IMG/VR virus record: IMGVR_UViG_3300009159_000062
Coordinates: 1 to 64,000 of that record
Direction: 5' to 3' (one strand)
Length of the DNA stretch: 64,000 nt
DNA from: a virus
Shown here: positions 1 to 64,000 of the stretch, in pieces
How positions within the stretch are numbered: position 1 is the first letter of the stretch
How the letters are laid out: each line of letters opens with the position of its first letter
The notes under the pieces: model-generated
Databases searched by the model: none
The model's input: the letters and a program-made list of their open reading frames with translations, nothing else
What the model was told of the DNA's origin: nothing
Made by a program: the position numbers and the translations under genes

Positions 1-1191
1 GCCTAGACCACATGCTGCAACAAACTCGTTTGAGTAAATTTCAGATAGATCTGATAATACATGCTTGATTCTTACAATAGAAGAACCAGATGTAGCAGCG
101 CATGTCCAACCACCAGTTTGTACGGCAGTAGCAGATGATGCCCCACCTACAGAAACTGCAGTGACTTGAGAAGTATACTTTGTGGTATCAGCAGTTGGAG
201 TAACTCCAGCCAATTGATTACCAGTAGCATCCTTAACTACAAAGTCATAAGTTCCTGTGCGTGTTCCATTAGATAGTGCAATGTCAACACCTGTTACGGA
301 GATTGATGCTGCACGACCTGTAAAGGTAATGCTTTTTGTTGCAAGAACTGTTCCATTGAATGAAACTGTGATTGTTGTGTTAACTGGCTTGTTAGCATTT
401 GTAGCGCCTTGCTTTAGATAAAGCACTCCGCCAACTCCAGTCTTTGCTGCAGTTGAAACTTCTACAGATGGAGAAGCGTCCCATGCAACAATTGCACCAT
501 TAGTTGCTGATGCTTGAAGAACACCATTTGTTGAAAGTGTTGCTGCATATGCATCTTTTGCTAGAACATTTACGTAACCTGTTCCTTCGTTAACAACTGT
601 TGTTGAACCAGCAACGTCTACGCTAGACGCCAAAGTTCCTGCTGTTGATGAATCTTGTACACGAACAAATGAATCGGCAACAGACAAAATATTTGTCTTT
701 GCTGTTGTTCCTGCATAGATTGTTTTAATATCAATTGTAGAAGTAGTTGCGCCAACTTTCTTCTTTTGAGTTACAGTTACAGTTCCTGAACCATTAACAG
801 TTAACTTAACATTGGTTGGCAATGTTACTGCTGTTGATGTTGTAGCCGTAAATGTAAATAACTTACCTAGATTAGTAAGCGTTACACCTGTAGGGTTTGA
901 CCCTGCTGCTGTGTAATCAGTAAAGGTTGCAGGACCAGAGATTTCTAACGAAACGTTATCATCTGCTGTTGCAGCCAAGGTATCACTTGTTGTTAATACA
1001 ACAACTGCATTAACTCCAGATTCTGCCTTAGTTGTGTCTGTTAATACTGTTACACCACGAGCACCTGCTGCTAGTGAATCGGACAATACATATCCGTTAG
1101 TCACTGCTGCTTGAGCCTGTGGAATTGCAACAAAGAGTGTACCTGCTACCGCTGCAGCCGTAACAAGAGCGATCTTTTTGAATGAATTCAT
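1..1191 (-). CDS. Secreted Ig-like surface protein, 3' part cut by window edge
   Basis: An open frame of 397 codons runs from ATG at 1191 to the window edge without a stop, so the C-terminus is missing. An AGGAGA ribosome site lies just upstream. The N-terminus is a classic Sec signal peptide: basic MNSFKK, a hydrophobic run rich in Ala/Val, then an AQA-type cleavage site near residue 28. The rest is Thr/Ser/Val/Ala-rich, low in charge, with repeating beta-strand patterns like bacterial Ig-like or S-layer proteins. It follows the terminase gene and would be among the last genes transcribed here. An exported surface protein in a phage could alter the infected cell surface or be a host-derived cargo gene. 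The reading frame is certain; the role is unknown. Confidence 0.8.
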   Translation of the reverse strand, partial: MNSFKKIALVTAAAVAGTLFVAIPQAQAAVTNGYVLSDSLAAGARGVTVLTDTTKAESGVNAVVVLTTSDTLAATADDNVSLEISGPATFTDYTAAGSNPTGVTLTNLGKLFTFTATTSTAVTLPTNVKLTVNGSGTVTVTQKKKVGATTSTIDIKTIYAGTTAKTNILSVADSFVRVQDSSTAGTLASSVDVAGSTTVVNEGTGYVNVLAKDAYAATLSTNGVLQASATNGAIVAWDASPSVEVSTAAKTGVGGVLYLKQGATNANKPVNTTITVSFNGTVLATKSITFTGRAASISVTGVDIALSNGTRTGTYDFVVKDATGNQLAGVTPTADTTKYTSQVTAVSVGGASSATAVQTGGWTCAATSGSSIVRIKHVLSDLSEIYSNEFVAACGLG

Positions 1192-1208
1192 TTTTCTCCT
1201 ATTTCTTT

Positions 1209-2990
1209 TTATATTAGATTGAATCTATCTAGATAATCTTTTACGTCATCTGGGATAGGTTTATATTGTATCACGTTGTCAGGAAGGCTGTCAACTTGCT
1301 TTGGCCTATCTTTAAACGTGTGTACTTCTATTTCTTGATTTACATTTTTAGGCGTAAAACTAATTGCCCCAAAGACTGCCCCGCATACGGCATCTGACAA
1401 GTCCTTGGATTTTTTACGTGGGTGATCAACTTTTTTATCATTGATAATTTTTAACTCCCCCATCTCGTCTAACAATAAAGGAATCATGGGCATGGCAACT
1501 CTCTCTTCATATACAAGCATTGCTAGATCTTCATAGTGTTTTTTGCCCACGGATATTGTTTCAGTTTTAATTCCGACAGATTTTAATTCATTTTGAATAT
1601 CAAATGATTGCCACCTATCAAAAGAAACCAGGCCTATGTTAAATCCTTGCCTTCTTAGATTAATAATCCAATTTTTTACATCACTTAAGTTAACTGGTCC
1701 TTCTGTTTTTGGTTCCCACCACGCAACTGCGTCAACAATAACAATTGGAGCAACCTGTTCATAATCTTTTAATACTTGAAGACTAACCCATTTATCAACG
1801 TGTGCAATTGCTACGGCACACTTGTCATGTTTTTGTGCAAGGTCAGCATGAATATAATATATTTTTTCTGGATCTGGTTGAAAAGAAGAATCAAATCTTC
1901 TTGAACTGTCTACTGGATTTCTTAATGACATGCATTTTTCTAGTTTATCTCTTTGTTTAAAAAATGCATCAGAAGAGTATGTTGGTTTACAGGCAAAGCG
2001 CATCATGGCATCACCAAGGTCTGTAAAAAATGAAAGTTTAAAGTCTTCAATACTTCTAGTTGGATTTACTTCCCACGTTGGTTTTTTTAATGCAAGAATT
2101 CCTGGGAATTTATAAGACTTTATATAATCTTCGTCCCAGGTAATTTCAAATGTATTATCTGGATGATCTTCAGGTAGAGTGGGATTAATAATAAATTTAT
2201 GATGCTTTTCAATTACTTCTTTTTCTGCAATAACATCGTCATATCTTTTTGAAATAAAGTCTCCAACATATCTAGGGAATGAAAGTAATGCAACCTTACC
2301 TAAATCTGGAAAACGGGAATCAACTGATCCACGAAATGCCTTATAAATATTTTCTGCAGTCTTGCCCTGTTCATTTCCAGTTCCAACTTCTGATGCAAAA
2401 CCAGAAATTTCATCAAGCACTGCAAGTATTAAGTTCAAACCTTCATGCGATTCTCTTTCTGAATGTCCAGAATAAACCGTAATGGATTTATTAAACTCTA
2501 CACTATCTGCTTTTGCATAAAATTTTCCTGCAAACCAAGGTGATCCTTCAATCTTTGTTTTAAATCCTTTAAAGAAAACATTCTTGGCCTGTTGAGCATT
2601 AATAGCAACGTTAATAATATCAATAGCGTCCCCTCCTGGCTTGCCAAAGTATCTTGCTGGATCTTTAAGGCATAAGAGTTTGTATACTAAGTATGCACAG
2701 CCTACGGTAGAAGTAAAGTCTTTTCCACTACCCTTGCCAAGTTGCAATATGATTTCATTCTTTGTATATTTGTCATAATGAGCACCGCCATCATTTGTTC
2801 CCATTAAAGACTCTAAGTCTTTTTTATAATAAATCTGGCTCATTGCCTCTACAATGTTATATTGTATTTCTGATAGTTGTGGCTGACCAAGGTAGTCAGG
2901 GGACTCAACAAACGTTTTTACGTCTACTGGATTTTCTTCAAAAACACTATCCTTTAAGACTTCTAAAAAATCATTGAATGTCGTGGACAA
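1209..2990 (-). CDS. terL: Terminase large subunit (DNA packaging ATPase/nuclease)
   Basis: This 593-residue protein should be the packaging motor: its ATPase drives DNA into the prohead and its nuclease cuts concatemers. A P-loop-like GKGSGKD lies at residues 85-91, with Asp replacing the usual Ser/Thr. A Walker B ending in D192-E193 follows a hydrophobic strand (LILAVLDE). The C-terminal RNase H-like nuclease shows Asp382 in IHADLAQKHD, Asp419 in IVDA, and a late acidic SDAV motif. Length and order fit the family. It overlaps the 3' end of the probable small subunit by 20 nt, the normal pairing. High confidence. Confidence 0.95.
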   Translation of the reverse strand: MSTTFNDFLEVLKDSVFEENPVDVKTFVESPDYLGQPQLSEIQYNIVEAMSQIYYKKDLESLMGTNDGGAHYDKYTKNEIILQLGKGSGKDFTSTVGCAYLVYKLLCLKDPARYFGKPGGDAIDIINVAINAQQAKNVFFKGFKTKIEGSPWFAGKFYAKADSVEFNKSITVYSGHSERESHEGLNLILAVLDEISGFASEVGTGNEQGKTAENIYKAFRGSVDSRFPDLGKVALLSFPRYVGDFISKRYDDVIAEKEVIEKHHKFIINPTLPEDHPDNTFEITWDEDYIKSYKFPGILALKKPTWEVNPTRSIEDFKLSFFTDLGDAMMRFACKPTYSSDAFFKQRDKLEKCMSLRNPVDSSRRFDSSFQPDPEKIYYIHADLAQKHDKCAVAIAHVDKWVSLQVLKDYEQVAPIVIVDAVAWWEPKTEGPVNLSDVKNWIINLRRQGFNIGLVSFDRWQSFDIQNELKSVGIKTETISVGKKHYEDLAMLVYEERVAMPMIPLLLDEMGELKIINDKKVDHPRKKSKDLSDAVCGAVFGAISFTPKNVNQEIEVHTFKDRPKQVDSLPDNVIQYKPIPDDVKDYLDRFNLI

Positions 2991-3507
2991 TTGTTAACAC
3001 CTCATTATCCTTAGCAATATCAGATAAACGTTTCATAACTTTATCTCTTACCTCTGGATGTTCGCTTGCGATGTCTCGTAAAATTTCTACAAGAATCTCT
3101 TGACGTCTTTCAATTTCTACCATTTCTTCTGCTAACTCTTTATTTTCTAGCAGTCCCGCCTTTTGAAGCATCTCAATTCTGGCTTTTTCAATATCCACAA
3201 CCAGTTTAATCCCTTGAGTTTTTGCAGAAAGATTATTGCCAAGGCTTGCTTCATCAATAACTTCGTATGCTTTTGTAATTAGTTTTCCATAATGAGCATC
3301 CATTGATGCCAATGCTTCTTTTGCTCTTGCACGGATTGCATCATTTGCTGATGCCATCACTTTCCATTCATTTATTAATGCAACTACACGCACTCTTGGA
3401 ATTTCTAATTCTTTTGATATTTTTGTTGGATCATTACCCTTTAGATATTCTTCAACAACCTTATTGACCTGATCTAAATGTTCTACTAACTCTGCTTCAG
3501 TTGACAT
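2971..3507 (-). CDS. terS: Probable terminase small subunit
   Basis: A 178-residue, highly charged, mostly helical protein sits directly upstream of the large terminase and overlaps it. The N-terminal 55 residues look like a helix-turn-helix (EYLKGNDPTKISKELEIPRV), as expected for recognition of the packaging site. The rest is long helices that could form the usual ring-shaped oligomer. A GGGAG ribosome site precedes ATG at 3507. The call rests on position, size and HTH rather than a diagnostic motif. Confidence 0.7.
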   Translation of the reverse strand: MSTEAELVEHLDQVNKVVEEYLKGNDPTKISKELEIPRVRVVALINEWKVMASANDAIRARAKEALASMDAHYGKLITKAYEVIDEASLGNNLSAKTQGIKLVVDIEKARIEMLQKAGLLENKELAEEMVEIERRQEILVEILRDIASEHPEVRDKVMKRLSDIAKDNEVLTIVHDIQ

Positions 3508-4300
3508 TTGCGTACTCCCTTATACTCATATTGTAAAGACGGTCACACCAAAAAAGATGATAGGATGTTCCTACATGCTCGTTATCCCTAGATGTTATTG
3601 CAAATTTATCTCTAATTAAACTGTCTGCATGTTTTTTAAAAAAATCTATAAAATCAGCCCTTGGGAAAAACCAAAGTGTTTTTAAATCCATTTCTGGAAA
3701 ATTGTAGTCCCATGAAAACATGTATAGTTTAATGTTGTTTGATTTACAATAAAGTTCTAAAAATAACAGATAGTGAAAAGTATTAATTTTAAGAACCTCT
3801 AAAGATTGCTCATCAGTGTCTTTTGTATAAGTTCCATGCCTTACTGATCCAGCCTCAAAATCCCCAGGAGACTTTAAGAATTTTCTGGTCTCTTCATTGA
3901 TTGCAATATAATTTCTGCCTATTTCTGGCAGGCAAATAAAAATTTGATCTGGTTTGCCAAATTTATCTATATACTTAAATATATTAGCAACAATTTCTAA
4001 ACATCCAATTCCTGGCATTGCTAAATTAAAATATCCAGAAACTTTTTTATTTTCTTTTATTCTATTGTATAACTTTTTTGACCAAACTTCATCTTCTTCT
4101 AGGCCAATTCCAAATGTTGTTGAGCATCCAGAAAATAGCAAATGTTCTCCTTCATGATTGTTTCCAAATTCTTCACATCTAAAGTTTTTAGAATTTAATG
4201 TTAGATCGACAAAAGATTGATTTTTAAATAGATGTCCCCATCCATCCAGATCTTTTTTAAATTTGTTAAGAACTAAATGATTCATTTTAATTTTGATCAT
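3497..4300 (-). CDS. SGNH/GDSL hydrolase-like protein
   Basis: This 267-residue protein carries the block I signature of SGNH esterases, FSGCSTTFGIG, with the likely nucleophile Ser60. Near the C-terminus is a D-x-E-H-V-G...H stretch (about residues 240-255) that could supply the catalytic Asp-His. A central block, FNLAMPGIG, resembles block II with its conserved Gly. Such enzymes remove acyl groups from glycans or lipids. It overlaps the terminase small subunit start by 11 nt. It could act on host surface sugars, or the family resemblance may be structural only. There is no signal peptide. Confidence 0.6.
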   Translation of the reverse strand: MIKIKMNHLVLNKFKKDLDGWGHLFKNQSFVDLTLNSKNFRCEEFGNNHEGEHLLFSGCSTTFGIGLEEDEVWSKKLYNRIKENKKVSGYFNLAMPGIGCLEIVANIFKYIDKFGKPDQIFICLPEIGRNYIAINEETRKFLKSPGDFEAGSVRHGTYTKDTDEQSLEVLKINTFHYLLFLELYCKSNNIKLYMFSWDYNFPEMDLKTLWFFPRADFIDFFKKHADSLIRDKFAITSRDNEHVGTSYHLFWCDRLYNMSIREYANVN

Positions 4301-4625
4301 TTTTTTCCTTGGCTATTTTTAATAATACTAAATATCCGATTAGATCGTCTATGTCGTTATCACCAACATAATCGGTACCTTTCATAAGCCTGCTAAGTTT
4401 GTCGTCAATTCTTACACGTAGTTGCTCTACTGGATCTGACTTGCTAAAAATTCTAACTGGATCTAAGGCAGAATCTCCATAGGCAATATTTTTTTCAATA
4501 AGCATTTGTGCAATTGAATGACAGGTTTGCCAAATATTAATTCCAGATGGAGCGCCTAGGGAATGTAAATATAAATCAGTGCATTTAAAATCTCTCACAT
4601 CTTTATATACTGACTCAAGTTTCAT
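4287..4625 (-). CDS. Nmad1/DUF1599-like protein
   Basis: I place the start at ATG 4625 (MKLESVYKD) because an AAGGTGAG ribosome site lies about 6 nt upstream; the frame itself is open to 4682. The product is about 112 residues. The central sequence YGDSALDPVRIFSKSDPVEQ, followed by RVRIDDKLSRL, matches the conserved core of the nucleotide-modification-associated domain 1 family (DUF1599) found in many phages. It ends in DDLIGYLVLLKIA, also typical. Its biochemical role is not established. It overlaps the small membrane-protein gene upstream by 14 nt and the SGNH gene downstream by 14 nt, so it is translationally linked to both. Confidence 0.65.
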   Translation of the reverse strand: MKLESVYKDVRDFKCTDLYLHSLGAPSGINIWQTCHSIAQMLIEKNIAYGDSALDPVRIFSKSDPVEQLRVRIDDKLSRLMKGTDYVGDNDIDDLIGYLVLLKIAKEKNDQN

Positions 4626-4743
4626 CAGGCTCACCTTCCCAATCGAATACGTCTGGTAAATCTTTAAACGTAGAAATGGCATATGTTATACCAACAGCAG
4701 TAACTATTGCTGTCGTTAATAATATCTTTTTAGCCTTACTCAT
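4612..4743 (-). CDS. Small single-span membrane protein, 43 residues
   Basis: The start ATG 4743 overlaps the stop of the upstream HTH gene as ATGA, a common coupled start. The translation begins MSKAKKILLTTAIVTAVGIT, a basic N-terminus followed by one hydrophobic span (about residues 7-22), then an acidic tail ending EGEPDET. This is an N-terminal anchor or uncleaved signal. It could be a lysis or membrane-targeting protein, but nothing else in the sequence supports holin function. Confidence 0.6.
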
Positions 4744-4895
4744 CTTTTTGACTTCCTTAATCCAAATTTTGCAAGGTATACGTAAATAGTTTCAACGCTG
4801 GTTCCACATTCCTTAGCAATGTCCTGTGGAGACTTTTTATCCATAACATAGCGCTTACGAAGCCAAGTCTCACTTGTATATAGTTTACCAGTCAT
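4740..4895 (-). CDS. Small HTH protein, 51 residues
   Basis: ATG 4895 to TGA 4740, sharing the ATGA overlap with the next gene. The sequence reads like a stand-alone helix-turn-helix: YVMDKKSPQDIAKECGTSVE followed by TIYVYLAKFGL, with basic ends (LRKR and LRKSKR). This resembles the DNA-binding part of resolvases and sigma region 4 proteins. It could be a small transcription regulator. Confidence is good for the fold, low for the role. Confidence 0.6.
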   Translation of the reverse strand: MTGKLYTSETWLRKRYVMDKKSPQDIAKECGTSVETIYVYLAKFGLRKSKR

Positions 4896-4899
4896 AGTA

Positions 4900-5076
4900 T
4901 TATTTGTCAACCTTTGTTACTGGATCAAGTCTATCCCAAAACCCTCCTGGGTTTCCTTGATACGCTTGCCCAGTTTCCCGATCCAAAAGAAGCCATTTAG
5001 TTGGAGCCAAGGTTTTAACTGTTAAGATAACATCATCTTTTTCTTCTTTAAAAATAAGAGGCTTTCTATTTGTCAT
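4900..5076 (-). CDS. Hypothetical protein, 58 residues
   Basis: ATG 5076 overlaps the end of the RuvC-like gene by 4 nt and the frame closes with TAA at 4900. The translation begins MTNRKPLIFKEEKDDVILTV and ends WDRLDPVTKVDK. It is soluble and mixed in charge, with a GNPGGFWDRL stretch reminiscent of small phage proteins whose role is unknown. Tight packing between two genes is the main support. Confidence 0.55.
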   Translation of the reverse strand: MTNRKPLIFKEEKDDVILTVKTLAPTKWLLLDRETGQAYQGNPGGFWDRLDPVTKVDK

Positions 5077-5660
5077 TTAAAAGCCTTTATTAAATTATTA
5101 ATTGCCCAGTATCCTATCCCACAAGCATCTGCAACATCGTTATCTCTAATATCTTTGTCATATTGAACGTTAATAAACCTAATAGTCTTTTCTTTTCTTA
5201 TTTCACGCTCTTGTGTTTTATACCACGACTCTGATTTATTTGGGGTCTTACTTCTCATATCTATTTTTTCTTCTTTGCTAAATCGCTTATTGCCAATGTA
5301 GTTCTGCCAGGTTATAGGCGAAACAGATCCTATTTCTTTAACTCCACATTCCCAAAATGCTGCTAATATTGCTCCTTGGATTAATGCCAAATCAGATACT
5401 GTTTTTGGGCTATTCATAAAAATAGTATGCTCAATAACAACAACATCTATATTGTATAGATCAAACAGCGCCCTAGTTTTTGCGTATGCATCCCCTATTT
5501 TTTCATAAACTGTATTTCCAGTAAAGTTTACTTTTCCTACAAAATCTAATTTTTTATTATCAAAAATAGCAAAGGCAATGCTATTTGTGCTTGCATCGAC
5601 AGCACAAACTTTTTGCCTATTTTCATTCTCAAGATTTATTATTTTTGCTATCACGCACAA
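5073..5660 (-). CDS. ruvC: RuvC-like Holliday-junction resolvase
   Basis: The RNase H-fold acidic residues of RuvC resolvases are visible: Asp22 in AVDASTNSIAF, Glu77 in VVVIEHT and the pair Asp175/Asp178 in RDNDVADACG. The enzyme would resolve branched DNA before packaging. Length (195) fits. The longest frame starts at TTG 5660, but GTG at 5654 sits about 9 nt after AAGGA, so the true start may be two codons later. It overlaps the zinc-finger gene upstream by about 30 nt. Confidence 0.85.
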   Translation of the reverse strand: MCVIAKIINLENENRQKVCAVDASTNSIAFAIFDNKKLDFVGKVNFTGNTVYEKIGDAYAKTRALFDLYNIDVVVIEHTIFMNSPKTVSDLALIQGAILAAFWECGVKEIGSVSPITWQNYIGNKRFSKEEKIDMRSKTPNKSESWYKTQEREIRKEKTIRFINVQYDKDIRDNDVADACGIGYWAINNLIKAFK

Positions 5661-5928
5661 TTCCTTTGAGTTTTTTTAATGTCTTTTCAACTTCTTTGTT
5701 ATTGACTTGACATACATTACAAAGGCTGTCGTCATTATACATAGATAAAACTATGCCACAGCCTCCAGAACATTTCTTTGGATTTAGTTTTCTTTTTTGT
5801 CGTTTAACAGAATTATATCTAGAAAATATTTTTTCTTTTGTAGCGCTTTCTCTGCAAAGAACACTACAATAAACCTGATAACTCACATTAGGTTTAAATT
5901 GACTATTGCACCAACTACATTGTTTCAC
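5629..5928 (-). CDS. Small double zinc-finger protein
   Basis: A 99-residue basic protein starting at GTG 5928 after an AGAGGAA ribosome site. It has two Cys clusters: CSWC...YCSVLC near residues 4-25 and KKCSGGCG...LCNVC near 52-75. The spacing suggests two treble-clef or ribbon-like zinc sites. HNH-family phage proteins can look similar, but no catalytic His-Asn-His is evident. It sits between two nucleases, so a DNA-binding accessory role is plausible but unproven. Confidence 0.65.
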   Translation of the reverse strand: MKQCSWCNSQFKPNVSYQVYCSVLCRESATKEKIFSRYNSVKRQKRKLNPKKCSGGCGIVLSMYNDDSLCNVCQVNNKEVEKTLKKLKGIVRDSKNNKS

Positions 5929-6751
5929 TTAATTCCTCTAGAGTTTTTATTTTAATTACACCATCTCCAGCCTCATCGCATGTTTTTCTAACTGGGCAAG
6001 TTTTACACTTTTTAGAATTGCTTCTATAGTTTTTAATTGGTAACTGTTTATTTTTCCAAGCAGCAAAAACTTCATCCATCCAAGCAAAGGTGTTATCAAT
6101 ATATCCTCTATAGGTATCGTTTACTTCAATAGGGAAAAGTAGTAGTTCGTGATTATTTTTGTTTTCATAAATAATAATTCCCTTAGATTTTTTTAATATC
6201 TTCATATATATTAATGTCTGAGTAACGTGATCTTTTTTTGGCTTACCAGCCTTTTTCCTATATTCGAATACTTCATTATTCTGTGTTTTAATTTCTCCAA
6301 CAATCTCTTCGCCATTCCAGACAAGCATGCAGTCGCCATATCCAAAAATTGGAGGACTTGAACTAACCACTTTAAACTCTGTGGTATTTTCTATTTCTTT
6401 TGTTTTAGGGTTTTCCTTTTGGAATACCTGGGCAATGCCAGAATCTAGCAACGCCTTTTCAATTCTGCTATGAGATAAAACTCCACTGCTCATATTTGCT
6501 ATGTCATACGGAGTGCTGTAAGTTTCAAATATTGCGCCTTCAAATGCCAAATACCAATATCTTGGGCAAACACCATTTCCATCGCTATAAGTTAAGGTTG
6601 ACGGAGCAAATGTCTTCTTAGTCATAAACTTTGGATCCTGATTTGCAATATACCCGCTGTTAATTTTTTCCGCTATACCAGAAACGTCAAACGCTGGTGG
6701 TGGTGCGCTGTCTTTTTTAATCATAACCTGCTGTAATAAGTTTTTAGTCAT
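5915..6751 (-). CDS. Cas4-like Fe-S PD-(D/E)XK exonuclease
   Basis: The active site of the PD-(D/E)XK superfamily is visible as His94, Asp140 (GYGDCML) and Glu153-x-Lys155 (GEIKTQ). Four cysteines, Cys62 (VCPRYWY), Cys249, Cys252 and Cys258 (CKTCPVRKTC), have the one-plus-three layout that binds a 4Fe-4S cluster in Cas4 and AddB nucleases. The enzyme would degrade or resect DNA ends and fits phage recombination together with RecA. No CRISPR array is present, so a defence role is not implied. Start ATG 6751 follows AAGGATAAA. An extended -10 promoter lies at 6774-6782. Confidence 0.85.
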   Translation of the reverse strand: MTKNLLQQVMIKKDSAPPPAFDVSGIAEKINSGYIANQDPKFMTKKTFAPSTLTYSDGNGVCPRYWYLAFEGAIFETYSTPYDIANMSSGVLSHSRIEKALLDSGIAQVFQKENPKTKEIENTTEFKVVSSSPPIFGYGDCMLVWNGEEIVGEIKTQNNEVFEYRKKAGKPKKDHVTQTLIYMKILKKSKGIIIYENKNNHELLLFPIEVNDTYRGYIDNTFAWMDEVFAAWKNKQLPIKNYRSNSKKCKTCPVRKTCDEAGDGVIKIKTLEELSETM

Positions 6752-6773
6752 TTTATCCTTTTCTGTTTAATTA

Positions 6774-6782
6774 ATTATATCA
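6774..6782 (-). promoter_or_regulatory. Extended -10 promoter for Cas4-like gene
   Basis: TGA TATAAT on the minus strand, 22 bases before ATG 6751, which has its own ribosome site. Confidence 0.55.
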
Positions 6783-6786
6783 GTTA

Positions 6787-7092
6787 TCAGCGAGTTATGT
6801 ATTTGAGTGCTGAGACCAAGTTGTTTACGGATTCTGCTGCTGTGTAGTAAATATTTTTTTTAGCCCTATTGTTTTTATCTACATTGGCCATCCAGGTTGC
6901 CTTTAAAGAAAGTTTAGCAGCAATAGCCTGAAGCCTTACAATTTCAACAGTTGCCACAGCAATAGGAATGTCTGGCTTTATAATAAGTTTAGCGATCATC
7001 TCAAGAGATGTTGTTAATTCTTTATCATCCATGTATTCAGCAATTTCTGCCAATCCATTAATAGATTCAAGTGTTGTCTTTTCTGGCTCCAT
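6787..7092 (-). CDS. Hypothetical helical protein
   Basis: A 101-residue protein, predicted mainly helical from its heptad-like Leu/Ile/Ala pattern. Its ATG shares one base with the upstream stop (TAATG), so translation is likely coupled to the first 2OG oxygenase-like gene. The sequence carries no motif I recognise. It is conserved in position between the oxygenase and nuclease genes. Confidence 0.6.
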   Translation of the reverse strand: MEPEKTTLESINGLAEIAEYMDDKELTTSLEMIAKLIIKPDIPIAVATVEIVRLQAIAAKLSLKATWMANVDKNNRAKKNIYYTAAESVNNLVSALKYITR

Positions 7093-7748
7093 TATTTATT
7101 TCCCTTCAATGCCTCTAGTTGTTCGAAAAACTTTTTTCTATATTCTTTCATTTTTGGCATACTGTTATGCCTTTTGATAATTACGTCTCGCTCTTCTTTA
7201 CTCATTTGTTTTTCAGCATAAGGCTGATGTTCAAGTTTATTGGAAAAATGAAATACAATAACTTCGCATCTATCATTTTCTTTTAATATAATTGGGTCTC
7301 TCCAATGAATTCTATCTGAAGCCTCGAATACCAAAACCTCATTATTCTGTAATATAAATCCTTCATCTTCAACAACAATTGGCCAATCAATATTGCTTGA
7401 CATTTGATAATCAATACTAACTTTTGTATAGTAGTTTTCAACATCAAGGTGTGGTGGAAGATTTGGAGAATTGCCATTTCCATATTTACCAAAGTAGTCC
7501 AGATACTGATAATGTGTTAGTTCTAAATCTGGATCATCAACAAACTGTTTTGCTAGTGTTATTAATTTTTCTTCAATGTTTTTTGGAATAGCAAATTCAA
7601 TTTGAGATCTTGACATTGACTCAATAGTCATTGGAGCGTACCTGCTAGATCCAGGCTCCAACATTCTATTTGTTTCTATTAACTCTCTTAATATTCTTTC
7701 TTCTTCTAAAGTAAAGAAATTTTTAAAAATACCGCTTTTTGTTTCCAT
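7092..7748 (-). CDS. 2OG-Fe(II) oxygenase-like protein A
   Basis: The 218-residue protein shows a double-stranded beta-helix iron site: His100-x-Asp102 (PPHLD) and distal His148 in IHWR, followed by Arg150. The intervening strands (VSIDYQM, WPIVVEDEGF, NNEVLVF) fit the fold. Such enzymes hydroxylate or otherwise oxidise protein, DNA or small substrates using 2-oxoglutarate. It is the last member, in transcription order, of a four-gene group (10793 to 7092) sharing the HxD...HWR(E) signature. TAATAT stands exactly 6 nt before ATG with TGG ahead, suggesting a leaderless mRNA. The substrate is unknown. Confidence 0.75.
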   Translation of the reverse strand: METKSGIFKNFFTLEEERILRELIETNRMLEPGSSRYAPMTIESMSRSQIEFAIPKNIEEKLITLAKQFVDDPDLELTHYQYLDYFGKYGNGNSPNLPPHLDVENYYTKVSIDYQMSSNIDWPIVVEDEGFILQNNEVLVFEASDRIHWRDPIILKENDRCEVIVFHFSNKLEHQPYAEKQMSKEERDVIIKRHNSMPKMKEYRKKFFEQLEALKGNK

Positions 7749-7754
7749 CTTACT

Positions 7755-7763
7755 ATATTACCA
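7755..7763 (-). promoter_or_regulatory. Leaderless-type promoter, gene 7092-7748
   Basis: TGG TAATAT ends 6 nt before ATG. Confidence 0.55.
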
Positions 7764-7790
7764 CAAAAGCGGTTTATTGTCAATTCTATA

Positions 7791-8393
7791 TCAATTTTTA
7801 TTTAAAAGCCCTTGTATGGTTGTTCTAGCAAAGTTATTACAAGCAACAACTAATCTTTCCGCAATATCGCTTTTATGATTTTCTTTATAGGATGGCTCAC
7901 TATCTATTGAAAAATGAGCAAAAATCATTTCAATAAAATCATCATCTTTAAATTCTTTATATTCTCTCCAATGTATTTGATTGGTTCCAGAAAAGGTTAG
8001 GGCCTCATTATTCTTTAAAGTAAATGATCTGTTATCGACAATAATTGCCCAGTCTATATTTGATTTTACTTGAATATCAATTGTTACTCTTGGAGTGGAA
8101 AAGGCATTGTCAAAATGTGGAGTTAATATTGGCATTTCTCCATACTGTTTTGAATATCTTGCAAAAGAAATTTCTTGAAGTTTAACTGGCTCATCATATA
8201 TTTCTTTAGCAATAGAGTTAATTTTATTTATTACTGACTCTGGCAATTGATTAAACCATACTTTTTGTGCATAGATTGAGGTAGTTGAAGTTTTTTCTTT
8301 TTGGTTTATATCAATTGTTTGGTATAAGTCTTCTATTTCTTGATTTGTAAAAACATCTTTATATACAGAATTCTTAAGTAATTTACTTTGCAT
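7791..8393 (-). CDS. 2OG-Fe(II) oxygenase-like protein B
   Basis: I choose ATG 8393 (MQSKLLKNSV), which overlaps the upstream stop by 11 nt; the frame is open to 8426. In the 200-residue product the iron ligands are His93-x-Asp95 (TPHFD) and His141 in IHWRE. The strand pattern, the NNEALTFSGT stretch and the C-terminal FIEMIFAHFS follow the two neighbouring paralogues, pointing to gene duplication. The active site appears intact; the substrate is unknown. Confidence 0.75.
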   Translation of the reverse strand: MQSKLLKNSVYKDVFTNQEIEDLYQTIDINQKEKTSTTSIYAQKVWFNQLPESVINKINSIAKEIYDEPVKLQEISFARYSKQYGEMPILTPHFDNAFSTPRVTIDIQVKSNIDWAIIVDNRSFTLKNNEALTFSGTNQIHWREYKEFKDDDFIEMIFAHFSIDSEPSYKENHKSDIAERLVVACNNFARTTIQGLLNKN

Positions 8394-9087
8394 TATCTTT
8401 AGGCTTAACTTTAACCTCAGTATCAACTATTTCTGTTTCTACCTTATCGCTGTTTATACCAGTTTCGTCCATTAGCATGCTTGATCTAAATCTCATTATT
8501 CGATCGTGATCTTTTCTTTTATACTTAGGAGGAATATGTGTAAACCAACAGAACATCATATTTATGTCTGTGTGTGCTGGCAAAACCTTTTTTTCTCGCC
8601 AATGCATCTGACTAGTGCCAGAAAATAGAAGACCTTGATTATCTTCTAAATGAAAGGTTTCTCCCTCTACAATAACTCCCCATTTTTCATTTGTTTTTAA
8701 CTGAACATCTATCAAAAACATATCTACTGGGCGTGTGTCATAATGAGGAAAAAGTTTTACCATGTAATCAAATTGCGGACTGTACTTTACTATTGAGATT
8801 TGCTCTACTTTCATTTCTTCACCCATAGTGTCACTCATTAGTTTTGTAAGTTTTTCTTTTACCTGATCGCTGGGCTGAAGGTCAGTGTATACTCCTTGTC
8901 CACCCCAAGTTTGAATTTTAATTTTATCTTTTGGGTATTCTTCCATATCTTTTAGAATAGTGTCTATTTCTTCTTGGGTTAGTACATTATCAAAAATTAT
9001 TGGCTTAAAATCACTATCTCTAATGTGCTCTTGGCTTTCAATTAAAGCCTTATATCTAGGTAAGTGGTCATAGTTAAAAGTTGACAT
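8383..9087 (-). CDS. 2OG-Fe(II) oxygenase-like protein C
   Basis: A 234-residue paralogue with His115-x-Asp117 (FPHYD) and His162 in MHWRE. The N-terminal part (residues 1-55: PIIFDNVLTQEEIDTIL) resembles the start of prolyl-hydroxylase-like proteins, where a helix follows a short strand. The C-terminal 30 residues are charged and likely disordered (KVETEIVDTEVKVKPKD). The gene has a textbook leaderless promoter: TGG TATAAT ends exactly 6 nt before ATG 9087. Confidence 0.78.
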   Translation of the reverse strand: MSTFNYDHLPRYKALIESQEHIRDSDFKPIIFDNVLTQEEIDTILKDMEEYPKDKIKIQTWGGQGVYTDLQPSDQVKEKLTKLMSDTMGEEMKVEQISIVKYSPQFDYMVKLFPHYDTRPVDMFLIDVQLKTNEKWGVIVEGETFHLEDNQGLLFSGTSQMHWREKKVLPAHTDINMMFCWFTHIPPKYKRKDHDRIMRFRSSMLMDETGINSDKVETEIVDTEVKVKPKDNAK

Positions 9088-9089
9088 AA

Positions 9090-9422
9090 TTATATTATAC
9101 CACTACCCTGGTCTAAAGGATTGCTCTTTTGGCTTGTATTTTTAGTGACTACTATGTCTTCTAATACTGATAACTCTATAATGGCAAGCCTAACCTTAGA
9201 TTTTTCGTCCCCTATAGAAACAAAAAGGGCTGGGTCTTTATGATTTTTTATAGAGTCTGTTGTTATTTTTGCCCAAACATCTTTATTTAAAGTAAAAGAT
9301 TTTTTAACTTCTTTAAAGTCAACAGTAAAGTTTTCCCAGGTTGCGTCGCCCTTTTGATTATTTCTTCCAGAGTTTTTATGTTGCTTGGCGCCAATTCTTT
9401 TACTTTCTGATCTTTCACTCAT
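9090..9422 (-). CDS. Hjc-like nuclease/resolvase candidate
   Basis: The frame is open to 9503, but ATG 9422 (MSERSESKRIG) has AAGGA upstream and overlaps the previous stop by 8 nt, so I take it as the start (about 110 residues). The sequence SGRNNQKGDATW followed by FTVDFKEVKKSFTL matches the archaeal-Hjc-like PD-(D/E)XK pattern, with Asp in GDA and E-x-K in KEVKK. A later ALFVSIGD strand also fits. This would be a second branched-DNA enzyme next to RuvC. The family call is tentative. Confidence 0.55.
   Translation of the reverse strand: MSERSESKRIGAKQHKNSGRNNQKGDATWENFTVDFKEVKKSFTLNKDVWAKITTDSIKNHKDPALFVSIGDEKSKVRLAIIELSVLEDIVVTKNTSQKSNPLDQGSGII
9094..9102 (-). promoter_or_regulatory. Leaderless-type promoter, gene 8383-9087
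   Basis: TGG TATAAT ends 6 nt before ATG 9087. Confidence 0.65.
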
Positions 9423-9597
9423 TAGCAAAGTCCTTTTTCTTTTTCTTTTTAGGAACAAGCGATACTCTTGATATGTGTTTTTTACTACACATCCAAGTAG
9501 CATCTCCCGTTTCTATCCATAATCTCAATGAAGAAACTTCTTCTTGGCATGTTTTACACGGCCACTTTCCTGGATAAATAGAGTATTTATTTTGCAA
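9415..9597 (-). CDS. Small zinc-finger protein, 60 residues
   Basis: The reading frame starts at TTG 9597 and ends 8 nt inside the next gene. It contains PCKTCQEE and MCSKKH, a CxxC...CxxxH zinc site, followed by a run of six lysines. Upstream GGATGA could serve as ribosome site. It sits between an oxygenase-like gene and the Hjc-like gene. A nucleic-acid-binding role is possible but not shown. Confidence 0.55.
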   Translation of the reverse strand: MQNKYSIYPGKWPCKTCQEEVSSLRLWIETGDATWMCSKKHISRVSLVPKKKKKKDFANE

Positions 9598-9602
9598 AAT
9601 TA

Positions 9603-10793
9603 TTAGTCGTCATCCTTTATTGAAAAATTAAAGAATAGTAAGTCAGAGCCACGGCTATCCTGATCAGAAAGAATAATTTTACAATCTTGAGACGTTGGAG
9701 ATAGGGTAAGCGCATAATGTTGTTTTACTGTAAATGGCTTATCGTTAATCAAATATTTACAGTTATTGTCTGTTAACGGTATCATTAAACTAACTAACTT
9801 TTTGTTAGATTGGTTTTCATATCCTTTCATTATGCTTTCATTATTTACTAAATTTTTAACTAAATAAGCATTTTCGAATACAAGATCAAATTCAGCATGG
9901 ACATGCTTCATAAATGTGATTACTTTGTTTTTGGCTTCTTCTGTAATATCGACAATTTTACTTTCTAAATTATTCATATTGTCTGGATTGTAAAAATCAA
10001 AAATATCTTTTCCATTAATTGGAGCCCTATACATTGTATTATGTGTAAGTGGTGTTGAGCCATCTAGACTAATTTTTTTAAAATCAGGGTATTGATTTGA
10101 CAATTCTGATATTTGTATTTTCTTCCACCAATCTTCTTTTTTGAGTGATGGTGGCGCTTCAATTTTTTTATTAATAAAACTTGATCTTATTTTCATTATG
10201 TCTGAATTTTCTTTAGACATTGCTCTTGGACTCTTATGCTGTAACCAAAAAAATAAAAGATCAATCTTTGCATTTTCTTTTAATTTAATAGGCTCTCTCC
10301 AATGAATTCTGCCAGTGCCACAAAATAAAAGTGCCTCGTTATCTCCAAAGTCAAATCTTTTTCCTTCCATAAACAATCCCCAATTTTCCGTAGACTGAAC
10401 ATGATAGTCAAATACATACATTTCTACTGGACGTGCATCATAGTGTGGACCGAACTTTGGGTACCATCCAAAATCTGGGCTATACCTATTGCCCCCCACC
10501 TCTAAAACTTCCAACTCTTCTCCTACTGCATCGCTAGCCATTTTTTCAATTTTTTCAATAATGCTTTTTCTATTTAAAAAATTAATATCTAAAGTTCCCA
10601 AACCGTTGTATGCCTGAACATTTATATTTTCTGCTGTTACATTATTAAATTGATCTTTGATGTATTCTAATTCTTCATCTGGTAAAACATTTGTAAAAAG
10701 AATTGGTTCAAAATCTTGGCCATTTATTTTTGGTTGACTTTGAACTAGGCGAATATACTCTGGAAACGTTTCTTCATTATAATACTCATTCAT
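9603..10793 (-). CDS. Two-domain 2OG-Fe(II) oxygenase-like protein D
   Basis: At 396 residues this is the largest member of the oxygenase group. The N-terminal domain (about 1-205) has an intact site: His117-x-Asp119 (GPHYD), His164 in IHWRE. The C-terminal half (about 270-396) has similar beta-strand blocks (KKLVSLMIPL, YALTLSP, DLLFFNFSI) but I see no HxD...H, so it looks like a second, catalytically dead beta-helix domain. It may serve for substrate binding. TATAAT stands 6 nt before ATG 10793, again the leaderless arrangement. Confidence 0.75.
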   Translation of the reverse strand: MNEYYNEETFPEYIRLVQSQPKINGQDFEPILFTNVLPDEELEYIKDQFNNVTAENINVQAYNGLGTLDINFLNRKSIIEKIEKMASDAVGEELEVLEVGGNRYSPDFGWYPKFGPHYDARPVEMYVFDYHVQSTENWGLFMEGKRFDFGDNEALLFCGTGRIHWREPIKLKENAKIDLLFFWLQHKSPRAMSKENSDIMKIRSSFINKKIEAPPSLKKEDWWKKIQISELSNQYPDFKKISLDGSTPLTHNTMYRAPINGKDIFDFYNPDNMNNLESKIVDITEEAKNKVITFMKHVHAEFDLVFENAYLVKNLVNNESIMKGYENQSNKKLVSLMIPLTDNNCKYLINDKPFTVKQHYALTLSPTSQDCKIILSDQDSRGSDLLFFNFSIKDDD

Positions 10794-10799
10794 AATAAG

Positions 10800-10805
10800 A
10801 TTATA
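10800..10805 (-). promoter_or_regulatory. Leaderless-type -10, gene 9603-10793
   Basis: TATAAT ends 6 nt before ATG 10793; the TG extension is absent (GAG). Confidence 0.5.
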
Positions 10806-10828
10806 CTCTATCTATAAAAAATAAAAGA

Positions 10829-11842
10829 CTATGCATTTAGTTTATCCATAATAGACTCTTGAAGATCTAGATCCTCTTTTACACGATTAATAAATCCTTC
10901 TCTGCCCTGGACTTTTGAGCCATCTGGTAATATATACCAGGCTCCTGTGCGCTCTACTATGCCCCTTAATTCAGCAGTATCAATAAGATCAGCGATGCTG
11001 TCAACCCCAACTGAGTCACCTCTAAAGTAAAAATCATACTCTCCAGACTGAAACCCTGGACTTGTTTTTGAAAATTGCAAGTCCCACCTAATCTTACGAC
11101 CAACCTTTTCTTCAATTAATTTATCACCTACAGGAATCTTCCCTTTAATTGCTTGATTGTCCGATTCTGAAGAAAATAACTTAATAACTGTTGAAGAGTA
11201 GAATTTAGTAGCCTGACCGCCAGTAGGCTGCTGGCTAGTATACATAGCAGAAATATTATTACGGCTTTGACTAATAAGAATAAAAAGAGTTGGCTTAACT
11301 TTATTATTAGCATAATTAATCATTTTCCAGGCATTGGAAAAGTCTCTTGATTCTGCTCCAATTTGTTTTGTATTTTCAAGTTGTTTAAGTTCATCTGAAT
11401 CTTTTTCAAAATAGATTGCTGGAAGAAGTGATGTAATTGAATCAACAACAATTAAATCAACTCCAGCATTCATCAAATTTGTTCCAATATCTACCATTTC
11501 ATTTATTGTTCGGCACTGAGAAACAATAAGTTTTGAAGAGTCTACTCCAAGTAACTCAGCCCAAACTTTATCATATGACATTTCTGCATCAATCCATGCA
11601 CAAATTTTTCCTTCTTTTTGTGCAAGTGCTACTGTTTGTAAGCATAGGGACGATTTAGCACTTGATTTACTTCCCCATATTAAAACTTGGCGTCCATACG
11701 GCAAGCCACCGTTTAATGCTTTGTTTAACCCATAACTTGGTGTTGCAGCATATTGTGTTGGTGGAATCGTGTCTCCCGACATTACAGTCTTTCTTAACTT
11801 TGGATTAAGTTGCGCTAATACATCTTCTATGGTCATTGTCAT
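10829..11842 (-). CDS. recA: RecA recombinase
   Basis: A 337-residue RecA-family strand-exchange ATPase. The N-terminal PSYGLNKALNGGLPYGR block and Walker A at residues 57-65 are clear, although Walker A reads GSKSSAKSS where cellular RecA has GPESSGKT. The Walker B strand DLIVVDSITSLLP follows, as do SRDFSNAWKMINY and a QSRNNISAMY region corresponding to loop L1. It would promote recombination-dependent replication and repair. An AAGGGG ribosome site precedes ATG 11842. The unusual P-loop suggests a phage-specific lineage rather than recent capture from a host. Confidence 0.92.
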   Translation of the reverse strand: MTMTIEDVLAQLNPKLRKTVMSGDTIPPTQYAATPSYGLNKALNGGLPYGRQVLIWGSKSSAKSSLCLQTVALAQKEGKICAWIDAEMSYDKVWAELLGVDSSKLIVSQCRTINEMVDIGTNLMNAGVDLIVVDSITSLLPAIYFEKDSDELKQLENTKQIGAESRDFSNAWKMINYANNKVKPTLFILISQSRNNISAMYTSQQPTGGQATKFYSSTVIKLFSSESDNQAIKGKIPVGDKLIEEKVGRKIRWDLQFSKTSPGFQSGEYDFYFRGDSVGVDSIADLIDTAELRGIVERTGAWYILPDGSKVQGREGFINRVKEDLDLQESIMDKLNA

Positions 11843-11863
11843 TTTTTATTACCCCTTATCACT

Positions 11864-14800
11864 TTAAACTAACACATCCTCTAATATAATTGTTCCATCT
11901 TTTGTTTTTCCCAAAACAAACTTATAGGCTTTTCCTTCTTCAATATGCATGTATGCTCTTGCAAAAGATGTTGGAAATACTGTAATAGAATGCAAATCTC
12001 TTGATGTATCTGCTAAAGTTAATGATGCCATTTTTTTGCCAGCCTTAGTTGTTCTAGGTTTAAATGCTACCACAAACATTTCTTCTTCTGTAAAAGGCAA
12101 TTGTTTGTATCCTAAAAATTTAACTAAAGCATTTTGAGACCCCTTTAACTGATCGACAGGGATAGCAGAAAGAATCCTATTATCATTAGCAAGAATGAGA
12201 TACGTGTTACCTGCCTCAATAGTTGTCTGTTCTTCATCGAATATACCTACACTTCCTGTTTTATCTAATACTTCTACTCGTGACCAGCCAGTGCCTCGTT
12301 TAATATTTTTTACCATACCCATTAATACATATGATCCCTTTTCTTCAAAGTCCGAAACGTCTTGAATAAAGGCATGATAGTGTGATGGAAGCACAGTATT
12401 GAACTCAGGCAAATTCAAATACTCATAAAGATTTTCTTTAATTCTTTTATCGTCTCGTGGATTATCTTGAAATGTTAATGCTCCGACAGAGTTCATTGCC
12501 GTAAGGGCTCTACTATTTACCCCATTGCCTTTTGTAAAGGTAAAAGTTTCAACGTCCTTATATGTGTTAAATGGCCTTGCACTAATATATTTATCTGCAA
12601 TCTTATCTGAAATAAACTTAATTGCTGTTAATCCAAAACGTATACCCTTGCCCTCAATTTCAAAATCTTTTGCAGAGTCATTGATGTGCGGCAATTTAAC
12701 TGGAATGCCCATTCTTTTAGCCTCAATTAAATACTCTGTTCTATTGTCTGGGCTTTTTTCATTTTTTAATAAAGCAAACATAAATTCAATTGGATAGTAA
12801 TACTTTAGCCACGCCGTCCAAAACGAGAGTGTAGAGTAAGCAACCGCATGACTCTTGTTGAACGAGTATCCCGCATGCGCTTCAAAGTCATGCCATAAAT
12901 CACGAGCCAAATTGGGGCTAATATAATTAGAAGCACCACTAATAAACTTTTCTTGAAAAACATCAAACTCCCTAGCATTTTTTTTCTTACCGATAATTTT
13001 ACGAACCTGATCGGCCTCAGACATTGTCATTCCACCAAGTTCTACGCAGGCTTGCATAACTTGTTCCTGATATAAAATACATCCGTACGTATCAGATGTT
13101 ATTGTTTTTATTTTATCATGAAGATATGTAACTTTTTGTTTACCATGTTTACGTAAAATATAATCTTTTCCAATAGTATTCATTGCTCCTGGTCTTACTA
13201 GAGCGTTTGATGCTGCAAGTTCTGAAAGATTTTTTACACCCATCTTAACAAGAAGGTTTGTGTATGGTGTTGCTTCACACTGAAACACACCCTTTGTATA
13301 TCCTGACGAAATCATTTCATAAATATTTTGATCAGTTAAATCAATTTCTAATAAATTAATTTTTATAAAGTGTCTTTTTTCAACCTCATCAATTGTATCT
13401 TTAATTACACTTAATGTCTTTAAGCCAAGAGCATCAATTTTAATTAAGCCAATTTTTTCAGCCTCTTCCATATTAACTGCCACAACAGGTATGCGCTCAT
13501 CGGAACCAGGAGAAGAGCGTGTTTCCAGCGGTGCGTACCTAAAAATAGGATCTTTACTAGTGACAACCCCAGCAGCATGAATGCCAGTACCTCTAATACG
13601 TCCACGTAATTGTTCCCCCAATTTTTCTATCTCTGGATATTTTTCTCTAAACCAATGAGTTGTTTTACTCATACAGTATTCATCCCATGTATCTACTAAC
13701 TTTAAAACTTTATTAACATCTGACAATGGAACATTCAGTGCTCTTGCAACATCCCTAACAACTCCCTTATCTTTAAATTCTAAGAAAGTTGTAATTGATG
13801 CAACGTGGCGATATTGTCTAACAAGATAATCTTTTACTTCATCACGTCTTGAATCTTGAATGTCAGTATCAATATCTGGAAAGTCATTTCTATCTGGGTT
13901 AATAAAACGAAAAAACAAAAGTCCGTGTTCGATTGGATCAATGTCTGTAATACTAAGTAAAAAACAAAGAAGAGACCCTGCAGAAGAACCACGACCAGGG
14001 CCAACCATAATGTCTTCTTTTTTGGCCCAGTTAATCATATTACTAACAACAAGAAAATATGGAGCAAAGTTTTTTTCACGAATAACCTCAAGTTCTTCCA
14101 TTAAGCGAACTTCGTAAACATCGTTGCCAAGCCAATTACTGGTAAGTTTTTTTTCTTCCAAACCAGCAAAGGCTAAATTTGATAATTCTTGGTCTGGATT
14201 TTTATACTGAACTGGCAATAAATTTAAATGTTCTTTGATGTTATAGTCTTCAATTTTTGCAGCAATCTCTAATGTATTTTCATATATATCTTCTCTATAT
14301 ATATCTTGCTTTAGCATAGCGCTTTTAATTTCATCATATGAAAGTAGATGAATGTCAAACTTATTAAAACTCATCATTCTTTCTTTGCCATACAAATAGT
14401 CTAAGCGTCTCATCATATCTTTATGAGTTTTAGATTTTTCATATGTAACGCCTTTTTCTAATTTTGCGTGTGTATTTAAAATTAACATAAGTTCTTGAAT
14501 TTCTTTTTGATCTGTTGTTGAGTGGTGGCAATCTGGTGTAACAACTACTTTAATGTTAAATTCGTCTGCTAAATCAATTAAAGCGATATTAATTTGTGCT
14601 GGATTGTGGGGCATCACTTCGATATAATAATCATCATTAAAAACTCTTTTAAACCATTGTATTTTTTCTTTTGCAACTGCATAATTTTCTTGCTCAACAG
14701 CCTTTGTAACTATTCCACTGAGGCATGCAGAAGTAACAATAATCCCCTCTTTATACTTTTCTAATGTCTCAAAGTCAAACCTAGGTTTTCTAAAATATCC

Positions 14801-15148
14801 CTCAGTCCAAGCAATTTCGTTTATCTTGTTTAAATTTTCCAAACCTTTTTCATTCTTAGCCAATAGAACAATGTGATTATAGTTATTGTCTAATGGGTCA
14901 GTGCGTTCTGCCTTTTCACGACGATCAAACCTATCATTAGTCATATATCCTTCTATGCCAAGAATTGGTTTGATTCCCCTTGATTTTGCCTCACGAGCAA
15001 ATTCACGATGGCCTGAAAGCGTTCCGTGGTCTGTGATCGCTAGAGAGGTCATCCCTAGCGCCACAGCACGGTCTAAGTATTCTACTGGAGTAGCAACCCC
15101 ATCCATTAATGAGTAATGTGTATGTACATGCAGTCCAGTGTAACTCAT
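11864..15148 (-). CDS. dnaE: DNA polymerase III alpha subunit
   Basis: I set the start at ATG 15148 (MSYTGLHVHTHYS), directly after the upstream stop; the frame is open to 15232 but those 28 codons overlap the previous gene. The product is 1094 residues. The N-terminal PHP domain keeps its metal ligands (HVHTHYS, TDHGTLSG, TPDCHHS), as in actinobacterial DnaE where PHP proofreads. The polymerase aspartates lie in DFPDIDTDIQDSRR, preceded by MVGPGRGSSAGS, and GVFQCEATP is the conserved C-family motif. A C-terminal OB-like part (SYVLMGMVKNIKRG...) remains. A phage that carries its own replicative polymerase depends less on the host replisome. No clamp or exonuclease subunit is seen here. Confidence 0.95.
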   Translation of the reverse strand: MSYTGLHVHTHYSLMDGVATPVEYLDRAVALGMTSLAITDHGTLSGHREFAREAKSRGIKPILGIEGYMTNDRFDRREKAERTDPLDNNYNHIVLLAKNEKGLENLNKINEIAWTEGYFRKPRFDFETLEKYKEGIIVTSACLSGIVTKAVEQENYAVAKEKIQWFKRVFNDDYYIEVMPHNPAQINIALIDLADEFNIKVVVTPDCHHSTTDQKEIQELMLILNTHAKLEKGVTYEKSKTHKDMMRRLDYLYGKERMMSFNKFDIHLLSYDEIKSAMLKQDIYREDIYENTLEIAAKIEDYNIKEHLNLLPVQYKNPDQELSNLAFAGLEEKKLTSNWLGNDVYEVRLMEELEVIREKNFAPYFLVVSNMINWAKKEDIMVGPGRGSSAGSLLCFLLSITDIDPIEHGLLFFRFINPDRNDFPDIDTDIQDSRRDEVKDYLVRQYRHVASITTFLEFKDKGVVRDVARALNVPLSDVNKVLKLVDTWDEYCMSKTTHWFREKYPEIEKLGEQLRGRIRGTGIHAAGVVTSKDPIFRYAPLETRSSPGSDERIPVVAVNMEEAEKIGLIKIDALGLKTLSVIKDTIDEVEKRHFIKINLLEIDLTDQNIYEMISSGYTKGVFQCEATPYTNLLVKMGVKNLSELAASNALVRPGAMNTIGKDYILRKHGKQKVTYLHDKIKTITSDTYGCILYQEQVMQACVELGGMTMSEADQVRKIIGKKKNAREFDVFQEKFISGASNYISPNLARDLWHDFEAHAGYSFNKSHAVAYSTLSFWTAWLKYYYPIEFMFALLKNEKSPDNRTEYLIEAKRMGIPVKLPHINDSAKDFEIEGKGIRFGLTAIKFISDKIADKYISARPFNTYKDVETFTFTKGNGVNSRALTAMNSVGALTFQDNPRDDKRIKENLYEYLNLPEFNTVLPSHYHAFIQDVSDFEEKGSYVLMGMVKNIKRGTGWSRVEVLDKTGSVGIFDEEQTTIEAGNTYLILANDNRILSAIPVDQLKGSQNALVKFLGYKQLPFTEEEMFVVAFKPRTTKAGKKMASLTLADTSRDLHSITVFPTSFARAYMHIEEGKAYKFVLGKTKDGTIILEDVLV

Positions 15149-15149
15149 A

Positions 15150-15800
15150 CTACCAATCAGTATTGGTTGATGAGGTTGTTGATGGTGAATCAAAGCCAAG
15201 ATAAAATGCCTCTTGCTCTGCATATGGAACACGACGTAGAGCCATTTCTAATGGGTATGGTGTAACACCCTCCCAAGTGAATGGTTCTTTGTCTGGAGAA
15301 GATGGGATCATAGTATAACTAGTTTCTGTACTTTGTCCATTTCTCTTTAATTTCCAAGTTAGGTTTGAGATGCTTCCTGTCTCCAAGGCATACTCACGAA
15401 TTGTATTGAATGATGACTGCTTGCTAACACCCATTGACCAAATGGCTACGTATGGTGGCTCAATGCCATCATCTACAAGAACGTTGCAATAAAAACGAAG
15501 GCGTGCTCTCCAGCCAGCCTTTGGATCCTTGCGATGCATTTCTTCTGCCCAGTCACGGCCTTCGCCATCCATGGTGTCTACTGCTTTTCGCTTATAGTCT
15601 TTTGGATTAACGTGTTCTTTTACAACAAGAGCAAGGCCACGATCTGCATTGTAATTTGCAGAGTCTTCGTCTAACTCTTCAATAAAGCGAATTTTAACTG
15701 CTTGTCCGTCAGCAAGTTTTAGCCAGCGAACTTTTGGTATGTCTGATTTTGGCTTGTCGAGCAGGGCGTTGATATTCTTTAGTCCCTTAATAACGCTCAT
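15150..15800 (-). CDS. Probable ssDNA-binding replication protein
   Basis: A 216-residue protein between primase and polymerase genes. It has a beta-rich start (PKVRWLKLADGQAVKIRFIE) like the opening of phage single-strand-binding proteins of the OB type, basic and aromatic residues in the middle (RARLRFYCNVLV) and a flexible Ser/Thr-rich tail ending TNTDW. The tail is less acidic than in bacterial SSB. AAAGGAGAAAA precedes the start, and a TGC TAGAAT promoter lies at 15830-15838, so this gene probably heads a transcript. The function is inferred from position and strand pattern. Confidence 0.6.
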   Translation of the reverse strand: MSVIKGLKNINALLDKPKSDIPKVRWLKLADGQAVKIRFIEELDEDSANYNADRGLALVVKEHVNPKDYKRKAVDTMDGEGRDWAEEMHRKDPKAGWRARLRFYCNVLVDDGIEPPYVAIWSMGVSKQSSFNTIREYALETGSISNLTWKLKRNGQSTETSYTMIPSSPDKEPFTWEGVTPYPLEMALRRVPYAEQEAFYLGFDSPSTTSSTNTDW

Positions 15801-15827
15801 ATGTTTTCTCCTTTTGTGTTTGTATAT

Positions 15828-16769
15828 TTATTCTAGCATAGAAGATATGGACTTGTCAAACTGGAACTCAAGATTCCTGATTGCCTTATCATCCATATCC
15901 CCTATATCTTTATATTCTATATTAAGTTGTATAACAGAAGCACGAGATTTTAATTTTTCAATTATTCTATCTCTCATGTTTCCTCCTGCTTCATCGTTAT
16001 CTGCAATAATAATAATATTATTGAAATATCTTTGAAGCAATTCTATTTGTGTATTTGATACATTTGCACCCAGGGTTGCTACTGCAGAAAAACCAACTTG
16101 GTCTAATCTAATTGCATCAAATGATGACTCAACAACATATACCTTGCTAGATGCCTTCACTCTGTGCAAATTAAAAAGAACTTTAGATTTTGGCAATCCT
16201 GGAGTATTCTTAAATTCTTTTCCTTCTATAGACCTACCAACAAAACCAACTGGAAGTCCATCTGGAGCGTGCACTGGTATCGTTATCATATCTTGTTTTT
16301 CTGAATACCCTAAATTAAATTTAACAATAGAATCTCTTGTTATTCTTCTTCTTTCATAATAAGACATTGACCTTGGAGAGTTTAATGCCTGATTGTTAAG
16401 TCTTTTAATTATCAACTCATCAAAAACTTTATATTCTGGAATATGGATTAATGCTTTATTTACTGCAGTCTCAATATCTATATTTTGACTTTTGCTAGTT
16501 ACAAACCTAATAGCCTCAAAATAAGTCCTGTGAGTTATTTCACTAACAAATGATATAAGATCTCTTGTTGTCTGACAAGAAAAACATAGGAATGTTCCTT
16601 TAGTTTTAGAAACTTCCCCAGCGGGGGTTCTAAAATTATTGTGATATGGGCAAAAAATTATAAAATCTGTATCTAGTTCTTTTTGAATATCAATACCAGA
16701 TCCCTCTAAAACTCTACGCACTTGAGAGTCGGTATAAAGATCCTTCGAATATCTTTTATTGTTTGACAT
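15828..16769 (-). CDS. dnaG: DnaG-type primase
   Basis: The likely start is ATG 16769 (MSNNKRYSKDLY), 14 nt inside the helicase gene, giving 313 residues. A CHC2-type zinc site is formed by Cys40, His43, Cys62 and Cys65. A TOPRIM domain follows (about 200-270) with VYVVESSFDAIRL (Glu) and IIIADNDEAGG (DxD). It makes RNA primers on the lagging strand. There is no C-terminal helicase-binding domain of normal size, so interaction with the adjacent DnaB-like protein must use another surface. Confidence 0.9.
   Translation of the reverse strand: MSNNKRYSKDLYTDSQVRRVLEGSGIDIQKELDTDFIIFCPYHNNFRTPAGEVSKTKGTFLCFSCQTTRDLISFVSEITHRTYFEAIRFVTSKSQNIDIETAVNKALIHIPEYKVFDELIIKRLNNQALNSPRSMSYYERRRITRDSIVKFNLGYSEKQDMITIPVHAPDGLPVGFVGRSIEGKEFKNTPGLPKSKVLFNLHRVKASSKVYVVESSFDAIRLDQVGFSAVATLGANVSNTQIELLQRYFNNIIIIADNDEAGGNMRDRIIEKLKSRASVIQLNIEYKDIGDMDDKAIRNLEFQFDKSISSMLE
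15830..15838 (-). promoter_or_regulatory. Extended -10 promoter for the SSB-like gene
   Basis: TGC TAGAAT on the minus strand, 29 bases before the start, with its own ribosome site. Confidence 0.5.
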
Positions 16770-17988
16770 TTGCATCCTCAAAATCTTTATATCTATAATA
16801 GCCCTTGTCAAAATCAACTTGAACTAAAAAATCCCCCATAAACCCATTGCGATTCTTTCTAAAGGCACATTCAATAATATCGCTATTGGTTGCCCTACCG
16901 AGGGCTAGGACCCAGTCAGCATCGTATGCAATCTGTCTAGACCAAGCAGTTTGTCCAAGGGTTGGAACAGTATTTAAATTAGTAACATCATCGGGAGTAG
17001 CAGATGAGATAGCAATAATAGGAACCTCTTCGCTAATAGCCATAAGTTTAAGTTCTCTTGAAAGGTTTTTCATTCGTACCGTTTCATTTTCAGATTTTTG
17101 GTTTGGAGACATTAGTTGTAAATAATCTACAATAACAAAATCTGGCTTATATTGATCAATTTTTCCACGTACAACGGATGGGTTTACTTCTCCACCGCTA
17201 TCATTTGAAATAATGTGAAACTCTGGCTTTCCAGCAACATGCTTTTCATGCCAAGACTTTAACATGTCCAACTCTATTTCACCATTACTTATCTTTCTGT
17301 GAGACCAAACGCCTTCTCCCATAATCGCAAAGATGCGATTTCTAACTTCAACCTCTGACATCTCAAGACTAATTATAAGTGGAGATCTTCCTTGTTTCCA
17401 TGCCTGAACCGCAAAATAAAGAGCAAGCCAAGATTTGCCAATTCCTGGATACGCTAAAAACACACCAAGTTGTCCTGGCATAATTCCAGATGGGAGATAA
17501 TTGTCAAATCCTGGCAAACCTGTTTTAATTCCGATGCTTCCAGTTTCTTTCATTTTTTGCATTTGTGTATAGTATGCAATAGCAGATTCTAAATCTGTTG
17601 CATCAATATCTTTAATTGCTGCAGTATTCTTTTTTAATTCAGATGTTTTAGTTATTAGTCCGTTAAGGGCATTATCGCCATTTCCATTTTGAACATCAGA
17701 TGCAGCAGATCTTAATATATCCTTTAAACTATCGTTTAGGTATTCTGATTGCAATTCTTCTAAGTGATATTTGGTAGCACCAACACCTTCAACAATTTGA
17801 AAGTCTCTAAATTTTTCTACAATTAAAGAATATGGCGGAACTGAATTATTTGCCTCATGATATTTTCTAATAAATGCCCACAGGTCCGTGTGGGTTCTTA
17901 ATAAGTTTTCTACATTTGCTTGCAACAAAACGTGCATTTGTTTATCGCCTAATAAGGCGGATATTAATTTAGCCTCTGTATTATTCAC
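16756..17988 (-). CDS. dnaB: DnaB-like replicative helicase
   Basis: A 410-residue RecA-fold helicase. The N-terminal helical region (1-130) resembles the DnaB collar. Walker A is AYPGIGKS at residues 179-186; Walker B is DFVIVDYLQLMSP at about 283-295, the typical DnaB DYLQL signature. SLEMSEVEVRNRI and ISSATP follow the family order. It would unwind the fork as a hexamer. Its 3' end overlaps the primase start, indicating coupled expression of helicase and primase. Confidence 0.92.
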   Translation of the reverse strand: MNNTEAKLISALLGDKQMHVLLQANVENLLRTHTDLWAFIRKYHEANNSVPPYSLIVEKFRDFQIVEGVGATKYHLEELQSEYLNDSLKDILRSAASDVQNGNGDNALNGLITKTSELKKNTAAIKDIDATDLESAIAYYTQMQKMKETGSIGIKTGLPGFDNYLPSGIMPGQLGVFLAYPGIGKSWLALYFAVQAWKQGRSPLIISLEMSEVEVRNRIFAIMGEGVWSHRKISNGEIELDMLKSWHEKHVAGKPEFHIISNDSGGEVNPSVVRGKIDQYKPDFVIVDYLQLMSPNQKSENETVRMKNLSRELKLMAISEEVPIIAISSATPDDVTNLNTVPTLGQTAWSRQIAYDADWVLALGRATNSDIIECAFRKNRNGFMGDFLVQVDFDKGYYRYKDFEDANVKQ

Positions 17989-18289
17989 TTAACCATTCCT
18001 TTGCTAATCTTCTTCTTTCTAATCTGTCTTGATCATCTTTAATTTTATCTAATTTTGCTTGTAATATTTTCTCACAATTGTACGCAAAGTAATTCCAAGA
18101 AGGGGACATAGAAACATTAAAATAATAATCCAATAGATCATAACATTCTCCAATTCCGTAAGACTCTACAAGGGCATCCGCAGCCCACTGCTCTACATTT
18201 AAGTTTAGCATAGGCTTTTTTTCGTATTTAGCAGTGTGCAATTTGCTATAACGACTTAACAAAGCCATACGCTCTTTGCGTTCAGCCAT
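17981..18289 (-). CDS. Hypothetical protein, possible helicase loader
   Basis: A 102-residue, charged, helical protein overlapping the helicase start by 8 nt. WAADALVESYGIGECYDLLD and WNYFAYNCEKIL are compact helical blocks, and the C-terminal third is a basic coiled stretch (DRLERRRLAKEW). Its position directly ahead of dnaB suggests a helicase-loading or primosome role; sequence alone does not show that. Confidence 0.55.
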   Translation of the reverse strand: MAERKERMALLSRYSKLHTAKYEKKPMLNLNVEQWAADALVESYGIGECYDLLDYYFNVSMSPSWNYFAYNCEKILQAKLDKIKDDQDRLERRRLAKEWLSE

Positions 18290-18495
18290 TACTCAGAAAT
18301 TTCTACTTTAGCCTCTTTGATTTTTTCTGCAAGTTTATTTTCAACAAAACTATAAACTCTTTCAAAAGCATCGCTAATATTTTCGCCTTCTTTGCGATTA
18401 TCAACAACGCCAAGATCTAATCTTAAAGATTGAAAATTTCCTAAATTTAAAGTATAACCCAGTGTAACATTTATTTTTGTTTCTTCGTTATTCAT
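18289..18495 (-). CDS. Hypothetical protein, 68 residues
   Basis: A small protein whose stop and the next start share one base (TAATG). It has an amphipathic beta N-terminus (INVTLGYTLNLGNFQSLRLD) followed by a helix (AFERVYSFVENKLAEKIKEA). I do not recognise a family. Tight packing in the replication operon supports it as real. Confidence 0.55.
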   Translation of the reverse strand: MNNEETKINVTLGYTLNLGNFQSLRLDLGVVDNRKEGENISDAFERVYSFVENKLAEKIKEAKVEISE

Positions 18496-18511
18496 TATTG
18501 TCTCCCAACAA

Positions 18512-19057
18512 CTAGTTTATTGATTCGTTCCAGACTGGAATAAATCTTCCATCTTCAGTTTTTGTATAAGTAAGTATACCATCGCCCATTTTTCTTGTCA
18601 ACTCTTGTTTTGTTGGCGTCATATTATTTGTTACCAAACCATCTTTCCTTGGTTGCCCAATATGTATACTTGCAAGTATATCACGGATCTCTTTTATTTG
18701 ACTTTCAGAGTAGTATGCTCTAATTTGAAAACCACGCTTTCCATTTTCAGAACATCCAAGCGGAGGAGGAATCACTCCTCGTCTTATTAGACTTGGCATA
18801 TACTTTCTATGTCTATTGACAAGTTTAGCAGTTTCTGCTATAGTGTATGCCTTTTCTCTATTTTTTTTAAAGTCTAAAATAAAACAAAGTTCAAGTTTAT
18901 TTTTAATAATATTGTATAACGCAATTGTTCCGTCTGATCTATTATAGTGGTGAACTCTGACTAGGTCTTTATTTAAAAACCAAACAGCCCTGCTACCTTT
19001 AATTATAGATGACTGATTGTACTCTTGGCTTTCAATATTTCCTTTTGAAGTAGCCAT
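18512..19057 (-). CDS. MerR-like HTH protein
   Basis: A 181-residue protein with a winged-helix DNA-binding block at about 70-135: YTIAETAKLVNRHRKYMPSL, a wing containing GCSENGKRGFQIRAYY, then SESQIKEIRDILASIH. The pattern fits MerR/excisionase-type HTH. It precedes the helicase operon, so it may regulate early genes or bind an origin. The N-terminal 60 residues (VWFLNKDLVRVHHYNRSDGT) show no known domain. The zinc-ribbon gene upstream overlaps its start by 55 nt. Confidence 0.6.
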   Translation of the reverse strand: MATSKGNIESQEYNQSSIIKGSRAVWFLNKDLVRVHHYNRSDGTIALYNIIKNKLELCFILDFKKNREKAYTIAETAKLVNRHRKYMPSLIRRGVIPPPLGCSENGKRGFQIRAYYSESQIKEIRDILASIHIGQPRKDGLVTNNMTPTKQELTRKMGDGILTYTKTEDGRFIPVWNESIN

Positions 19058-19194
19058 GCTCCCTCACTCGACGCTGATGGTGGATTATAAAATTTTCTAT
19101 TTCCACAGGTTAAACAAAAAACTTCTAAATGTTCTGGTCGACTATATTGCCTATCAAGAAACATCCTAGACTTACATCTTGAGCATTTAATCAT
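19003..19194 (-). CDS. Zinc-ribbon protein, about 63 residues
   Basis: The start is most likely ATG 19194 (MIKCSRCKSRM), which shares a base with the upstream stop (TAATG); the frame is open to 19230. Two CxxC knuckles, CSRC and CLTC, about 23 residues apart form a zinc ribbon like those of small phage transcription or DNA-binding proteins. The C-terminus overlaps the HTH gene. The function is unknown. Confidence 0.6.
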   Translation of the reverse strand: MIKCSRCKSRMFLDRQYSRPEHLEVFCLTCGNRKFYNPPSASSEGAWLLQKEILKAKSTISHL

Positions 19195-19637
19195 TAATTG
19201 GGAACGCCCACTATAATTAGATTTACCCACAAAGATAAATCTCCAGCGCTTCCAAACCTTACAACTCCCTCAACACGAGAAGTAGTTACATTCTTTAAAA
19301 TTACTGAAACATTTTTACCTGCTGGAGTATTACCCACGTTTACTGGAGTTGCTGTGACAATAGGGGCATACTTAAAATTATTAGTAAAGTTATATGAAAA
19401 ATCTTTTTCTTGTGCAACAGTTACGGTAGCATTATTATATACCTCTACACGACCTGCAACTAAGCCTATCTCGGATGTCTTTAAATTAATCTTATCTTGA
19501 CTTGTTGTATCAATAGAAGCATAATTAGAGGTGCTTACAGATACCTGATTGTACAGAGTATTAACTGCATCGGCTAATGAATTTATATAGGTCAAATCTA
19601 AGGGTTGACCTCTTTCTGGTAGTGGTATTTTTGCCAT
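19194..19637 (-). CDS. Tail-tip/fibre-associated protein
   Basis: A 147-residue protein beginning MAKIPLPERGQPLDLTYINS, with a short helical stretch and then a beta-rich C-terminus (APIVTATPVNVGN, SVILKNVTTSRVEGVVRFG). The C-terminal pattern resembles the H-type tip domain seen in phage fibre proteins. It ends the tail module and directly precedes the DNA-metabolism genes. AAGGAG precedes ATG, and a TGC TATAAT promoter lies at 19653-19661. I call it structural from position and fold pattern. Confidence 0.6.
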   Translation of the reverse strand: MAKIPLPERGQPLDLTYINSLADAVNTLYNQVSVSTSNYASIDTTSQDKINLKTSEIGLVAGRVEVYNNATVTVAQEKDFSYNFTNNFKYAPIVTATPVNVGNTPAGKNVSVILKNVTTSRVEGVVRFGSAGDLSLWVNLIIVGVPN

Positions 19638-19652
19638 TTTTCTCCTTATACT

Positions 19653-19661
19653 ATTATAGCA
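19653..19661 (-). promoter_or_regulatory. Extended -10 promoter for 19194-19637
   Basis: TGC TATAAT, 15 bases before ATG 19637. Confidence 0.6.
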
Positions 19662-20213
19662 TTACAGGTTTTCTGAAGTGCTAATTAAATATGTTGCTGA
19701 ATCAAATGGACCTTTTATAATAGTTACCTTTTGAATTCTAAATTTAATCTCATCTGGTGCGCCTTGTCCGTGTGGATAGGACAGAGAATAACTAGTTCCA
19801 GTTGATTTACCAACCCAAATCCAACTACTTAGTGCAGACCCAGTTTTCCACTGTACATACACGTCAAATTCTGATATTGCTGCTTCTTGCAATTGTAAAA
19901 TTTGCTCTTCTGGTGACGGGTCGGCAATTAATAATGAGGGCATAGTCCAAGAAATAGATGCCGTATGTGCTTGATTATTTATATTAATGCTGTACGGAAT
20001 GTTTGTGGCAACAATATTGTTTGGATCAAATCCAGTCTCATCGCCTGTATTATTTACGGTAAGTGTAGTAATTGGAGACCAGTGGGAAAACCTATTTTGA
20101 TCTTCTGAGATAACTCTATATCTTATATTATAGTCTAGGGTTGTGTTATTTCCAACAGGGTTTGGCAAGTCTGATTTTTTTATTCTAACCTTCTTTATAC
20201 CAATATCTACCAT
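19662..20213 (-). CDS. FN3-like tail protein
   Basis: A 183-residue protein with fibronectin-III-like strands: DYNIRYRVISEDQNRFSHWS, ASISWTMP, EFDVYVQWKTG and TSYSLSYPHG. It starts with TAATG coupling to the gene upstream. FN3 modules in phage tails usually aid weak adhesion to cell-surface glycans. No enzymatic motif is visible. Confidence 0.65.
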   Translation of the reverse strand: MVDIGIKKVRIKKSDLPNPVGNNTTLDYNIRYRVISEDQNRFSHWSPITTLTVNNTGDETGFDPNNIVATNIPYSININNQAHTASISWTMPSLLIADPSPEEQILQLQEAAISEFDVYVQWKTGSALSSWIWVGKSTGTSYSLSYPHGQGAPDEIKFRIQKVTIIKGPFDSATYLISTSENL

Positions 20214-21337
20214 TATCCAACACCTATATTAAATTTAAATTCAACATAATTACTAGTATTGGTTGACTTAATAATAGTTTTTGCTGTATCGTTTTGAATT
20301 ACTGAATACCCCACTAATCCGTAGAGTGGGTTTGGAGTATTTAAATTTTCAAATCTTAAAGCATCTAACACTACATAAAAATTACTTGACACTGAGCCTG
20401 AGTCAACTACTGATGCATAAACGTTAACAGTATCTACCGATGTCCAAGAAAAAGTTGACGACCTGTATAACTGCTGAAGTTGTTTTGTTATAACGCAGTA
20501 TCTATTATTTTCAAAATCATGCTGGCCACTGGCTGTTCCATTATCTATTACAGTTTCAAACCTAGAAAATTTTCCACTGTCTGTACTGTTTGTAAATTCT
20601 ACAATAATCTTAACTGTATCTGGGACTGATAAAGAATCTCCATCTTTATTTATTACAGAAAATGCAAGACGTAACTCATCTGATGGAGAGTTTTTCTCAA
20701 AATTTACAGACATCCCACTTGTCTTTATATATTCTGGATTAGATTCAACTACAAGGTGTCCAGAAGATGTGGTCATTGTAGAAGAGTCTCCACGGAGAAT
20801 AATAATATTATTAAAATACCTACATCTTTCATATCTATCTACTCTATTAGCATTATAAAAAATTCTATTGTCTGCATTACTTTCAAAAACCTTGGATGTA
20901 GTATCTATAACATTATTAGAAAGTTCAGAATCTAGGGGGACTGTAATTCTTTCAATATCGCTTGCTGCTGAAGGGGTAATATGTTGCCAATTTTCACCTT
21001 GAGAAAAAACAAGAACAGGTCGACTATCATTTGCAGAAGCGCTTGGATTTGAACCAGCAGAATATATTCCTACCTCAGATATTTCATATCTTTCATCTGT
21101 TGGTAACTCTGCAGTTAATACTAATTTAGATTGACCATTTTCTACAACGTATCCCCTCGAACTAATTGGAATACGAAACATTTCAAAATCAAGATTTTGC
21201 TTTTCAGAAAAATCTTCTGGAGTATCCATAGTGTCTAGGGGTTTAGAGCCACAGCCCAAGGCCATATACGAAGCATATGCTGGTGTTTGACCCAATAAAT
21301 ATTTTGCAATAATATACTTACCAGTATTAGTTATCAT
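20213..21337 (-). CDS. Tail-tip/baseplate protein
   Basis: A 374-residue protein whose start, MITNTGKYIIAKYLLGQTPA followed by YASYMALGCGSKPL, is typical of phage tail proteins of the side-fibre/baseplate type. The rest is beta-rich with many Ser/Thr/Asn (ELPTDERYEISEVGIYSAGS is a recurrent baseplate motif). It overlaps the LysM gene upstream by 4 nt. The exact position in the tail is not known. Confidence 0.65.
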   Translation of the reverse strand: MITNTGKYIIAKYLLGQTPAYASYMALGCGSKPLDTMDTPEDFSEKQNLDFEMFRIPISSRGYVVENGQSKLVLTAELPTDERYEISEVGIYSAGSNPSASANDSRPVLVFSQGENWQHITPSAASDIERITVPLDSELSNNVIDTTSKVFESNADNRIFYNANRVDRYERCRYFNNIIILRGDSSTMTTSSGHLVVESNPEYIKTSGMSVNFEKNSPSDELRLAFSVINKDGDSLSVPDTVKIIVEFTNSTDSGKFSRFETVIDNGTASGQHDFENNRYCVITKQLQQLYRSSTFSWTSVDTVNVYASVVDSGSVSSNFYVVLDALRFENLNTPNPLYGLVGYSVIQNDTAKTIIKSTNTSNYVEFKFNIGVG

Positions 21338-22188
21338 GATTCTATCACCCCAAGAGTTATACTATATATTGTACCACCTATGCTTATTTGAACTTCTAGT
21401 CTTTCGTCTATTTCCATATTTACTAGGTCTATAACTATATCTTGAGTAGTGGAGTCAACGTAAATGTTTGATCCAGATGGGCCAGAGCCGTTGACTGGAA
21501 TTTTAGAGTCAAGTTTAATGCTAAAGTTAGAAAAATATTTGTCAGATGTGTTCTGTAAGCCAAGTATATTTTTAGAAGAATATTCCTGATTTAAAAACGT
21601 TAAATTTTTAATTAATTGATTAGATACGCTATCTCCACTTATCGTATCGTGTCTAATTAGTGATAACAACTCTTGCCCACCAATATCTTCAAAAATAAGA
21701 TCAGTTAATATCTCTACAGGCATTATTGTTGGGTCCCACAATATATTCTCTGGTGTTGCAGTTTTTATTTTAACTGTGGTTGGGGGTGGCGGTGGTGGTG
21801 GCAATTGCGGTATTGGATTTACAAATGCAGAGTACCCACCAAAATTTCCACTAAAATCATTGCCACCATTGTTATCATTGTTATCATTGTTATTTGGCTG
21901 TTCATATTTTACTGCTGGCTCAAGTGGTTGTCCAGGCAGATTTACTTTTGTTCCAGACCAAATCATATTTCCATTTTTGTATTTTGGATCTGAAGTAAAT
22001 TTAGGATTTAAATCTTTTAATTCTTTTAAAGATATGCCAGCATCTTTAGCAATTTGGGAAAGGGTATCTCCTTTTTGAACTGTGTATTTTTCTATTGACT
22101 GTTGTTGTGGTGGTGGGGTTGGAGTAGCGGGAGTATAAGTTTGTGCAGCAGCATGTCTTTCCCAGTTTGCGGAGTCTAAGGCACCCAT
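21334..22188 (-). CDS. LysM-domain tail protein
   Basis: A 284-residue protein with one LysM peptidoglycan-binding repeat at about residues 35-85: YTVQKGDTLSQIAKDAGISL, LNPKFTSDPKYKNGN and SGTKVNLPG. Low-complexity Pro/Gln and Asn/Asp linkers flank it, with a seven-proline stretch. The C-terminal 130 residues are a beta-structured domain (NIYVDSTTQDIVIDLVNMEI). It lies between the tip protein and the giant baseplate protein, so it likely positions the tail on the cell wall. The same LysM type occurs at the end of the tape measure. Confidence 0.75.
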   Translation of the reverse strand: MGALDSANWERHAAAQTYTPATPTPPPQQQSIEKYTVQKGDTLSQIAKDAGISLKELKDLNPKFTSDPKYKNGNMIWSGTKVNLPGQPLEPAVKYEQPNNNDNNDNNGGNDFSGNFGGYSAFVNPIPQLPPPPPPPTTVKIKTATPENILWDPTIMPVEILTDLIFEDIGGQELLSLIRHDTISGDSVSNQLIKNLTFLNQEYSSKNILGLQNTSDKYFSNFSIKLDSKIPVNGSGPSGSNIYVDSTTQDIVIDLVNMEIDERLEVQISIGGTIYSITLGVIES

Positions 22189-22189
22189 A

Positions 22190-25100
22190 TTACACCTCCG
22201 CCAAATATACTGTCATTTCTGGGCCAGAACCCTTTCTGGAGTATTCAATACTATAAACAACAAATTGTGTATCTGGGCTAGAGACAATATCAACATCATC
22301 TTTTACATAGTCAACATTAACAAGGTCTCCAAGTTGAAGTATGGGTAATGAAAATATGTTGGCTCCTACCATTTTTTTAGGCCTCATAGATTTTTCAATA
22401 ATCCATCCCAATAAACTTTCTGCATCTGCCGAGGTTTGTATGTATGGAGTTTCTAAAGAAAAACTATTTATGCCATGGTTTAGCCTGCTTTGTTTAATAT
22501 AATTATAATCTTTTATGGCAAATAAAGATGATCTAACCGTGGTATTGTCTAAATTATTTTCTTCTATAAAATTAGACTTTTTATTAAAATAATCATCAAC
22601 TGAAAATGTATATGTAGTGTCTTGAGTAAAAGTTATTCCCTGAATTCTTAAATAATTTCCACTAGTTTCATCTAAGTTTAGAGCAGAGTCAGTTGCATTA
22701 AATACTAAAAATTCTGCACCATAGGAGTCTGCCTGAAATCCAGAAACAACATACCCTTTAATTGTGCTTGGAGTTGGAGAGATTTGTGCATATAGTGCTG
22801 GGAAGGCCTTGTCATATTTAATATCAAAATAAGAAACCTCTCTAAAGATAGAGCCAAATTCATCATAGTATAGATTATATTGTGGTGGCTGAACCCCAGA
22901 AACTCCTTGTAAATATGTAGACTGAATAACACCGCTAAGTGCATATTTTTTAAAAGAATCATTAGCGTTAATTTTTGTATCTCCGAATATAGCAGATATT
23001 GGCCCCGCTACATCAAAGACTGTATTTTGTGAATAGTTTTTGCCTAAAGCATAAATATTTTCAAACATACATTTTGATGATCCTCGTACAAATAAACACA
23101 TATTATTGTAGGCTGTTAGTGGCTCTGCATCATCGACAATACCAACCATTTTATTATTTACATATAAGTAAAATTTTCTTGTAGTTCCAATATCTACATA
23201 CTCTACAGATAGATCGTATACTGTAGGATTCTCCTCTCCAGCCAATCTATATTGACCAGTGAATCTTCCATCATCTACCAAGATGCTAGACAAACCAGAC
23301 CACATCCTAATTGGAACCGCATTTCCAGAACTATCCTTTTTAATTTTATAAAATACAATATTGTATAAATTGATGTCTGTGGAGCCATCAGGACGAATCT
23401 TCATGTATGACTCTATATTTTTTTCTGTAAGAGCAACAATTTCAAAATAGTATCCGTTATTGGTTTCTGGGTTTACCATAATTCCCATTCCTCCAGAACC
23501 ACCGCCAATGTTTGCATTTTGGTTAGGCTGTGTAACTGGCAATTGGTAATAGGTTGTGCTGCCAGATGGGGTCTGTAGTCTGTCTGCACTATTTTCAACT
23601 CTTCCAATAATTCTCATTCTTGTGCCAAAACTTTTAAATGAGTTGTTTAGTGGTTTATAAACATATGATATAAAATCTAATGGTGACACCCCAGACTCAA
23701 AAGATGGACCAGACATAACGAGAGCAGAGGACTGAATAGTTCCGCTTTGAGTAGATAGCAAACTGTTTAATTCAGTTTCTGTTGAATAGTTAGTTGCCAT
23801 AAAGTTTTTAATTATTCCAGTTCTAGAAGACTTCTTAGCCAAAAGATTGTTTACTCCAGCAGCCCCTTCTGTAAGATTTATAGGATACTCTATTTCAGAA
23901 TTAACGTTAAACAACAAACTAGAGTTCATGTTGCATCCACGAAGATTTGTATCACTGGTCCAATCAGTTGACAGTCCAGATGTATGCAAAGTTATTGGTG
24001 TTCCAAATTGCCCTCTGCCGTGCTCAAACACTGGTCCATTTTTTATTCTAGTTTCTCCATCTATGATTTCGTAATATGGGTTGCAAAGGATTCTAATTAA
24101 TCCAGTTGGATATATTTTTCCATTAAAAGGCAAATTACTAAAGTAGTCCTGATATTCTTGATTACTAGAGATCCATATATTTCCAGTGCCAGAAATATTA
24201 TACTCAACTGCATCGTATCTGATTATTTCCCCGCTAGAATAAAAATATCCTTTATAACGACTTATCCAATATATATTTTCACCAACGTCAAAGGTGTTAT
24301 TTATTACTGTTCCATTCTCAACAACTGGAGGAGTGTTTGCTAGGTTAGAATTAAGTGGCAATGCAGCCAATAGAAAGTTTGATTGCTTAGATACTTTATC
24401 ATTGATTGTTTTTGTTGAGTCATCTCCAGAGGCTTCCCAAAGTAATGCTGGCTTATATATCCAGGTTTTTTCTTGATCTACTAATGCACTCTGCTTTACT
24501 GTACCGTATGACCTTTGAATGTATCGTGATGTATAGTTAATTTTTCCATCGTTATATACTTTTTTATCTTGAGACGATATAGAAATGATATTTGGAAGTT
24601 GATCTGTTATTGATTTATTTTTAATTGCACCTACAGTAGACTGGTTATTACTGCCAATTAATTTTAAGTCAGTTGCCCTCTCATCCTGTTCTGGCATAAC
24701 ATAATTTTTACTCATAATAACAAAATTATTGTATTCATCAAAGAACATAGCGGTCTGTGTTGAAATAGCAAGTTGATTTAAAACCTCGGCTAAACTTTGT
24801 TCTGGGGCAACAAAAAAATAAGGAATAATTGGGTCTTTTTCTGATCCTAACCTTTTAAAGGTATAATTAGTAAACCCAACAGAATCTAAAATTGTTGATA
24901 TTGCAAAACTTAAAGATACATCTGTTAATAAAATTCTTGGTGCTGTAATTGACTCAAAATAAAAATAAAAATCACGCAAAGTAATAGAGACGGAAGATCC
25001 ATCGTTTCCTGTTTGTGGGAAATTGTCAGAGTACAATGTTTTAATTGGAACAAAATAATTAACGGATAAATCGCCGTTATAGATATTTTCATAAAAAACA

Positions 25101-26320
25101 AACTTAATATTTTTATTTAAATAATTTTTAATTATGCTATTACTGTTATTTTCATTAAAAGCAAAATCTTCATCAAAAATTGTCACATCTCCTGTAGATG
25201 AAAGTAACTGTCCTACAGGAATTGCGCCTTGTGATAAATCTGATAGAGTTTTGTTAATTTTAAAATCAAGTATTTTATTTGACATATTTACAACAAGTCT
25301 GGGAGATAATTCAATTAAATCAAAAGTTGAATCAAATTTGTTCATAGACATTACTACAACTCTTATTCCATCTATATAGTCAAACTCGTTATAAAAAAAT
25401 GTTCCATCTGACTTAGTGGTTTTTAAAGGGTTAGACAGTTCTGTTACAAATGGTGTTGAATAATCGATAACCTCAGAGTTTAAAAACCATTCATTATTTG
25501 AATAAAATATTTCTAAATATCCATTCGGACCAATAATATCTGAATTATCACTACGCCTAGAGTTTTGATTGATATCTAAAATATCAGTCCAGTTATTATT
25601 TTTTAATACTTGAACTTTAAATCTGTCTGGGGTTGTTTTATTTAAATTTCCATAAAAGGGGTCTTGACGTATTTCTGTGATAGTATTAAAAGATCCCTTG
25701 TCTGTGTATCCAACGTTGGTTTGCATTTTAATTACAATTCTATTGCAAGGAACGCTGTCCTTATAAACAACAAACGGGCAGGCATCGTCTATATAGTTAA
25801 TATTGTTAACTTTAACCTTGGCAATACCCCTTTCTTTCCCCTCTTCTTTTCTATAAGATGTCCAGTACTTGAAATCGTCATATCTAGAAGACATGTAATA
25901 TCTTGGAGAATTATTTCCAAAAATTGTATTTGTAGGAAGATATTTATTATTAAAATATGTTGTTTTATTTATGCCAGATCGTGGCCTAAAAGGTTTTAGG
26001 CAATCCTCTAAAGAATAATATAGAGATCTTTTTTGATCTTGTGATTTAAAAACCTGCAAGGTATCATCAATATTATAGGTGTTTTGTATTTGCTCATATG
26101 ACAACGTTGCGTCGTTATAATAATTTCCATTATCCTCTTGATCAAAAGTATTTGGAATGTTTTTATATAAACTTTCTGGCTCGTTTGGTCTGTATCGATA
26201 GTTTCCTATTGTTTTAATATTTCCTGGTACATTCATATTCCACTCTGACAAAATTACAGATCTCATAAACACATCATTTGACTCTGTTAAATATTGGACT
26301 AGGTCTCCATTTTGGAACAC
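22190..26320 (-). CDS. Giant baseplate/tail-tip protein with discoidin- and LamG-like parts
   Basis: A 1376-residue structural protein starting at GTG 26320 after AGAGG. Around residues 170-260 a discoidin (F5/8 C)-like sequence is visible (CNRIVIKMQTNVGY, FKVQVLKNNNWTDIL). Around 480-560 a baseplate-hub-like block appears (SLSFAISTILDSVGFTNYTF). Around 900-1120 there is a LamG-like jelly roll (GYYFEIVALTEKN, KFYLYVNNKMVGIVDD). The C-terminus (QLGDLVNVDYV) resembles the end of minor tail proteins. Position just after the Dit-like gene fits a central fibre or hub. Domain assignments are by eye. Confidence 0.7.
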   Translation of the reverse strand: MFQNGDLVQYLTESNDVFMRSVILSEWNMNVPGNIKTIGNYRYRPNEPESLYKNIPNTFDQEDNGNYYNDATLSYEQIQNTYNIDDTLQVFKSQDQKRSLYYSLEDCLKPFRPRSGINKTTYFNNKYLPTNTIFGNNSPRYYMSSRYDDFKYWTSYRKEEGKERGIAKVKVNNINYIDDACPFVVYKDSVPCNRIVIKMQTNVGYTDKGSFNTITEIRQDPFYGNLNKTTPDRFKVQVLKNNNWTDILDINQNSRRSDNSDIIGPNGYLEIFYSNNEWFLNSEVIDYSTPFVTELSNPLKTTKSDGTFFYNEFDYIDGIRVVVMSMNKFDSTFDLIELSPRLVVNMSNKILDFKINKTLSDLSQGAIPVGQLLSSTGDVTIFDEDFAFNENNSNSIIKNYLNKNIKFVFYENIYNGDLSVNYFVPIKTLYSDNFPQTGNDGSSVSITLRDFYFYFESITAPRILLTDVSLSFAISTILDSVGFTNYTFKRLGSEKDPIIPYFFVAPEQSLAEVLNQLAISTQTAMFFDEYNNFVIMSKNYVMPEQDERATDLKLIGSNNQSTVGAIKNKSITDQLPNIISISSQDKKVYNDGKINYTSRYIQRSYGTVKQSALVDQEKTWIYKPALLWEASGDDSTKTINDKVSKQSNFLLAALPLNSNLANTPPVVENGTVINNTFDVGENIYWISRYKGYFYSSGEIIRYDAVEYNISGTGNIWISSNQEYQDYFSNLPFNGKIYPTGLIRILCNPYYEIIDGETRIKNGPVFEHGRGQFGTPITLHTSGLSTDWTSDTNLRGCNMNSSLLFNVNSEIEYPINLTEGAAGVNNLLAKKSSRTGIIKNFMATNYSTETELNSLLSTQSGTIQSSALVMSGPSFESGVSPLDFISYVYKPLNNSFKSFGTRMRIIGRVENSADRLQTPSGSTTYYQLPVTQPNQNANIGGGSGGMGIMVNPETNNGYYFEIVALTEKNIESYMKIRPDGSTDINLYNIVFYKIKKDSSGNAVPIRMWSGLSSILVDDGRFTGQYRLAGEENPTVYDLSVEYVDIGTTRKFYLYVNNKMVGIVDDAEPLTAYNNMCLFVRGSSKCMFENIYALGKNYSQNTVFDVAGPISAIFGDTKINANDSFKKYALSGVIQSTYLQGVSGVQPPQYNLYYDEFGSIFREVSYFDIKYDKAFPALYAQISPTPSTIKGYVVSGFQADSYGAEFLVFNATDSALNLDETSGNYLRIQGITFTQDTTYTFSVDDYFNKKSNFIEENNLDNTTVRSSLFAIKDYNYIKQSRLNHGINSFSLETPYIQTSADAESLLGWIIEKSMRPKKMVGANIFSLPILQLGDLVNVDYVKDDVDIVSSPDTQFVVYSIEYSRKGSGPEMTVYLAEV

Positions 26321-26321
26321 A

Positions 26322-26924
26322 CTATACCTCTTCTAAAACAACATTAATGTTCCATAAATCTTTTCCATTAAGACCATTTCTCTTAATAACAGAATATGAA
26401 AAATCTTTAAAATACATCTGAATTACTTGACTATACTTAGTTTGATTCACGTATTGATCGTACGCCAAAAATACCCAGAATGGCCCCTGGTTATTGTTAT
26501 ACCAATTTAATAAATCTAGCCCACCTGCTCCACCATCGACCGTGTATTGATCTTGACTAGTTATTTCGGTTTGACCAGTTGCATCAAAGTTTGGATATTG
26601 TTTAAATGATCTAGATGGCAACATTTGCCAAGAAGTAGCGAGTACAATTTTATCAGCAATATTATATGCCCTCATATTTCCATTAATCATTCTTTGTCTA
26701 TTTTGAATTCTTTCAGATGCAAATGATAACTCTGATCTATTATGGTCTGATAATATTAAAAAGTTTGCTCTTTCTGATTCTGGGGCATCTTGAAAGTCTG
26801 CTCCTGATTCATAACCATCTGGATAATAAAATCCATCAACTAGAGTTCCTGAATTTTTAGACCATAGTATTGCTTGCGGGGCACCGTATTTTCTTCTGCC
26901 ATCTAAATATGCTGAATTGGCCAT
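26322..26924 (-). CDS. Distal-tail-like protein
   Basis: A 200-residue protein between tape measure and hub, the usual place of the distal tail (Dit) protein. The C-terminus VIQMYFKDFSYSVIKR followed by DLWNINVVLEEV resembles the closing strands of such proteins. Its ATG overlaps the tape-measure stop (TAATG). Identity as Dit is by position; no diagnostic motif exists. Confidence 0.6.
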   Translation of the reverse strand: MANSAYLDGRRKYGAPQAILWSKNSGTLVDGFYYPDGYESGADFQDAPESERANFLILSDHNRSELSFASERIQNRQRMINGNMRAYNIADKIVLATSWQMLPSRSFKQYPNFDATGQTEITSQDQYTVDGGAGGLDLLNWYNNNQGPFWVFLAYDQYVNQTKYSQVIQMYFKDFSYSVIKRNGLNGKDLWNINVVLEEV

Positions 26925-29900
26925 TAGTATTTATTCCCCCTAATTCTTTGTGAATCTACATTTTTAATTTGAGCCATAACTATTCTTGCAATATCATTTG
27001 GATTTGCAGAAGTGCCGCTAGCATCAACCTTTAAACTATAATTATACACTGAGGTAGAGTTATTATTGATAGAATTAGTGCTCATGGCCATAAGTTTTGA
27101 TGATGACATTGGAGACATTGATCCAGGATATTTTGACTCGTTAATAGATGTTAGCAATGGGCCAAATCTTTTTGCTGCATTTTTATTAACTACAAATTCT
27201 CCTGGGGTAAGCATGGTAGGCACTTTATCTAACATACCATTACCAGCAACTATACCGCCATACATCTTCCCTGGAATTTTAACTGTTGTACCGCTGAAAA
27301 TTGTATTTCCACCATTGTATTTTGCCTGCTCTGTAAATTTTGGATTGGCTGCAAGAATTTTTGCAACAGTTGTATTATTTGCCTTGGCAATACCAGATAG
27401 CGTCTGACCGCTCTTGACTGTAACGCTTGTAGATGTTGTTTTGGTTGTGCCAGTACCAACAGTACCAGCAACTACGGCATCGCCCAGATCGGCTCCTGGC
27501 CCCCCGTCAGGACCTGCTCCTACACCACCTGCGCCACCGCCAGTGGTTAAAAATACGTTTCTAAGATTTTGCAATTCTGCAAATAGGTTTCTTGCTTCTG
27601 TTTGCAAATCAACCATTACGGTTTTAAGTGCAGATGAATCTCCAGTTGCTGCCTTAAGTATATTGTTTAAAAATGTAGCGTTATTAATATTAACTCCTGC
27701 TTCATTGGCAAGATCAAGAGCCTTTGCAGCATCTCTAATTTGATCAGCAGTCATTCCAAAATATTTAATGCTTTCTTTTTGTTTTGTAATAGTATCTTCA
27801 ATAACAGTTTTTTGTTTATTTAGTGCATCAATTTGTAATTGAATTTGTTTAGCACCAAGAGACGCAATAGCATTTTCTTTACCAGTTGTAAGTCCTTGTT
27901 GTGCTGCTTCCATTGACGCTGATGCTTGCTGTGATCTGGCTTCTTGAACTGCAGCGGCTGCTGCAGAAATATCACCACGACTTAGTGCATCTGCAATTGT
28001 TAATCTTTGTTTTTCTTGATTAGCAATATTTTCATTAAGTGTTTTTATTGTATTTAATGCGCCAATTTGTTTATCAAATTTTTCATTAATTTGATCTTCT
28101 TGTAATTTAACATTATCAAGTTGATCTCCTAAAGCCTTGGCCTGAAGATCAATACTTTTTAGTTGATCTTTATATTGCATATCAATAAGGTGTTCTTGTA
28201 AACTAATAAATGCCTCTGCTTTCTTAAACAGATATTGCTGATACTCTCCTGCACCGCCACCTACGGCAATTGTTTTTTCTAACTCTTTTTGCTTTTTCCC
28301 ATAATCTTTAATTGCTGCAACAGCATTTTTCCAATTATTACCAAGATATTTTGTTTTCTCAAGAATTTTAACCAAATCAACATTTCCAGCCATCTCTTCT
28401 GCAAGTGCTGCATTTATACCTTGTTTACGTAATTCTTTAAATGCTGTAGTTTGTGCTTGTATTTCTTTAGTTTTATCCTTTAGCAATTGCAAAGCATTTT
28501 TATCTCCAGCATTGGGAATTGTTGTTTCGCCTAATGCTTTTTGCATTTCTTTTACAGAACTTAATATAGCATCTTGAGTCAATTTAGTATCTTTTGTAAT
28601 TCTTCCCCTTACTCTTGAAGCAGCACGTTGTGCTCCGCCATCTGCAAACTCTTCTGCTGCTTTAAGGGCTGCAATCATTGCTGGCGTAATTGTTGTAACT
28701 CCAATTGCTGCTGCCTTAAGCACCAACATTTTATCTCCTACGTTTCCAAGACCAAGCGCAGCCTTAGCAGTTTCTGATCCCATTTGCTTTAATGCTGCAT
28801 CAACAAGCATTAGTTGGTTTTGTGTATTTGGCATTTTTTTCATTGTTGTTGAAAGATTTTCAAACATAGCGTCAAATTGTTTACCGCTAATAGTTCCATT
28901 TGCAAACATTCCAGATAAACCATTTACGTATGACGTAATGATTGAACCCTGACTTTTAAAATCTGCCCTTGCTTTCTTTCCAGCCTTTCCAGTTCCCCAA
29001 AGTGCTTCTGTCCACATTTTTCCATCTTTAAATTTTCCAAGACCAATAGAAATATCTGATGCCAATTTTGTAATATTTACAGAAACATCTTTAAAGTCCA
29101 ACTTAATACTATTTTTTCCAGCCTCTTCCTGAATTGCCTGAATCATTAATTTGACCTGTTCTTTAGAAAATCCTTGCCCAATTAACTCAACACCTTTTGC
29201 ATTTAATGCAGTTGCTGCTTGTGTATTATTTAACTTTTTAACAGCATTAATTGTTGGAATCAAAGTTTTAAATGTATCTGATTGTTTAAATTTATCAAGT
29301 TCTGTTTGTGCTTGTTGAGATCTTGGGGTAACTAATTTATTTCTTTCAAGTGGTGTTTGAGCAGCAGTTATACCAAAATAATCGCCAAGTGATTTTAGTT
29401 GATCTTTGGTTGTTACTACTGCATCAGACAAAGCCTCATATTTTTGCCTTTGCTCTTCCTGCAGGCTATTTATTTTTTTATTTCCAAGATATAATAATGT
29501 TGCTGCGGTTGCTGCAAGACCAATTGGACCAATAAACTTTGTCAATCCTACAGTGACCCTTGACAGAGATCCTACAATGCCTGATTTAGATGCAAGGCCA
29601 CCTCTGCCAACTGCGGTTTCAATTGCTGATGCTGCAATTCCTTTGCGCTTTGTTAAAAGTTCCATTGCTGATGCCTGTGTAAGTAGTTGTGTAACACTCA
29701 TCAATCCAAAAAGCAAACCAGAGTATTTCATAACCTGTTGTGATAAATCTCCAATTTTTCCACCAGCCATTGATCCCATAGCAGCCATTGATGTAAGTGC
29801 AAAAGTTCCAGACATTAGTGCACTGTTCATACCTTTTAAATTTCTACTGCTTTGTTTTACTTGCTTGTCTTGTTCTCCGTTTGCCCCACCTAACCCATAT

Positions 29901-32900
29901 GCTCCAAGCATGCCACCAGTAACCGACATGTTGGCTGATAAGTCTTTTAGCCTTCTGTCATTGTTTCTTCTAATAGATTTATCTATTGCTGATACTGGAC
30001 CAGTTGTCCCGTAAGTGAGAAGTCTACTAGATTTTGCTTTTTGATATGCCTGTGCGTCATCTCTACCATCTTGTGAAGCAAGTGGGTGTGGGCTTTTTCG
30101 TTCTCGTGATTCTACATAAATATCCTGAAGTCCGCCCTGCTCTAAGCCTGAAGAATATGCTGTAGCGTATTTTCTTCCAGCAACTATTGCTCCTTTTCTT
30201 TGTATTTCTTCTCTTGCTGCTATCTGCTTGTCCATAGGAAGTTTTAATGCAGCGCCTTGCAGTGGTGCCTGTCCAGAAATAATTCCAAGATTTTCTGGAA
30301 CAATATGTGCTTTAGTTACAACCCCTGAAGCCTGAATTGGCTGTGTTCTTGTTACAGATTTTAGCCTTCTGTCAAATGATCCAGCCTTGCCACCCTTGTT
30401 ACTATATATAGTGCTCTTTACAACACGACCAGTTGCGGGATCAACTGTTACGCCAGGAACTCTTGCATATCCACCAGATGTTATGTCTTCTTGTGTTGGA
30501 TATGCAAATTTTCTTAATCCTTCTCCAGCACTGCCTATTCTTCCCCCTTGCGATTTCATGGAGGTTAATATTTTTCTAATATCCATTTCAGCAGCAGCGA
30601 ACAATTCGCTAATGTGTTTTGCTGGAGTTCCTGCTTCTGTTAAACGCTTGCTCGTATCTCTAAGTGTATTTGTTATTTGTTCTGCATATGGCATAACTTC
30701 CTGAGCCATATCATTAATTGCAGATTGTGTTAACTTTATGTCACCTTCTACTGACCCTGCAGCAATAGCAGTGTTTCTCAGTGATTCAATAAAGCCCATT
30801 TGATTTATAAAATCTGGAGACATTCCGAAACCGCCAGCATTATTTCCAGGAGCAAACATTGTATATGGGGCAAGCATTCTTTGAGTTCCACCCTGCATTG
30901 ATGGGAATTTACCATCTGCAAATCCAGGAATATTATCTGCAATCATTCCCTTAATTAAAGGGCCATACTTTTTAACCATTGGGGCTGGAACAACTGCTTC
31001 CCCAGGGGTTAACAATGATGGAACATTGTCTTTGTTTCCAGATCCTGGGACAATAGAAATACCTTTTGCATATTTCTTTGGAGTTGACATTAATCCTGGA
31101 TTGTTAACTGCAAATTTTAATGCTGCTCCAGTTGCCTGTATATATGCATTTTTTAATTGATCAATAGCAACTCTTTCTACGTTAAATGTTTGTGTAAGCC
31201 TTGCATGGGTTTGATCTAAAGAACTTGCAACGGCTGCTGCGTCAATCTGTTCACTTGTTAAGTATTGAGTTTGTTCTCCTAAAACAGTTGACTGTCCACC
31301 AAGTTTTAAATAACCACCACGGAGCATTCCAAATAGTTTTAGGATATTTGCCAAACCATTTGCCAGCAAACCAAATGTCATCAAAAGAATTGGGCCAAGA
31401 CCGCCAATGACTGTTATTAATATAGTAATAGCCCTTTTAGATCCAGAAGACATATCTTTAAATTTAGAAAGAATGTTATTAACACTTTCTAGGATTGGGG
31501 TAATTGCTTCTAAAAATGCCTGACCAACTGGGATCAATGAGACCTTTAAGTCTTCAACTGTTTTCTTAAATTTATTCATAGCAGAATCAGCGGTAATTCC
31601 TAATTCCTTGTCTGCGGTTGTTGCAAGATCGGACATAGACATTTGTGTTAAATCTAATACACGAGATGCCTGAGTTCCATCATTAACAATGTTAGCAAAT
31701 AATGTTGATATACGAGAAAATTGGAACTTTCCAAATAGTTGTTCTATTGCTCTTGCACGATCTAGTGGTCTTAGAGTATTTAGTGCATCTGCAATTCCTA
31801 GAACGGTTGCTCTTAAATCCCCCTTGTTTTTTTCAACAATTCCACGAATATTAATTCCGACAGTTGCAAGCATATCTGATGCTTTTTTACTTGGATTAAT
31901 GATAGATGCTAGACCAGACTTTAATGCATTTGCGCCTTCTGCTGCATTGATACCGCCTTCTTTCATTGCAGTCATAAAGAATGCTAAGTCTTTAACATCT
32001 CCGCCAAGAGATTTTACAATAGGGGCTGCAATTGGAATTGCTGTTGTTACATCATCAAGAGATAAAACTGTTTGGTTTTCAACAGAGTTAAGGAAATTAA
32101 TTGAGTCTGCAAGGTCTTGACTAGAAATTTGAAATGCATTTTGTAAAGCAATTGTAGTTTCTAGTGCTTTTTGTTGATCAATTTGTCCAAGTACAGAAAG
32201 TCTTGTTGCCTGCTCTGTTTGTGCTTGTAAATCAAGTCCTTTAAAACCTGCTGCTGCAGCATCTGCTGCAAGACTAACTGTTTGAGAAGCAGCAATTCCA
32301 TACTTTGTGTATGAATTTGCTAAAGCATTTACGCCATCTAATGCTGCTTGAGTTTCTTCTTTTGGAGTTAATAAATCTCCATAAACCTTTCTAAATTTAA
32401 GCGCTGCAGTTTCCATATCCATAAATGCTTTTGATGCAGTAGATCCAAGCATTGCTAGTGGTAATGTAAAGCCGACCATTAACTGGCGACCAGCCCACTG
32501 AGTGTTCTTACCAAAATTTAATAGGTTGGTTGAGCCTTGCTTTAATAATTGATTAAATAGTTGTTGCTTTTGTGCAGCAATTTGCATTTTTGTTGCATAA
32601 TCAGACATATTAAGTTGTTTTGGAGTGATCGCCATTGCTTGCATAGCGCCTTTGGCATCTCTACCCATTTTAATATATTGGGTTTGCATTTTCTTAACAC
32701 GATCTTCTGCAACCTGTGAGATCGTGTCAAACTCTGTTCTAAATAATTTACCAAACGTCCTTGTTGATCCTGCTGCATATCTAAAATATTGCCTTATGCT
32801 AAATTTATTTTTTTCTAAAGAATTCGTAAACGCTTCTGTAGATGTTTTAATTGTTCGCATCTCAGCAGAAAATCTGCCCGTTGCATTAATAGCATTGAGC

Positions 32901-33058
32901 AGATCTGTCTGTAATGTGCGTTGTGCCAGTGCTGCCTGAGCACTAGACTTTGCTATATTAGTATGGAATAAAGATATCTGTCGTTGTAGAGACTTTAATT
33001 CCGAGAGTGCCTGAGAGGAGTCAATACTGACTTTAATGTTAGCATTAACATCACTCAT
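26924..33058 (-). CDS. Tail tape-measure protein with C-terminal LysM
   Basis: At 2044 residues this is the largest gene. The N-terminal 130 residues are coiled coil; about 200-500 carry the TP901-type tape-measure domain (AETAALKFRKVYGDL is the segment after the first hydrophobic span, then GFKGLDLQAQTEQATRLSVL). Hydrophobic segments lie near 545-570 and in the middle. DNVPSLLTPGEAVVP (about 670) and DKVPTMLTPGEFVVN (about 1970) are repeated motifs. A LysM repeat sits at about 1910-1960. If length follows the usual 0.15 nm per residue the tail is about 300 nm. A GGGGG ribosome site precedes the start. Confidence 0.93.
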   Translation of the reverse strand: MSDVNANIKVSIDSSQALSELKSLQRQISLFHTNIAKSSAQAALAQRTLQTDLLNAINATGRFSAEMRTIKTSTEAFTNSLEKNKFSIRQYFRYAAGSTRTFGKLFRTEFDTISQVAEDRVKKMQTQYIKMGRDAKGAMQAMAITPKQLNMSDYATKMQIAAQKQQLFNQLLKQGSTNLLNFGKNTQWAGRQLMVGFTLPLAMLGSTASKAFMDMETAALKFRKVYGDLLTPKEETQAALDGVNALANSYTKYGIAASQTVSLAADAAAAGFKGLDLQAQTEQATRLSVLGQIDQQKALETTIALQNAFQISSQDLADSINFLNSVENQTVLSLDDVTTAIPIAAPIVKSLGGDVKDLAFFMTAMKEGGINAAEGANALKSGLASIINPSKKASDMLATVGINIRGIVEKNKGDLRATVLGIADALNTLRPLDRARAIEQLFGKFQFSRISTLFANIVNDGTQASRVLDLTQMSMSDLATTADKELGITADSAMNKFKKTVEDLKVSLIPVGQAFLEAITPILESVNNILSKFKDMSSGSKRAITILITVIGGLGPILLMTFGLLANGLANILKLFGMLRGGYLKLGGQSTVLGEQTQYLTSEQIDAAAVASSLDQTHARLTQTFNVERVAIDQLKNAYIQATGAALKFAVNNPGLMSTPKKYAKGISIVPGSGNKDNVPSLLTPGEAVVPAPMVKKYGPLIKGMIADNIPGFADGKFPSMQGGTQRMLAPYTMFAPGNNAGGFGMSPDFINQMGFIESLRNTAIAAGSVEGDIKLTQSAINDMAQEVMPYAEQITNTLRDTSKRLTEAGTPAKHISELFAAAEMDIRKILTSMKSQGGRIGSAGEGLRKFAYPTQEDITSGGYARVPGVTVDPATGRVVKSTIYSNKGGKAGSFDRRLKSVTRTQPIQASGVVTKAHIVPENLGIISGQAPLQGAALKLPMDKQIAAREEIQRKGAIVAGRKYATAYSSGLEQGGLQDIYVESRERKSPHPLASQDGRDDAQAYQKAKSSRLLTYGTTGPVSAIDKSIRRNNDRRLKDLSANMSVTGGMLGAYGLGGANGEQDKQVKQSSRNLKGMNSALMSGTFALTSMAAMGSMAGGKIGDLSQQVMKYSGLLFGLMSVTQLLTQASAMELLTKRKGIAASAIETAVGRGGLASKSGIVGSLSRVTVGLTKFIGPIGLAATAATLLYLGNKKINSLQEEQRQKYEALSDAVVTTKDQLKSLGDYFGITAAQTPLERNKLVTPRSQQAQTELDKFKQSDTFKTLIPTINAVKKLNNTQAATALNAKGVELIGQGFSKEQVKLMIQAIQEEAGKNSIKLDFKDVSVNITKLASDISIGLGKFKDGKMWTEALWGTGKAGKKARADFKSQGSIITSYVNGLSGMFANGTISGKQFDAMFENLSTTMKKMPNTQNQLMLVDAALKQMGSETAKAALGLGNVGDKMLVLKAAAIGVTTITPAMIAALKAAEEFADGGAQRAASRVRGRITKDTKLTQDAILSSVKEMQKALGETTIPNAGDKNALQLLKDKTKEIQAQTTAFKELRKQGINAALAEEMAGNVDLVKILEKTKYLGNNWKNAVAAIKDYGKKQKELEKTIAVGGGAGEYQQYLFKKAEAFISLQEHLIDMQYKDQLKSIDLQAKALGDQLDNVKLQEDQINEKFDKQIGALNTIKTLNENIANQEKQRLTIADALSRGDISAAAAAVQEARSQQASASMEAAQQGLTTGKENAIASLGAKQIQLQIDALNKQKTVIEDTITKQKESIKYFGMTADQIRDAAKALDLANEAGVNINNATFLNNILKAATGDSSALKTVMVDLQTEARNLFAELQNLRNVFLTTGGGAGGVGAGPDGGPGADLGDAVVAGTVGTGTTKTTSTSVTVKSGQTLSGIAKANNTTVAKILAANPKFTEQAKYNGGNTIFSGTTVKIPGKMYGGIVAGNGMLDKVPTMLTPGEFVVNKNAAKRFGPLLTSINESKYPGSMSPMSSSKLMAMSTNSINNNSTSVYNYSLKVDASGTSANPNDIARIVMAQIKNVDSQRIRGNKY

Positions 33059-33078
33059 TCATTTCTACCCCCTATTTA

Positions 33079-33399
33079 TTAATTACCAAGCGCAGTATTA
33101 AGAAGATTACTTTCTCCTAGATTCGTGCCACTTGCTGCTTCAATAATTTTATATAGAGTTGGAAGATCTAAATTTTCTTCTAACGCCTCTCTGTCTTTAG
33201 CCAGTTCTGGCTTATACTGTTCCATTGCAATTTGTACACAATCTAGTAGGATATCCATAGATTTATCATTATCTTCTGATACCTTTGCAATACCCTCAAA
33301 TGTAACTAAAAATTTTCTCAATAAAGAAATTTTAAGTGGACGTACCTCAATTTGAGTTCCATCAATTAATGTGATTTTATCTTTAGTGCCTGTTGCCAC
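33079..33399 (-). CDS. Tail-assembly chaperone, short paralogue
   Basis: A 106-residue protein that aligns with the first 100 residues of the next gene upstream: DGTQIEVRPLKISLLRKFLV versus DGVEIEISPLKIKYLREFMT, and LEENLDLPTLYKIIE versus IEDNFDLPTIYDIVD. It starts at GTG 33399 with AAGGAGG and has its own TGC TATAAT promoter at 33429-33437. It lies just before the tape measure, where lambda-like phages encode chaperones G and GT by frameshift. Here the pair are two separate genes. Confidence 0.7.
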   Translation of the reverse strand: MATGTKDKITLIDGTQIEVRPLKISLLRKFLVTFEGIAKVSEDNDKSMDILLDCVQIAMEQYKPELAKDREALEENLDLPTLYKIIEAASGTNLGESNLLNTALGN

Positions 33400-33428
33400 T
33401 ATTCCTCCTTAAGGATTTGTTTATAACA

Positions 33429-33437
33429 ATTATAGCA
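33429..33437 (-). promoter_or_regulatory. Extended -10 promoter for short chaperone gene
   Basis: TGC TATAAT, 29 bases before the GTG start 33399. Confidence 0.6.
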
Positions 33438-33454
33438 TGAATCGTCTTATTTTT

Positions 33455-34135
33455 TTACGTTAAATTTTCGTAATCTAGACCCATTCCTATTCCAAACCCT
33501 GCACGTGCTGCTTTTGAGCCTTTAAAAGATAAAATATCTTTGTCGTCTCTACCCTCATTGAATACTTTATTTTTTAGTTTGACCCATGCATCTTCTTCTT
33601 TTGGCTTGTCCTTTTCAAGATCTACCCCTTGAATTGCAGCCAAGAATTTTTTTTCTTCATAATCCATTTCTCTTTTTGATTCTAAGATGGCCATTAACTC
33701 TGGCATAGATATAGAAGATTCAAGTTCTCTGTAGTCTTTCCAGATTCCAAGCAGAAATGCCTCTGATTCTAATTTAACCAAATCTAAAGTTTCCCAGGTT
33801 TGTCCGCTATCCACTGCTTGATCTTTTACTGACTCTTCAGATTTTTTATTAATTTTAATTCCTGCACCAAAGTCAACAATATCATAAATAGTTGGTAGGT
33901 CAAAATTATCTTCTATGTCATCTGTGGATCTAGAAAAAGTTGGATGAAATTGTTTCATTGATATCTGAGCACACTTTACCAAAATTGCAATGGATTCGTC
34001 ATCGCTATTAGATTTTTTAATAGGTTCAAAAGTTGTCATAAATTCTCTTAAATATTTTATTTTTAACGGAGATATTTCAATTTCTACTCCATCAAGAGTA
34101 TTGATATTTTTACTTTCATATACTGTAGTTGGCAT
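33455..34135 (-). CDS. Tail-assembly chaperone, long paralogue
   Basis: A 226-residue protein; residues 1-100 are the domain shared with the short paralogue, and the C-terminal half (YRELESSISMPELMAILESK, KKFLAAIQGVDLEKD) resembles the extension of frameshifted chaperones that contacts the tape measure. It ends with GFGIGMGLDYENLT, typical of this position. The gene starts 6 nt after a TGA TATAAT promoter and right after the tail-tube terminator, so its mRNA is probably leaderless. Confidence 0.72.
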   Translation of the reverse strand: MPTTVYESKNINTLDGVEIEISPLKIKYLREFMTTFEPIKKSNSDDESIAILVKCAQISMKQFHPTFSRSTDDIEDNFDLPTIYDIVDFGAGIKINKKSEESVKDQAVDSGQTWETLDLVKLESEAFLLGIWKDYRELESSISMPELMAILESKREMDYEEKKFLAAIQGVDLEKDKPKEEDAWVKLKNKVFNEGRDDKDILSFKGSKAARAGFGIGMGLDYENLT

Positions 34136-34141
34136 TCTTAT

Positions 34142-34150
34142 ATTATATCA
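34142..34150 (-). promoter_or_regulatory. Extended -10 promoter, leaderless start of the long chaperone gene
   Basis: TGA TATAAT reads on the minus strand and ends 6 nt before ATG 34135. It shares one base with the T-run of the tail-tube terminator. Confidence 0.65.
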
Positions 34151-34180
34151 AAAAAGACCCACCAGTGTAACCAGTGGGCC
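34150..34180 (-). terminator. Intrinsic terminator after the tail-tube gene
   Basis: On the minus strand GGCCCACTGG and CTGGTGGGTC form a 10-bp stem (three G-T pairs) around a TTACA loop, followed directly by six T. It lies 24-54 bases after the tail-tube stop and would end that abundant transcript. Confidence 0.8.
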
Positions 34181-34203
34181 TTTCCTGTTTTGCTTTGTTA
34201 AGA

Positions 34204-34848
34204 TTATGAACTTTGTACTGTGCGATCGATAATCTTTCCGTATGAACCAGAGTTATCTTCTGGTAGAAGACGGAATGTAACGTCAAACATTGTTGCTGTG
34301 TCACGCTTTGCAGATACTGTAACATTTTCAATAGAAAGTGCACGGTATGCAATATAAACACGCTCAACAGATGATGAGTCCTCACAGTCGCCTGTTCCTG
34401 GACCAACTGCAATTAAAGCACGCTCTACTGGACATTCACCAATATCGCCTGACGCAAGGTTAAGTGAGCGTCCTGCTGATGTTGACTTTGTTCCTGAAAG
34501 ATCATCGCTTTGTCCTGCAATTGAAAATAGTAGATTTTCTAAAGTTGCTTCTGCAAAAGAGGTAGCAAGAGTTACCTGCATTCCTTGTTTGTAGAGTTTA
34601 GCAACGTCAAGAATTTGATCTACTTGTACTTCGCCGAAATCAGGTTGGAATGTGATTTCGATACCATTACTTGTATAGCCGACGTTTTCGATTCCAGCAG
34701 CAATATTTGCTGTGTTAGACAAAGTCTCTTTGTAAGACTGTGTCGAGACAAACGCAGGAATAGTACCTGGTGTCAATGTACTATCTGCTGTAAATAATGC
34801 AGCAGCGCCAACGATAATATCGCTAGATGTACCTCTTGTATATGCCAT
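34204..34848 (-). CDS. Major tail tube protein
   Basis: A 214-residue beta-rich protein between head-tail connectors and tail chaperones, flanked by its own terminator. Sequence features fit tube subunits: a short N-terminal arm (MAYTRGTSSDIIVGAAALFT), a central TSNGIEITFQPDFGEVQVDQ and a C-terminal FDVTFRLLPEDNSGSYGKII. The isolated, strongly terminated unit fits a protein needed in high copy. High confidence for structural role, good for tube. Confidence 0.8.
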   Translation of the reverse strand: MAYTRGTSSDIIVGAAALFTADSTLTPGTIPAFVSTQSYKETLSNTANIAAGIENVGYTSNGIEITFQPDFGEVQVDQILDVAKLYKQGMQVTLATSFAEATLENLLFSIAGQSDDLSGTKSTSAGRSLNLASGDIGECPVERALIAVGPGTGDCEDSSSVERVYIAYRALSIENVTVSAKRDTATMFDVTFRLLPEDNSGSYGKIIDRTVQSS

Positions 34849-34933
34849 TTATTTCACCTCTTTTTTTGGTTAATATATGGACGATTTGTTTCCTCGCCAT
34901 AATTATACAACCTTTTTGTTATAGTTATTTTGT

Positions 34934-35506
34934 CTATCCTTCAAGAAATTCTGGATTATCCTTAAGGTGGTAGTCATATTCAACTATATATTTATGAATG
35001 CTACCCCTTCTATAGTCGTCTAGGTCTACTAAGTCTTGCGATTCATCTGCCTGGAACACCCTCATGCTTCTAAAAAATACCTTCATTGGCAAACCTTTAT
35101 TTTGCAGGGCTGTCTTATTTTCATGCATCCATTGATTAAGGTCTTGGCCAGAATAGTCTTCTCTATCTAAGACCTGAAAAATAACACTTCCCATGTTTGT
35201 AACATTAGATATATCTCCATAGATTGTATACAAAACCTGCTCTCTTTTTCCGACAGGGAAAGAATTATTTCTTAGTCTTATCATTCTGTCATAAAAGACA
35301 ATTGCTGGTAGGTTTTGAGATTCTGATAACTGCAACTGCTCATAAATATCGGAAACGTTTACTGCTTGACCAGCAGGAAAAAATGGTATAAAACTAGGGA
35401 GATCAGACTTAGCCATATTTATATCTTCATATTTACTAAACTGCTCATATAGATACTCATTGATGTACGATGCTGGAAAGTCAAAGGTGTCTCTTGCTAA
35501 TACCAT
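34934..35506 (-). CDS. Head-tail connector / tail completion protein
   Basis: A 190-residue protein in the connector cluster ahead of the tail tube. It has mixed alpha/beta character (IVFYDRMIRLRNNSFPVGKR, YGDISNVTNMGSVIFQVLDR) resembling tail-terminator proteins, and a C-terminal KYIVEYDYHLK strand. Gene order (capsid, connectors, this, tube) matches the tail terminator place in siphophages. Function inferred from position. Confidence 0.55.
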   Translation of the reverse strand: MVLARDTFDFPASYINEYLYEQFSKYEDINMAKSDLPSFIPFFPAGQAVNVSDIYEQLQLSESQNLPAIVFYDRMIRLRNNSFPVGKREQVLYTIYGDISNVTNMGSVIFQVLDREDYSGQDLNQWMHENKTALQNKGLPMKVFFRSMRVFQADESQDLVDLDDYRRGSIHKYIVEYDYHLKDNPEFLEG

Positions 35507-35510
35507 GTTA

Positions 35511-36188
35511 CTATTCTACCTCAACTTTTGCATTAGTGATCCATCTAAATCCCGTCGATTGTCCGACTGACTTTCCTGCCTTTACGCCTGCTCTAAAATT
35601 TTTCTTATATATCTGAGGGTTGCTTAAATAATCATATAGACCAGTTACTGTTAAAAATGATTGAGCAAAATATCTTGTTATAAAGGTGTCAAATGTTTGT
35701 TCGTAAGAACCTTTGACTTCTCTTCCTCCAGGAAATTGATTAACAATAGGGTTTTTAGTATAAACTAAAGTTCCATTATTTTCAAATACTAAAGGCTTAT
35801 TTCCTTTGGGTCTAATTACAACTGGAACTCCATCTTCCATTATTTTTGCCTTATTGTAAAATGGTTCATAAGATCCAGACTGCACTGATGTTGATTGTCT
35901 AAAGTTAGAATCAATAGATAGCCCTAAATTAGTTATCCTATACTGAACATCAAATAATCGTGCATCTCTGCTTCCAGGTTTAGACCATTCATATACGTGA
36001 TGCAAAGATTGTGGATTGCTTCTTGCCATTGCATCAATGTATAACTTTAAAGCCTCTACTGTTCCTTTGCCAAGATTATCTAAAAATATCTTTTTACCAG
36101 ACTCAGCGCCTTCTAAAAATCCTAAAGAGTATTCAACTAGATTGTCTATTTGTCTTTCAAATTCTAAGGTATTTAATCTAACACGCAT
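35511..36188 (-). CDS. Head-tail connector / minor head protein
   Basis: I choose ATG 36188 (MRVRLNTLEFER), which overlaps the upstream stop as TAATG; the frame is open to 36224. The 225-residue product has helical (EFERQIDNLVEYSLGFLEGA) and beta parts, with KSVGQSTGFRWITNAKVEVE at its end. It resembles HK97 gp10-like connector proteins in position and helical start. No decisive motif. Confidence 0.55.
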   Translation of the reverse strand: MRVRLNTLEFERQIDNLVEYSLGFLEGAESGKKIFLDNLGKGTVEALKLYIDAMARSNPQSLHHVYEWSKPGSRDARLFDVQYRITNLGLSIDSNFRQSTSVQSGSYEPFYNKAKIMEDGVPVVIRPKGNKPLVFENNGTLVYTKNPIVNQFPGGREVKGSYEQTFDTFITRYFAQSFLTVTGLYDYLSNPQIYKKNFRAGVKAGKSVGQSTGFRWITNAKVEVE

Positions 36189-36634
36189 TAGTCTACCGAT
36201 GCTTGGCTTTCCGTACGTCGCCAAACCATCTGATAAGATTCAATATTTCCAAATGGTCCAACGAATGGCTGTATTGTTGCAATTTCATATATTGTTCCTT
36301 TGCCTGCACGAATACCAGATGTTTCCTTATATATTAAATTATTATGTCTATCTCTTACATTAGTAATAACAATATCTGTAATTCCATACGACTTGTCTAG
36401 GGATGAAACTCTTAAATCTGTTAGCGATCTGGAATTGAGTTTATTGTTAAGTTGTGAAATCATTTTCGGGTCTAGTTCTTCAATATTTTTTCTAGCAGCG
36501 GGGGCAGCATTACATGCAATAGTTCTATCAAGAACCCATTCTTTTTTTATTTCTCCAAAGCCACCTTGACTAGATATTGCATAATAAATATCCGCACACA
36601 TTGGATGAACAAAGTCGTTTGGTTCGCATATCAT
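36188..36634 (-). CDS. Head-tail connector protein
   Basis: A 148-residue protein, with many Arg/Asn and beta-like stretches (LRVSSLDKSYGITDIVITNV, GKGTIYEIATIQPFVGPFGN). Position and size fit a head-closure or neck protein. Its ATG and the upstream stop share a base (TAATG). Confidence 0.5.
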   Translation of the reverse strand: MICEPNDFVHPMCADIYYAISSQGGFGEIKKEWVLDRTIACNAAPAARKNIEELDPKMISQLNNKLNSRSLTDLRVSSLDKSYGITDIVITNVRDRHNNLIYKETSGIRAGKGTIYEIATIQPFVGPFGNIESYQMVWRRTESQASVD

Positions 36635-37545
36635 TAAATCATCCCTGGCCTAACAACGTTCTTTAAATATTTATCTAAAATTTTATCAACTATCAGATTT
36701 CCAGTTCCTGACAATACGCTCTTATCAAATTGAATTTTATATTGATCGGTATTGTATGATGTTACGTATCTCTTGTAATAATCTAATTTACCGCATTTTA
36801 AATCCTCAATTAATAACTTTGTTGCATATTCAACATCAGAAGGAACTGTTTTATATCCAGAATCTAATACAAATATATAATCATAGCCTCTTGGGAAATC
36901 AACAATTCTTCCGTTGCCAACAGAGCCTAAATCGCCATAGGCTGGTGGCAAAACTATTGCTCCTTGCTCTATACGATTATATTCTGAATCAAAAACACGT
37001 TGAACTCCAGAGTTATCTGCTGTAATATTAAATGAATAGATGTTGTCTTCTGGTGTTTCAAAATCAAAGATTAAAACATTGTTTTCATAAACTTTTAGTA
37101 TTTTGTTAAAGTTGTTCCAGATGTTAAAGTAATCTGACCCCTGGCCTACACCTTGTACTACCTGCTTTGAATTATAAAAGCCATCGGTAACAATGGTGTC
37201 AATAATTGATCTAGCGACCATTTCTAACTGTGTATATTCCGCAATTTCTGAAGCAGTAGATCCTAAAGAATTTGGGTCTACGTATGGCCTTGTAATCTCA
37301 ACAACGTCTTCTATTACAATGTCTTCATCTTCATCTAAAATTTGAAATAAAAACTTTCTATCTAGCAATAAATCTGTTTTATCAAAAGTATAAGAAACAA
37401 CCTTGGAGTTGGCTGTAGTTGTTACGTTTGAAGTTTCCATTACGTGATCTACTAAATCTTCAACATAAATTGTATAGTCAGAGTTTAACTCTGGCATTTC
37501 CCAGGTAGTTAATTTTGGATATGGGGGTACTCTTAAAATGTCCAT
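36634..37545 (-). CDS. Head-tail connector/adaptor protein
   Basis: A 303-residue protein starting MDILRVPPYPKLTTWEMPEL. Its N-terminal half is beta-rich (SDYTIYVEDLVDHVMETSNV, KVVSYTFDKT) and the C-terminal part helical with a DKILDKYLKNVVRPGMI end. An acidic DEDEDIVIEDV stretch lies at about 75. It is the first large gene after the capsid and a short Lys-rich protein, so an adaptor role is likely. Confidence 0.55.
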   Translation of the reverse strand: MDILRVPPYPKLTTWEMPELNSDYTIYVEDLVDHVMETSNVTTTANSKVVSYTFDKTDLLLDRKFLFQILDEDEDIVIEDVVEITRPYVDPNSLGSTASEIAEYTQLEMVARSIIDTIVTDGFYNSKQVVQGVGQGSDYFNIWNNFNKILKVYENNVLIFDFETPEDNIYSFNITADNSGVQRVFDSEYNRIEQGAIVLPPAYGDLGSVGNGRIVDFPRGYDYIFVLDSGYKTVPSDVEYATKLLIEDLKCGKLDYYKRYVTSYNTDQYKIQFDKSVLSGTGNLIVDKILDKYLKNVVRPGMI

Positions 37546-37546
37546 T

Positions 37547-37837
37547 TTATAGACCGTATTCCTTTGCTACCTCTTCAGGATTAGCGATTCTGACTCCTGG
37601 CTTAGTCATCCATTTTTCTGCATTATGTCGTTCTACAATATTAAATCCTTTTAAAATTTTACCTACGCCAGACCAGTATATATTTTTAGGAGAGTGTATT
37701 GCTACTAAATCTTTTATTGCTTTTTCTTTTTTCTCTTTTGCTTCTAAGATGGGTTCTGAAGATACCGAAACGGTGCCAAATATGCCATTACCAATAGAGC
37801 CAAGGGCTTGTTTATTTTTTTCTTTGACATCAGACAT
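37547..37837 (-). CDS. Small Lys-rich head protein
   Basis: A 96-residue protein with a basic N-terminal half (KEKNKQALGSIGNGIFGTVS, LEAKEKKEKAIKD). It begins after GGAGGA with a TGA TATAAT promoter at 37855-37863, immediately downstream of the capsid terminator. A matching protein in this place occurs in other actinobacteriophages in my memory, without known function. It could be a minor head or connector protein. Confidence 0.55.
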   Translation of the reverse strand: MSDVKEKNKQALGSIGNGIFGTVSVSSEPILEAKEKKEKAIKDLVAIHSPKNIYWSGVGKILKGFNIVERHNAEKWMTKPGVRIANPEEVAKEYGL

Positions 37838-37854
37838 AGTATCCTCCTTGTTGT

Positions 37855-37863
37855 ATTATATCA
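37855..37863 (-). promoter_or_regulatory. Extended -10 promoter for 37547-37837
   Basis: TGA TATAAT, 17 bases before ATG 37837, just after the capsid terminator. Confidence 0.6.
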
Positions 37864-37865
37864 TT

Positions 37866-37907
37866 ATAAAATAGAAAGGGGGACAAGAGAATTAACTCTC
37901 ATCCCCC
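37866..37907 (-). terminator. Strong intrinsic terminator after the capsid gene
   Basis: GGGGGATGAGAG and CTCTTGTCCCCC pair as a 12-bp stem (two G-T pairs) around a TTAATT loop, followed by TTTCTATTTTAT. It starts 18 bases after the capsid stop and would insulate high-level capsid transcription. Confidence 0.85.
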
Positions 37908-37924
37908 CTAAAACTGTTTACAGA

Positions 37925-39070
37925 TTAGGAATCTGAAGCAGCATCAGCGAATGCAATTGCATCCTGCTCTTCCCATTGAAGTCCGAAACGAACAAATACA
38001 GTATATTCTACTGTGTCTTTCTTCGCTACATATTCACGGTTTACTGTGATGTCTCTTTGGAAACCCCATACACGGTTGGCAGGGAATGTTAAGTCAACAT
38101 ATCCTGCTGGGTAGTAAGGAACTTCTTGAACGTCAACACCTAGAACACGAGTTGTACGTGCTCCACCGAATGTTTGACCCATACCATCTAAGTAGTTTTG
38201 ACGATTTGCTTGTGTGCTTCCTGGTACTTGACCAGCAAAAGCCTCGGCAACTGCATCTGCAAGAGTACCATTGTTCTTAACAATACCCTGGAAAGCATCT
38301 GTACCAGCATAGAACTTTAGGTTCTGCTTGATAGCACGATACTTACGTGGCATTGCTAGGATGATGTCTTGCATAACGCCTGTTGTCCAAGCATTGTCTG
38401 TTACAGTGACTTCTGCTTCGTGAGCATCGCCATCTGTCTTAACTTTATTAACGAAACCTTCCATAATTGAAAGGAATGATCCTGTTGCACCGTCACCATT
38501 AATGGCTAGATCTTCAATATCATTACCAAATGCGTTTGTCATAAGACGAACAACATGGTCTTCTAGGGCTGCACCTTCGATGTTATCTTCTAGTGCTTCT
38601 GCAGAAACTTCCCAATCTAGACGAATCTTCTTGGTTGTAAGTTCTACCTTACTGAATGTTGCTCCAGCGTTGGTATAGTCACCAACTGCTTGTGAAGCAG
38701 CACGAATTACACGCTCACCAACGTTAACTTTTTCAAGTTCCATTGTGTTAGCACGCATTGTTACACGACGGCCATCCTGTGCTAGTACTGTTGCGTCCCA
38801 AACATAGTCGATAAAACGACGTGCTTGTTCTGGACGAAGAATACCGCTGCCAGCATCACCTGAAGGGTTTACTGCGTTTGCACCTGTTGTGACTCCTGAT
38901 AGAGCAACTGGAATATTTCCAATTACGCCACCGTCAGAGTAATTGCCTGGTACGTTTGAACCTGCGTCTGATCCTGATGCGAATGCGCCTTGGCCTTGAT
39001 AAAGACCTGGAGCAGTTCCACCAAGTTGACCAGATGTACCTGGCTGATTTTTCTTGATTTCTTCCGACAT
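37925..39070 (-). CDS. Major capsid protein (HK97 fold)
   Basis: I take ATG 39070 (MSEEIKKNQPGTS), preceded by AGGAGGTG; the frame is open to 39292 but that part overlaps the protease gene and is not conserved-looking. The product is 381 residues. The N-terminal 85 residues are Gly/Asn/Ser-rich and may be an arm; then PEQARRFIDYVWDATVLAQD, RVIRAASQAVGDYTNAGATF, SKVELTTKKIRLDWEVSAEA (E-loop/P-domain pattern) follow. C-terminal REYVAKKDTVEYTVFVRFGL is typical HK97-like. A strong terminator follows. High confidence by order and pattern. Confidence 0.9.
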   Translation of the reverse strand: MSEEIKKNQPGTSGQLGGTAPGLYQGQGAFASGSDAGSNVPGNYSDGGVIGNIPVALSGVTTGANAVNPSGDAGSGILRPEQARRFIDYVWDATVLAQDGRRVTMRANTMELEKVNVGERVIRAASQAVGDYTNAGATFSKVELTTKKIRLDWEVSAEALEDNIEGAALEDHVVRLMTNAFGNDIEDLAINGDGATGSFLSIMEGFVNKVKTDGDAHEAEVTVTDNAWTTGVMQDIILAMPRKYRAIKQNLKFYAGTDAFQGIVKNNGTLADAVAEAFAGQVPGSTQANRQNYLDGMGQTFGGARTTRVLGVDVQEVPYYPAGYVDLTFPANRVWGFQRDITVNREYVAKKDTVEYTVFVRFGLQWEEQDAIAFADAASDS

Positions 39071-39095
39071 TATTACACCTCCTAGTGATTTAAAC

Positions 39096-39674
39096 TTATC
39101 GAAATAAGTCGGCTGTTTTGAGGAAACGACCGCCCCATAGGGATTTTTCAACCATTTCTGGTTGTTCCTGAATAATCTCTCCGAGATCTCCAGATTTTCG
39201 GAATGCGGTATCTGCTTCAACAGCGTCAACACGTTTTCCAAACTCATTAAATTCATCTTTTGCTGCAGAAACATCTTGTGATACTGCGTCAATAGATTTT
39301 GTTATTGCATTTACCTGCTCTTGTAGAGACTTAACGGTTGCAACTAGATCGCTAAAGGCTGATGTAAGAGTATTATTAATTTCTGTAACTGCTTCTGCAA
39401 TCACTACGTCATTTTTGGATACTTCTTCAGTTTTTACTTCTTCCACTACTGAATCAGACTTTTCAATTTCTTCTACTACGACTTCTTCAGCCTTAGTAAC
39501 TTCTGCTGTAATCTGATTATCTAATGAAGTTGCTTCTGCTACAACGTCTTCTGACTTTGTAACTTCAGCAGTTTCAACTGTGGCTTCTGCCTCTGGAGCG
39601 ACCTGAACATCTTCAACTACAACATCAGTCTTCTCTACGATTTCTTCTGTTGTGTTTTTTGTTGATTTTGCCAT
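39096..39674 (-). CDS. Internal in-frame scaffold start
   Basis: ATG 39674 (MAKSTKNTTEE, residue 252 of the fusion) is preceded by AAAGGAGGAA, with GGAGG ending 8 nt upstream. It is in frame and opens exactly where the protease part ends and the acidic scaffold begins, giving a 192-residue product. This is the arrangement of lambda C/Nu3. The strength of the ribosome site and the domain boundary are seen; the product itself is inferred. Confidence 0.65.
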   Translation of the reverse strand: MAKSTKNTTEEIVEKTDVVVEDVQVAPEAEATVETAEVTKSEDVVAEATSLDNQITAEVTKAEEVVVEEIEKSDSVVEEVKTEEVSKNDVVIAEAVTEINNTLTSAFSDLVATVKSLQEQVNAITKSIDAVSQDVSAAKDEFNEFGKRVDAVEADTAFRKSGDLGEIIQEQPEMVEKSLWGGRFLKTADLFR

Positions 39675-40427
39675 AGGATTTTCCTCCTTTTGTATCTTAG
39701 AAGTATCAGTGCCTTTAGCACTTGCAACTAAGAATTTGATCATGTTTGTTTTCTCGTTGTCTGTTTTTTCAACGAAACCTATATTTTGCATTTGATTGCC
39801 AGTTGTTGGGCTAACCTCTGAATCATTTTCTGAAACCATAACAACTCCAGATTCTTTATCCCAAAAAACGTTTTCAATAACAGTGTCCATACCCTTAACA
39901 ATATCTACGCCGTCAACTTTTTCTACAGAAACAATATTTGCAAATTGATTTGCAGGACTATCCACTAAAGATAGTTCAACTAAATCGTAATCTTTAATAA
40001 TTCTAATTTGTTTGTCCATTTTTTCATCATATCCATCATCCCAAGTATTCATTCTTCCACCAATTGAAAAGCCTGTGTATGTTCCGTCAAGAACTTTTTC
40101 CCATGCATCTTGTGCGCCTTTTGAAATGTATGCAGATACAACTACACCGTTGTACATTTTTTCTGAATCTGAATCATAATATTTATCTTCTTTAAATGAA
40201 ACCATTTTTCCAACAGCAGATGGCTGATGCATTTCACGAATGTTTCCACGAAATTTTTTAAATGCTTTAATGCTTGCTTCTGTTGTAACAATGTCATCTT
40301 GTTTATCTACATTGTCAAGTGTGGCAAAGCCTGAAACTGTACGTCTTTCTTTATCTACCTTACTAAAAGGCATTGAAAGACGAAGTTGTTCGCCCTGGGT
40401 ATCCCAATGGGCTTTTGATATAATCAT
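39096..40427 (-). CDS. Prohead protease fused to scaffold
   Basis: A 443-residue protein. Residues 1-185 have the HK97-type prohead protease pattern: SMPFSKVDKERRTVSGFATL, H67 in MHQPSAVG, S121 in YTGFSIGGR and the closing VELSLVDSPAN. Residues about 250-443 are highly acidic and coiled (VEEIEKSDSVVEEVKTEEVS), as expected for a scaffold. It ends 25 bases before the capsid start. Inside, ATG at 39674 has its own strong ribosome site and would make the scaffold alone. Confidence 0.88.
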   Translation of the reverse strand: MIISKAHWDTQGEQLRLSMPFSKVDKERRTVSGFATLDNVDKQDDIVTTEASIKAFKKFRGNIREMHQPSAVGKMVSFKEDKYYDSDSEKMYNGVVVSAYISKGAQDAWEKVLDGTYTGFSIGGRMNTWDDGYDEKMDKQIRIIKDYDLVELSLVDSPANQFANIVSVEKVDGVDIVKGMDTVIENVFWDKESGVVMVSENDSEVSPTTGNQMQNIGFVEKTDNEKTNMIKFLVASAKGTDTSKIQKEENPMAKSTKNTTEEIVEKTDVVVEDVQVAPEAEATVETAEVTKSEDVVAEATSLDNQITAEVTKAEEVVVEEIEKSDSVVEEVKTEEVSKNDVVIAEAVTEINNTLTSAFSDLVATVKSLQEQVNAITKSIDAVSQDVSAAKDEFNEFGKRVDAVEADTAFRKSGDLGEIIQEQPEMVEKSLWGGRFLKTADLFR

Positions 40428-40467
40428 ACTAGTATATATTATAGGGCAATTTTTTTCATTATCTCAC

Positions 40468-42057
40468 TTATTGAGATGCCCTGCCCTCTCCCTTTGGATT
40501 TCTTCCAGCAACTGTTGCTGCGCCATCGGATTGATTATTAACTCTTTCAGAATCTCTTTGCCTGTTGGCAGTTTCAGTTGCTGCGTCTTGTGGCTTTAAT
40601 TGAAATGGCTCATCTCCATATGATACCTGTGGCAAACCAAGTTGCTGTCTTGCCTCGTTAGGGAGCATGACCTGTGTTTTTACATATCTTTCAAGTATCT
40701 GTGACTGAGCAATTTCATCTGTAAGTGTTAACTCGTTAAACTTAAACTCTAAAATATCTGTTCTTTCACGAATTACTTTATTGATCATTTTTTCAAGTTG
40801 GCGTTGTGCTGGACGAGCAACTTGCTCTTTGAATGTACGATCTTGTGATAAGGCTGCTGCAATTCCAGAAGCATCGGAACCGCCTAACTTTGAAAGAGGA
40901 ACTTGGTGAGCAACTAAAATATCATCACGATTTTGTTTTCTATATTCTTTGAAAGATCCATCCTGGATACCATTTTCAATTGGCTCCATCTTAAATTCAA
41001 CCTTGCTGTTATCACTATCACCTGGAAGTGGTATATACAAAGTTCTATGTGACTGACCCTTTAAGTTTGTTTGTAAAAATCTAAACATTTTGTCTTCGGC
41101 ATCGGCAGATAGTTTAGCCCCTTTAAGAGTTACAACATATCTTGGTACCGCTTTATTAGAAAAATAATCAATATTATACTGAGATGCTAACTGATCACCA
41201 TGCAAAGATGATATAGCAGAAATAATGTCTGGCACTCCATAAAATGTATTTAGCGGTGAGTATTGTTTAAAATGAATAATTTCATTTGGACGATTATCTG
41301 ATGTTACTGGGTTAGGATTTTTTGCTCCAAAGTTTCTAAAATAAACAACCTTGTTTGCAATAATCTGAACAAATCCATCACGCATGCGACGCACACGCAT
41401 AGTTGTTGATGGTATATGTCCAATATAACCAATCTCTCCTCTTATTGTTCTGCCAACTTCCAAGTATCCATTTCCAGTCGCCTGAACATCTGTATAAACC
41501 TTTTCCATTGTTGTTGTAAAGGAATCATCATTGTTTAAACTTTCTAGCCAGTCTGTAAGTTCAATTTTTGATCTTTCAATTCTTTTACGAGCACGGCCTG
41601 TAGCCTCTCCATCAATTGAAGATTCTAATTTAAGCATTGTTCTAGGAGAAATTTCAAATTTATATCCTAAACCAACAATATTTTCTACCTTAGCATCAAT
41701 TGCTGCATGGTTAGCAAAAGATGTATCATAAAAATTTGCAAGTTCATAAACATTCCATGGAGGGGTGATAACATCAAAAAGTCCATAAGCATTACGATAT
41801 AAAACTCCTGGGTTGATTTCTTTAGATTGTGCACCATTAACTCCTGAGTTAACTGCAAGAGCGCTATCTAGGTATGCTGGTGATGCCTCTACCTTGGACA
41901 TTCGTGCTGCACGTCTTTTAAAGTTATTGTCCAATCCAGATAAATTTTTTAATTCTTCCCAGGTGTTGTTAAACGGATCGCTTTTTTTAAATTCATTTGC
42001 AGGCTCTTCGATGTCGTCAATCCTTGCGCCAATTCTATACTCTACTTGATCACTCAT
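40468..42057 (-). CDS. Portal protein
   Basis: A 529-residue protein. The centre shows portal hallmarks: YGLFDVITPPWNVYELANFY, IPSTTMRVRRMRDGFVQI, IIHFKQYSPLNTFYGVPDII and QYNIDYFSNKAVPRYVVTLK. KVPLSKLGGSD-like HQVPLSKLGGSDAS and RPAQRQLEKMINKVI follow, matching the phage portal family. It sits two genes above the capsid. Its ATG overlaps the upstream stop as TAATG. High confidence. Confidence 0.93.
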   Translation of the reverse strand: MSDQVEYRIGARIDDIEEPANEFKKSDPFNNTWEELKNLSGLDNNFKRRAARMSKVEASPAYLDSALAVNSGVNGAQSKEINPGVLYRNAYGLFDVITPPWNVYELANFYDTSFANHAAIDAKVENIVGLGYKFEISPRTMLKLESSIDGEATGRARKRIERSKIELTDWLESLNNDDSFTTTMEKVYTDVQATGNGYLEVGRTIRGEIGYIGHIPSTTMRVRRMRDGFVQIIANKVVYFRNFGAKNPNPVTSDNRPNEIIHFKQYSPLNTFYGVPDIISAISSLHGDQLASQYNIDYFSNKAVPRYVVTLKGAKLSADAEDKMFRFLQTNLKGQSHRTLYIPLPGDSDNSKVEFKMEPIENGIQDGSFKEYRKQNRDDILVAHQVPLSKLGGSDASGIAAALSQDRTFKEQVARPAQRQLEKMINKVIRERTDILEFKFNELTLTDEIAQSQILERYVKTQVMLPNEARQQLGLPQVSYGDEPFQLKPQDAATETANRQRDSERVNNQSDGAATVAGRNPKGEGRASQ

Positions 42058-42461
42058 TATTCTTCACTTCCCCATTTTTTGACAGTTTGCTGTGCTGCGT
42101 GCACTGCTCCCAAATCATTCATGCTTGGGATCAAACCTTCTGCCATTCTTTGCTTTTGCTCTGAGTACTCTTCTTCTGATATACGATTAAGCCCTGGAAC
42201 AAAAACACAGTCACCATCTCCAGGATCTCCATAATGTCTTGCTGCCTCTTTTAATTTTGACATACTGGATAGGTCCCCCTTCATTGATGGAATGTTTAAA
42301 ACTGATCCAGTGCCGTCAGTAAACCATTTTCCGTCAGCCTTTTTGTATACATACAGGCCCCAATCATACATTTTATCTATAACTTTAATGCGAGATTCGC
42401 CAATTTGGCCCTTCATTTTGGGCAGTTGTTTACGCTTTTTATTATTATTTGCAGATTTCAT
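42057..42461 (-). CDS. Conserved hypothetical protein upstream of portal
   Basis: The longest frame begins at 42467, but ATG 42461 (MKSANNNKKRKQ) lies 7 nt after TGG TATACT and is the more likely leaderless start. It gives a 134-residue basic protein. WGLYVYKKADGKWFTDGTGS is a distinctive block and ERLSRI-type motifs are absent. It may accompany portal assembly, but I recognise no family. Confidence 0.6.
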   Translation of the reverse strand: MKSANNNKKRKQLPKMKGQIGESRIKVIDKMYDWGLYVYKKADGKWFTDGTGSVLNIPSMKGDLSSMSKLKEAARHYGDPGDGDCVFVPGLNRISEEEYSEQKQRMAEGLIPSMNDLGAVHAAQQTVKKWGSEE

Positions 42462-42468
42462 AACCATC

Positions 42469-42477
42469 AGTATACCA
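42469..42477 (-). promoter_or_regulatory. Leaderless-type promoter for 42057-42461
   Basis: TGG TATACT ends 7 nt before ATG 42461. Confidence 0.5.
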
Positions 42478-42479
42478 TA

Positions 42480-45400
42480 CTATACTGGTATTTCAGTCTT
42501 TGTTTGCCACGCAGTATCCGAAAATATCTTAATTGAGTCTCCTACAAAATTTAGACTTTCTGTAGTGTTGCTATCAACAACAATCTTATTTCTTCCTATG
42601 TATTTTTTATAAACAATGGATGGATCAACTCCATATAACTCTGAAGACTCCGCAACTAAAACTCCATTCCAGTTGTAGGAAGAGTACCAGTATGACCAAA
42701 ATAGGTCAAATATTCCGTTATTTTTAATCCTGAGCCAAGGCCTATAAATTTTACTTTGAATTTCCTGCAAGTCTGTAGCCTGATAATTTGTAATACTATT
42801 AAATACAAAAGGCCCATTTAAATTTATTGAGCCCAGAAAATTATTTAAATCAAGGCTGTTGGCAAATGAAACACCAAAAACTGCCCACTCTTTTGCCTCA
42901 ATTACTGGATCTTTTACCAGGTTGCCATTAATATAAAATGCTAGCCCGTTTACTGCCTGACCAGTGCTTTTATTAAGTGCAAATAATTTTCCTCTGTCGC
43001 CCTTTTCGCTTACAGCAGAAACATAGAATTGAATAGTATCGTTTTTATGCTGTAACTCGCAAACTTGAGTTGCTCCATATGGGAATTTGTCAAAATCATA
43101 CCTTAGCCACATCTGGAATGCAGATATTTTATAATTATTGGATGTGCTTCTATTTAATGGAATTCCTATTCCCCTGTTAATAAATGGGCTAAAAGAACCT
43201 CTTATTTCTATTCCACTTTTTCGTGTTGAGTATAAATATGGAACGCTTTCTTTTGTAATGCTGATTGGATTCTTTGCTTTATAATCAAAATAAATACCCG
43301 TTTTTTTGTATGGATAAATAGGAAGGCCAAATCTAGTTCCTATACTTTTTGCAGAGTTGTGATCAAATGCCTGAGAAGATATTTCTAATTTTTTTAGTCC
43401 AATATTTTTATATTGTGTACCCTGAAGATTTGTAACTAAATGAACAACTATTGCCAAGTCATTAAAGTTTAGCCCTGCGGGTGGGTAAATTATTGTGTTA
43501 TCTGCAACTTCAAATACAGTATTTTGCCAATTGGAGTAGTTTGACATGTTTAAAATTTTGTCATTTCTAATTGGGCTAACATATGTAAAATTTTTAAAGT
43601 TTTTATTTGCTCCAGCAGTTATATACTGAAAACTTATGTAACTCTTTATACTTGAACTTTCCGTATTATAGAAGTATGTCTTTGTAGATTTTTGCTCAAT
43701 ATCTTGATAATTTTCCCAACCAGAGAACAGGGCATTGTCTAATTGTGCATATGTTCTTTGAACTGTATGATCATACTCTAATTCTAAAGAGTCATAGTCC
43801 CAACTAGCGGTTTGTTCTGTTGAGTAAACAATAGTAGGAGATGGGTAGTCTATATTAAACTGTAACATATCAAGATCATAAATTCTCTTTCCACTGGGGT
43901 CATCTACGTAGGAAGCAAAATATGACAAAGGAATGTAGTCTTCCCAATATCCTGCTGAAGAAATATCTAAATAGTAATTATTGTAATGAAGGAATCCTTG
44001 TAGAGTGTATGTGGCTATGTGATTTAAAAAATCTTCTCCTAAATCAATATTGCATAACCCATTATTTAAAAAATGTTGACTTACTGTGTTTACGTTGTAA
44101 TTGCTAAAAATATGAAATTTATAAAATTTTCCTTCAAAATTTTCATTTCCATTTTGATTTGCGCCAATATATATCTTTAATGAATTCTTGTTTCCAAAAA
44201 ACTCATCAAGATTTGAGCCAAAATAAGATATCATTTTGTCAAGTTTAAACCCTACGGGAATATAAGTATCTAAACTTATTTCATCAAATACGTTTAATGT
44301 GGTTAGATTGTTGTCATAATAAAAATAATATTTTATTTCTAGATCTTCTAGAGTGGCTTTAAAATAATTTTCAGTATTTAAATCATAAACTGTAAATATT
44401 GTTTGTACATTGTCTTTGTTTAAGTCAAACTTAATGACAGCAGACAATCCATGGATCTCGTCGTCAATCATTGAAAAATTATCGAAATATGCGTAGGTCT
44501 TTTTGTTATTCCATGCTGAGTTTGGCCTAAAAGAAAAATATGTTTTTGTTTCATCTTGAATATCATAATTATCACTTACAAAATTTAATTCTGTTTTATC
44601 GTCTAAAAATAACGTTGGAAGTTTATGTGTAGACAAAGACAATGTTTTTTCTGTTGCAGACATATTGTCAGAGATTCCTTGATTCCAACTTCCATTATTT
44701 GGATATGAATAATTTGAAGTATATTCTGAATATGGATAATCTATATAAATTGATGATGCCCCGTAGGCTGAGTTAATTGTTTCTGGAGATATAACCGCCT
44801 GCCCGTAAGCCAGTCTTTTTTTAGCAATTAATGTGGGTACTATATAAGAGTATACTGCAATACAATCTATCTCATATGGGCTAACGTCTTCATAAGAATA
44901 AAATCCAAGCCAGTCTAATTCTTTTCCTGAATCATTAAATTCTAATGGTAATTCTAACTCTGATTGTTTTAAGTTTAAAATAATTACTTGTTCGCCATTA
45001 ACAATTAACGATGCTGTGTTTTGTGTAATTGTAATCTGAATAAGCATTGGTCTATACCACTCGCCAACATAATGAGAAGCAAAGTGTTTGCCAATAGATA
45101 AACTAATAAAAGCATCTTCAACATATAGGCCATCTTCTGATCCTATTGGACCAAAAATTCTTGTTGGCTCTTTAATATCAGAGTTTATTCTCATCCACAT
45201 TTCAACTGTGTAGTCTTTGTACCTTCCAGTTTCATTTAAAAAGCCAAAACCTGGAATAATTAACGATGGCATCCCTGCATTTGGAATAATCTTAGTAACA
45301 CTATCTGATCCGTATGCCATAGGAACACTTGTGTTTTTAGCACAAAGTCTATTATTATTTATTAAATAGTAGCCATTTTTTATTCCAGAGATATACGAGT

Positions 45401-46070
45401 TTGCCTCTACGCATTTGGTAATTCCTGATAAAGCAATAGTACTTGGAAGTGGTAAAGATGTTGCCCCTAAAGAAGTTGTATTAAAATTTTCTGAGCATTG
45501 GCCTAGCGTAAATCCATTAGTAAAAATCTTATAGTTGTCAATATTGGATGCGCCACCATTAAACTCAATTTTTATTAATGGCCTAAAAGATGTGCTCTGA
45601 GATGGGTATGTGGAGTTGTGAGATAAAAAAATCCATTTTTGTGAAATATCAGTTACATACTTTGTAATGCTTTCTACTGTTTCTCCAGAGGATGTGTCAT
45701 TATATTCAAACCCTATCGATATTGACTTTAAGTATGCACTTTCAGTATAAAAATAACATCCAGATGTTAGGGTTGCTAGGCTGGAATTTAATTCATCTAA
45801 ATCAATTAGGTCTGCACCTACAAATTTTATTTCCTTAGAAACTTCTAGGAAATCATCAAATTGTATTTCATTTAAGTAACTACTTAAAAATGGTTTGTTT
45901 AAATCTGTATTGCTTGTAGTTACAGATGAGTCTAAAAAGTTCCATCCAGCCAAATTTCTTTGATTATTGGATACTAAAGATAAATAATCAACATTATCAT
46001 CTAGCGACCACAACCCTATTGGATGTTCGGCAAAAATTTTTTCTGCATAAAGGTTTGATTGAATAGACAT
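42480..46070 (-). CDS. Giant LamG-like virion protein
   Basis: At 1196 residues it is the second largest head-side gene and lies upstream of portal, an unusual place for an adhesin. The sequence shows at least two concanavalin/LamG-like units: KDYTVEMWMRINSD...QNTASLIVNGEQVI (about 280-400) and a second around 510-640 (GLSAVIKFDLNKD, KIYIGANQNGNENFEGKFYK), with a possible third at the C-terminus (INGNLVKDPVIEAKEWAVFG). Such units bind glycans. It might decorate the head or be a fibre. A TGA TAAAAT promoter stands 9 nt before the start. Confidence 0.65.
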   Translation of the reverse strand: MSIQSNLYAEKIFAEHPIGLWSLDDNVDYLSLVSNNQRNLAGWNFLDSSVTTSNTDLNKPFLSSYLNEIQFDDFLEVSKEIKFVGADLIDLDELNSSLATLTSGCYFYTESAYLKSISIGFEYNDTSSGETVESITKYVTDISQKWIFLSHNSTYPSQSTSFRPLIKIEFNGGASNIDNYKIFTNGFTLGQCSENFNTTSLGATSLPLPSTIALSGITKCVEANSYISGIKNGYYLINNNRLCAKNTSVPMAYGSDSVTKIIPNAGMPSLIIPGFGFLNETGRYKDYTVEMWMRINSDIKEPTRIFGPIGSEDGLYVEDAFISLSIGKHFASHYVGEWYRPMLIQITITQNTASLIVNGEQVIILNLKQSELELPLEFNDSGKELDWLGFYSYEDVSPYEIDCIAVYSYIVPTLIAKKRLAYGQAVISPETINSAYGASSIYIDYPYSEYTSNYSYPNNGSWNQGISDNMSATEKTLSLSTHKLPTLFLDDKTELNFVSDNYDIQDETKTYFSFRPNSAWNNKKTYAYFDNFSMIDDEIHGLSAVIKFDLNKDNVQTIFTVYDLNTENYFKATLEDLEIKYYFYYDNNLTTLNVFDEISLDTYIPVGFKLDKMISYFGSNLDEFFGNKNSLKIYIGANQNGNENFEGKFYKFHIFSNYNVNTVSQHFLNNGLCNIDLGEDFLNHIATYTLQGFLHYNNYYLDISSAGYWEDYIPLSYFASYVDDPSGKRIYDLDMLQFNIDYPSPTIVYSTEQTASWDYDSLELEYDHTVQRTYAQLDNALFSGWENYQDIEQKSTKTYFYNTESSSIKSYISFQYITAGANKNFKNFTYVSPIRNDKILNMSNYSNWQNTVFEVADNTIIYPPAGLNFNDLAIVVHLVTNLQGTQYKNIGLKKLEISSQAFDHNSAKSIGTRFGLPIYPYKKTGIYFDYKAKNPISITKESVPYLYSTRKSGIEIRGSFSPFINRGIGIPLNRSTSNNYKISAFQMWLRYDFDKFPYGATQVCELQHKNDTIQFYVSAVSEKGDRGKLFALNKSTGQAVNGLAFYINGNLVKDPVIEAKEWAVFGVSFANSLDLNNFLGSINLNGPFVFNSITNYQATDLQEIQSKIYRPWLRIKNNGIFDLFWSYWYSSYNWNGVLVAESSELYGVDPSIVYKKYIGRNKIVVDSNTTESLNFVGDSIKIFSDTAWQTKTEIPV

Positions 46071-46090
46071 TGTTAGTCTATTTTATCATA

Positions 46091-46690
46091 TTAAAGGTTT
46101 TTAAACCTTGGATTTCCCCAAGTGATCTCGTTGTATTTTAATCCAGGGTACGGAGACTCTCCTACTGGAGCATTCCAAAAATCAGAAACAAATAAGTCGC
46201 CCTCATCTATTGTGGTTATCTCTCTTTGAAACTCTTCTGTCTCTGGAAATATAACGCAGTCTCCTGGCTTTAGATCTACGGCAATTTTATAGTTTTTAAA
46301 TTTAAGTTCTCCCCCCGTATGTGAGTCTGTCCATTTTAAGATAGACCTAAATACATTCTTTGGTCTATTTGTAGACCATTGCATAGGAAAAGTTCTTTCA
46401 TTGGTAAGTCTAAAAATATAACTTTTTCCAAGAATTGGAGGATCATAAAAAATTTTAGTCATGTCACTAACCGCAACCCCTATTGCAGTTGCATATTTTT
46501 CAAAAACAGCAACAACCTCTCTTGTCATATCTCCATATGTGGCGATGTCAAATTCAACATTATGTTGTGAGTATAGTGGATCATGAAGAGGAATGTGATC
46601 CTCTTTGGTTTGAAACTTTACACTATTAATAAAGTCTTGAACTAACTGAATATCTTCTGCTGTAGCAACATTAATTATTTGATAGTTCAT
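46091..46690 (-). CDS. Degenerate 2OG oxygenase-like (DSBH) protein
   Basis: Start ATG 46690 (MNYQIINVATAED) overlaps the ribonucleotide reductase stop as ATGA; the frame is open to 46723. The 199-residue sequence has the shape of a Fe(II)/2OG oxygenase (GGELKFKNYKIAVDLKPGDC, VIFPETEEF, DLFVSDFW), but the expected HxD reads S-T-N in MQWSTNRP and the distal His is Arg in REITTI. It therefore looks like a catalytically dead double-stranded beta-helix protein. It may bind a ligand or structure the virion. Confidence 0.65.
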   Translation of the reverse strand: MNYQIINVATAEDIQLVQDFINSVKFQTKEDHIPLHDPLYSQHNVEFDIATYGDMTREVVAVFEKYATAIGVAVSDMTKIFYDPPILGKSYIFRLTNERTFPMQWSTNRPKNVFRSILKWTDSHTGGELKFKNYKIAVDLKPGDCVIFPETEEFQREITTIDEGDLFVSDFWNAPVGESPYPGLKYNEITWGNPRFKNL

Positions 46691-48717
46691 GATGTTTTTA
46701 TCTCGCAATAGTCTGTAGTGCAATACATTTCGCCTTGAGCCTCAAGGTTTTCTGCTCCATCATAAATAGCAGACCAGTTAATCTTGCCAATTTTGCCAAC
46801 ATACTCACTGTAATCTTTTTCTGTAATTTCTGTGTATGGTTGCTGTGGATAAGTTTTATTTCCCATTGGAAGAAATGAAACTGCCTTTAATTGGCCTTCG
46901 TACATATTAAGGGCTGGAGCAATAAACTTTGTCTCTTCTTCTTTATCAAAAGAAAGAGTTACAGAAACACCATTGTCTGACCAATATTTTTGAGCAGTTG
47001 CTGCCAAACCAATTTTCTCAAATAGGCTAACTTGTTTCTCAGAACGTTTGTGTCCTGATGCTACTGGGAAATAAACTACTTGAGTATTTGCTGAAACAAG
47101 GTCTGGTTCAATTTTATATCCCGCTGCTTTAAATAAATGTATCATTGGGTCAGTGTTACCAAAACGAATTGCACGAAGATAAAATGCACCGCCTGGCCCC
47201 CAGTGAACTCCAGGGGTGGCACCAGAGAGAAGTGAAACAGATCCTGATGGCTTAACTGTTGTTACACGAACCGACTCACGAACACATAGCCATTCTGAAT
47301 AGGAATGGTCATACTTACGAATTGTTTTGTAACCTTCATCCATCCATTCACGAATAACTGGAAGTCCATGCTCGTCAGCAAATGCAGCAATACCTGTAAG
47401 AGATGTGCCAATGCGTCGATTACGTTGCATGATACCGTTTGTAATTGGCCAGTGTGTTGGCATAAGCGTAACAGTTTTTCCATACAAGTAAGCAAACTTC
47501 AATGTCTTTAAAAAATCTTCTTTTGAATTATGGCGATTAAGGTGAACCTCTACCAAAGTACAAAGTTCATAAGATTCTAATGGTTGTTCTGCACAGGGAT
47601 TAAAACCCATAACACGTGCATCTTTGTAGTCTGGGGCATCTGCAAGACGGCCATAGTCACGAGCAACTCCAAGCCAAATAAAACCTGGCTCTCCATTATC
47701 GGCAATTAAATCTACATAGTCTTCATATTTTGTTCCAACCTCGGCAGCAATAGAATTATTACTCATCCATGCCCAACCTGGTTTATCTGGATTATAGGAG
47801 TTTCTCTCTGCAAAAACTTCTGGATTCTTGAGATTAATGAAGTCTTTATCTTCTGGGGTTCCTAGTGCAAGAGTTGCAGAACGGCGAACATTTCCAGAAA
47901 CAACACAAGTTCCAATAAGGTTTACAATGTCAACAATTGCACGACTATCAAGTGGCTCAGTCGCTCTAGAGCCTACAACATTCCTGATACGTGTATGAAG
48001 GTCAATAAGTGGTTCAGGACCGCTAGCGACCCCTCCAAAGCCCTTAATTGGTGCTCCTAGAGGACGGATAAGGTCGTAATTAAATTCCTGGATTGATTGA
48101 TTTTGACGCAAAAATGAATTAATCAAAAGTCTTACTGACTCTACCCAGCCTTCACGAGTATCTGGAATTTCATAAATGGATGCTGGTTCTGTTGGGGCAT
48201 AAATAAACATTTGTTTTTCTTGTCCAAGGGTATCAAATCCAACTCCAATGCCTAGCATTAAAGCATCCATAACCCATGCAAATAATGCTCCTGGATCGTT
48301 ACGATCAATATCTCTTGTTGAGACCATTGCACAATTTTGAAGGGATGCAGAGTTGCGCTTCTCCATAGTCATAGGAGTACCAAATGCCCAAAGACCTCGA
48401 CCTGGCGGAGTCCATTTAAGATTAAACATTCTTTCGTAAGCCTCTTGTGCTGACTTTTGAGCCTTATAGTCATTCCAGGGAAGGCGGTTTTCTTTGGCAT
48501 GATTTTTTTGTACTGAGTACATGCCTTCAATTACACGCTTACAAACCTCGTACCATCTTTCTTTAGTTCCATCTTCTTTCATTCGAGAATATGTTCGAAT
48601 AAAGGTGATCTCTCCTAGTGAGTTAGTAGCAGCATCTTTAAAACCAAAGGGTGCTTCAAGTTTTTGATAACTCTCTATAAAATCTGATGATAGTTTAAAA
48701 GAAAAAAAGTCTGACAT
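46687..48717 (-). CDS. nrdJ: Class II (B12-dependent) ribonucleotide reductase
   Basis: I choose ATG 48717 (MSDFFSFKLSSD), with GGAG nine bases upstream; the frame opens at 48732. The 676-residue enzyme makes deoxynucleotides. The active-site loop NPCAEQPLESYELC puts Cys and Cys 11 residues apart with the CxE motif, as in the monomeric class II enzymes. ASLQNCAMVST holds the other redox Cys and a C-terminal YCTTDYCE pair shuttles electrons. It needs adenosylcobalamin from the host. A TGC TATACT promoter lies at 48749-48757. No thioredoxin gene is in the window. Confidence 0.92.
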   Translation of the reverse strand: MSDFFSFKLSSDFIESYQKLEAPFGFKDAATNSLGEITFIRTYSRMKEDGTKERWYEVCKRVIEGMYSVQKNHAKENRLPWNDYKAQKSAQEAYERMFNLKWTPPGRGLWAFGTPMTMEKRNSASLQNCAMVSTRDIDRNDPGALFAWVMDALMLGIGVGFDTLGQEKQMFIYAPTEPASIYEIPDTREGWVESVRLLINSFLRQNQSIQEFNYDLIRPLGAPIKGFGGVASGPEPLIDLHTRIRNVVGSRATEPLDSRAIVDIVNLIGTCVVSGNVRRSATLALGTPEDKDFINLKNPEVFAERNSYNPDKPGWAWMSNNSIAAEVGTKYEDYVDLIADNGEPGFIWLGVARDYGRLADAPDYKDARVMGFNPCAEQPLESYELCTLVEVHLNRHNSKEDFLKTLKFAYLYGKTVTLMPTHWPITNGIMQRNRRIGTSLTGIAAFADEHGLPVIREWMDEGYKTIRKYDHSYSEWLCVRESVRVTTVKPSGSVSLLSGATPGVHWGPGGAFYLRAIRFGNTDPMIHLFKAAGYKIEPDLVSANTQVVYFPVASGHKRSEKQVSLFEKIGLAATAQKYWSDNGVSVTLSFDKEEETKFIAPALNMYEGQLKAVSFLPMGNKTYPQQPYTEITEKDYSEYVGKIGKINWSAIYDGAENLEAQGEMYCTTDYCEIKTS

Positions 48718-48748
48718 ATGCGTAATCTCCATTTACTGTAATTGCTTA

Positions 48749-48757
48749 AGTATAGCA
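48749..48757 (-). promoter_or_regulatory. Extended -10 promoter for nrdJ
   Basis: TGC TATACT, about 31 bases before ATG 48717. Confidence 0.55.
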
Positions 48758-48802
48758 GAGTTTTATAAAACTAAAAACTCTACATAAAGTATAGATATAG
48801 AG

Positions 48803-48946
48803 TTATTGAAATCTAACAACTGAACTATCTTTAGACCTACACTTATTACATACATTATACATTGTTTTTGTATAAGGACAATGAATTTTTTCTTTTTTAT
48901 GTAAACTGAATAGGCAAATTAATTTATTTATACTTATTTTTTTCAT
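48803..48946 (-). CDS. Small Cys-rich protein, 47 residues
   Basis: The frame MKKISINKLI... ends at TAA 48803. HCPYTKTMYNVCNKC has a His-Cys and a CxxC pair, a possible small zinc site. It follows the 2OG-like gene after 3 bases. The ribosome site is weak. It fills most of an otherwise gene-free stretch of 232 bases. Moderate confidence. Confidence 0.5.
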   Translation of the reverse strand: MKKISINKLICLFSLHKKEKIHCPYTKTMYNVCNKCRSKDSSVVRFQ

Positions 48947-48949
48947 AAA

Positions 48950-49600
48950 TTATAAAGGCATCCATTTATTTGGCTTTACTCCAACTAGACTATTCATTGG
49001 TGTAATATCATATGCAATTGTTATTCTCTTACTATCAAAAAACCAGTCATCTCTTCCATGTGGGTGCCCAGTTTCTGAAAGAATTGCTCGATTATTTTTA
49101 TTCACATTCTCAAAAACATTATTCTTTTCTTTGTTAATTTGATAAAAAGTAGAAGATGGCTCTGCCTCTACACAATAATATCCATGAAACCAAGGAGCCC
49201 CTAGGCCATCAGAATGATCATGAAAATGAGAAGGATGTTTTAATGGATTGACACCATTGCTTCCAATTGTTTTAAGGTCTGAGTTAAACCATCCATGAAT
49301 TAGATATTTTTGACTATCAAAATCAATGCCATAGTATTCACAGGCCTGCATAGTTAATTTTTTTAATGCTTCTTTTAGTTTAAATATTTCTGGATTAACA
49401 AAAGTAAATATGTTATAGTAATTAATTCCCAATTGAGTGAGTGTGCCTGGCTGATTCCTATCATACTTTTTTAAAATATCACTTGGAACTGATAAAATAT
49501 TCTCTGTAAAAATTTTTTCTTCTATTTCAGATAAATATTGTTTTAATGACTCTAAGTCATTGTCTAATGTAACATCAAAAAACTTATGGCTTGGTTTCAT
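48950..49600 (-). CDS. 2OG-Fe(II) oxygenase-like protein, tandem copy 2
   Basis: ATG 49600 (MKPSHKFFDV) overlaps the upstream stop as ATGA, so it is the likely start; the frame is open to 49627. The 216-residue protein has an iron-site-like HFHDHSD followed by PWFHGYYCVEAEPS and a distal GHPHGRDDWFFDSKRITIAYD. This is the putative 2OG-Fe(II) oxygenase pattern in which a Cys-containing strand follows the first His. It is a near copy of the gene upstream at 49597-50244. Confidence 0.7.
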   Translation of the reverse strand: MKPSHKFFDVTLDNDLESLKQYLSEIEEKIFTENILSVPSDILKKYDRNQPGTLTQLGINYYNIFTFVNPEIFKLKEALKKLTMQACEYYGIDFDSQKYLIHGWFNSDLKTIGSNGVNPLKHPSHFHDHSDGLGAPWFHGYYCVEAEPSSTFYQINKEKNNVFENVNKNNRAILSETGHPHGRDDWFFDSKRITIAYDITPMNSLVGVKPNKWMPL

Positions 49601-50244
49601 GCTAGTGGAATCCAATGCTGTTCCCATTCTGGCATTATTCCCTTATGTGGTATTACGTCATAGGCTACTGTTATTCTTGGGCCTTCCCAATTCCAGTCTG
49701 CCATAGCATGAGGGTGCCCAGTTTCTGAAAGAATGGCTCTATTATTTTTATTGATATTCTCAAAATCTTTATCAAAAACTTTATAATGAGTTGTTGATGG
49801 CTCTGCCTTTACACAATAATAACCGTGAAACCATGGTGCTCCAGAGCCTCCATGTTCATGCCAATCTAATTTTCCAACATGATTGTAGTTAATATTAAAC
49901 CAACCCTGAACCCAAAAATCTTCTTTTTCAAAGTCAATTCCGTAGTATTCACAGGCTTCGAATGTCATTGATCTTACTGATCTAAATAATTTATGAATTG
50001 CTGGATGATAAAATTGAAATACATTGTACTTGTTCCATTTGCTAGTCGTTATGCTTCCAGAGGTATCCCAGAGTGTTTTTTCTCCCTGATCATTTTTTAA
50101 TATTTCCCCATTTTTAATGCGGTCATATTGTTTTCCTAAAAATAATGACAAATCGTCTAAGTCAGAGTTTAAATTTCTTTCAAAAAATTTATGCGTAACG
50201 CTAGTATTAATGCTAGTGCTTTTTAAAGGTACGTTGTCGTACAT
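49597..50244 (-). CDS. 2OG-Fe(II) oxygenase-like protein, tandem copy 1
   Basis: A 215-residue protein with His129-x-His131 in DWHEHGGSG, then PWFHGYYCVKAEPS and distal His177/His179 in ETGHPHA with Arg190. Compared with copy 2, long stretches are identical in protein and partly in DNA (the 3' half near ILSETGHPH). GGGAGAT precedes the start, and a TGA TATACT promoter lies at 50268-50276. Likely a hydroxylase of unknown target. Confidence 0.7.
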   Translation of the reverse strand: MYDNVPLKSTSINTSVTHKFFERNLNSDLDDLSLFLGKQYDRIKNGEILKNDQGEKTLWDTSGSITTSKWNKYNVFQFYHPAIHKLFRSVRSMTFEACEYYGIDFEKEDFWVQGWFNINYNHVGKLDWHEHGGSGAPWFHGYYCVKAEPSTTHYKVFDKDFENINKNNRAILSETGHPHAMADWNWEGPRITVAYDVIPHKGIMPEWEQHWIPLA

Positions 50245-50267
50245 TTTATCTCCCGTCTTTTTATATT

Positions 50268-50276
50268 AGTATATCA
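50268..50276 (-). promoter_or_regulatory. Extended -10 promoter for tandem 2OG genes
   Basis: TGA TATACT, 23 bases before ATG 50244, which has GGGAG upstream. Confidence 0.55.
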
Positions 50277-50292
50277 TATAAAAAAATGAGAT

Positions 50293-51516
50293 TTATTTAT
50301 TGTGAGTTAAATAATCTCCAGCAATAAACCAGTCTTGTGGTTCACAACTAAATGATAGAACGGTATGTGATGTATCGTCTGTGTCTATTGATGTTACTGG
50401 AACTTCAATAATTGACCCATCTTCTGCTACCTTGATTAATGTGTCTCCGATAGCAACTCCACCTGCTTCAATAAATACATAGAACGGATTGCCTTTAATA
50501 AACATTGGGTGATTTAAAGAAAACTTTGAGTTGCTTTCTCCGTTAAAATAAATAACCTCTTGGACAATTGATGGGACTATTGCGGTAACAGTTACGTCAA
50601 CAAGACCAGTACTAGTTGTAGTTGGTATTGCAATACTTCTCCAGTCAGAATCTGTTTGATCTCCATCGCCCAATGGTAACTCTGCTATGCCTATTGTTCT
50701 CATTTGATCATCAATTTGTATATCTTTTGCTGCAATTGTTCCACCTGGTACTCTAATTAAAGTGTCTTCATGAACGCATGGTCCAACTGACCAAGGCGTA
50801 AAGCCAAATGCGCCGAATGGAGTGAATCCAAACGGGGTGAATCCAAACGGGGTGAATCCAAACGGGGTGAATCCAAAAGCACCGAATGGAGCAAATCCAA
50901 ATGGTGTGAATGAGAATGATGTAAGTGTTGCAGAATATTCAGAGTATTCTGAATTTCCATTAGCATTATTTGCTCTTACACGATAAGCCTGAGCAGTTCC
51001 TGCTTCTTGTCCCACAGAAACAGAAGTTGATCCTGTGTTGCCAGATTTGCTATCATTTGATTCCCAATCATAACTAGTAATTGCTGAGCCACCAGTTGCA
51101 GGGGCTGTCCAAGAAACATCATCTGTTGCTGCTGAGCCTTGAGCAGTTGCAGTAGGTGCTGATGGTTTATTTGGAACAGTTGTTGCAGTAATGCTATTAG
51201 ATGCTGCGGATGCTGGAGAATTTCCAATTGAGTTTGTTGCTATGACTGTAAATGTATATGCTGTGTCTGATTGTAAACCAGTTACAGATATAGGAGAAGA
51301 TGATCCAGTACCAGTATATGATCCTGGAGTGGATGTTACTGTATAAGATGTGGCAGCAAGTGAGTTTGCTGGCAAAGAAAATGTTACATCTGCCCGTCCA
51401 TTATTGTATGCACGTCCAGATGGGACATTTGTTGCGCTAACTGACTCTGGGGCTAATGGCTCCACAAAGTCATTTGATGCTTGGGACTTTCTGCCCGTTC
51501 TCTTACCTGATGCCAT
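50293..51516 (-). CDS. FN3-FN3-(GFTPF)n-Hint tail protein
   Basis: A 407-residue modular protein. Two FN3-like domains (about 15-110 and 110-200) precede a GFTPF-type repeat (about 200-245), then a Hint domain from Cys247 to the end (161 residues). The Hint shows an intact start (GPC followed by VHEDTL), the conserved SLNHPMF histidine block and a C-terminal YLTHNK, so the catalytic Cys, His and terminal His-Asn are all present. Only one residue follows the Asn. It should cleave at Cys247, possibly transferring the adhesive N-terminal part to another nucleophile. The Hint is a close copy of that at 60704-61552. Confidence 0.82.
   Translation of the reverse strand: MASGKRTGRKSQASNDFVEPLAPESVSATNVPSGRAYNNGRADVTFSLPANSLAATSYTVTSTPGSYTGTGSSSPISVTGLQSDTAYTFTVIATNSIGNSPASAASNSITATTVPNKPSAPTATAQGSAATDDVSWTAPATGGSAITSYDWESNDSKSGNTGSTSVSVGQEAGTAQAYRVRANNANGNSEYSEYSATLTSFSFTPFGFAPFGAFGFTPFGFTPFGFTPFGFTPFGAFGFTPWSVGPCVHEDTLIRVPGGTIAAKDIQIDDQMRTIGIAELPLGDGDQTDSDWRSIAIPTTTSTGLVDVTVTAIVPSIVQEVIYFNGESNSKFSLNHPMFIKGNPFYVFIEAGGVAIGDTLIKVAEDGSIIEVPVTSIDTDDTSHTVLSFSCEPQDWFIAGDYLTHNK
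50788..50920 (-). repeat. GFTPF tandem repeat in FN3-Hint protein
   Basis: A 15-base unit coding G-F-T-P-F repeats; at 50830-50875 three copies are identical in DNA (ccaaacggggtgaat). It links FN3 domains to the Hint domain and is partly broken by AFGF and FAPFG variants. Confidence 0.8.
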
Positions 51517-51540
51517 TATCTACTCCTTTAATTTTGTTTG

Positions 51541-53274
51541 TTATGCTGAAAGATCGCCGAATACTACCCAAGAATCAGTTGCACGCTTAAATAGTGTACA
51601 AGATGACCACCGTGTTCGTAGTTTTAGGCCTGGGGTAGAGTTAACAGTAACTCCGCTATCTCCTGCAATTGTAACCTGTCCTGTTCCTGTCTGAAGAATA
51701 TCCAGAGTAGTTCCGACTGGGTAAGCAACTGCGCTATTTAGTGGGATAGTAATTGTTGTTCCTGATGCTGAATTTACTTCAATTAAAGAATCTCTTTCAG
51801 ATGTTGCTGAAAGTGTGTATGAAGCAGTCTTAGAAATAATTGGTGTCCGTGAAGGCACGCCTTCTTTTGTTTGTGTTCCATCTGTATACGCAATACCATT
51901 TGCAGCAACAGTTACAAGACCTGTAAATGTTGGGCTAGCAATCGGGGCTTTTGCAGAAAGATCTGTTGTGAGACCTGAAATTTTAGACTGTGCAATTGCT
52001 GCTGAAGCATTAATATCTTCGTTAAGAATTGTTCCATCAAGAATCATTGTTGAAGTTACTGTTCCTGTTGGAAGAGTGACTGTTCCTGTAAATGTTGGTG
52101 AAGCAAGTGGTGCTTTTAATGCAATTGCGTTTGCAGTTGTTGCTGCAAAATTAGCATCATCACCCAGTGCTGCTGCAAGTTCATCAAGAGTATTTAGAAG
52201 TCCTGGTGCAGAATTAGTTAATATAGCAATTTCTTGCTGCACAAACGCTGTAGTAGCAATCTGTGTTGTATTAGTTAATGTATTTGCTGTTGGTGCAGTT
52301 GGAGTACCAGTAAGTGTTGGTGAAGCAAGTGGAGCCTTAAGATCAAGGGCTGTTTGTGTAGCACTTGAAACTGGCTTGTTGGCATCTGTTGTATTATCAA
52401 CATTTCCAAGACCTACATGTGACTTTGTAACACCAGATACTGTTCCAGTAAATGTTGGTGAAGCAATAGGTGCATATGTGGTTGCTGCTGTTGAAGACTC
52501 AAGTTTTGCTGAAAGATTAGAAACTAAATCTGTAATCTTAGATTGAGCAATTCCATTTGCTAATTTAGCATCTGTTACTGCTCCGTCTTTAATTTTTGCT
52601 GTTTCTACAGAATCAGTAGCAAGTTTTGCTGCTGTAACTGCTCCGCTTGCAATCTTTGCTGTCTCTACTGCATCAGAAGCAATCTTTGCTGCTGTTACTG
52701 CGGTGTTGGCAATCTTGGCATCAGTTACAGATCCGTTTACTGGTGTACGCTCATTAGTAAGTGCTGCGTTGTCATTATAAACAAGGTTTAGAGTATTAGA
52801 AATACCGTGAACACTTGTATTTGCTGATGTATGTGCACTTGCATTGCCAGTCAGCCAAGATATTTCTGAAGTTGTGTTGGCAGTTAAGTTAGTAACATTA
52901 CTTGTTAGGTCTGATATTGAGTTTGAATTTATTGCTATAGTATTCTGTAAACCATTTAAACTTGTTGTAACGGTATATGCATAGTTTGCATCTCCGTTAA
53001 TCGAATTTGCTAACTCCCAAATACTATTAAGGGCGTTTGGAGCATTTCCAACTAGGTCTGCGACTGCTGCGTCTACTAGGCCTTGAACTTCTGATGAGTC
53101 AAATACTATAGATGCATCTACGAAGTATGCTAGGCTTGTCCAAGCACTTGATCCGTTACCCATTTTAAATTTATTTGTATCTGTTTCAAAACCAATTTCA
53201 CCTGCTGCTAGAGTTGGGTTTGCTGCAGTCCATTGTGCTGCAGTTCCTCTGCGCTGTTGCATTCTTGTTGCCAT
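51541..53274 (-). CDS. Tail fibre protein with collagen-like TANT repeats
   Basis: A 577-residue fibre. The start MATRMQQRRGTAAQWTAANP followed by TLAAGEIGFETDTNKFKMGN is the standard phage fibre head. The middle has repeated AKIANTAVTAAKIASDAVET, then APLASPTLTGTPTAPTAN and similar SPTFTG units typical of long fibres. The C-terminal 95 residues (DILQTGTGQVTIAGDSGVTV) form a module shared with 61552-62172. A GGAGGC ribosome site and a TGT TATAAT promoter (53311-53319) stand upstream. Confidence 0.8.
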   Translation of the reverse strand: MATRMQQRRGTAAQWTAANPTLAAGEIGFETDTNKFKMGNGSSAWTSLAYFVDASIVFDSSEVQGLVDAAVADLVGNAPNALNSIWELANSINGDANYAYTVTTSLNGLQNTIAINSNSISDLTSNVTNLTANTTSEISWLTGNASAHTSANTSVHGISNTLNLVYNDNAALTNERTPVNGSVTDAKIANTAVTAAKIASDAVETAKIASGAVTAAKLATDSVETAKIKDGAVTDAKLANGIAQSKITDLVSNLSAKLESSTAATTYAPIASPTFTGTVSGVTKSHVGLGNVDNTTDANKPVSSATQTALDLKAPLASPTLTGTPTAPTANTLTNTTQIATTAFVQQEIAILTNSAPGLLNTLDELAAALGDDANFAATTANAIALKAPLASPTFTGTVTLPTGTVTSTMILDGTILNEDINASAAIAQSKISGLTTDLSAKAPIASPTFTGLVTVAANGIAYTDGTQTKEGVPSRTPIISKTASYTLSATSERDSLIEVNSASGTTITIPLNSAVAYPVGTTLDILQTGTGQVTIAGDSGVTVNSTPGLKLRTRWSSCTLFKRATDSWVVFGDLSA

Positions 53275-53310
53275 TTATATTGCCTCCGTGGGTAATAAAC
53301 TTATGATGTA

Positions 53311-53319
53311 ATTATAACA
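53311..53319 (-). promoter_or_regulatory. Extended -10 promoter for long fibre gene
   Basis: TGT TATAAT, 36 bases before ATG 53274. Confidence 0.55.
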
Positions 53320-53326
53320 GATATTT

Positions 53327-53782
53327 TTAATTAAAATTATCTGTTGCAACTCCACCGTCGTATGTTGCTGTCCAACTGTTAGTGCTTGGTAGTCCGCCTT
53401 CTGCTGGAGTACCTTGTGGAGCATTATAAAATCCACTAGATACAAATTGGCTTACTATAAATCCAGTTCCATCAATCGCTGTATCGTGAATGTGGTCTGG
53501 AAGGCTTGTTGTGTCATCTACTGCTGCTTGTGTATACCATGTTCCATTGTAGTAAACGTTAACTCTTGAAGTTAATGTATCAAACCATAATTGTCCATTA
53601 ACTGGTGTTGCTGGGGCTGTAGCACCTGATGGCATTGCCCCAGTAACAGAGTCTACGTATGCTTTTGTAGCAGCATGTGTGCTTTCAGTAGGAGTGGCAA
53701 CAGTAACTGTGCCTCCAAATGTACCGCCAAGTGTGACAGAAAGTCCATTCTTGACTTTGAAGTCTTTATTTACTGTTGCCAT
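53327..53782 (-). CDS. Short tail fibre protein
   Basis: A 151-residue protein with the N-terminal MATVNKDFKVKNGLSVTLGG shared with the next fibre upstream, plus ESTHAATKAYVDSVTG and NGQLWFDTLTSRVNVYYNGT, standard fibre modules. It lies between two longer fibres. A CGAGGAG ribosome site precedes it. Structural role is clear, receptor unknown. Confidence 0.75.
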   Translation of the reverse strand: MATVNKDFKVKNGLSVTLGGTFGGTVTVATPTESTHAATKAYVDSVTGAMPSGATAPATPVNGQLWFDTLTSRVNVYYNGTWYTQAAVDDTTSLPDHIHDTAIDGTGFIVSQFVSSGFYNAPQGTPAEGGLPSTNSWTATYDGGVATDNFN

Positions 53783-53805
53783 CTTTTACTCCTCGTATTT
53801 TTTAG

Positions 53806-55173
53806 TTATTTTAAGATTGTTCCGACAATCATAACATCGGAGTTATTATTGGCGGTTGTAACACGAACACGAACATCGTTGCCAGAAACATCTGCTGTAA
53901 CTGATCCAAGAGAACCGTTTGTTCCTACCATTGCATATTCTGTGATTGCAACGTTATCTGATGTATCAAGTGTTAAGATAACTTTTGAAACATCTGTGTG
54001 AGATCCATTGGCAATTTTAACCAAAAACTCACCTGAGCGGTAGTCTGCCTTGGCCCATGATGCTGCTGTGCTTGTGCTTGCTGTTGCTACAGTTGCCTGT
54101 GCTGCTATTTGCTTTGCAACATTGTTAATCTCTACTGCTACAAAGTCTGGAACTACTGCTTCAAGAGCAGCAACTGCACGAGCATTTGTAAAGTATAGAT
54201 TTGAAGTACCTTCTGAAAGGTCATCTGTATCAGAATCTGCCACTCCGTTTTCTGCGGAAATAGTAAGTCCTGAACCTGAACCTGTGATAGTAATGTTTGT
54301 AAGTGTTGCACCAGTTAAAAGTTCTGCTGCAGAAGTCTTTGCACGGGTATTTGTGTAATATAGATTTGTTGAACCTTCTTCAATTGCATCTGTATCAAGT
54401 GCGTCGATTGCAGAAGAAATTGCATTGGACATGCCAATTACAGAGATTGTATTTCCTGTAATATCGATATTGTCTCCTGCAGTTAAAATATTTTGCTTTA
54501 ATGCAACTGAGTTAGCAAGTGTTGTTGCAAAGTTTGCGTCATCACCAATTGCTTGTGCCAACTCATTGAGAGTGTTAAGAAGATCTGGTGCTGAATCAAC
54601 AAGACTTGATACTGCTCCATCAACATACGCAGTTGTTGCAAGAACATTTGAGTTTGTTCCAGCAGCAGCGGTTGGTGCTGTTGGTGTACCAGTTAGGTCT
54701 GGCGAAGCAAGTGGTGCCTTATCGTTAAGTTGTGCTTGAACGTTTGAGGCTGCTCCACTTAAATAATTAAGTTCAGTTGTTGTTGCTGTAATGCCATCTA
54801 AAACATTAACTTCTGCTGCTGTAGCAGTTACGTTTGTTAGGTTTGTTGTAGCAATGTCAATATTTGATGAACCATCAAATGAAACACCAGCAATATTTCT
54901 TGCTGTTTCTAATGTTGTGGCTGTATCTGCATTACCAGTAACATCTCCAACTAGGTTTGCTGTAATAACGTTTGCTGAAAAACTTGCACTTCCATTACGC
55001 TTTACAACTGTGTTTGCGGTTGCAGCATCTGTTGCTGTTCCGCCGATTAATCCAATGATGTAGTTTTGATCATCGGTTTTCTTTGTTAAAACGTCAAAAT
55101 TGTTTACGGTTGCTGTAGAACCTTCAACAATAAGACCATTTTTTACTTTAAAGTCTTTTGATACTGTTGCCAT
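53806..55173 (-). CDS. Tail fibre protein with shared C-terminal module
   Basis: A 455-residue fibre: MATVSKDFKVKNGLIVEGST head, SPDLTGTPTAPTAA and LKQNILTAGDNID units, YYTNTRAKTSAAELL and LYFTNARAVAALEAVVPDFV (recurrent shaft motif). The last 85 residues (SVTADVSGNDVRVRVTTANN) match the C-terminus of 55189-55635. It would bind the host surface. RBS aGGAGATAG at start. Confidence 0.78.
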   Translation of the reverse strand: MATVSKDFKVKNGLIVEGSTATVNNFDVLTKKTDDQNYIIGLIGGTATDAATANTVVKRNGSASFSANVITANLVGDVTGNADTATTLETARNIAGVSFDGSSNIDIATTNLTNVTATAAEVNVLDGITATTTELNYLSGAASNVQAQLNDKAPLASPDLTGTPTAPTAAAGTNSNVLATTAYVDGAVSSLVDSAPDLLNTLNELAQAIGDDANFATTLANSVALKQNILTAGDNIDITGNTISVIGMSNAISSAIDALDTDAIEEGSTNLYYTNTRAKTSAAELLTGATLTNITITGSGSGLTISAENGVADSDTDDLSEGTSNLYFTNARAVAALEAVVPDFVAVEINNVAKQIAAQATVATASTSTAASWAKADYRSGEFLVKIANGSHTDVSKVILTLDTSDNVAITEYAMVGTNGSLGSVTADVSGNDVRVRVTTANNNSDVMIVGTILK

Positions 55174-55188
55174 TTTCTATCTCCTTGA

Positions 55189-55635
55189 TTAGGCCTTAAG
55201 TCCAATTCGTGCATAACGAACTGTGACTGGCTTGATTGCTGGATCTGGGGTCACAGTTATTGCAACTGTATTTCCAGTCCTTGAGACACTAACGGTTCCA
55301 ATATTCCCATTGTTGTCAATTGTTCCATATTCGCTAACGTTTACATTTGAACCGTCAACCAATATTGTCATTTCTGTAGCATAGTATTTGTTATCGCCAG
55401 CAGAAGTCTTTGCAATAGAGATGATATATTTAACCATTCTCCATACTGTTGCGTCAAAACTATCAATTACTGTAGCATTTTCAATGCCAGAAATTGTGTT
55501 TTCATTGTTACCAGAAGATCCCAAATCTGTAGACTGGGCAGCGGTAGAGTCAATTAATTTCTCGTAATCAGTCTGTGTTGGACGATCACCAGTTTGAAAT
55601 AAGGTCTTTACTGTGGATAAGGATACGATTGCCAT
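55189..55635 (-). CDS. Tail fibre-associated protein
   Basis: A 148-residue protein. Its second half (VKYIISIAKTSAGDNKYYAT, NIGTVSVSRTGNTVAITVTP) matches the C-terminal module of 53806-55173, so the two likely share a receptor-binding or trimerisation fold. TGT TATAAT stands exactly 6 nt before ATG, so the mRNA is probably leaderless. RBS is absent, in agreement. Confidence 0.7.
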   Translation of the reverse strand: MAIVSLSTVKTLFQTGDRPTQTDYEKLIDSTAAQSTDLGSSGNNENTISGIENATVIDSFDATVWRMVKYIISIAKTSAGDNKYYATEMTILVDGSNVNVSEYGTIDNNGNIGTVSVSRTGNTVAITVTPDPAIKPVTVRYARIGLKA

Positions 55636-55641
55636 GTTGTT

Positions 55642-55650
55642 ATTATAACA
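55642..55650 (-). promoter_or_regulatory. Leaderless-type promoter, gene 55189-55635
   Basis: TGT TATAAT ends 6 nt before ATG. Confidence 0.6.
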
Positions 55651-56220
55651 TTATTTTTTAATACTTTTTATCCAAAACTGATAGTTATTAATTATAATTT
55701 CAACACTGCCTTTATTCTCTTCTAAAAACTTGTCAATACCCAATTTTGGTTCTAATTCAATGTTTTTAGTATCATGTTTCCATTGATAGTCATCGAAGGC
55801 TAATACTCCATCCCGCTTTAAAAGCGGTAAAGAATGAACTGCATCCTGATAAACTGCTTCTGCCGTATGATCTCCATCAATATATATGAAGTCAAACTTT
55901 TCAGTACAAGACTGTAGATATGAAATGCTTGTACCTTTGTGTTTTTTAATATTTGAAAATTTGGACATTCTTTTGTCATAGAAAGACTCAACATTAGACC
56001 AGTCAAATTCTTTATGAATAAGTTCTTCAGATCCTTCCCAAGTATCAACATCTGTTAAAGTAGATGTTGGATCTGTAAGTATATTTTTTAATATCCATTC
56101 TGAGGCATCGCCAGTATAGGCACCTATCTGTAAAAAATTAAGGTTTGGCATATGCCTATATCGGCTTAAGCCATATTCAAAATTTTTATTATGTGGCTCA
56201 AACCAATTAGGATACTCCAT
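55651..56220 (-). CDS. SAM-dependent methyltransferase
   Basis: A 189-residue class I methyltransferase with motif I FLQIGAYTGDASEWI, acidic motif II LTDVDTWEGSE, and FDFIYIDGDHTAEAVYQDAV as the Methyltransf_24-type signature, followed by GVLAFDDYQW. It overlaps the glycosyltransferase upstream by 14 nt. Such enzymes often methylate sugars made by neighbouring transferases. It sits in the fibre region, so it could modify virion or host glycans. Confidence 0.85.
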   Translation of the reverse strand: MEYPNWFEPHNKNFEYGLSRYRHMPNLNFLQIGAYTGDASEWILKNILTDPTSTLTDVDTWEGSEELIHKEFDWSNVESFYDKRMSKFSNIKKHKGTSISYLQSCTEKFDFIYIDGDHTAEAVYQDAVHSLPLLKRDGVLAFDDYQWKHDTKNIELEPKLGIDKFLEENKGSVEIIINNYQFWIKSIKK

Positions 56221-56944
56221 TTTGCTCCCAAAAAGATATTACATCTCTTCTGGATTTGTGATGTATTCCGTCTGGGTGCTCCTTATTCTCTTTTGTATTA
56301 TGGGGAGAGGTAACTGATGTTTCAAAATCCATAGAATAGGTAAATAGTGGCTTGGAGTAACTTTTAACTCCGTGGTAAATAATAAAGTCTGCAAGGGCTC
56401 TATAGTCAGATGGCAAAACATATTTTCCGTCAACAAAGTATTTGTCAACTATTTTTTTTGCACCTTCTTTGGTTATTAGATAGCAGGCTGCAGACCAATT
56501 TCTATGTTCTCTCATGTGGAATGAGGTGTTGACTTGAAAATTATGAATAATGCAAAACTGCAAAACATCATATTTAGGTTTTATGGAATTAAGAAAATCT
56601 TCAAAGGTAAAGTTCCAATATTTTACTGTTTCAAAACTAAGATCATCTTCTATGATAATTGCATAGTCAGAGTCTGAGGTTTCAAGCCATTTTTTTATTG
56701 TGCTTAAATGTGAAATAGTGGCTCCTAGTTCTGAATCAGTTAGAGATAAGTGATGTCTGTTAAAAACAAGGCTTTCCCAATCTGTACTATTTCCGTCAAC
56801 GGCCTCTATAATATTATAATTAGATAAATTGCTTTCTTCTAGTTGATTTTTTATATAGTCAAATCTATCTGTCCTTGATTTTAAATTAATAACGTATACA
56901 GGCTCAAAGCCTTTTAATTTATTTAAACCAGTATGTTCCGACAT
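56207..56944 (-). CDS. Glycosyltransferase family 25
   Basis: A 245-residue glycosyltransferase. The GT25 pattern is clear: PVYVINLKSRTDRFDYIKNQ, IIEAVDGNSTD, LGATISHLSTIKKWLE and AIIIEDDLSFE with the DxD-like EDD. The C-terminal part has WSAACYLITKEGAKKIVDKY. It would transfer galactose-like sugars onto glycans. It overlaps both neighbours (56919-57632 by 26 nt). Confidence 0.85.
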   Translation of the reverse strand: MSEHTGLNKLKGFEPVYVINLKSRTDRFDYIKNQLEESNLSNYNIIEAVDGNSTDWESLVFNRHHLSLTDSELGATISHLSTIKKWLETSDSDYAIIIEDDLSFETVKYWNFTFEDFLNSIKPKYDVLQFCIIHNFQVNTSFHMREHRNWSAACYLITKEGAKKIVDKYFVDGKYVLPSDYRALADFIIYHGVKSYSKPLFTYSMDFETSVTSPHNTKENKEHPDGIHHKSRRDVISFWEQNGVS

Positions 56945-57632
56945 GTTGAACCCTCACATAAGGAGCAAGGTAAATTTTACCACCGCTCATTTTCCATAAT
57001 TTACAAAATTGATAATCTTCCGATAATAGCCTTTCGCTATCGTGATCAATTATTGCTTGCCAAAAATCATAAATTGGATCTCCAAAAACAATAGACCCCA
57101 CTTCTTGCTGATCACATCTGTATTGTGGGATATCTTTTTTAATTGTTTCAAAAACTTTACGAGAGATTAGCATAAGGCCAGTACCCATATAATCAACCTC
57201 AACTATGTTTTTTGGATTTTCTCTTAATTTTTCTCTTTGATTAGGGTTCATGTTTACATTATAAATAGCAGTAAAGTTTTCTAAATCTGGCTTATCCTCT
57301 TTTGCAGCCTTTCTAACTCTTTCCCAGTTAATTCCTTTCATTGGCACAGCAGCACCAATCAAATCAGCCCCCTCTGAAATCATCTTTATAATTCCGTCTG
57401 CTCCAAAACCTTCATCTGCATCAATAAATAAAAGATAGTCGCTATTAGATCTTAAAAACATTTCAGTTAATAGATTTCGTGCTCGTGTGATTAAAGACTC
57501 ATTAGCAATATCTATAAAGTTTGCGGTGTGGCCTGAATTTGACAATGCCTTAACTAATTCAAGAACACTTTTCATGTATACGCCACTGCACATTCCACCG
57601 TACATTGGTGTTGCAATTGTAATATGTGCCAT
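56919..57632 (-). CDS. Glycosyltransferase, GT-A type
   Basis: A 237-residue GT-A transferase: MAHITIATPMYGGMCSGVYM, LITRARNLLTEMFLRSNSDY, then LLFIDADEGFGADGI with the DxD metal site, GADLIGAAVPMKGINWERV and SEDYQFCKLWKMSGGKIYLA. This fits GT2-like enzymes that add sugars to glycans. It heads the small modification operon with an AGGAAG ribosome site. Virion glycosylation or receptor masking are possible roles. Confidence 0.82.
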   Translation of the reverse strand: MAHITIATPMYGGMCSGVYMKSVLELVKALSNSGHTANFIDIANESLITRARNLLTEMFLRSNSDYLLFIDADEGFGADGIIKMISEGADLIGAAVPMKGINWERVRKAAKEDKPDLENFTAIYNVNMNPNQREKLRENPKNIVEVDYMGTGLMLISRKVFETIKKDIPQYRCDQQEVGSIVFGDPIYDFWQAIIDHDSERLLSEDYQFCKLWKMSGGKIYLAPYVRVQHVGTYWFK

Positions 57633-57643
57633 ACACTTCCTAT

Positions 57644-57868
57644 CTATAGAATGTAGTTACTAAACCCAATAACTTGCAATGGAATTGGCGGTGGATTAGT
57701 AGAACTATATCCTTCAACTCCAACATTAATAAACCTTATGCGAAACGGTAAAACATCATTAATCCTTACAACTCTTGTTTCTGGAACAATCTTTGTAATT
57801 GAATAATTCTCTAAAGTTATACTTCTTGTTTTATTAGCACCCTTGTTGGATAGGACTGCTTTTGCCAT
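57644..57868 (-). CDS. Small hypothetical tail-region protein
   Basis: A 74-residue basic protein, MAKAVLSNKGANKTRSITLE onward, ending in PLQVIGFSNYIL. No motif is recognised. Its ATG overlaps the upstream stop (TAATG), tying it to the fibre protein there. Confidence 0.5.
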   Translation of the reverse strand: MAKAVLSNKGANKTRSITLENYSITKIVPETRVVRINDVLPFRIRFINVGVEGYSSTNPPPIPLQVIGFSNYIL

Positions 57869-58278
57869 TAATCTGTTACATCTTCTAGGATAATCATGCT
57901 ACCCTGAGCAACTGTCCAAACCTGAAGATTACCAGCAGAGGAAAGTTGTATGTCAAAGATGTCTCCTGTTTGAAGAGATACTGATTCTGATGCTTCTAGT
58001 GAAACTGTAAATTCGCCATCTCCATCATCTGCATCGTGAATTGGTGTTAATGCCATAATGGTAGTTGCATCATCTGTAATTACCCCCAAATTTTTAGAAA
58101 GATTTGGACGTTTAATTTTCATTGTAATTGTCCAATCTGGAATATTCAATGGTTGTTTAGCATCATCAGTTACGTAAACACGAAATGCAGACGTGTCTCC
58201 ACGAACCACTGTCCATGTTACTGTTGGAGGCTTATTGCCAACCTCATACTGACCGCTACTACTTCTTGTTGTTGCCAT
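57868..58278 (-). CDS. BppU-like tail fibre protein
   Basis: A 136-residue protein with a WTVVRGDTSAFRVYVTDDAK strand pattern like BppU-type fibre heads and the similar protein at 63241-63591 (YYRGDTHEFVI). It is beta-rich throughout. TGT TATAAT ends 6 nt before ATG 58278, so it is likely leaderless. Confidence 0.65.
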   Translation of the reverse strand: MATTRSSSGQYEVGNKPPTVTWTVVRGDTSAFRVYVTDDAKQPLNIPDWTITMKIKRPNLSKNLGVITDDATTIMALTPIHDADDGDGEFTVSLEASESVSLQTGDIFDIQLSSAGNLQVWTVAQGSMIILEDVTD

Positions 58279-58284
58279 GATTTA

Positions 58285-58293
58285 ATTATAACA
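58285..58293 (-). promoter_or_regulatory. Leaderless-type promoter, gene 57868-58278
   Basis: TGT TATAAT ends 6 nt before ATG 58278. Confidence 0.6.
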
Positions 58294-58294
58294 C

Positions 58295-58825
58295 TTAAAG
58301 TCCGTTTTTAACAGCACCCCAAGTGGCATTTCCTCCTTTAATTGGTGACACTAATAATTTTCCATTGGTTGCGTGGGAATATGCAACCACAGCAATAACG
58401 GAAGATCCTGATGCTGGCTTGGTGGTAGTGAGTCCGCCAGATGATCCAACATATAACTTATCACCCTCATCATAAGAAGAAGTATTGATATTTTCTAAAA
58501 CTCCAACGGTGACCACAACTCCATCATTTGCGTCTTGCATCGTGGCTTTTGCCAAACCAATGCATGGAAATGTGTCAATATTGCTTGCTTGAGATTTTGA
58601 TATGGTGGTCCTGCTGTTTGCATATCCTGTTATATATACAGGAGTTCCTTTTGTTATTTCTGCCCCGCTAACATTTCTTACGTCTAGAGACAGGTATGGA
58701 ACCTGCAGAGCAGTTAATAAATCATTAACCTTTTCTGCCAATTCCTGCATATCAGAGTGAACATTAACAGGATCATCTGATATAGGATATGGTATTTCTT
58801 GAGGATTTGTTAAACCAGTAGCCAT
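58295..58825 (-). CDS. Tail fibre protein
   Basis: A 176-residue beta-rich protein (PYPISDDPVNVHSDMQELAE is a fibre-head pattern; SLDVRNVSGAEITKGTPVYI and GVLENINTSSYDEGDKLYVG are recurrent tail modules). It is the minus-strand partner of the divergent promoter region. TGG TATAAT lies 8 nt before ATG, so its leader is very short. Receptor unknown. Confidence 0.7.
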   Translation of the reverse strand: MATGLTNPQEIPYPISDDPVNVHSDMQELAEKVNDLLTALQVPYLSLDVRNVSGAEITKGTPVYITGYANSRTTISKSQASNIDTFPCIGLAKATMQDANDGVVVTVGVLENINTSSYDEGDKLYVGSSGGLTTTKPASGSSVIAVVAYSHATNGKLLVSPIKGGNATWGAVKNGL

Positions 58826-58833
58826 GATTTTAC

Positions 58834-58842
58834 ATTATACCA
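58834..58842 (-). promoter_or_regulatory. Extended -10 promoter for 58295-58825
   Basis: TGG TATAAT on the minus strand ends 8 nt before ATG 58825. No good -35 is visible. Confidence 0.6.
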
Positions 58843-58858
58843 TTAAAAGTATACCTAC

Positions 58859-58888
58859 TTGACTTTTACCAATTTCACTTGGTATAAT
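58859..58888 (+). promoter_or_regulatory. Canonical plus-strand promoter
   Basis: TTGACT (58859-58864), an 18-base spacer, and TATAAT (58883-58888). It is the only plus-strand promoter I can support and it drives the transglycosylase gene. Confidence 0.75.
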
Positions 58889-58896
58889 TAATGTAT

Positions 58897-58914
58897 TGAC
58901 ACCGTAAGGTGTCA
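58897..58914 (+). promoter_or_regulatory. Leader hairpin with GTAA loop
   Basis: TGACACC, loop GTAA, GGTGTCA form a perfect 7-bp stem with a GNRA-type tetraloop, followed by TTTTGTTCT and then AGGAGG. It lies between promoter and start codon of the only plus-strand gene and could act as an attenuator, an operator or an RNA-stability hairpin. Confidence 0.6.
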
Positions 58915-58936
58915 TTTTGTTCTAGGAGGCACTACT

Positions 58937-59473
58937 ATGACGAAAGACGATTTTGTAGTTGGAGGCTTAGCATTTTTAATGGTTGTTTCAACTTTGTTTA
59001 ATGCAACCAACGCTCAAGCAGTAAAGAAAGAAGAGTTTCTGGCACGGGTTGCTTCCCAGCAGGCATTGGAGCAAACCTCACACATAGAAATTATGAAAAA
59101 ATACAAGAATGCCAAATCTTTAAATGAAGAACAATGCAAAGAACTTTTATCGGCAGTTGGTTTTGAAGGAAAAGCCTTAAAGGTTGCTTGGGCGGTGGCT
59201 CAAAAAGAATCAAACTGTAGACCTGTGGCTATAAACAATAACCACAATACTGGAGATAACTCTTATGGCATATTCCAAATAAACATGATTGGTGAATTGG
59301 GACAGGCTAGACTAGAAAAATTCGATCTTGATTCTAAAAAAGATCTTCTTGATCCAGTTACAAATGCAAAAATTGCTTTCTATATGACCAATAAAGGGGT
59401 AGACTGGTCTTCTTGGACATATTTAGATGGAGAAAGATTTAAACAGTTATTGCTGGAATACCCGAAATACTAA
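58937..59473 (+). CDS. Secreted lytic transglycosylase-like lysozyme
   Basis: A 178-residue protein, the sole plus-strand gene. AGGAGG lies 7 nt before ATG. The N-terminus has a signal peptide (VVGGLAFLMVVSTLFNATNA, AQA cleavage near residue 28). Residues 84-140 have the SLT pattern with catalytic Glu91 in AVAQKESNCRP, then DNSYGIFQIN and a late MTNKGVDWSSW. It would cleave peptidoglycan from outside the membrane, for lysis or entry. Its stop overlaps the convergent minus-strand gene as CTAA. Confidence 0.85.
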   Translation: MTKDDFVVGGLAFLMVVSTLFNATNAQAVKKEEFLARVASQQALEQTSHIEIMKKYKNAKSLNEEQCKELLSAVGFEGKALKVAWAVAQKESNCRPVAINNNHNTGDNSYGIFQINMIGELGQARLEKFDLDSKKDLLDPVTNAKIAFYMTNKGVDWSSWTYLDGERFKQLLLEYPKY

Positions 59474-60114
59474 AAATAAGCGATTGCTAGATATTGACTT
59501 CCAGTAGTTATTGGGTAAAATTTATGAGACCAGTCACTACCAGATGGGTAGATGATGACATCTCCTTCGTTAAGAGTTGTTGGATCATTACCAACTCTAT
59601 CTTTAAATTGAATCTCCCCTCCAGAATAACCGCTGCTTAAGCAAATTATTATTGTATTTTCATGTAAGGCGCTATTCCTGCTTTGATCATCAATAAACTC
59701 TGAAGCCTTTATATTTTTACATATAGTCCATGGCTTGATCGTCTTTGCTGTTTGTTCTTTTATTTTTAAATAATCAATAATAAATGGGAAAGCAAAAAAA
59801 TTTAAAGTGCTTTCTAGTTTTAGTTTTTTTATGTGAAACTCTGACTGTTTATTCATTATGTCAAAATAAGGGTTAAAAAATGGAGCCTTATTCTTTATTT
59901 TTTTTTGAGATTTTAAAAAAACTCTTGTATCTTTTATTGTAAAAATTTCACTAAAGTCTGTTAAATTAGTATTGTTTATATTTTTTTTAGATGATATTTC
60001 CCACATATTTTCTGCACAATCTGAATCTTCTAAATCTTTTAAAATTGTAAAAAAATCAAACATTGAATTATTTTTATATAACAAAATATCAGTATCTAAT
60101 TGTATTTTATTCAT
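59470..60114 (-). CDS. 2OG oxygenase-like (DSBH) protein, partly degenerate
   Basis: A 214-residue protein whose C-terminal 75 residues follow the SM-20/2OG pattern (IIICLSSGYSGGEIQFKDRV, LNEGDVIIYPSGSDWSHKFY, PITTGSQYLAIAYF). The expected HxD reads H-E-N in SALHENTI, while the distal His (SDWSHKFY) is present. An Asn in place of Asp may leave weak or no iron binding. It converges on the lysozyme gene with overlapping stops. Confidence 0.6.
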   Translation of the reverse strand: MNKIQLDTDILLYKNNSMFDFFTILKDLEDSDCAENMWEISSKKNINNTNLTDFSEIFTIKDTRVFLKSQKKIKNKAPFFNPYFDIMNKQSEFHIKKLKLESTLNFFAFPFIIDYLKIKEQTAKTIKPWTICKNIKASEFIDDQSRNSALHENTIIICLSSGYSGGEIQFKDRVGNDPTTLNEGDVIIYPSGSDWSHKFYPITTGSQYLAIAYF

Positions 60115-60117
60115 AAG

Positions 60118-60702
60118 TTATCCGATTCCGTTAGCGAGTACTATAAAATTTTTTGTAAAATAAAAATGTCCTTCGTTTAATTTTAAAGAGTAGGCCTGGT
60201 CAAAAACTGTACGTCCTGGAGGTACAACTGCTTCTGTTTCTGTAAAAGATGACTCTGTATTTTTTTTTAATATAGAACTACGACTGTAGCCTTTCTGTGT
60301 GCCTTTTGCTATCTCGTCAATATTTGCAATAGTAAAAGCAGCAAGAGCATTTTCTTTATCTTTTATTTTGTTATATTTTGCTTCATAGCCGTCGAATCCT
60401 AAATCATTTAATTTTATAGCAATATATTGATTTTTCTGTATTCTATTTTGATTTACGTATGTAAAATCTGTCATGTTGTTGCTTTCTGCAGAATACAGCG
60501 ATGCTTCACAGATTTCATATTCATGAACAATTCTATCTCCTGCAATTATTTTTGTAAAAATATCAGAAACATCTTCTATCCCATCTTGAGTAACCTTTAT
60601 AGATAAAACTTTATCTCCCGCATTTAAATCTTGCGGATAAGACAGGCTTCCATTGCTTAAATATACTTTTTCTGAAAGTGGCAAAGATGAATCGTAAAAC
60701 AT
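60118..60702 (-). CDS. Degenerate Hint-like protein
   Basis: The start is ATG 60702 (MFYDSSLPLSEKV), one base after the Hint gene stop; the frame is open to 60798. The first residues (SSLPLSEKVYLSNGSLSYPQ, DLNAGDKVLSI) read like the opening Hint block without the catalytic Cys, and the end (VFDQAYSLKLNEGHFYFTKN, FIVLANGIG) like the closing block, with the His-Asn replaced by Ala-Asn. The fold may be kept without self-cleavage. Called by pattern; moderate confidence. Confidence 0.5.
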   Translation of the reverse strand: MFYDSSLPLSEKVYLSNGSLSYPQDLNAGDKVLSIKVTQDGIEDVSDIFTKIIAGDRIVHEYEICEASLYSAESNNMTDFTYVNQNRIQKNQYIAIKLNDLGFDGYEAKYNKIKDKENALAAFTIANIDEIAKGTQKGYSRSSILKKNTESSFTETEAVVPPGRTVFDQAYSLKLNEGHFYFTKNFIVLANGIG

Positions 60703-60703
60703 T

Positions 60704-61552
60704 TTACTTGTTATGTACCAAAAGATTACCAGCAATAAACCAATCTTGTGGTTCACAACTAAATTGATATACATTGTGGGATGTGTCGTCTGTGTCAATA
60801 GAAGTTACTGGTAATTCTGTAATTGATCCGTCAAGTCCAATTTTGATTAAAACATCTCCAATTGCAACTCCTCCAGCCTCTACAAAAACATAAAATGGAT
60901 CACCTTTTATAAACATTGGATGATTTAAAGAAAACTTTGAACCAATATCTCCATTAAACCAAACAACCTCTTGAACAATAGATGGAACTATAGCCGTAAT
61001 TTTTGTTACAGAAATTCCTTGACTAGTTAAGGTTGGGATTGCGATAGATCTCCAATCTACCTCTGTATAGTCTGTACCGCTTAAAGGAATTTCTTCTATA
61101 TTGATTGTTGAGATTTCCTGATCTATCTCTATATCTTTGGCTGGAACATCTCCCGTTGGAGTTCTAACTAAAGTATCTTCATGCACGCAAGGGCCAACTA
61201 CCCATGGAGTAAAGCCAAAAGGTGTAAATCCAAATGGAGTAAAGCCAAAAGGTGTAAAGCCAAAAGGGGTAAATCCAAAAGGGGTAAATCCAAATGCTCC
61301 AAATGGAGCAAAACTAAATGTATAGTTAACCAAATTTACAATTTGGCCTAATTCTTCAACTGTTCCAGCGGGGATGTCTTGTGACTTAATTTTATTATTT
61401 AAATTAGAATCGCCAGTGCCTTCATTTGTTGTATTGTAGTTAAATCCTAGTCCGCTCAATGTAGACTCTGCTGTAGTTTTATCAACCCCGACTAAATTGG
61501 GAATTGAATTTCTACGAAATATTTTATTTCCACGGCCAGGATTTTTTGCCAT
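60704..61552 (-). CDS. PASTA-like-(GFTPF)n-Hint tail protein
   Basis: A 282-residue protein. Residues about 15-65 resemble a PASTA domain (IPNLVGVDKTTAESTLSGLG), followed by AFGF and six near-identical GFTPF units (about 75-117), then a Hint domain from Cys122 to the end, exactly 161 residues as in the other copy. VHEDTLV, SLNHPMF and LLVHNK keep the catalytic Cys, His and His-Asn. Only Lys follows the Asn. The protein may self-cleave and pass its N-terminal adhesin to another nucleophile. TAATG coupling to the gene upstream. Confidence 0.82.
   Translation of the reverse strand: MAKNPGRGNKIFRRNSIPNLVGVDKTTAESTLSGLGFNYNTTNEGTGDSNLNNKIKSQDIPAGTVEELGQIVNLVNYTFSFAPFGAFGFTPFGFTPFGFTPFGFTPFGFTPFGFTPWVVGPCVHEDTLVRTPTGDVPAKDIEIDQEISTINIEEIPLSGTDYTEVDWRSIAIPTLTSQGISVTKITAIVPSIVQEVVWFNGDIGSKFSLNHPMFIKGDPFYVFVEAGGVAIGDVLIKIGLDGSITELPVTSIDTDDTSHNVYQFSCEPQDWFIAGNLLVHNK
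61200..61320 (-). repeat. GFTPF tandem repeat in PASTA-Hint protein
   Basis: Six to seven 15-base units coding G-F-T-P-F with synonymous changes (ccaaaaggtgtaaat-like), ending at the Hint Cys codon 61187-61189. Less homogenised than the repeat at 50788-50920. Confidence 0.8.
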
Positions 61553-62172
61553 TATGGAACCATATCTCCCATTGCAAGCCAGGTGTTAGTATCTCGTTTA
61601 ATTAGTGTGGCACTAGACCATTGAGTTCTTAATTTTAATCCTGGAGTTGCGTTTATAGTTACCCCACTTGCACCAGCAAGAGTAACTTGTGATGAGCCAG
61701 TTTGTAGAATATCTATTGCAGTGCCAATTGGAAATGCCACAGAACTATTAAGTGGTACGGTAACGGTTCCACCAGCAGACATTTCAACCATCTTAAAAGA
61801 GTCTGCAATTGCCAATGTATATGAAGATGATTGTTGATTAAATGTATAAACTGGATCTGTAATTGATTGCCAAGTAGATCCATCATACACTTGTAAATCA
61901 TTAATTGTGTTGCCAATACTGTCTTGTTTTAAAAATACAACTGTTCCATATATTGGTGTCGGAATTGCCACATTTCTAGCAGATGGATTAAGGAAAATAT
62001 TTAAATTCTTTGCAACAATTACAGAGGAAAAGTTTACTGGACTTGAAAACTCTTGTGCTGCTGTCCATGTGTACGCTGCTGATGTGTTTACAATTCCTGC
62101 AATTGGATACCACTGGCTTGTTGCTTCATCATAAACATATGCTGGTCTTGCGGTTGGATTAATTGTTGCCAT
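61552..62172 (-). CDS. Tail fibre protein sharing the DILQTG module
   Basis: A 206-residue fibre. Its last 95 residues (DILQTGSSQVTLAGASGVTI, LKLRTQWSSATLIKRDTNTW) match the C-terminal module of 51541-53274. The first part (PTARPAYVYDEATSQWYPIA) is unlike other fibres here. TAATG links it to both neighbours. Role: receptor binding or fibre trimerisation. Confidence 0.72.
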   Translation of the reverse strand: MATINPTARPAYVYDEATSQWYPIAGIVNTSAAYTWTAAQEFSSPVNFSSVIVAKNLNIFLNPSARNVAIPTPIYGTVVFLKQDSIGNTINDLQVYDGSTWQSITDPVYTFNQQSSSYTLAIADSFKMVEMSAGGTVTVPLNSSVAFPIGTAIDILQTGSSQVTLAGASGVTINATPGLKLRTQWSSATLIKRDTNTWLAMGDMVP

Positions 62173-62615
62173 TAGATCACCCTCAAAAAAGTATTAGCAC
62201 TTACATCATAAACAGACATCTCTAAAGGACTACTTCCCTTTTTAATCCAAAGCAAGCCATCAACAAGTCCTGATGTTGGCGTAGTGTTTTGATAAATAGA
62301 TGTGGCAGATAAAGGCATGCCCGTATACTCAGCATCTGTGTTTACCCATAAAAAACCATCTACTGGAGATGTTGGCTCTGTATCTTGAACTTCTGCTGCT
62401 GCTGCTGGGTTTAATAAATTATCATTAATTTGAGTTTGTAAATCATTAAGAGTGTAAGCCATAGATGGGTTTGTTAATGATTCTAAGTTGGTATTGTTTA
62501 CATCATAGGTTGAAGATCCGTAGTGATACAGTCTTAGGGCAGCCTGAATGTCTGCGGCATCATCATAGCCAGGTATTTTAGTCGGATATACATTTCCTAT
62601 ATTTTCAGAAGCCAT
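62172..62615 (-). CDS. Tail protein, hypothetical
   Basis: A 147-residue protein. DIQAALRLYHYGSSTYDVNN and MPLSATSIYQNTTPTSGLVD are typical of tail-associated proteins of this kind; PTSPVDGFLWVNTDAEYTGM and SGLVDGLLWIKKGSSPLEMS repeat each other (SPVDGFLWV versus SGLVDGLLWI). An AAGGTGG ribosome site and a TGA TATAAT promoter (62633-62641) lie upstream. Confidence 0.65.
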   Translation of the reverse strand: MASENIGNVYPTKIPGYDDAADIQAALRLYHYGSSTYDVNNTNLESLTNPSMAYTLNDLQTQINDNLLNPAAAAEVQDTEPTSPVDGFLWVNTDAEYTGMPLSATSIYQNTTPTSGLVDGLLWIKKGSSPLEMSVYDVSANTFLRVI

Positions 62616-62632
62616 TATTCACCACCTTGCTC

Positions 62633-62641
62633 ATTATATCA
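62633..62641 (-). promoter_or_regulatory. Extended -10 promoter for 62172-62615
   Basis: TGA TATAAT, 17 bases before ATG 62615, which has AAGGTGG upstream. Confidence 0.6.
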
Positions 62642-63241
62642 CGATTCCTCTGACGGGTTTAAGACAATTGTAATTAGCATATGCACAGTTACCGTTTCGG
62701 ATAAACTACTCCAGGTTCCAGCATCTAGTTCTGCTGCTTTTAAAGATATTGAAAGAGTATCGCTACTTGCCCCCACAATTGACACGGCATTTATAGATGA
62801 TGCGGTTGGATTGGAGTGACCTATAGAAAATTTAATTGAAAAATTTTCTTCGGTAAGCGGAGTTCCTGTTGTTTCAACTATATCGGCAATTGGAATTAAA
62901 ATACTTGTTGTTCCGCTAGTAAAAGTTTGTAAAAAATTTCTAGAGTATACTGTTGGGTTAATTTTTAAAATTGGAACCCATGTGTTTGTCCCAAGACTTG
63001 AAATGTATTGGTACATGTACGAGTACTCTTCGCCAGGGGCATTATTTATATATAAATCGTTTAAATATAAGGTTTGGCTAAAAATACTGCCACTAGAAGT
63101 AAATAGACTTGGAGAGCCAGTTCCAACAAAAACTTTGCTTCCTCTTATACCAGTGGCGCCTATGTCTAGTTGAACATTTACGACTGGTGGTGGTCCAAGA
63201 ACTGTAATTTCTTCGGTGTTAACTAAAACCTCAACAGCCAT
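62639..63241 (-). CDS. Tail-fibre-region protein
   Basis: A 200-residue beta-rich protein (VVNVQLDIGATGIRGSKVFV with a GATGIRG collagen-like touch, LYLNDLYINNAPGEEYSYMY). Its second half (DIVETTGTPLTEENFSIKFS, TVTVHMLITIVLNPSEES) is a jelly-roll-like pattern. TAATG coupling. Structural by context. Confidence 0.6.
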   Translation of the reverse strand: MAVEVLVNTEEITVLGPPPVVNVQLDIGATGIRGSKVFVGTGSPSLFTSSGSIFSQTLYLNDLYINNAPGEEYSYMYQYISSLGTNTWVPILKINPTVYSRNFLQTFTSGTTSILIPIADIVETTGTPLTEENFSIKFSIGHSNPTASSINAVSIVGASSDTLSISLKAAELDAGTWSSLSETVTVHMLITIVLNPSEES

Positions 63242-63591
63242 TAAACTGCCCCAGTTATATCATCTGTGACAGTGATTGATCCAGTAAGAATTGTAATAAT
63301 ATTTGTAGCGCTTGAGTTAATTTGAACGTCATAAACATAGGTTCCAGATGAAAGGGTTCTGCCTACGGCTGGAAGAATTGTACAAACTATTGTGTCATTA
63401 GTTATATTAATAATCGCCTGTGCTGTTGTTTTGACTCCAGTAGTTCCTCTGGCTGTTGCAATTGTATATGCTCCATTTCCAAGGTAACTATCTAACTGAA
63501 AGGTTGTTCCATCAGAATTTTTGGGGGATATAACAAACTCATGTGTATCACCACGATAGTAATTAAAATTATATGTGCCTGGAAATGCCAT
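63241..63591 (-). CDS. BppU-like tail fibre protein
   Basis: ATG 63591 (MAFPGTYNFNYYRGDTHEFV) has AGGAG upstream; the frame open to 63669 runs through the tRNA and is rejected as the start. The 116-residue product shows the YYRGDTHEFVI head as in 57868-58278, so the two are paralogues. It ends in TILTGSITVTDDITGAV. Confidence 0.65.
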   Translation of the reverse strand: MAFPGTYNFNYYRGDTHEFVISPKNSDGTTFQLDSYLGNGAYTIATARGTTGVKTTAQAIINITNDTIVCTILPAVGRTLSSGTYVYDVQINSSATNIITILTGSITVTDDITGAV

Positions 63592-63612
63592 GGTTCTCCT
63601 TTTGCTTTTGTC

Positions 63613-63683
63613 CTTTGGGTGCGGGAATCGAACCAACATTATCCGCTTCGGAGGCGGAAGTCCGACCATTAGACGAACCCAAA
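63613..63683 (-). tRNA. tRNA-Arg (CCG)
   Basis: The 71-base sequence folds as a tRNA: perfect 7-bp acceptor stem (TTTGGGT/ACCCAAA), D-arm GTCT...GGAC with GG in the loop, anticodon arm TCCGC/GCGGA around loop CTCCGAA (anticodon CCG), and a T-arm with TTCGATT loop and one T:C mismatch. Discriminator G; CCA is not encoded. TGG TATAAT at 63700-63708 lies 17 bases upstream. It would read CGG arginine codons. Confidence 0.85.
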
Positions 63684-63699
63684 ATTTTAAAGCATTATC

Positions 63700-63708
63700 A
63701 TTATACCA
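63700..63708 (-). promoter_or_regulatory. Extended -10 promoter for the tRNA
   Basis: TGG TATAAT on the minus strand, 16 bases before the first tRNA base. Confidence 0.6.
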
Positions 63709-64000
63709 TTAAGAAACAAAAACTGTGATGCTTTTTACAATCATTTCTGCAGGAAAGTCTGTCCTAATCTGTGGTTTGGCATAACATTTAAAAGCCTCAC
63801 TTTCAATATAAAAGGTTTGTGGAATTGAAAAACTATAGGTATTCTGATATTTTAAAGTTCCAACGAAGTTAACTGGTCCGTCATTCTTTTTTGTAAAAAA
63901 TGTCTTTATCCAGACATCTGTGTTGCTAGACTGTGTAGATAACTCCACCTCATACAAAACTTCTACTTTTGCACCTACAGACAAACCTAAAAAATTTAAA
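63709..64000 (-). CDS. Tail-region protein, 5' end beyond the window
   Basis: The frame stays open to the window edge, so the start is missing. The visible part is about 97 residues, beta-rich (YEVELSTQSSNTDVWIKTFF, SFSIPQTFYIESEAFKCYAK), ending VKSITVFVS. It resembles tail structural proteins. Confidence 0.55.
   Translation of the reverse strand, partial: LNFLGLSVGAKVEVLYEVELSTQSSNTDVWIKTFFTKKNDGPVNFVGTLKYQNTYSFSIPQTFYIESEAFKCYAKPQIRTDFPAEMIVKSITVFVS

Follow-up and report, generated by a model that had tools for sequence, protein, structure and literature searches.

A Hint autoprocessing domain as the C-terminal end of phage tail adhesins, with self-removal as the favoured reading

Described Hint systems and their phage tail counterparts

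A-type bacterial intein-like (BIL) domains are defined by His-Asn at their end and by the absence of a nucleophile at position +1, and BIL domains of such make-up chiefly cleave (PMC7664689, PMC7765530). A domain that fits this definition, ending in His-Asn-Lys-stop (HNK-stop), closes a 407-residue tail adhesin encoded in a 64,000-nucleotide stretch of viral DNA (the window), itself part of a 70,347-base virus record. With the A-type domains of C. thermocellum (2lwy) and T. thermophila (BIL2, 6y75) it shares the fold (Z 16.7-17.1), Cys1, the His-Asn end, a +1 residue that is not a nucleophile, and a setting in variable surface-type proteins. The A-type domains, however, have flanks on both sides, whereas a single residue follows the Asn in the window, and the window family is further set apart by an aromatic repeat linker upstream, by its phage tail setting and by relatives in which His-Asn is dispensable. 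The C-terminal autoprocessing domain of Hedgehog (1at0), a protein to which cholesterol becomes covalently linked, likewise shares the fold (Z 16.5), the C-terminal position and a conserved N-terminal step, but the window Hint has no sterol-recognition region and no known acceptor, and the Asn is still present in the window copies. Class 1 inteins possess a +1 nucleophile, a C-extein and a block-F Asp, all three of which the window Hint lacks. The pretoxin Hint (PT-HINT) of polymorphic toxins also lies near the end of a surface-delivered protein, but is followed by a toxin, of which the window protein has none.

Among cultured phages, tblastn with the window Hint matched NCTB only, while a Ser-type Hint query matched Erwinia, Dickeya and Yersinia jumbo phages; the FN3-Hint, PASTA-Hint, degenerate Hint and Hint-less proteins used as queries returned no further cultured Hint relatives. 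Of the three Hint proteins encoded by NCTB, two are long and of tail type. Each of the Erwinia, Dickeya and Yersinia phages has a single one, encoded within the tail-fibre block and showing Cys, Thr-x-x-His and His-Asn ahead of a tail of about ten residues. Such a tail reads, for example, TDIVAKAEKT, and these proteins (L125-L130) are annotated as virion structural or tail proteins. Thus NCTB, Erwinia phage Y3, Dickeya phage AD1 and Yersinia phage fHe-Yen9-02 resemble the window in having tail-block proteins with a C-terminal Hint, and differ from it in lacking the aromatic linker, in continuing 7-10 residues past the Asn, in being only about 25-30% identical and in belonging to jumbo phages. 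The records of NCTB BN7874_136 and Y3 gp110 carry the note 'putative phage tail protein, contains intein domain'. The literature searched yielded no publication about a phage tail protein that ends in a Hint, and the papers on phages AD1 and PaBG do not mention one; apparently the arrangement has never been studied and figures in records under the remark 'contains intein domain' alone. A structure search also recovered the domain in three UniProt entries from uncultured Caudovirales phage (A0A6J7WKC1, A0A6J5MFV5, A0A6J5NY54), which, going by their names, share FN3 and PASTA partners with the window; the names ('Hint domain containing', 'Fibronectin type III', 'PASTA_pknB') are automatic and come without a described function.

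The FN3-Hint gene and the fold of its C-terminal domain

The virus record holds terminase, portal, head maturation protease, tape-measure and tail fibre genes. The FN3-Hint gene (Table 1) lies in the tail-fibre block, preceded by a gene with an Mtd_N domain (51541-53274), and has a good ribosome-binding site (aaaggag) ahead of its ATG. The tape-measure gene (26924-33058, minus strand) encodes 2044 residues, with an endolysin/transglycosylase-like stretch close to the end of the protein. Four 2OG-Fe(II) oxygenase-like genes (46091-46723, 48950-49627, 49597-50244 and 59470-60114, all on the minus strand, two of them weak matches) occur in the tail region, an unusual number for a single tail block, and a class II (B12-dependent) ribonucleotide reductase gene (46687-48732, minus strand) is flanked by tail-fibre genes.

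Table 1. Window coordinates of the Hint-terminated tail genes, their parts and the companion gene
Feature	Position	Strand	Basis
Tail adhesin with C-terminal Hint, whole gene, 407 aa	50293..51516	-	ORF and translation
Two FN3 domains, about residues 23-200	50917..51450	-	Pfam fn3 3.2e-9, two stretches; borders approximate
Aromatic/proline repeat linker FSFTPFGF...(GFTPF)n...GFTPW, residues 201-242	50791..50916	-	TRF, 15-base repeat
Hint domain, Cys247-Asn406	50299..50778	-	AlphaFold pLDDT 90.3; VIA-align Z 16.5-17.1
Cys247, predicted nucleophile, intein position 1	50776..50778	-	Structural register; Cys/Ser in 80/80 relatives
His336, block-B His in FSLNHPMF (S-L-N-H; Ser replaces usual Thr)	50509..50511	-	Translation, alignment
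His405-Asn406-Lys407-stop, block G and one-residue C-extein	50293..50304	-	Translation; HNK-stop in 29 non-redundant relatives
Second Hint-terminated protein, 282 aa: PASTA, GFTPF linker, Hint, HNK-stop	60704..61552	-	PASTA 4e-7
Companion, stand-alone degenerate Hint-like protein, 194 residues	60118..60702	-	hhalign E 5e-7; Z 10.8 to BIL2, low-confidence model

Translation, Pfam and TRF bear out the residues listed in an earlier note on this DNA, namely Cys247 after Gly-Pro (Pro246 at -1), FSLNHPMF, a C-terminal His-Asn-Lys-stop, FN3 domains and a GFTPF linker. The linker reads FSFTPFGFAPFGAFGFTPFGFTPF...GFTPW, and its repeat is a 15-base tandem repeat at 50822-50877. The C-terminal 161 residues begin Cys-Val-His-Glu-Asp-Thr-Leu and end Leu-Thr-His-Asn-Lys-stop, so that Lys407, the +1 residue, is the last of the protein. 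Pfam and PHROGs did not recognise the Hint of this protein, and Pfam found no Peptidase_S74 match in it. A profile built from 24 relatives, however, matches solved Hint structures, best of all the C. thermocellum BIL domain (2lwy, E 5.7e-10). The structure prediction that the earlier note had proposed, made with 48 relatives, gave a Hint fold (pLDDT 90.3, pTM 0.86; Foldseek E 4.4e-8; VIA-align Z 17.1 over 136 residues). Four structures stand nearest to it, namely T. thermophila BIL2 (Z 17.1), the Mtu RecA mini-intein (16.9), the C. thermocellum BIL (16.7) and, at 16.5, Hedgehog; differences of less than 1 between these scores are read as ties. The model is thus unambiguously a Hint fold, far beyond chance. 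The register by structural alignment puts Cys247 (model residue 10) on residue 1 of the RecA intein and on Hedgehog Cys258, and Asn406 (model residue 169) on the final intein residue. In light of this register the catalytic residues named in the earlier note are the right ones, and its description of a Hint autoprocessing domain with almost no C-extein holds, the profile match, the confident fold and the catalytic residues in register agreeing.

Two of the classical helper residues appear weak in the alignments: the block-B Thr is Ser, and the block-F Asp is missing, the family having Ser or Gln at the Asp site of the RadA intein in an HMM alignment. Three further elements are absent from the domain: it is a 160-residue mini form lacking a homing endonuclease insert; there is no toxin domain after it, HNK being directly followed by the stop; and there is no sterol-recognition region, the protein stopping at block G. 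An ordinary mobile intein was accordingly rejected, there being neither endonuclease nor C-extein. A class 3 intein (Trp-Cys-Thr), considered on account of Cys391, was rejected as well, since the alignments place Cys391 beyond the block-F nucleophile position and relatives have Ala, Val or Thr in its place.

Relatives with and without the Hint domain

Pattern scans of uncultured viral contigs, with search patterns that did not include the nucleophile residue, yielded 80 tail-linked Hint domains after near-copies were removed. At position 1, 59 of them carry Cys and the other 21 Ser, with no other residue observed, and on a maximum-likelihood tree, in which the positions of long branches are unsure, the Cys/Ser change occurs once. 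Selection thus bears on the nucleophile. The C-terminal His-Asn is present in 42 of the 80, and exactly one Lys followed by the stop in 29 of 88 non-redundant sequences. Loss of His-Asn affects 17 members, spread over about three clades; 12 of these members simply stop at ..Ile-Ala or ..Ile-Ser, and all 17 retain Cys. The reverse case, His-Asn kept and the nucleophile lost, was not seen among the 80 relatives. The block-B position is His in 42, Gln in 34 and Glu in 4 of the 80. Pro at -1 is found in 4/80 relatives, but both window copies carry it. A broad alignment (A2) contained no stretch conserved enough for scanning.

Upstream of the nucleophile the linker varies (GFTPF, FFPPF, HFPPHF, AFG) while remaining nearly always aromatic: Phe, Tyr and Trp make up a median of 36% of the preceding 45 residues against a background of 10%, and at least 20% in 73/80, the remainder being jumbo-phage members. 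The N-terminal partner domains vary as well (FN3, PASTA, glycine-rich). Purifying selection is evident in the Hint (dN 0.048, dS 0.60, dN/dS ~0.08), and the linker has dN 0 and dS 1.2 relative to L001.

The 21 Ser members form an atypical clade in which Ser1 is combined with Asp at the end, mostly as His-Asp-Ser, and many have a conserved tail of 36-46 residues. In one alignment (A5, including L082 and L085) the type shows an invariant Ser1, the block-B His, His-Asp-Ser and the conserved 36-46 residue tail. This Asp-ended set could splice or crosslink, and its activity may differ from that of the Cys members.

Outside phages, a surface protein from a Patescibacteria MAG (L131:2328-5219) has Ig-like and peptidoglycan-binding domains, a (YYAQSN)n aromatic repeat and a C-terminal Hint ending HNKSGFFFSQAIP, a layout that matches the phage proteins and was the one bacterial match. 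Since YLVHNK was among the patterns that retrieved it, its HNK cannot count as independent evidence, although its Cys can.

The earlier note overlooked a second copy of the arrangement and the degenerate companion, as well as the frequent lack of the block-B His and block-F Asp. The PASTA-Hint protein of the window has a Hint 71% identical to that of the FN3-Hint protein, and is followed by the companion gene, whose ATG at 60702 lies one base past the PASTA-Hint stop and whose product has no nucleophile Cys. The gene pair recurs in other phages; the companion also stands behind Hint-less PASTA proteins (L065, L066, L113), and none adjoins the FN3-Hint gene. A chaperone or partner role is possible for it.

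In orthologues that lack the Hint, the chain stops no more than a few residues away from the linker. One (L022) ends GFAPWGGGRYPI, and others end GFAPAYFYFF (L027/L028), FFPAFAGFRYQ (L031-L033), FSPPFR (L065/L066) or APPNFR (L113); L024-L026 bear a short Cys-rich end. This Cys-rich tail (L024:2998-3936) reads GGCGSACYFCAYDFGAGCGCQCAY after the linker and is identical in three contigs. As the L024 and L031 ends are each repeated in three contigs from different metagenomes, sequencing error is unlikely, and as L022 and L027 are followed by a homologue of 49597-50244, just as in the window, these genes occupy the same slot. The Hint is therefore directly seen to be a removable module. After the predicted cut the window protein would end GFTPWSVGP; since the Hint-less orthologues end at the linker, at the would-be cut, a protein resembling the cleavage product fills the slot elsewhere.

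Probable self-cleavage at the N-terminal junction and its alternatives

The reading that we favour, and hold to be rather probable, is that a BIL-like Hint removes itself from the adhesin by N-terminal cleavage, whatever the acceptor. A Cys or Ser nucleophile in 80/80 relatives suggests that the N-terminal junction undergoes acyl-shift chemistry, and the loss of His-Asn about three times with Cys always kept, the reverse being unseen, implies that the N-terminal step is the selected one. Selection on nucleophile, linker and Hint, together with a dispensable Asn step, thus favours self-removal. The C-terminal 160 residues would act as a BIL-like autoprocessing domain in which, after folding, Cys247 attacks the Pro246-Cys247 bond to give a (thio)ester. 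When this (thio)ester breaks down, the FN3 adhesin would be set free, now terminating in the aromatic linker, and the Hint would be either discarded or kept as a separate piece. Cyclisation of Asn406 would be accessory, removing at most one Lys. The predicted product is a mature tail adhesin whose end is the (GFTPF)n stalk, resembling the proteins of relatives in which a Hint was never present. The cleavage itself, its timing and its final acceptor, whether water or another nucleophile, are what we infer.

Several observations qualify this chemistry. The earlier note had taken the Gly-Pro junction as a positive sign, but Pro at -1 is unfavourable for acyl shift and thioester formation in several well-studied inteins, and, being rare in the family besides, it suggests that the window copies may be slow or conditional. 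The absence of the block-F Asp and the frequent Gln in place of the block-B His likewise suggest that the chemistry may be slow or altered. Conservation of HNK-stop in 29 members, strict within one large group, is unexplained by self-cleavage, removal of one Lys seeming pointless; one idea is that the Lys407 amine might take over the N-terminal part, leaving the adhesin with a single added Lys.

A Hint that, with the stand-alone companion, acts as an assembly-time chaperone, helps the aromatic stalk to fold or oligomerise and then cuts itself off is unlikely. This role would suit its placement at the C-terminus of tail proteins from a tail-fibre gene block and the coupling of the companion to PASTA-Hint genes, and S74 tail-fibre chaperone domains are a known precedent (PMC7824862), but the Hint-less relatives presumably fold unaided and the companion is missing beside the FN3-Hint gene.

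The earlier note had proposed either release of the adhesin or its transfer, as a thioester, onto a virion or host-surface nucleophile. Release is plausible and agrees with the linker-ended Hint-less orthologues, while transfer went unsupported. Such a built-in thioester generator would, by analogy with Hedgehog ligation, tie the stalk, during assembly or adsorption, to its own Lys407 or to a partner, either a second virion protein or the host surface, that offers an amine or hydroxyl. The close fold match to Hedgehog (Z 16.5), which uses the N-terminal step only, and the Hedgehog-like residue set left by loss of His-Asn with Cys kept both speak for it, as do the internal-thioester adhesins by which bacteria bind hosts covalently (PMC4450167) and the thioester adhesin that aids conjugation in Bacillus subtilis (PMC8092201). 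It is nonetheless improbable, there being no known acceptor and nothing like a sterol-recognition region in a protein that stops at block G, and the same slot being filled in Hint-less phages by a protein incapable of such chemistry.

We are equally doubtful of a non-catalytic, optional display domain, the Hint fold having been recruited for binding or capping at the fibre end. The presence and absence of the Hint would fit this too, and a block-B His that is often Gln, a missing block-F Asp, the loss of His-Asn in about three clades and the Pro at -1 in the window all lean towards it, but a Cys/Ser nucleophile, needless for display, is retained in 80/80. That the Hint truly splices, its C-extein being very short, or is a mini-intein left over is scarcely credible: this is suggested by Cys, Thr-x-x-His and His-Asn-Thr plus ten residues in cultured jumbo phages and, in the Ser clade, by Ser, His and His-Asp-Ser ahead of a conserved tail of 36-46 residues, but the +1 residue is Ala or Val in NCTB and fHe-Yen9-02, and in the window the +1 Lys, no nucleophile and directly followed by the stop, makes ordinary splicing unexpected and would gain one residue at most.

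When a Hint domain turns up in a phage, it is usually a parasitic intein within a replication or packaging gene. In this case the Hint is the fixed C-terminal end of tail adhesins across a large family of mostly uncultured phages, freshwater-type phage included, and a few cultured jumbo phages, and the odd 'intein domain' notes in the jumbo-phage records now find their place in that one family. The nucleophile is always kept, and the Hint-less orthologues serve as natural controls. If self-removal is true, phage tails gain a self-processing step, a chemistry undescribed for virions in the literature searched.
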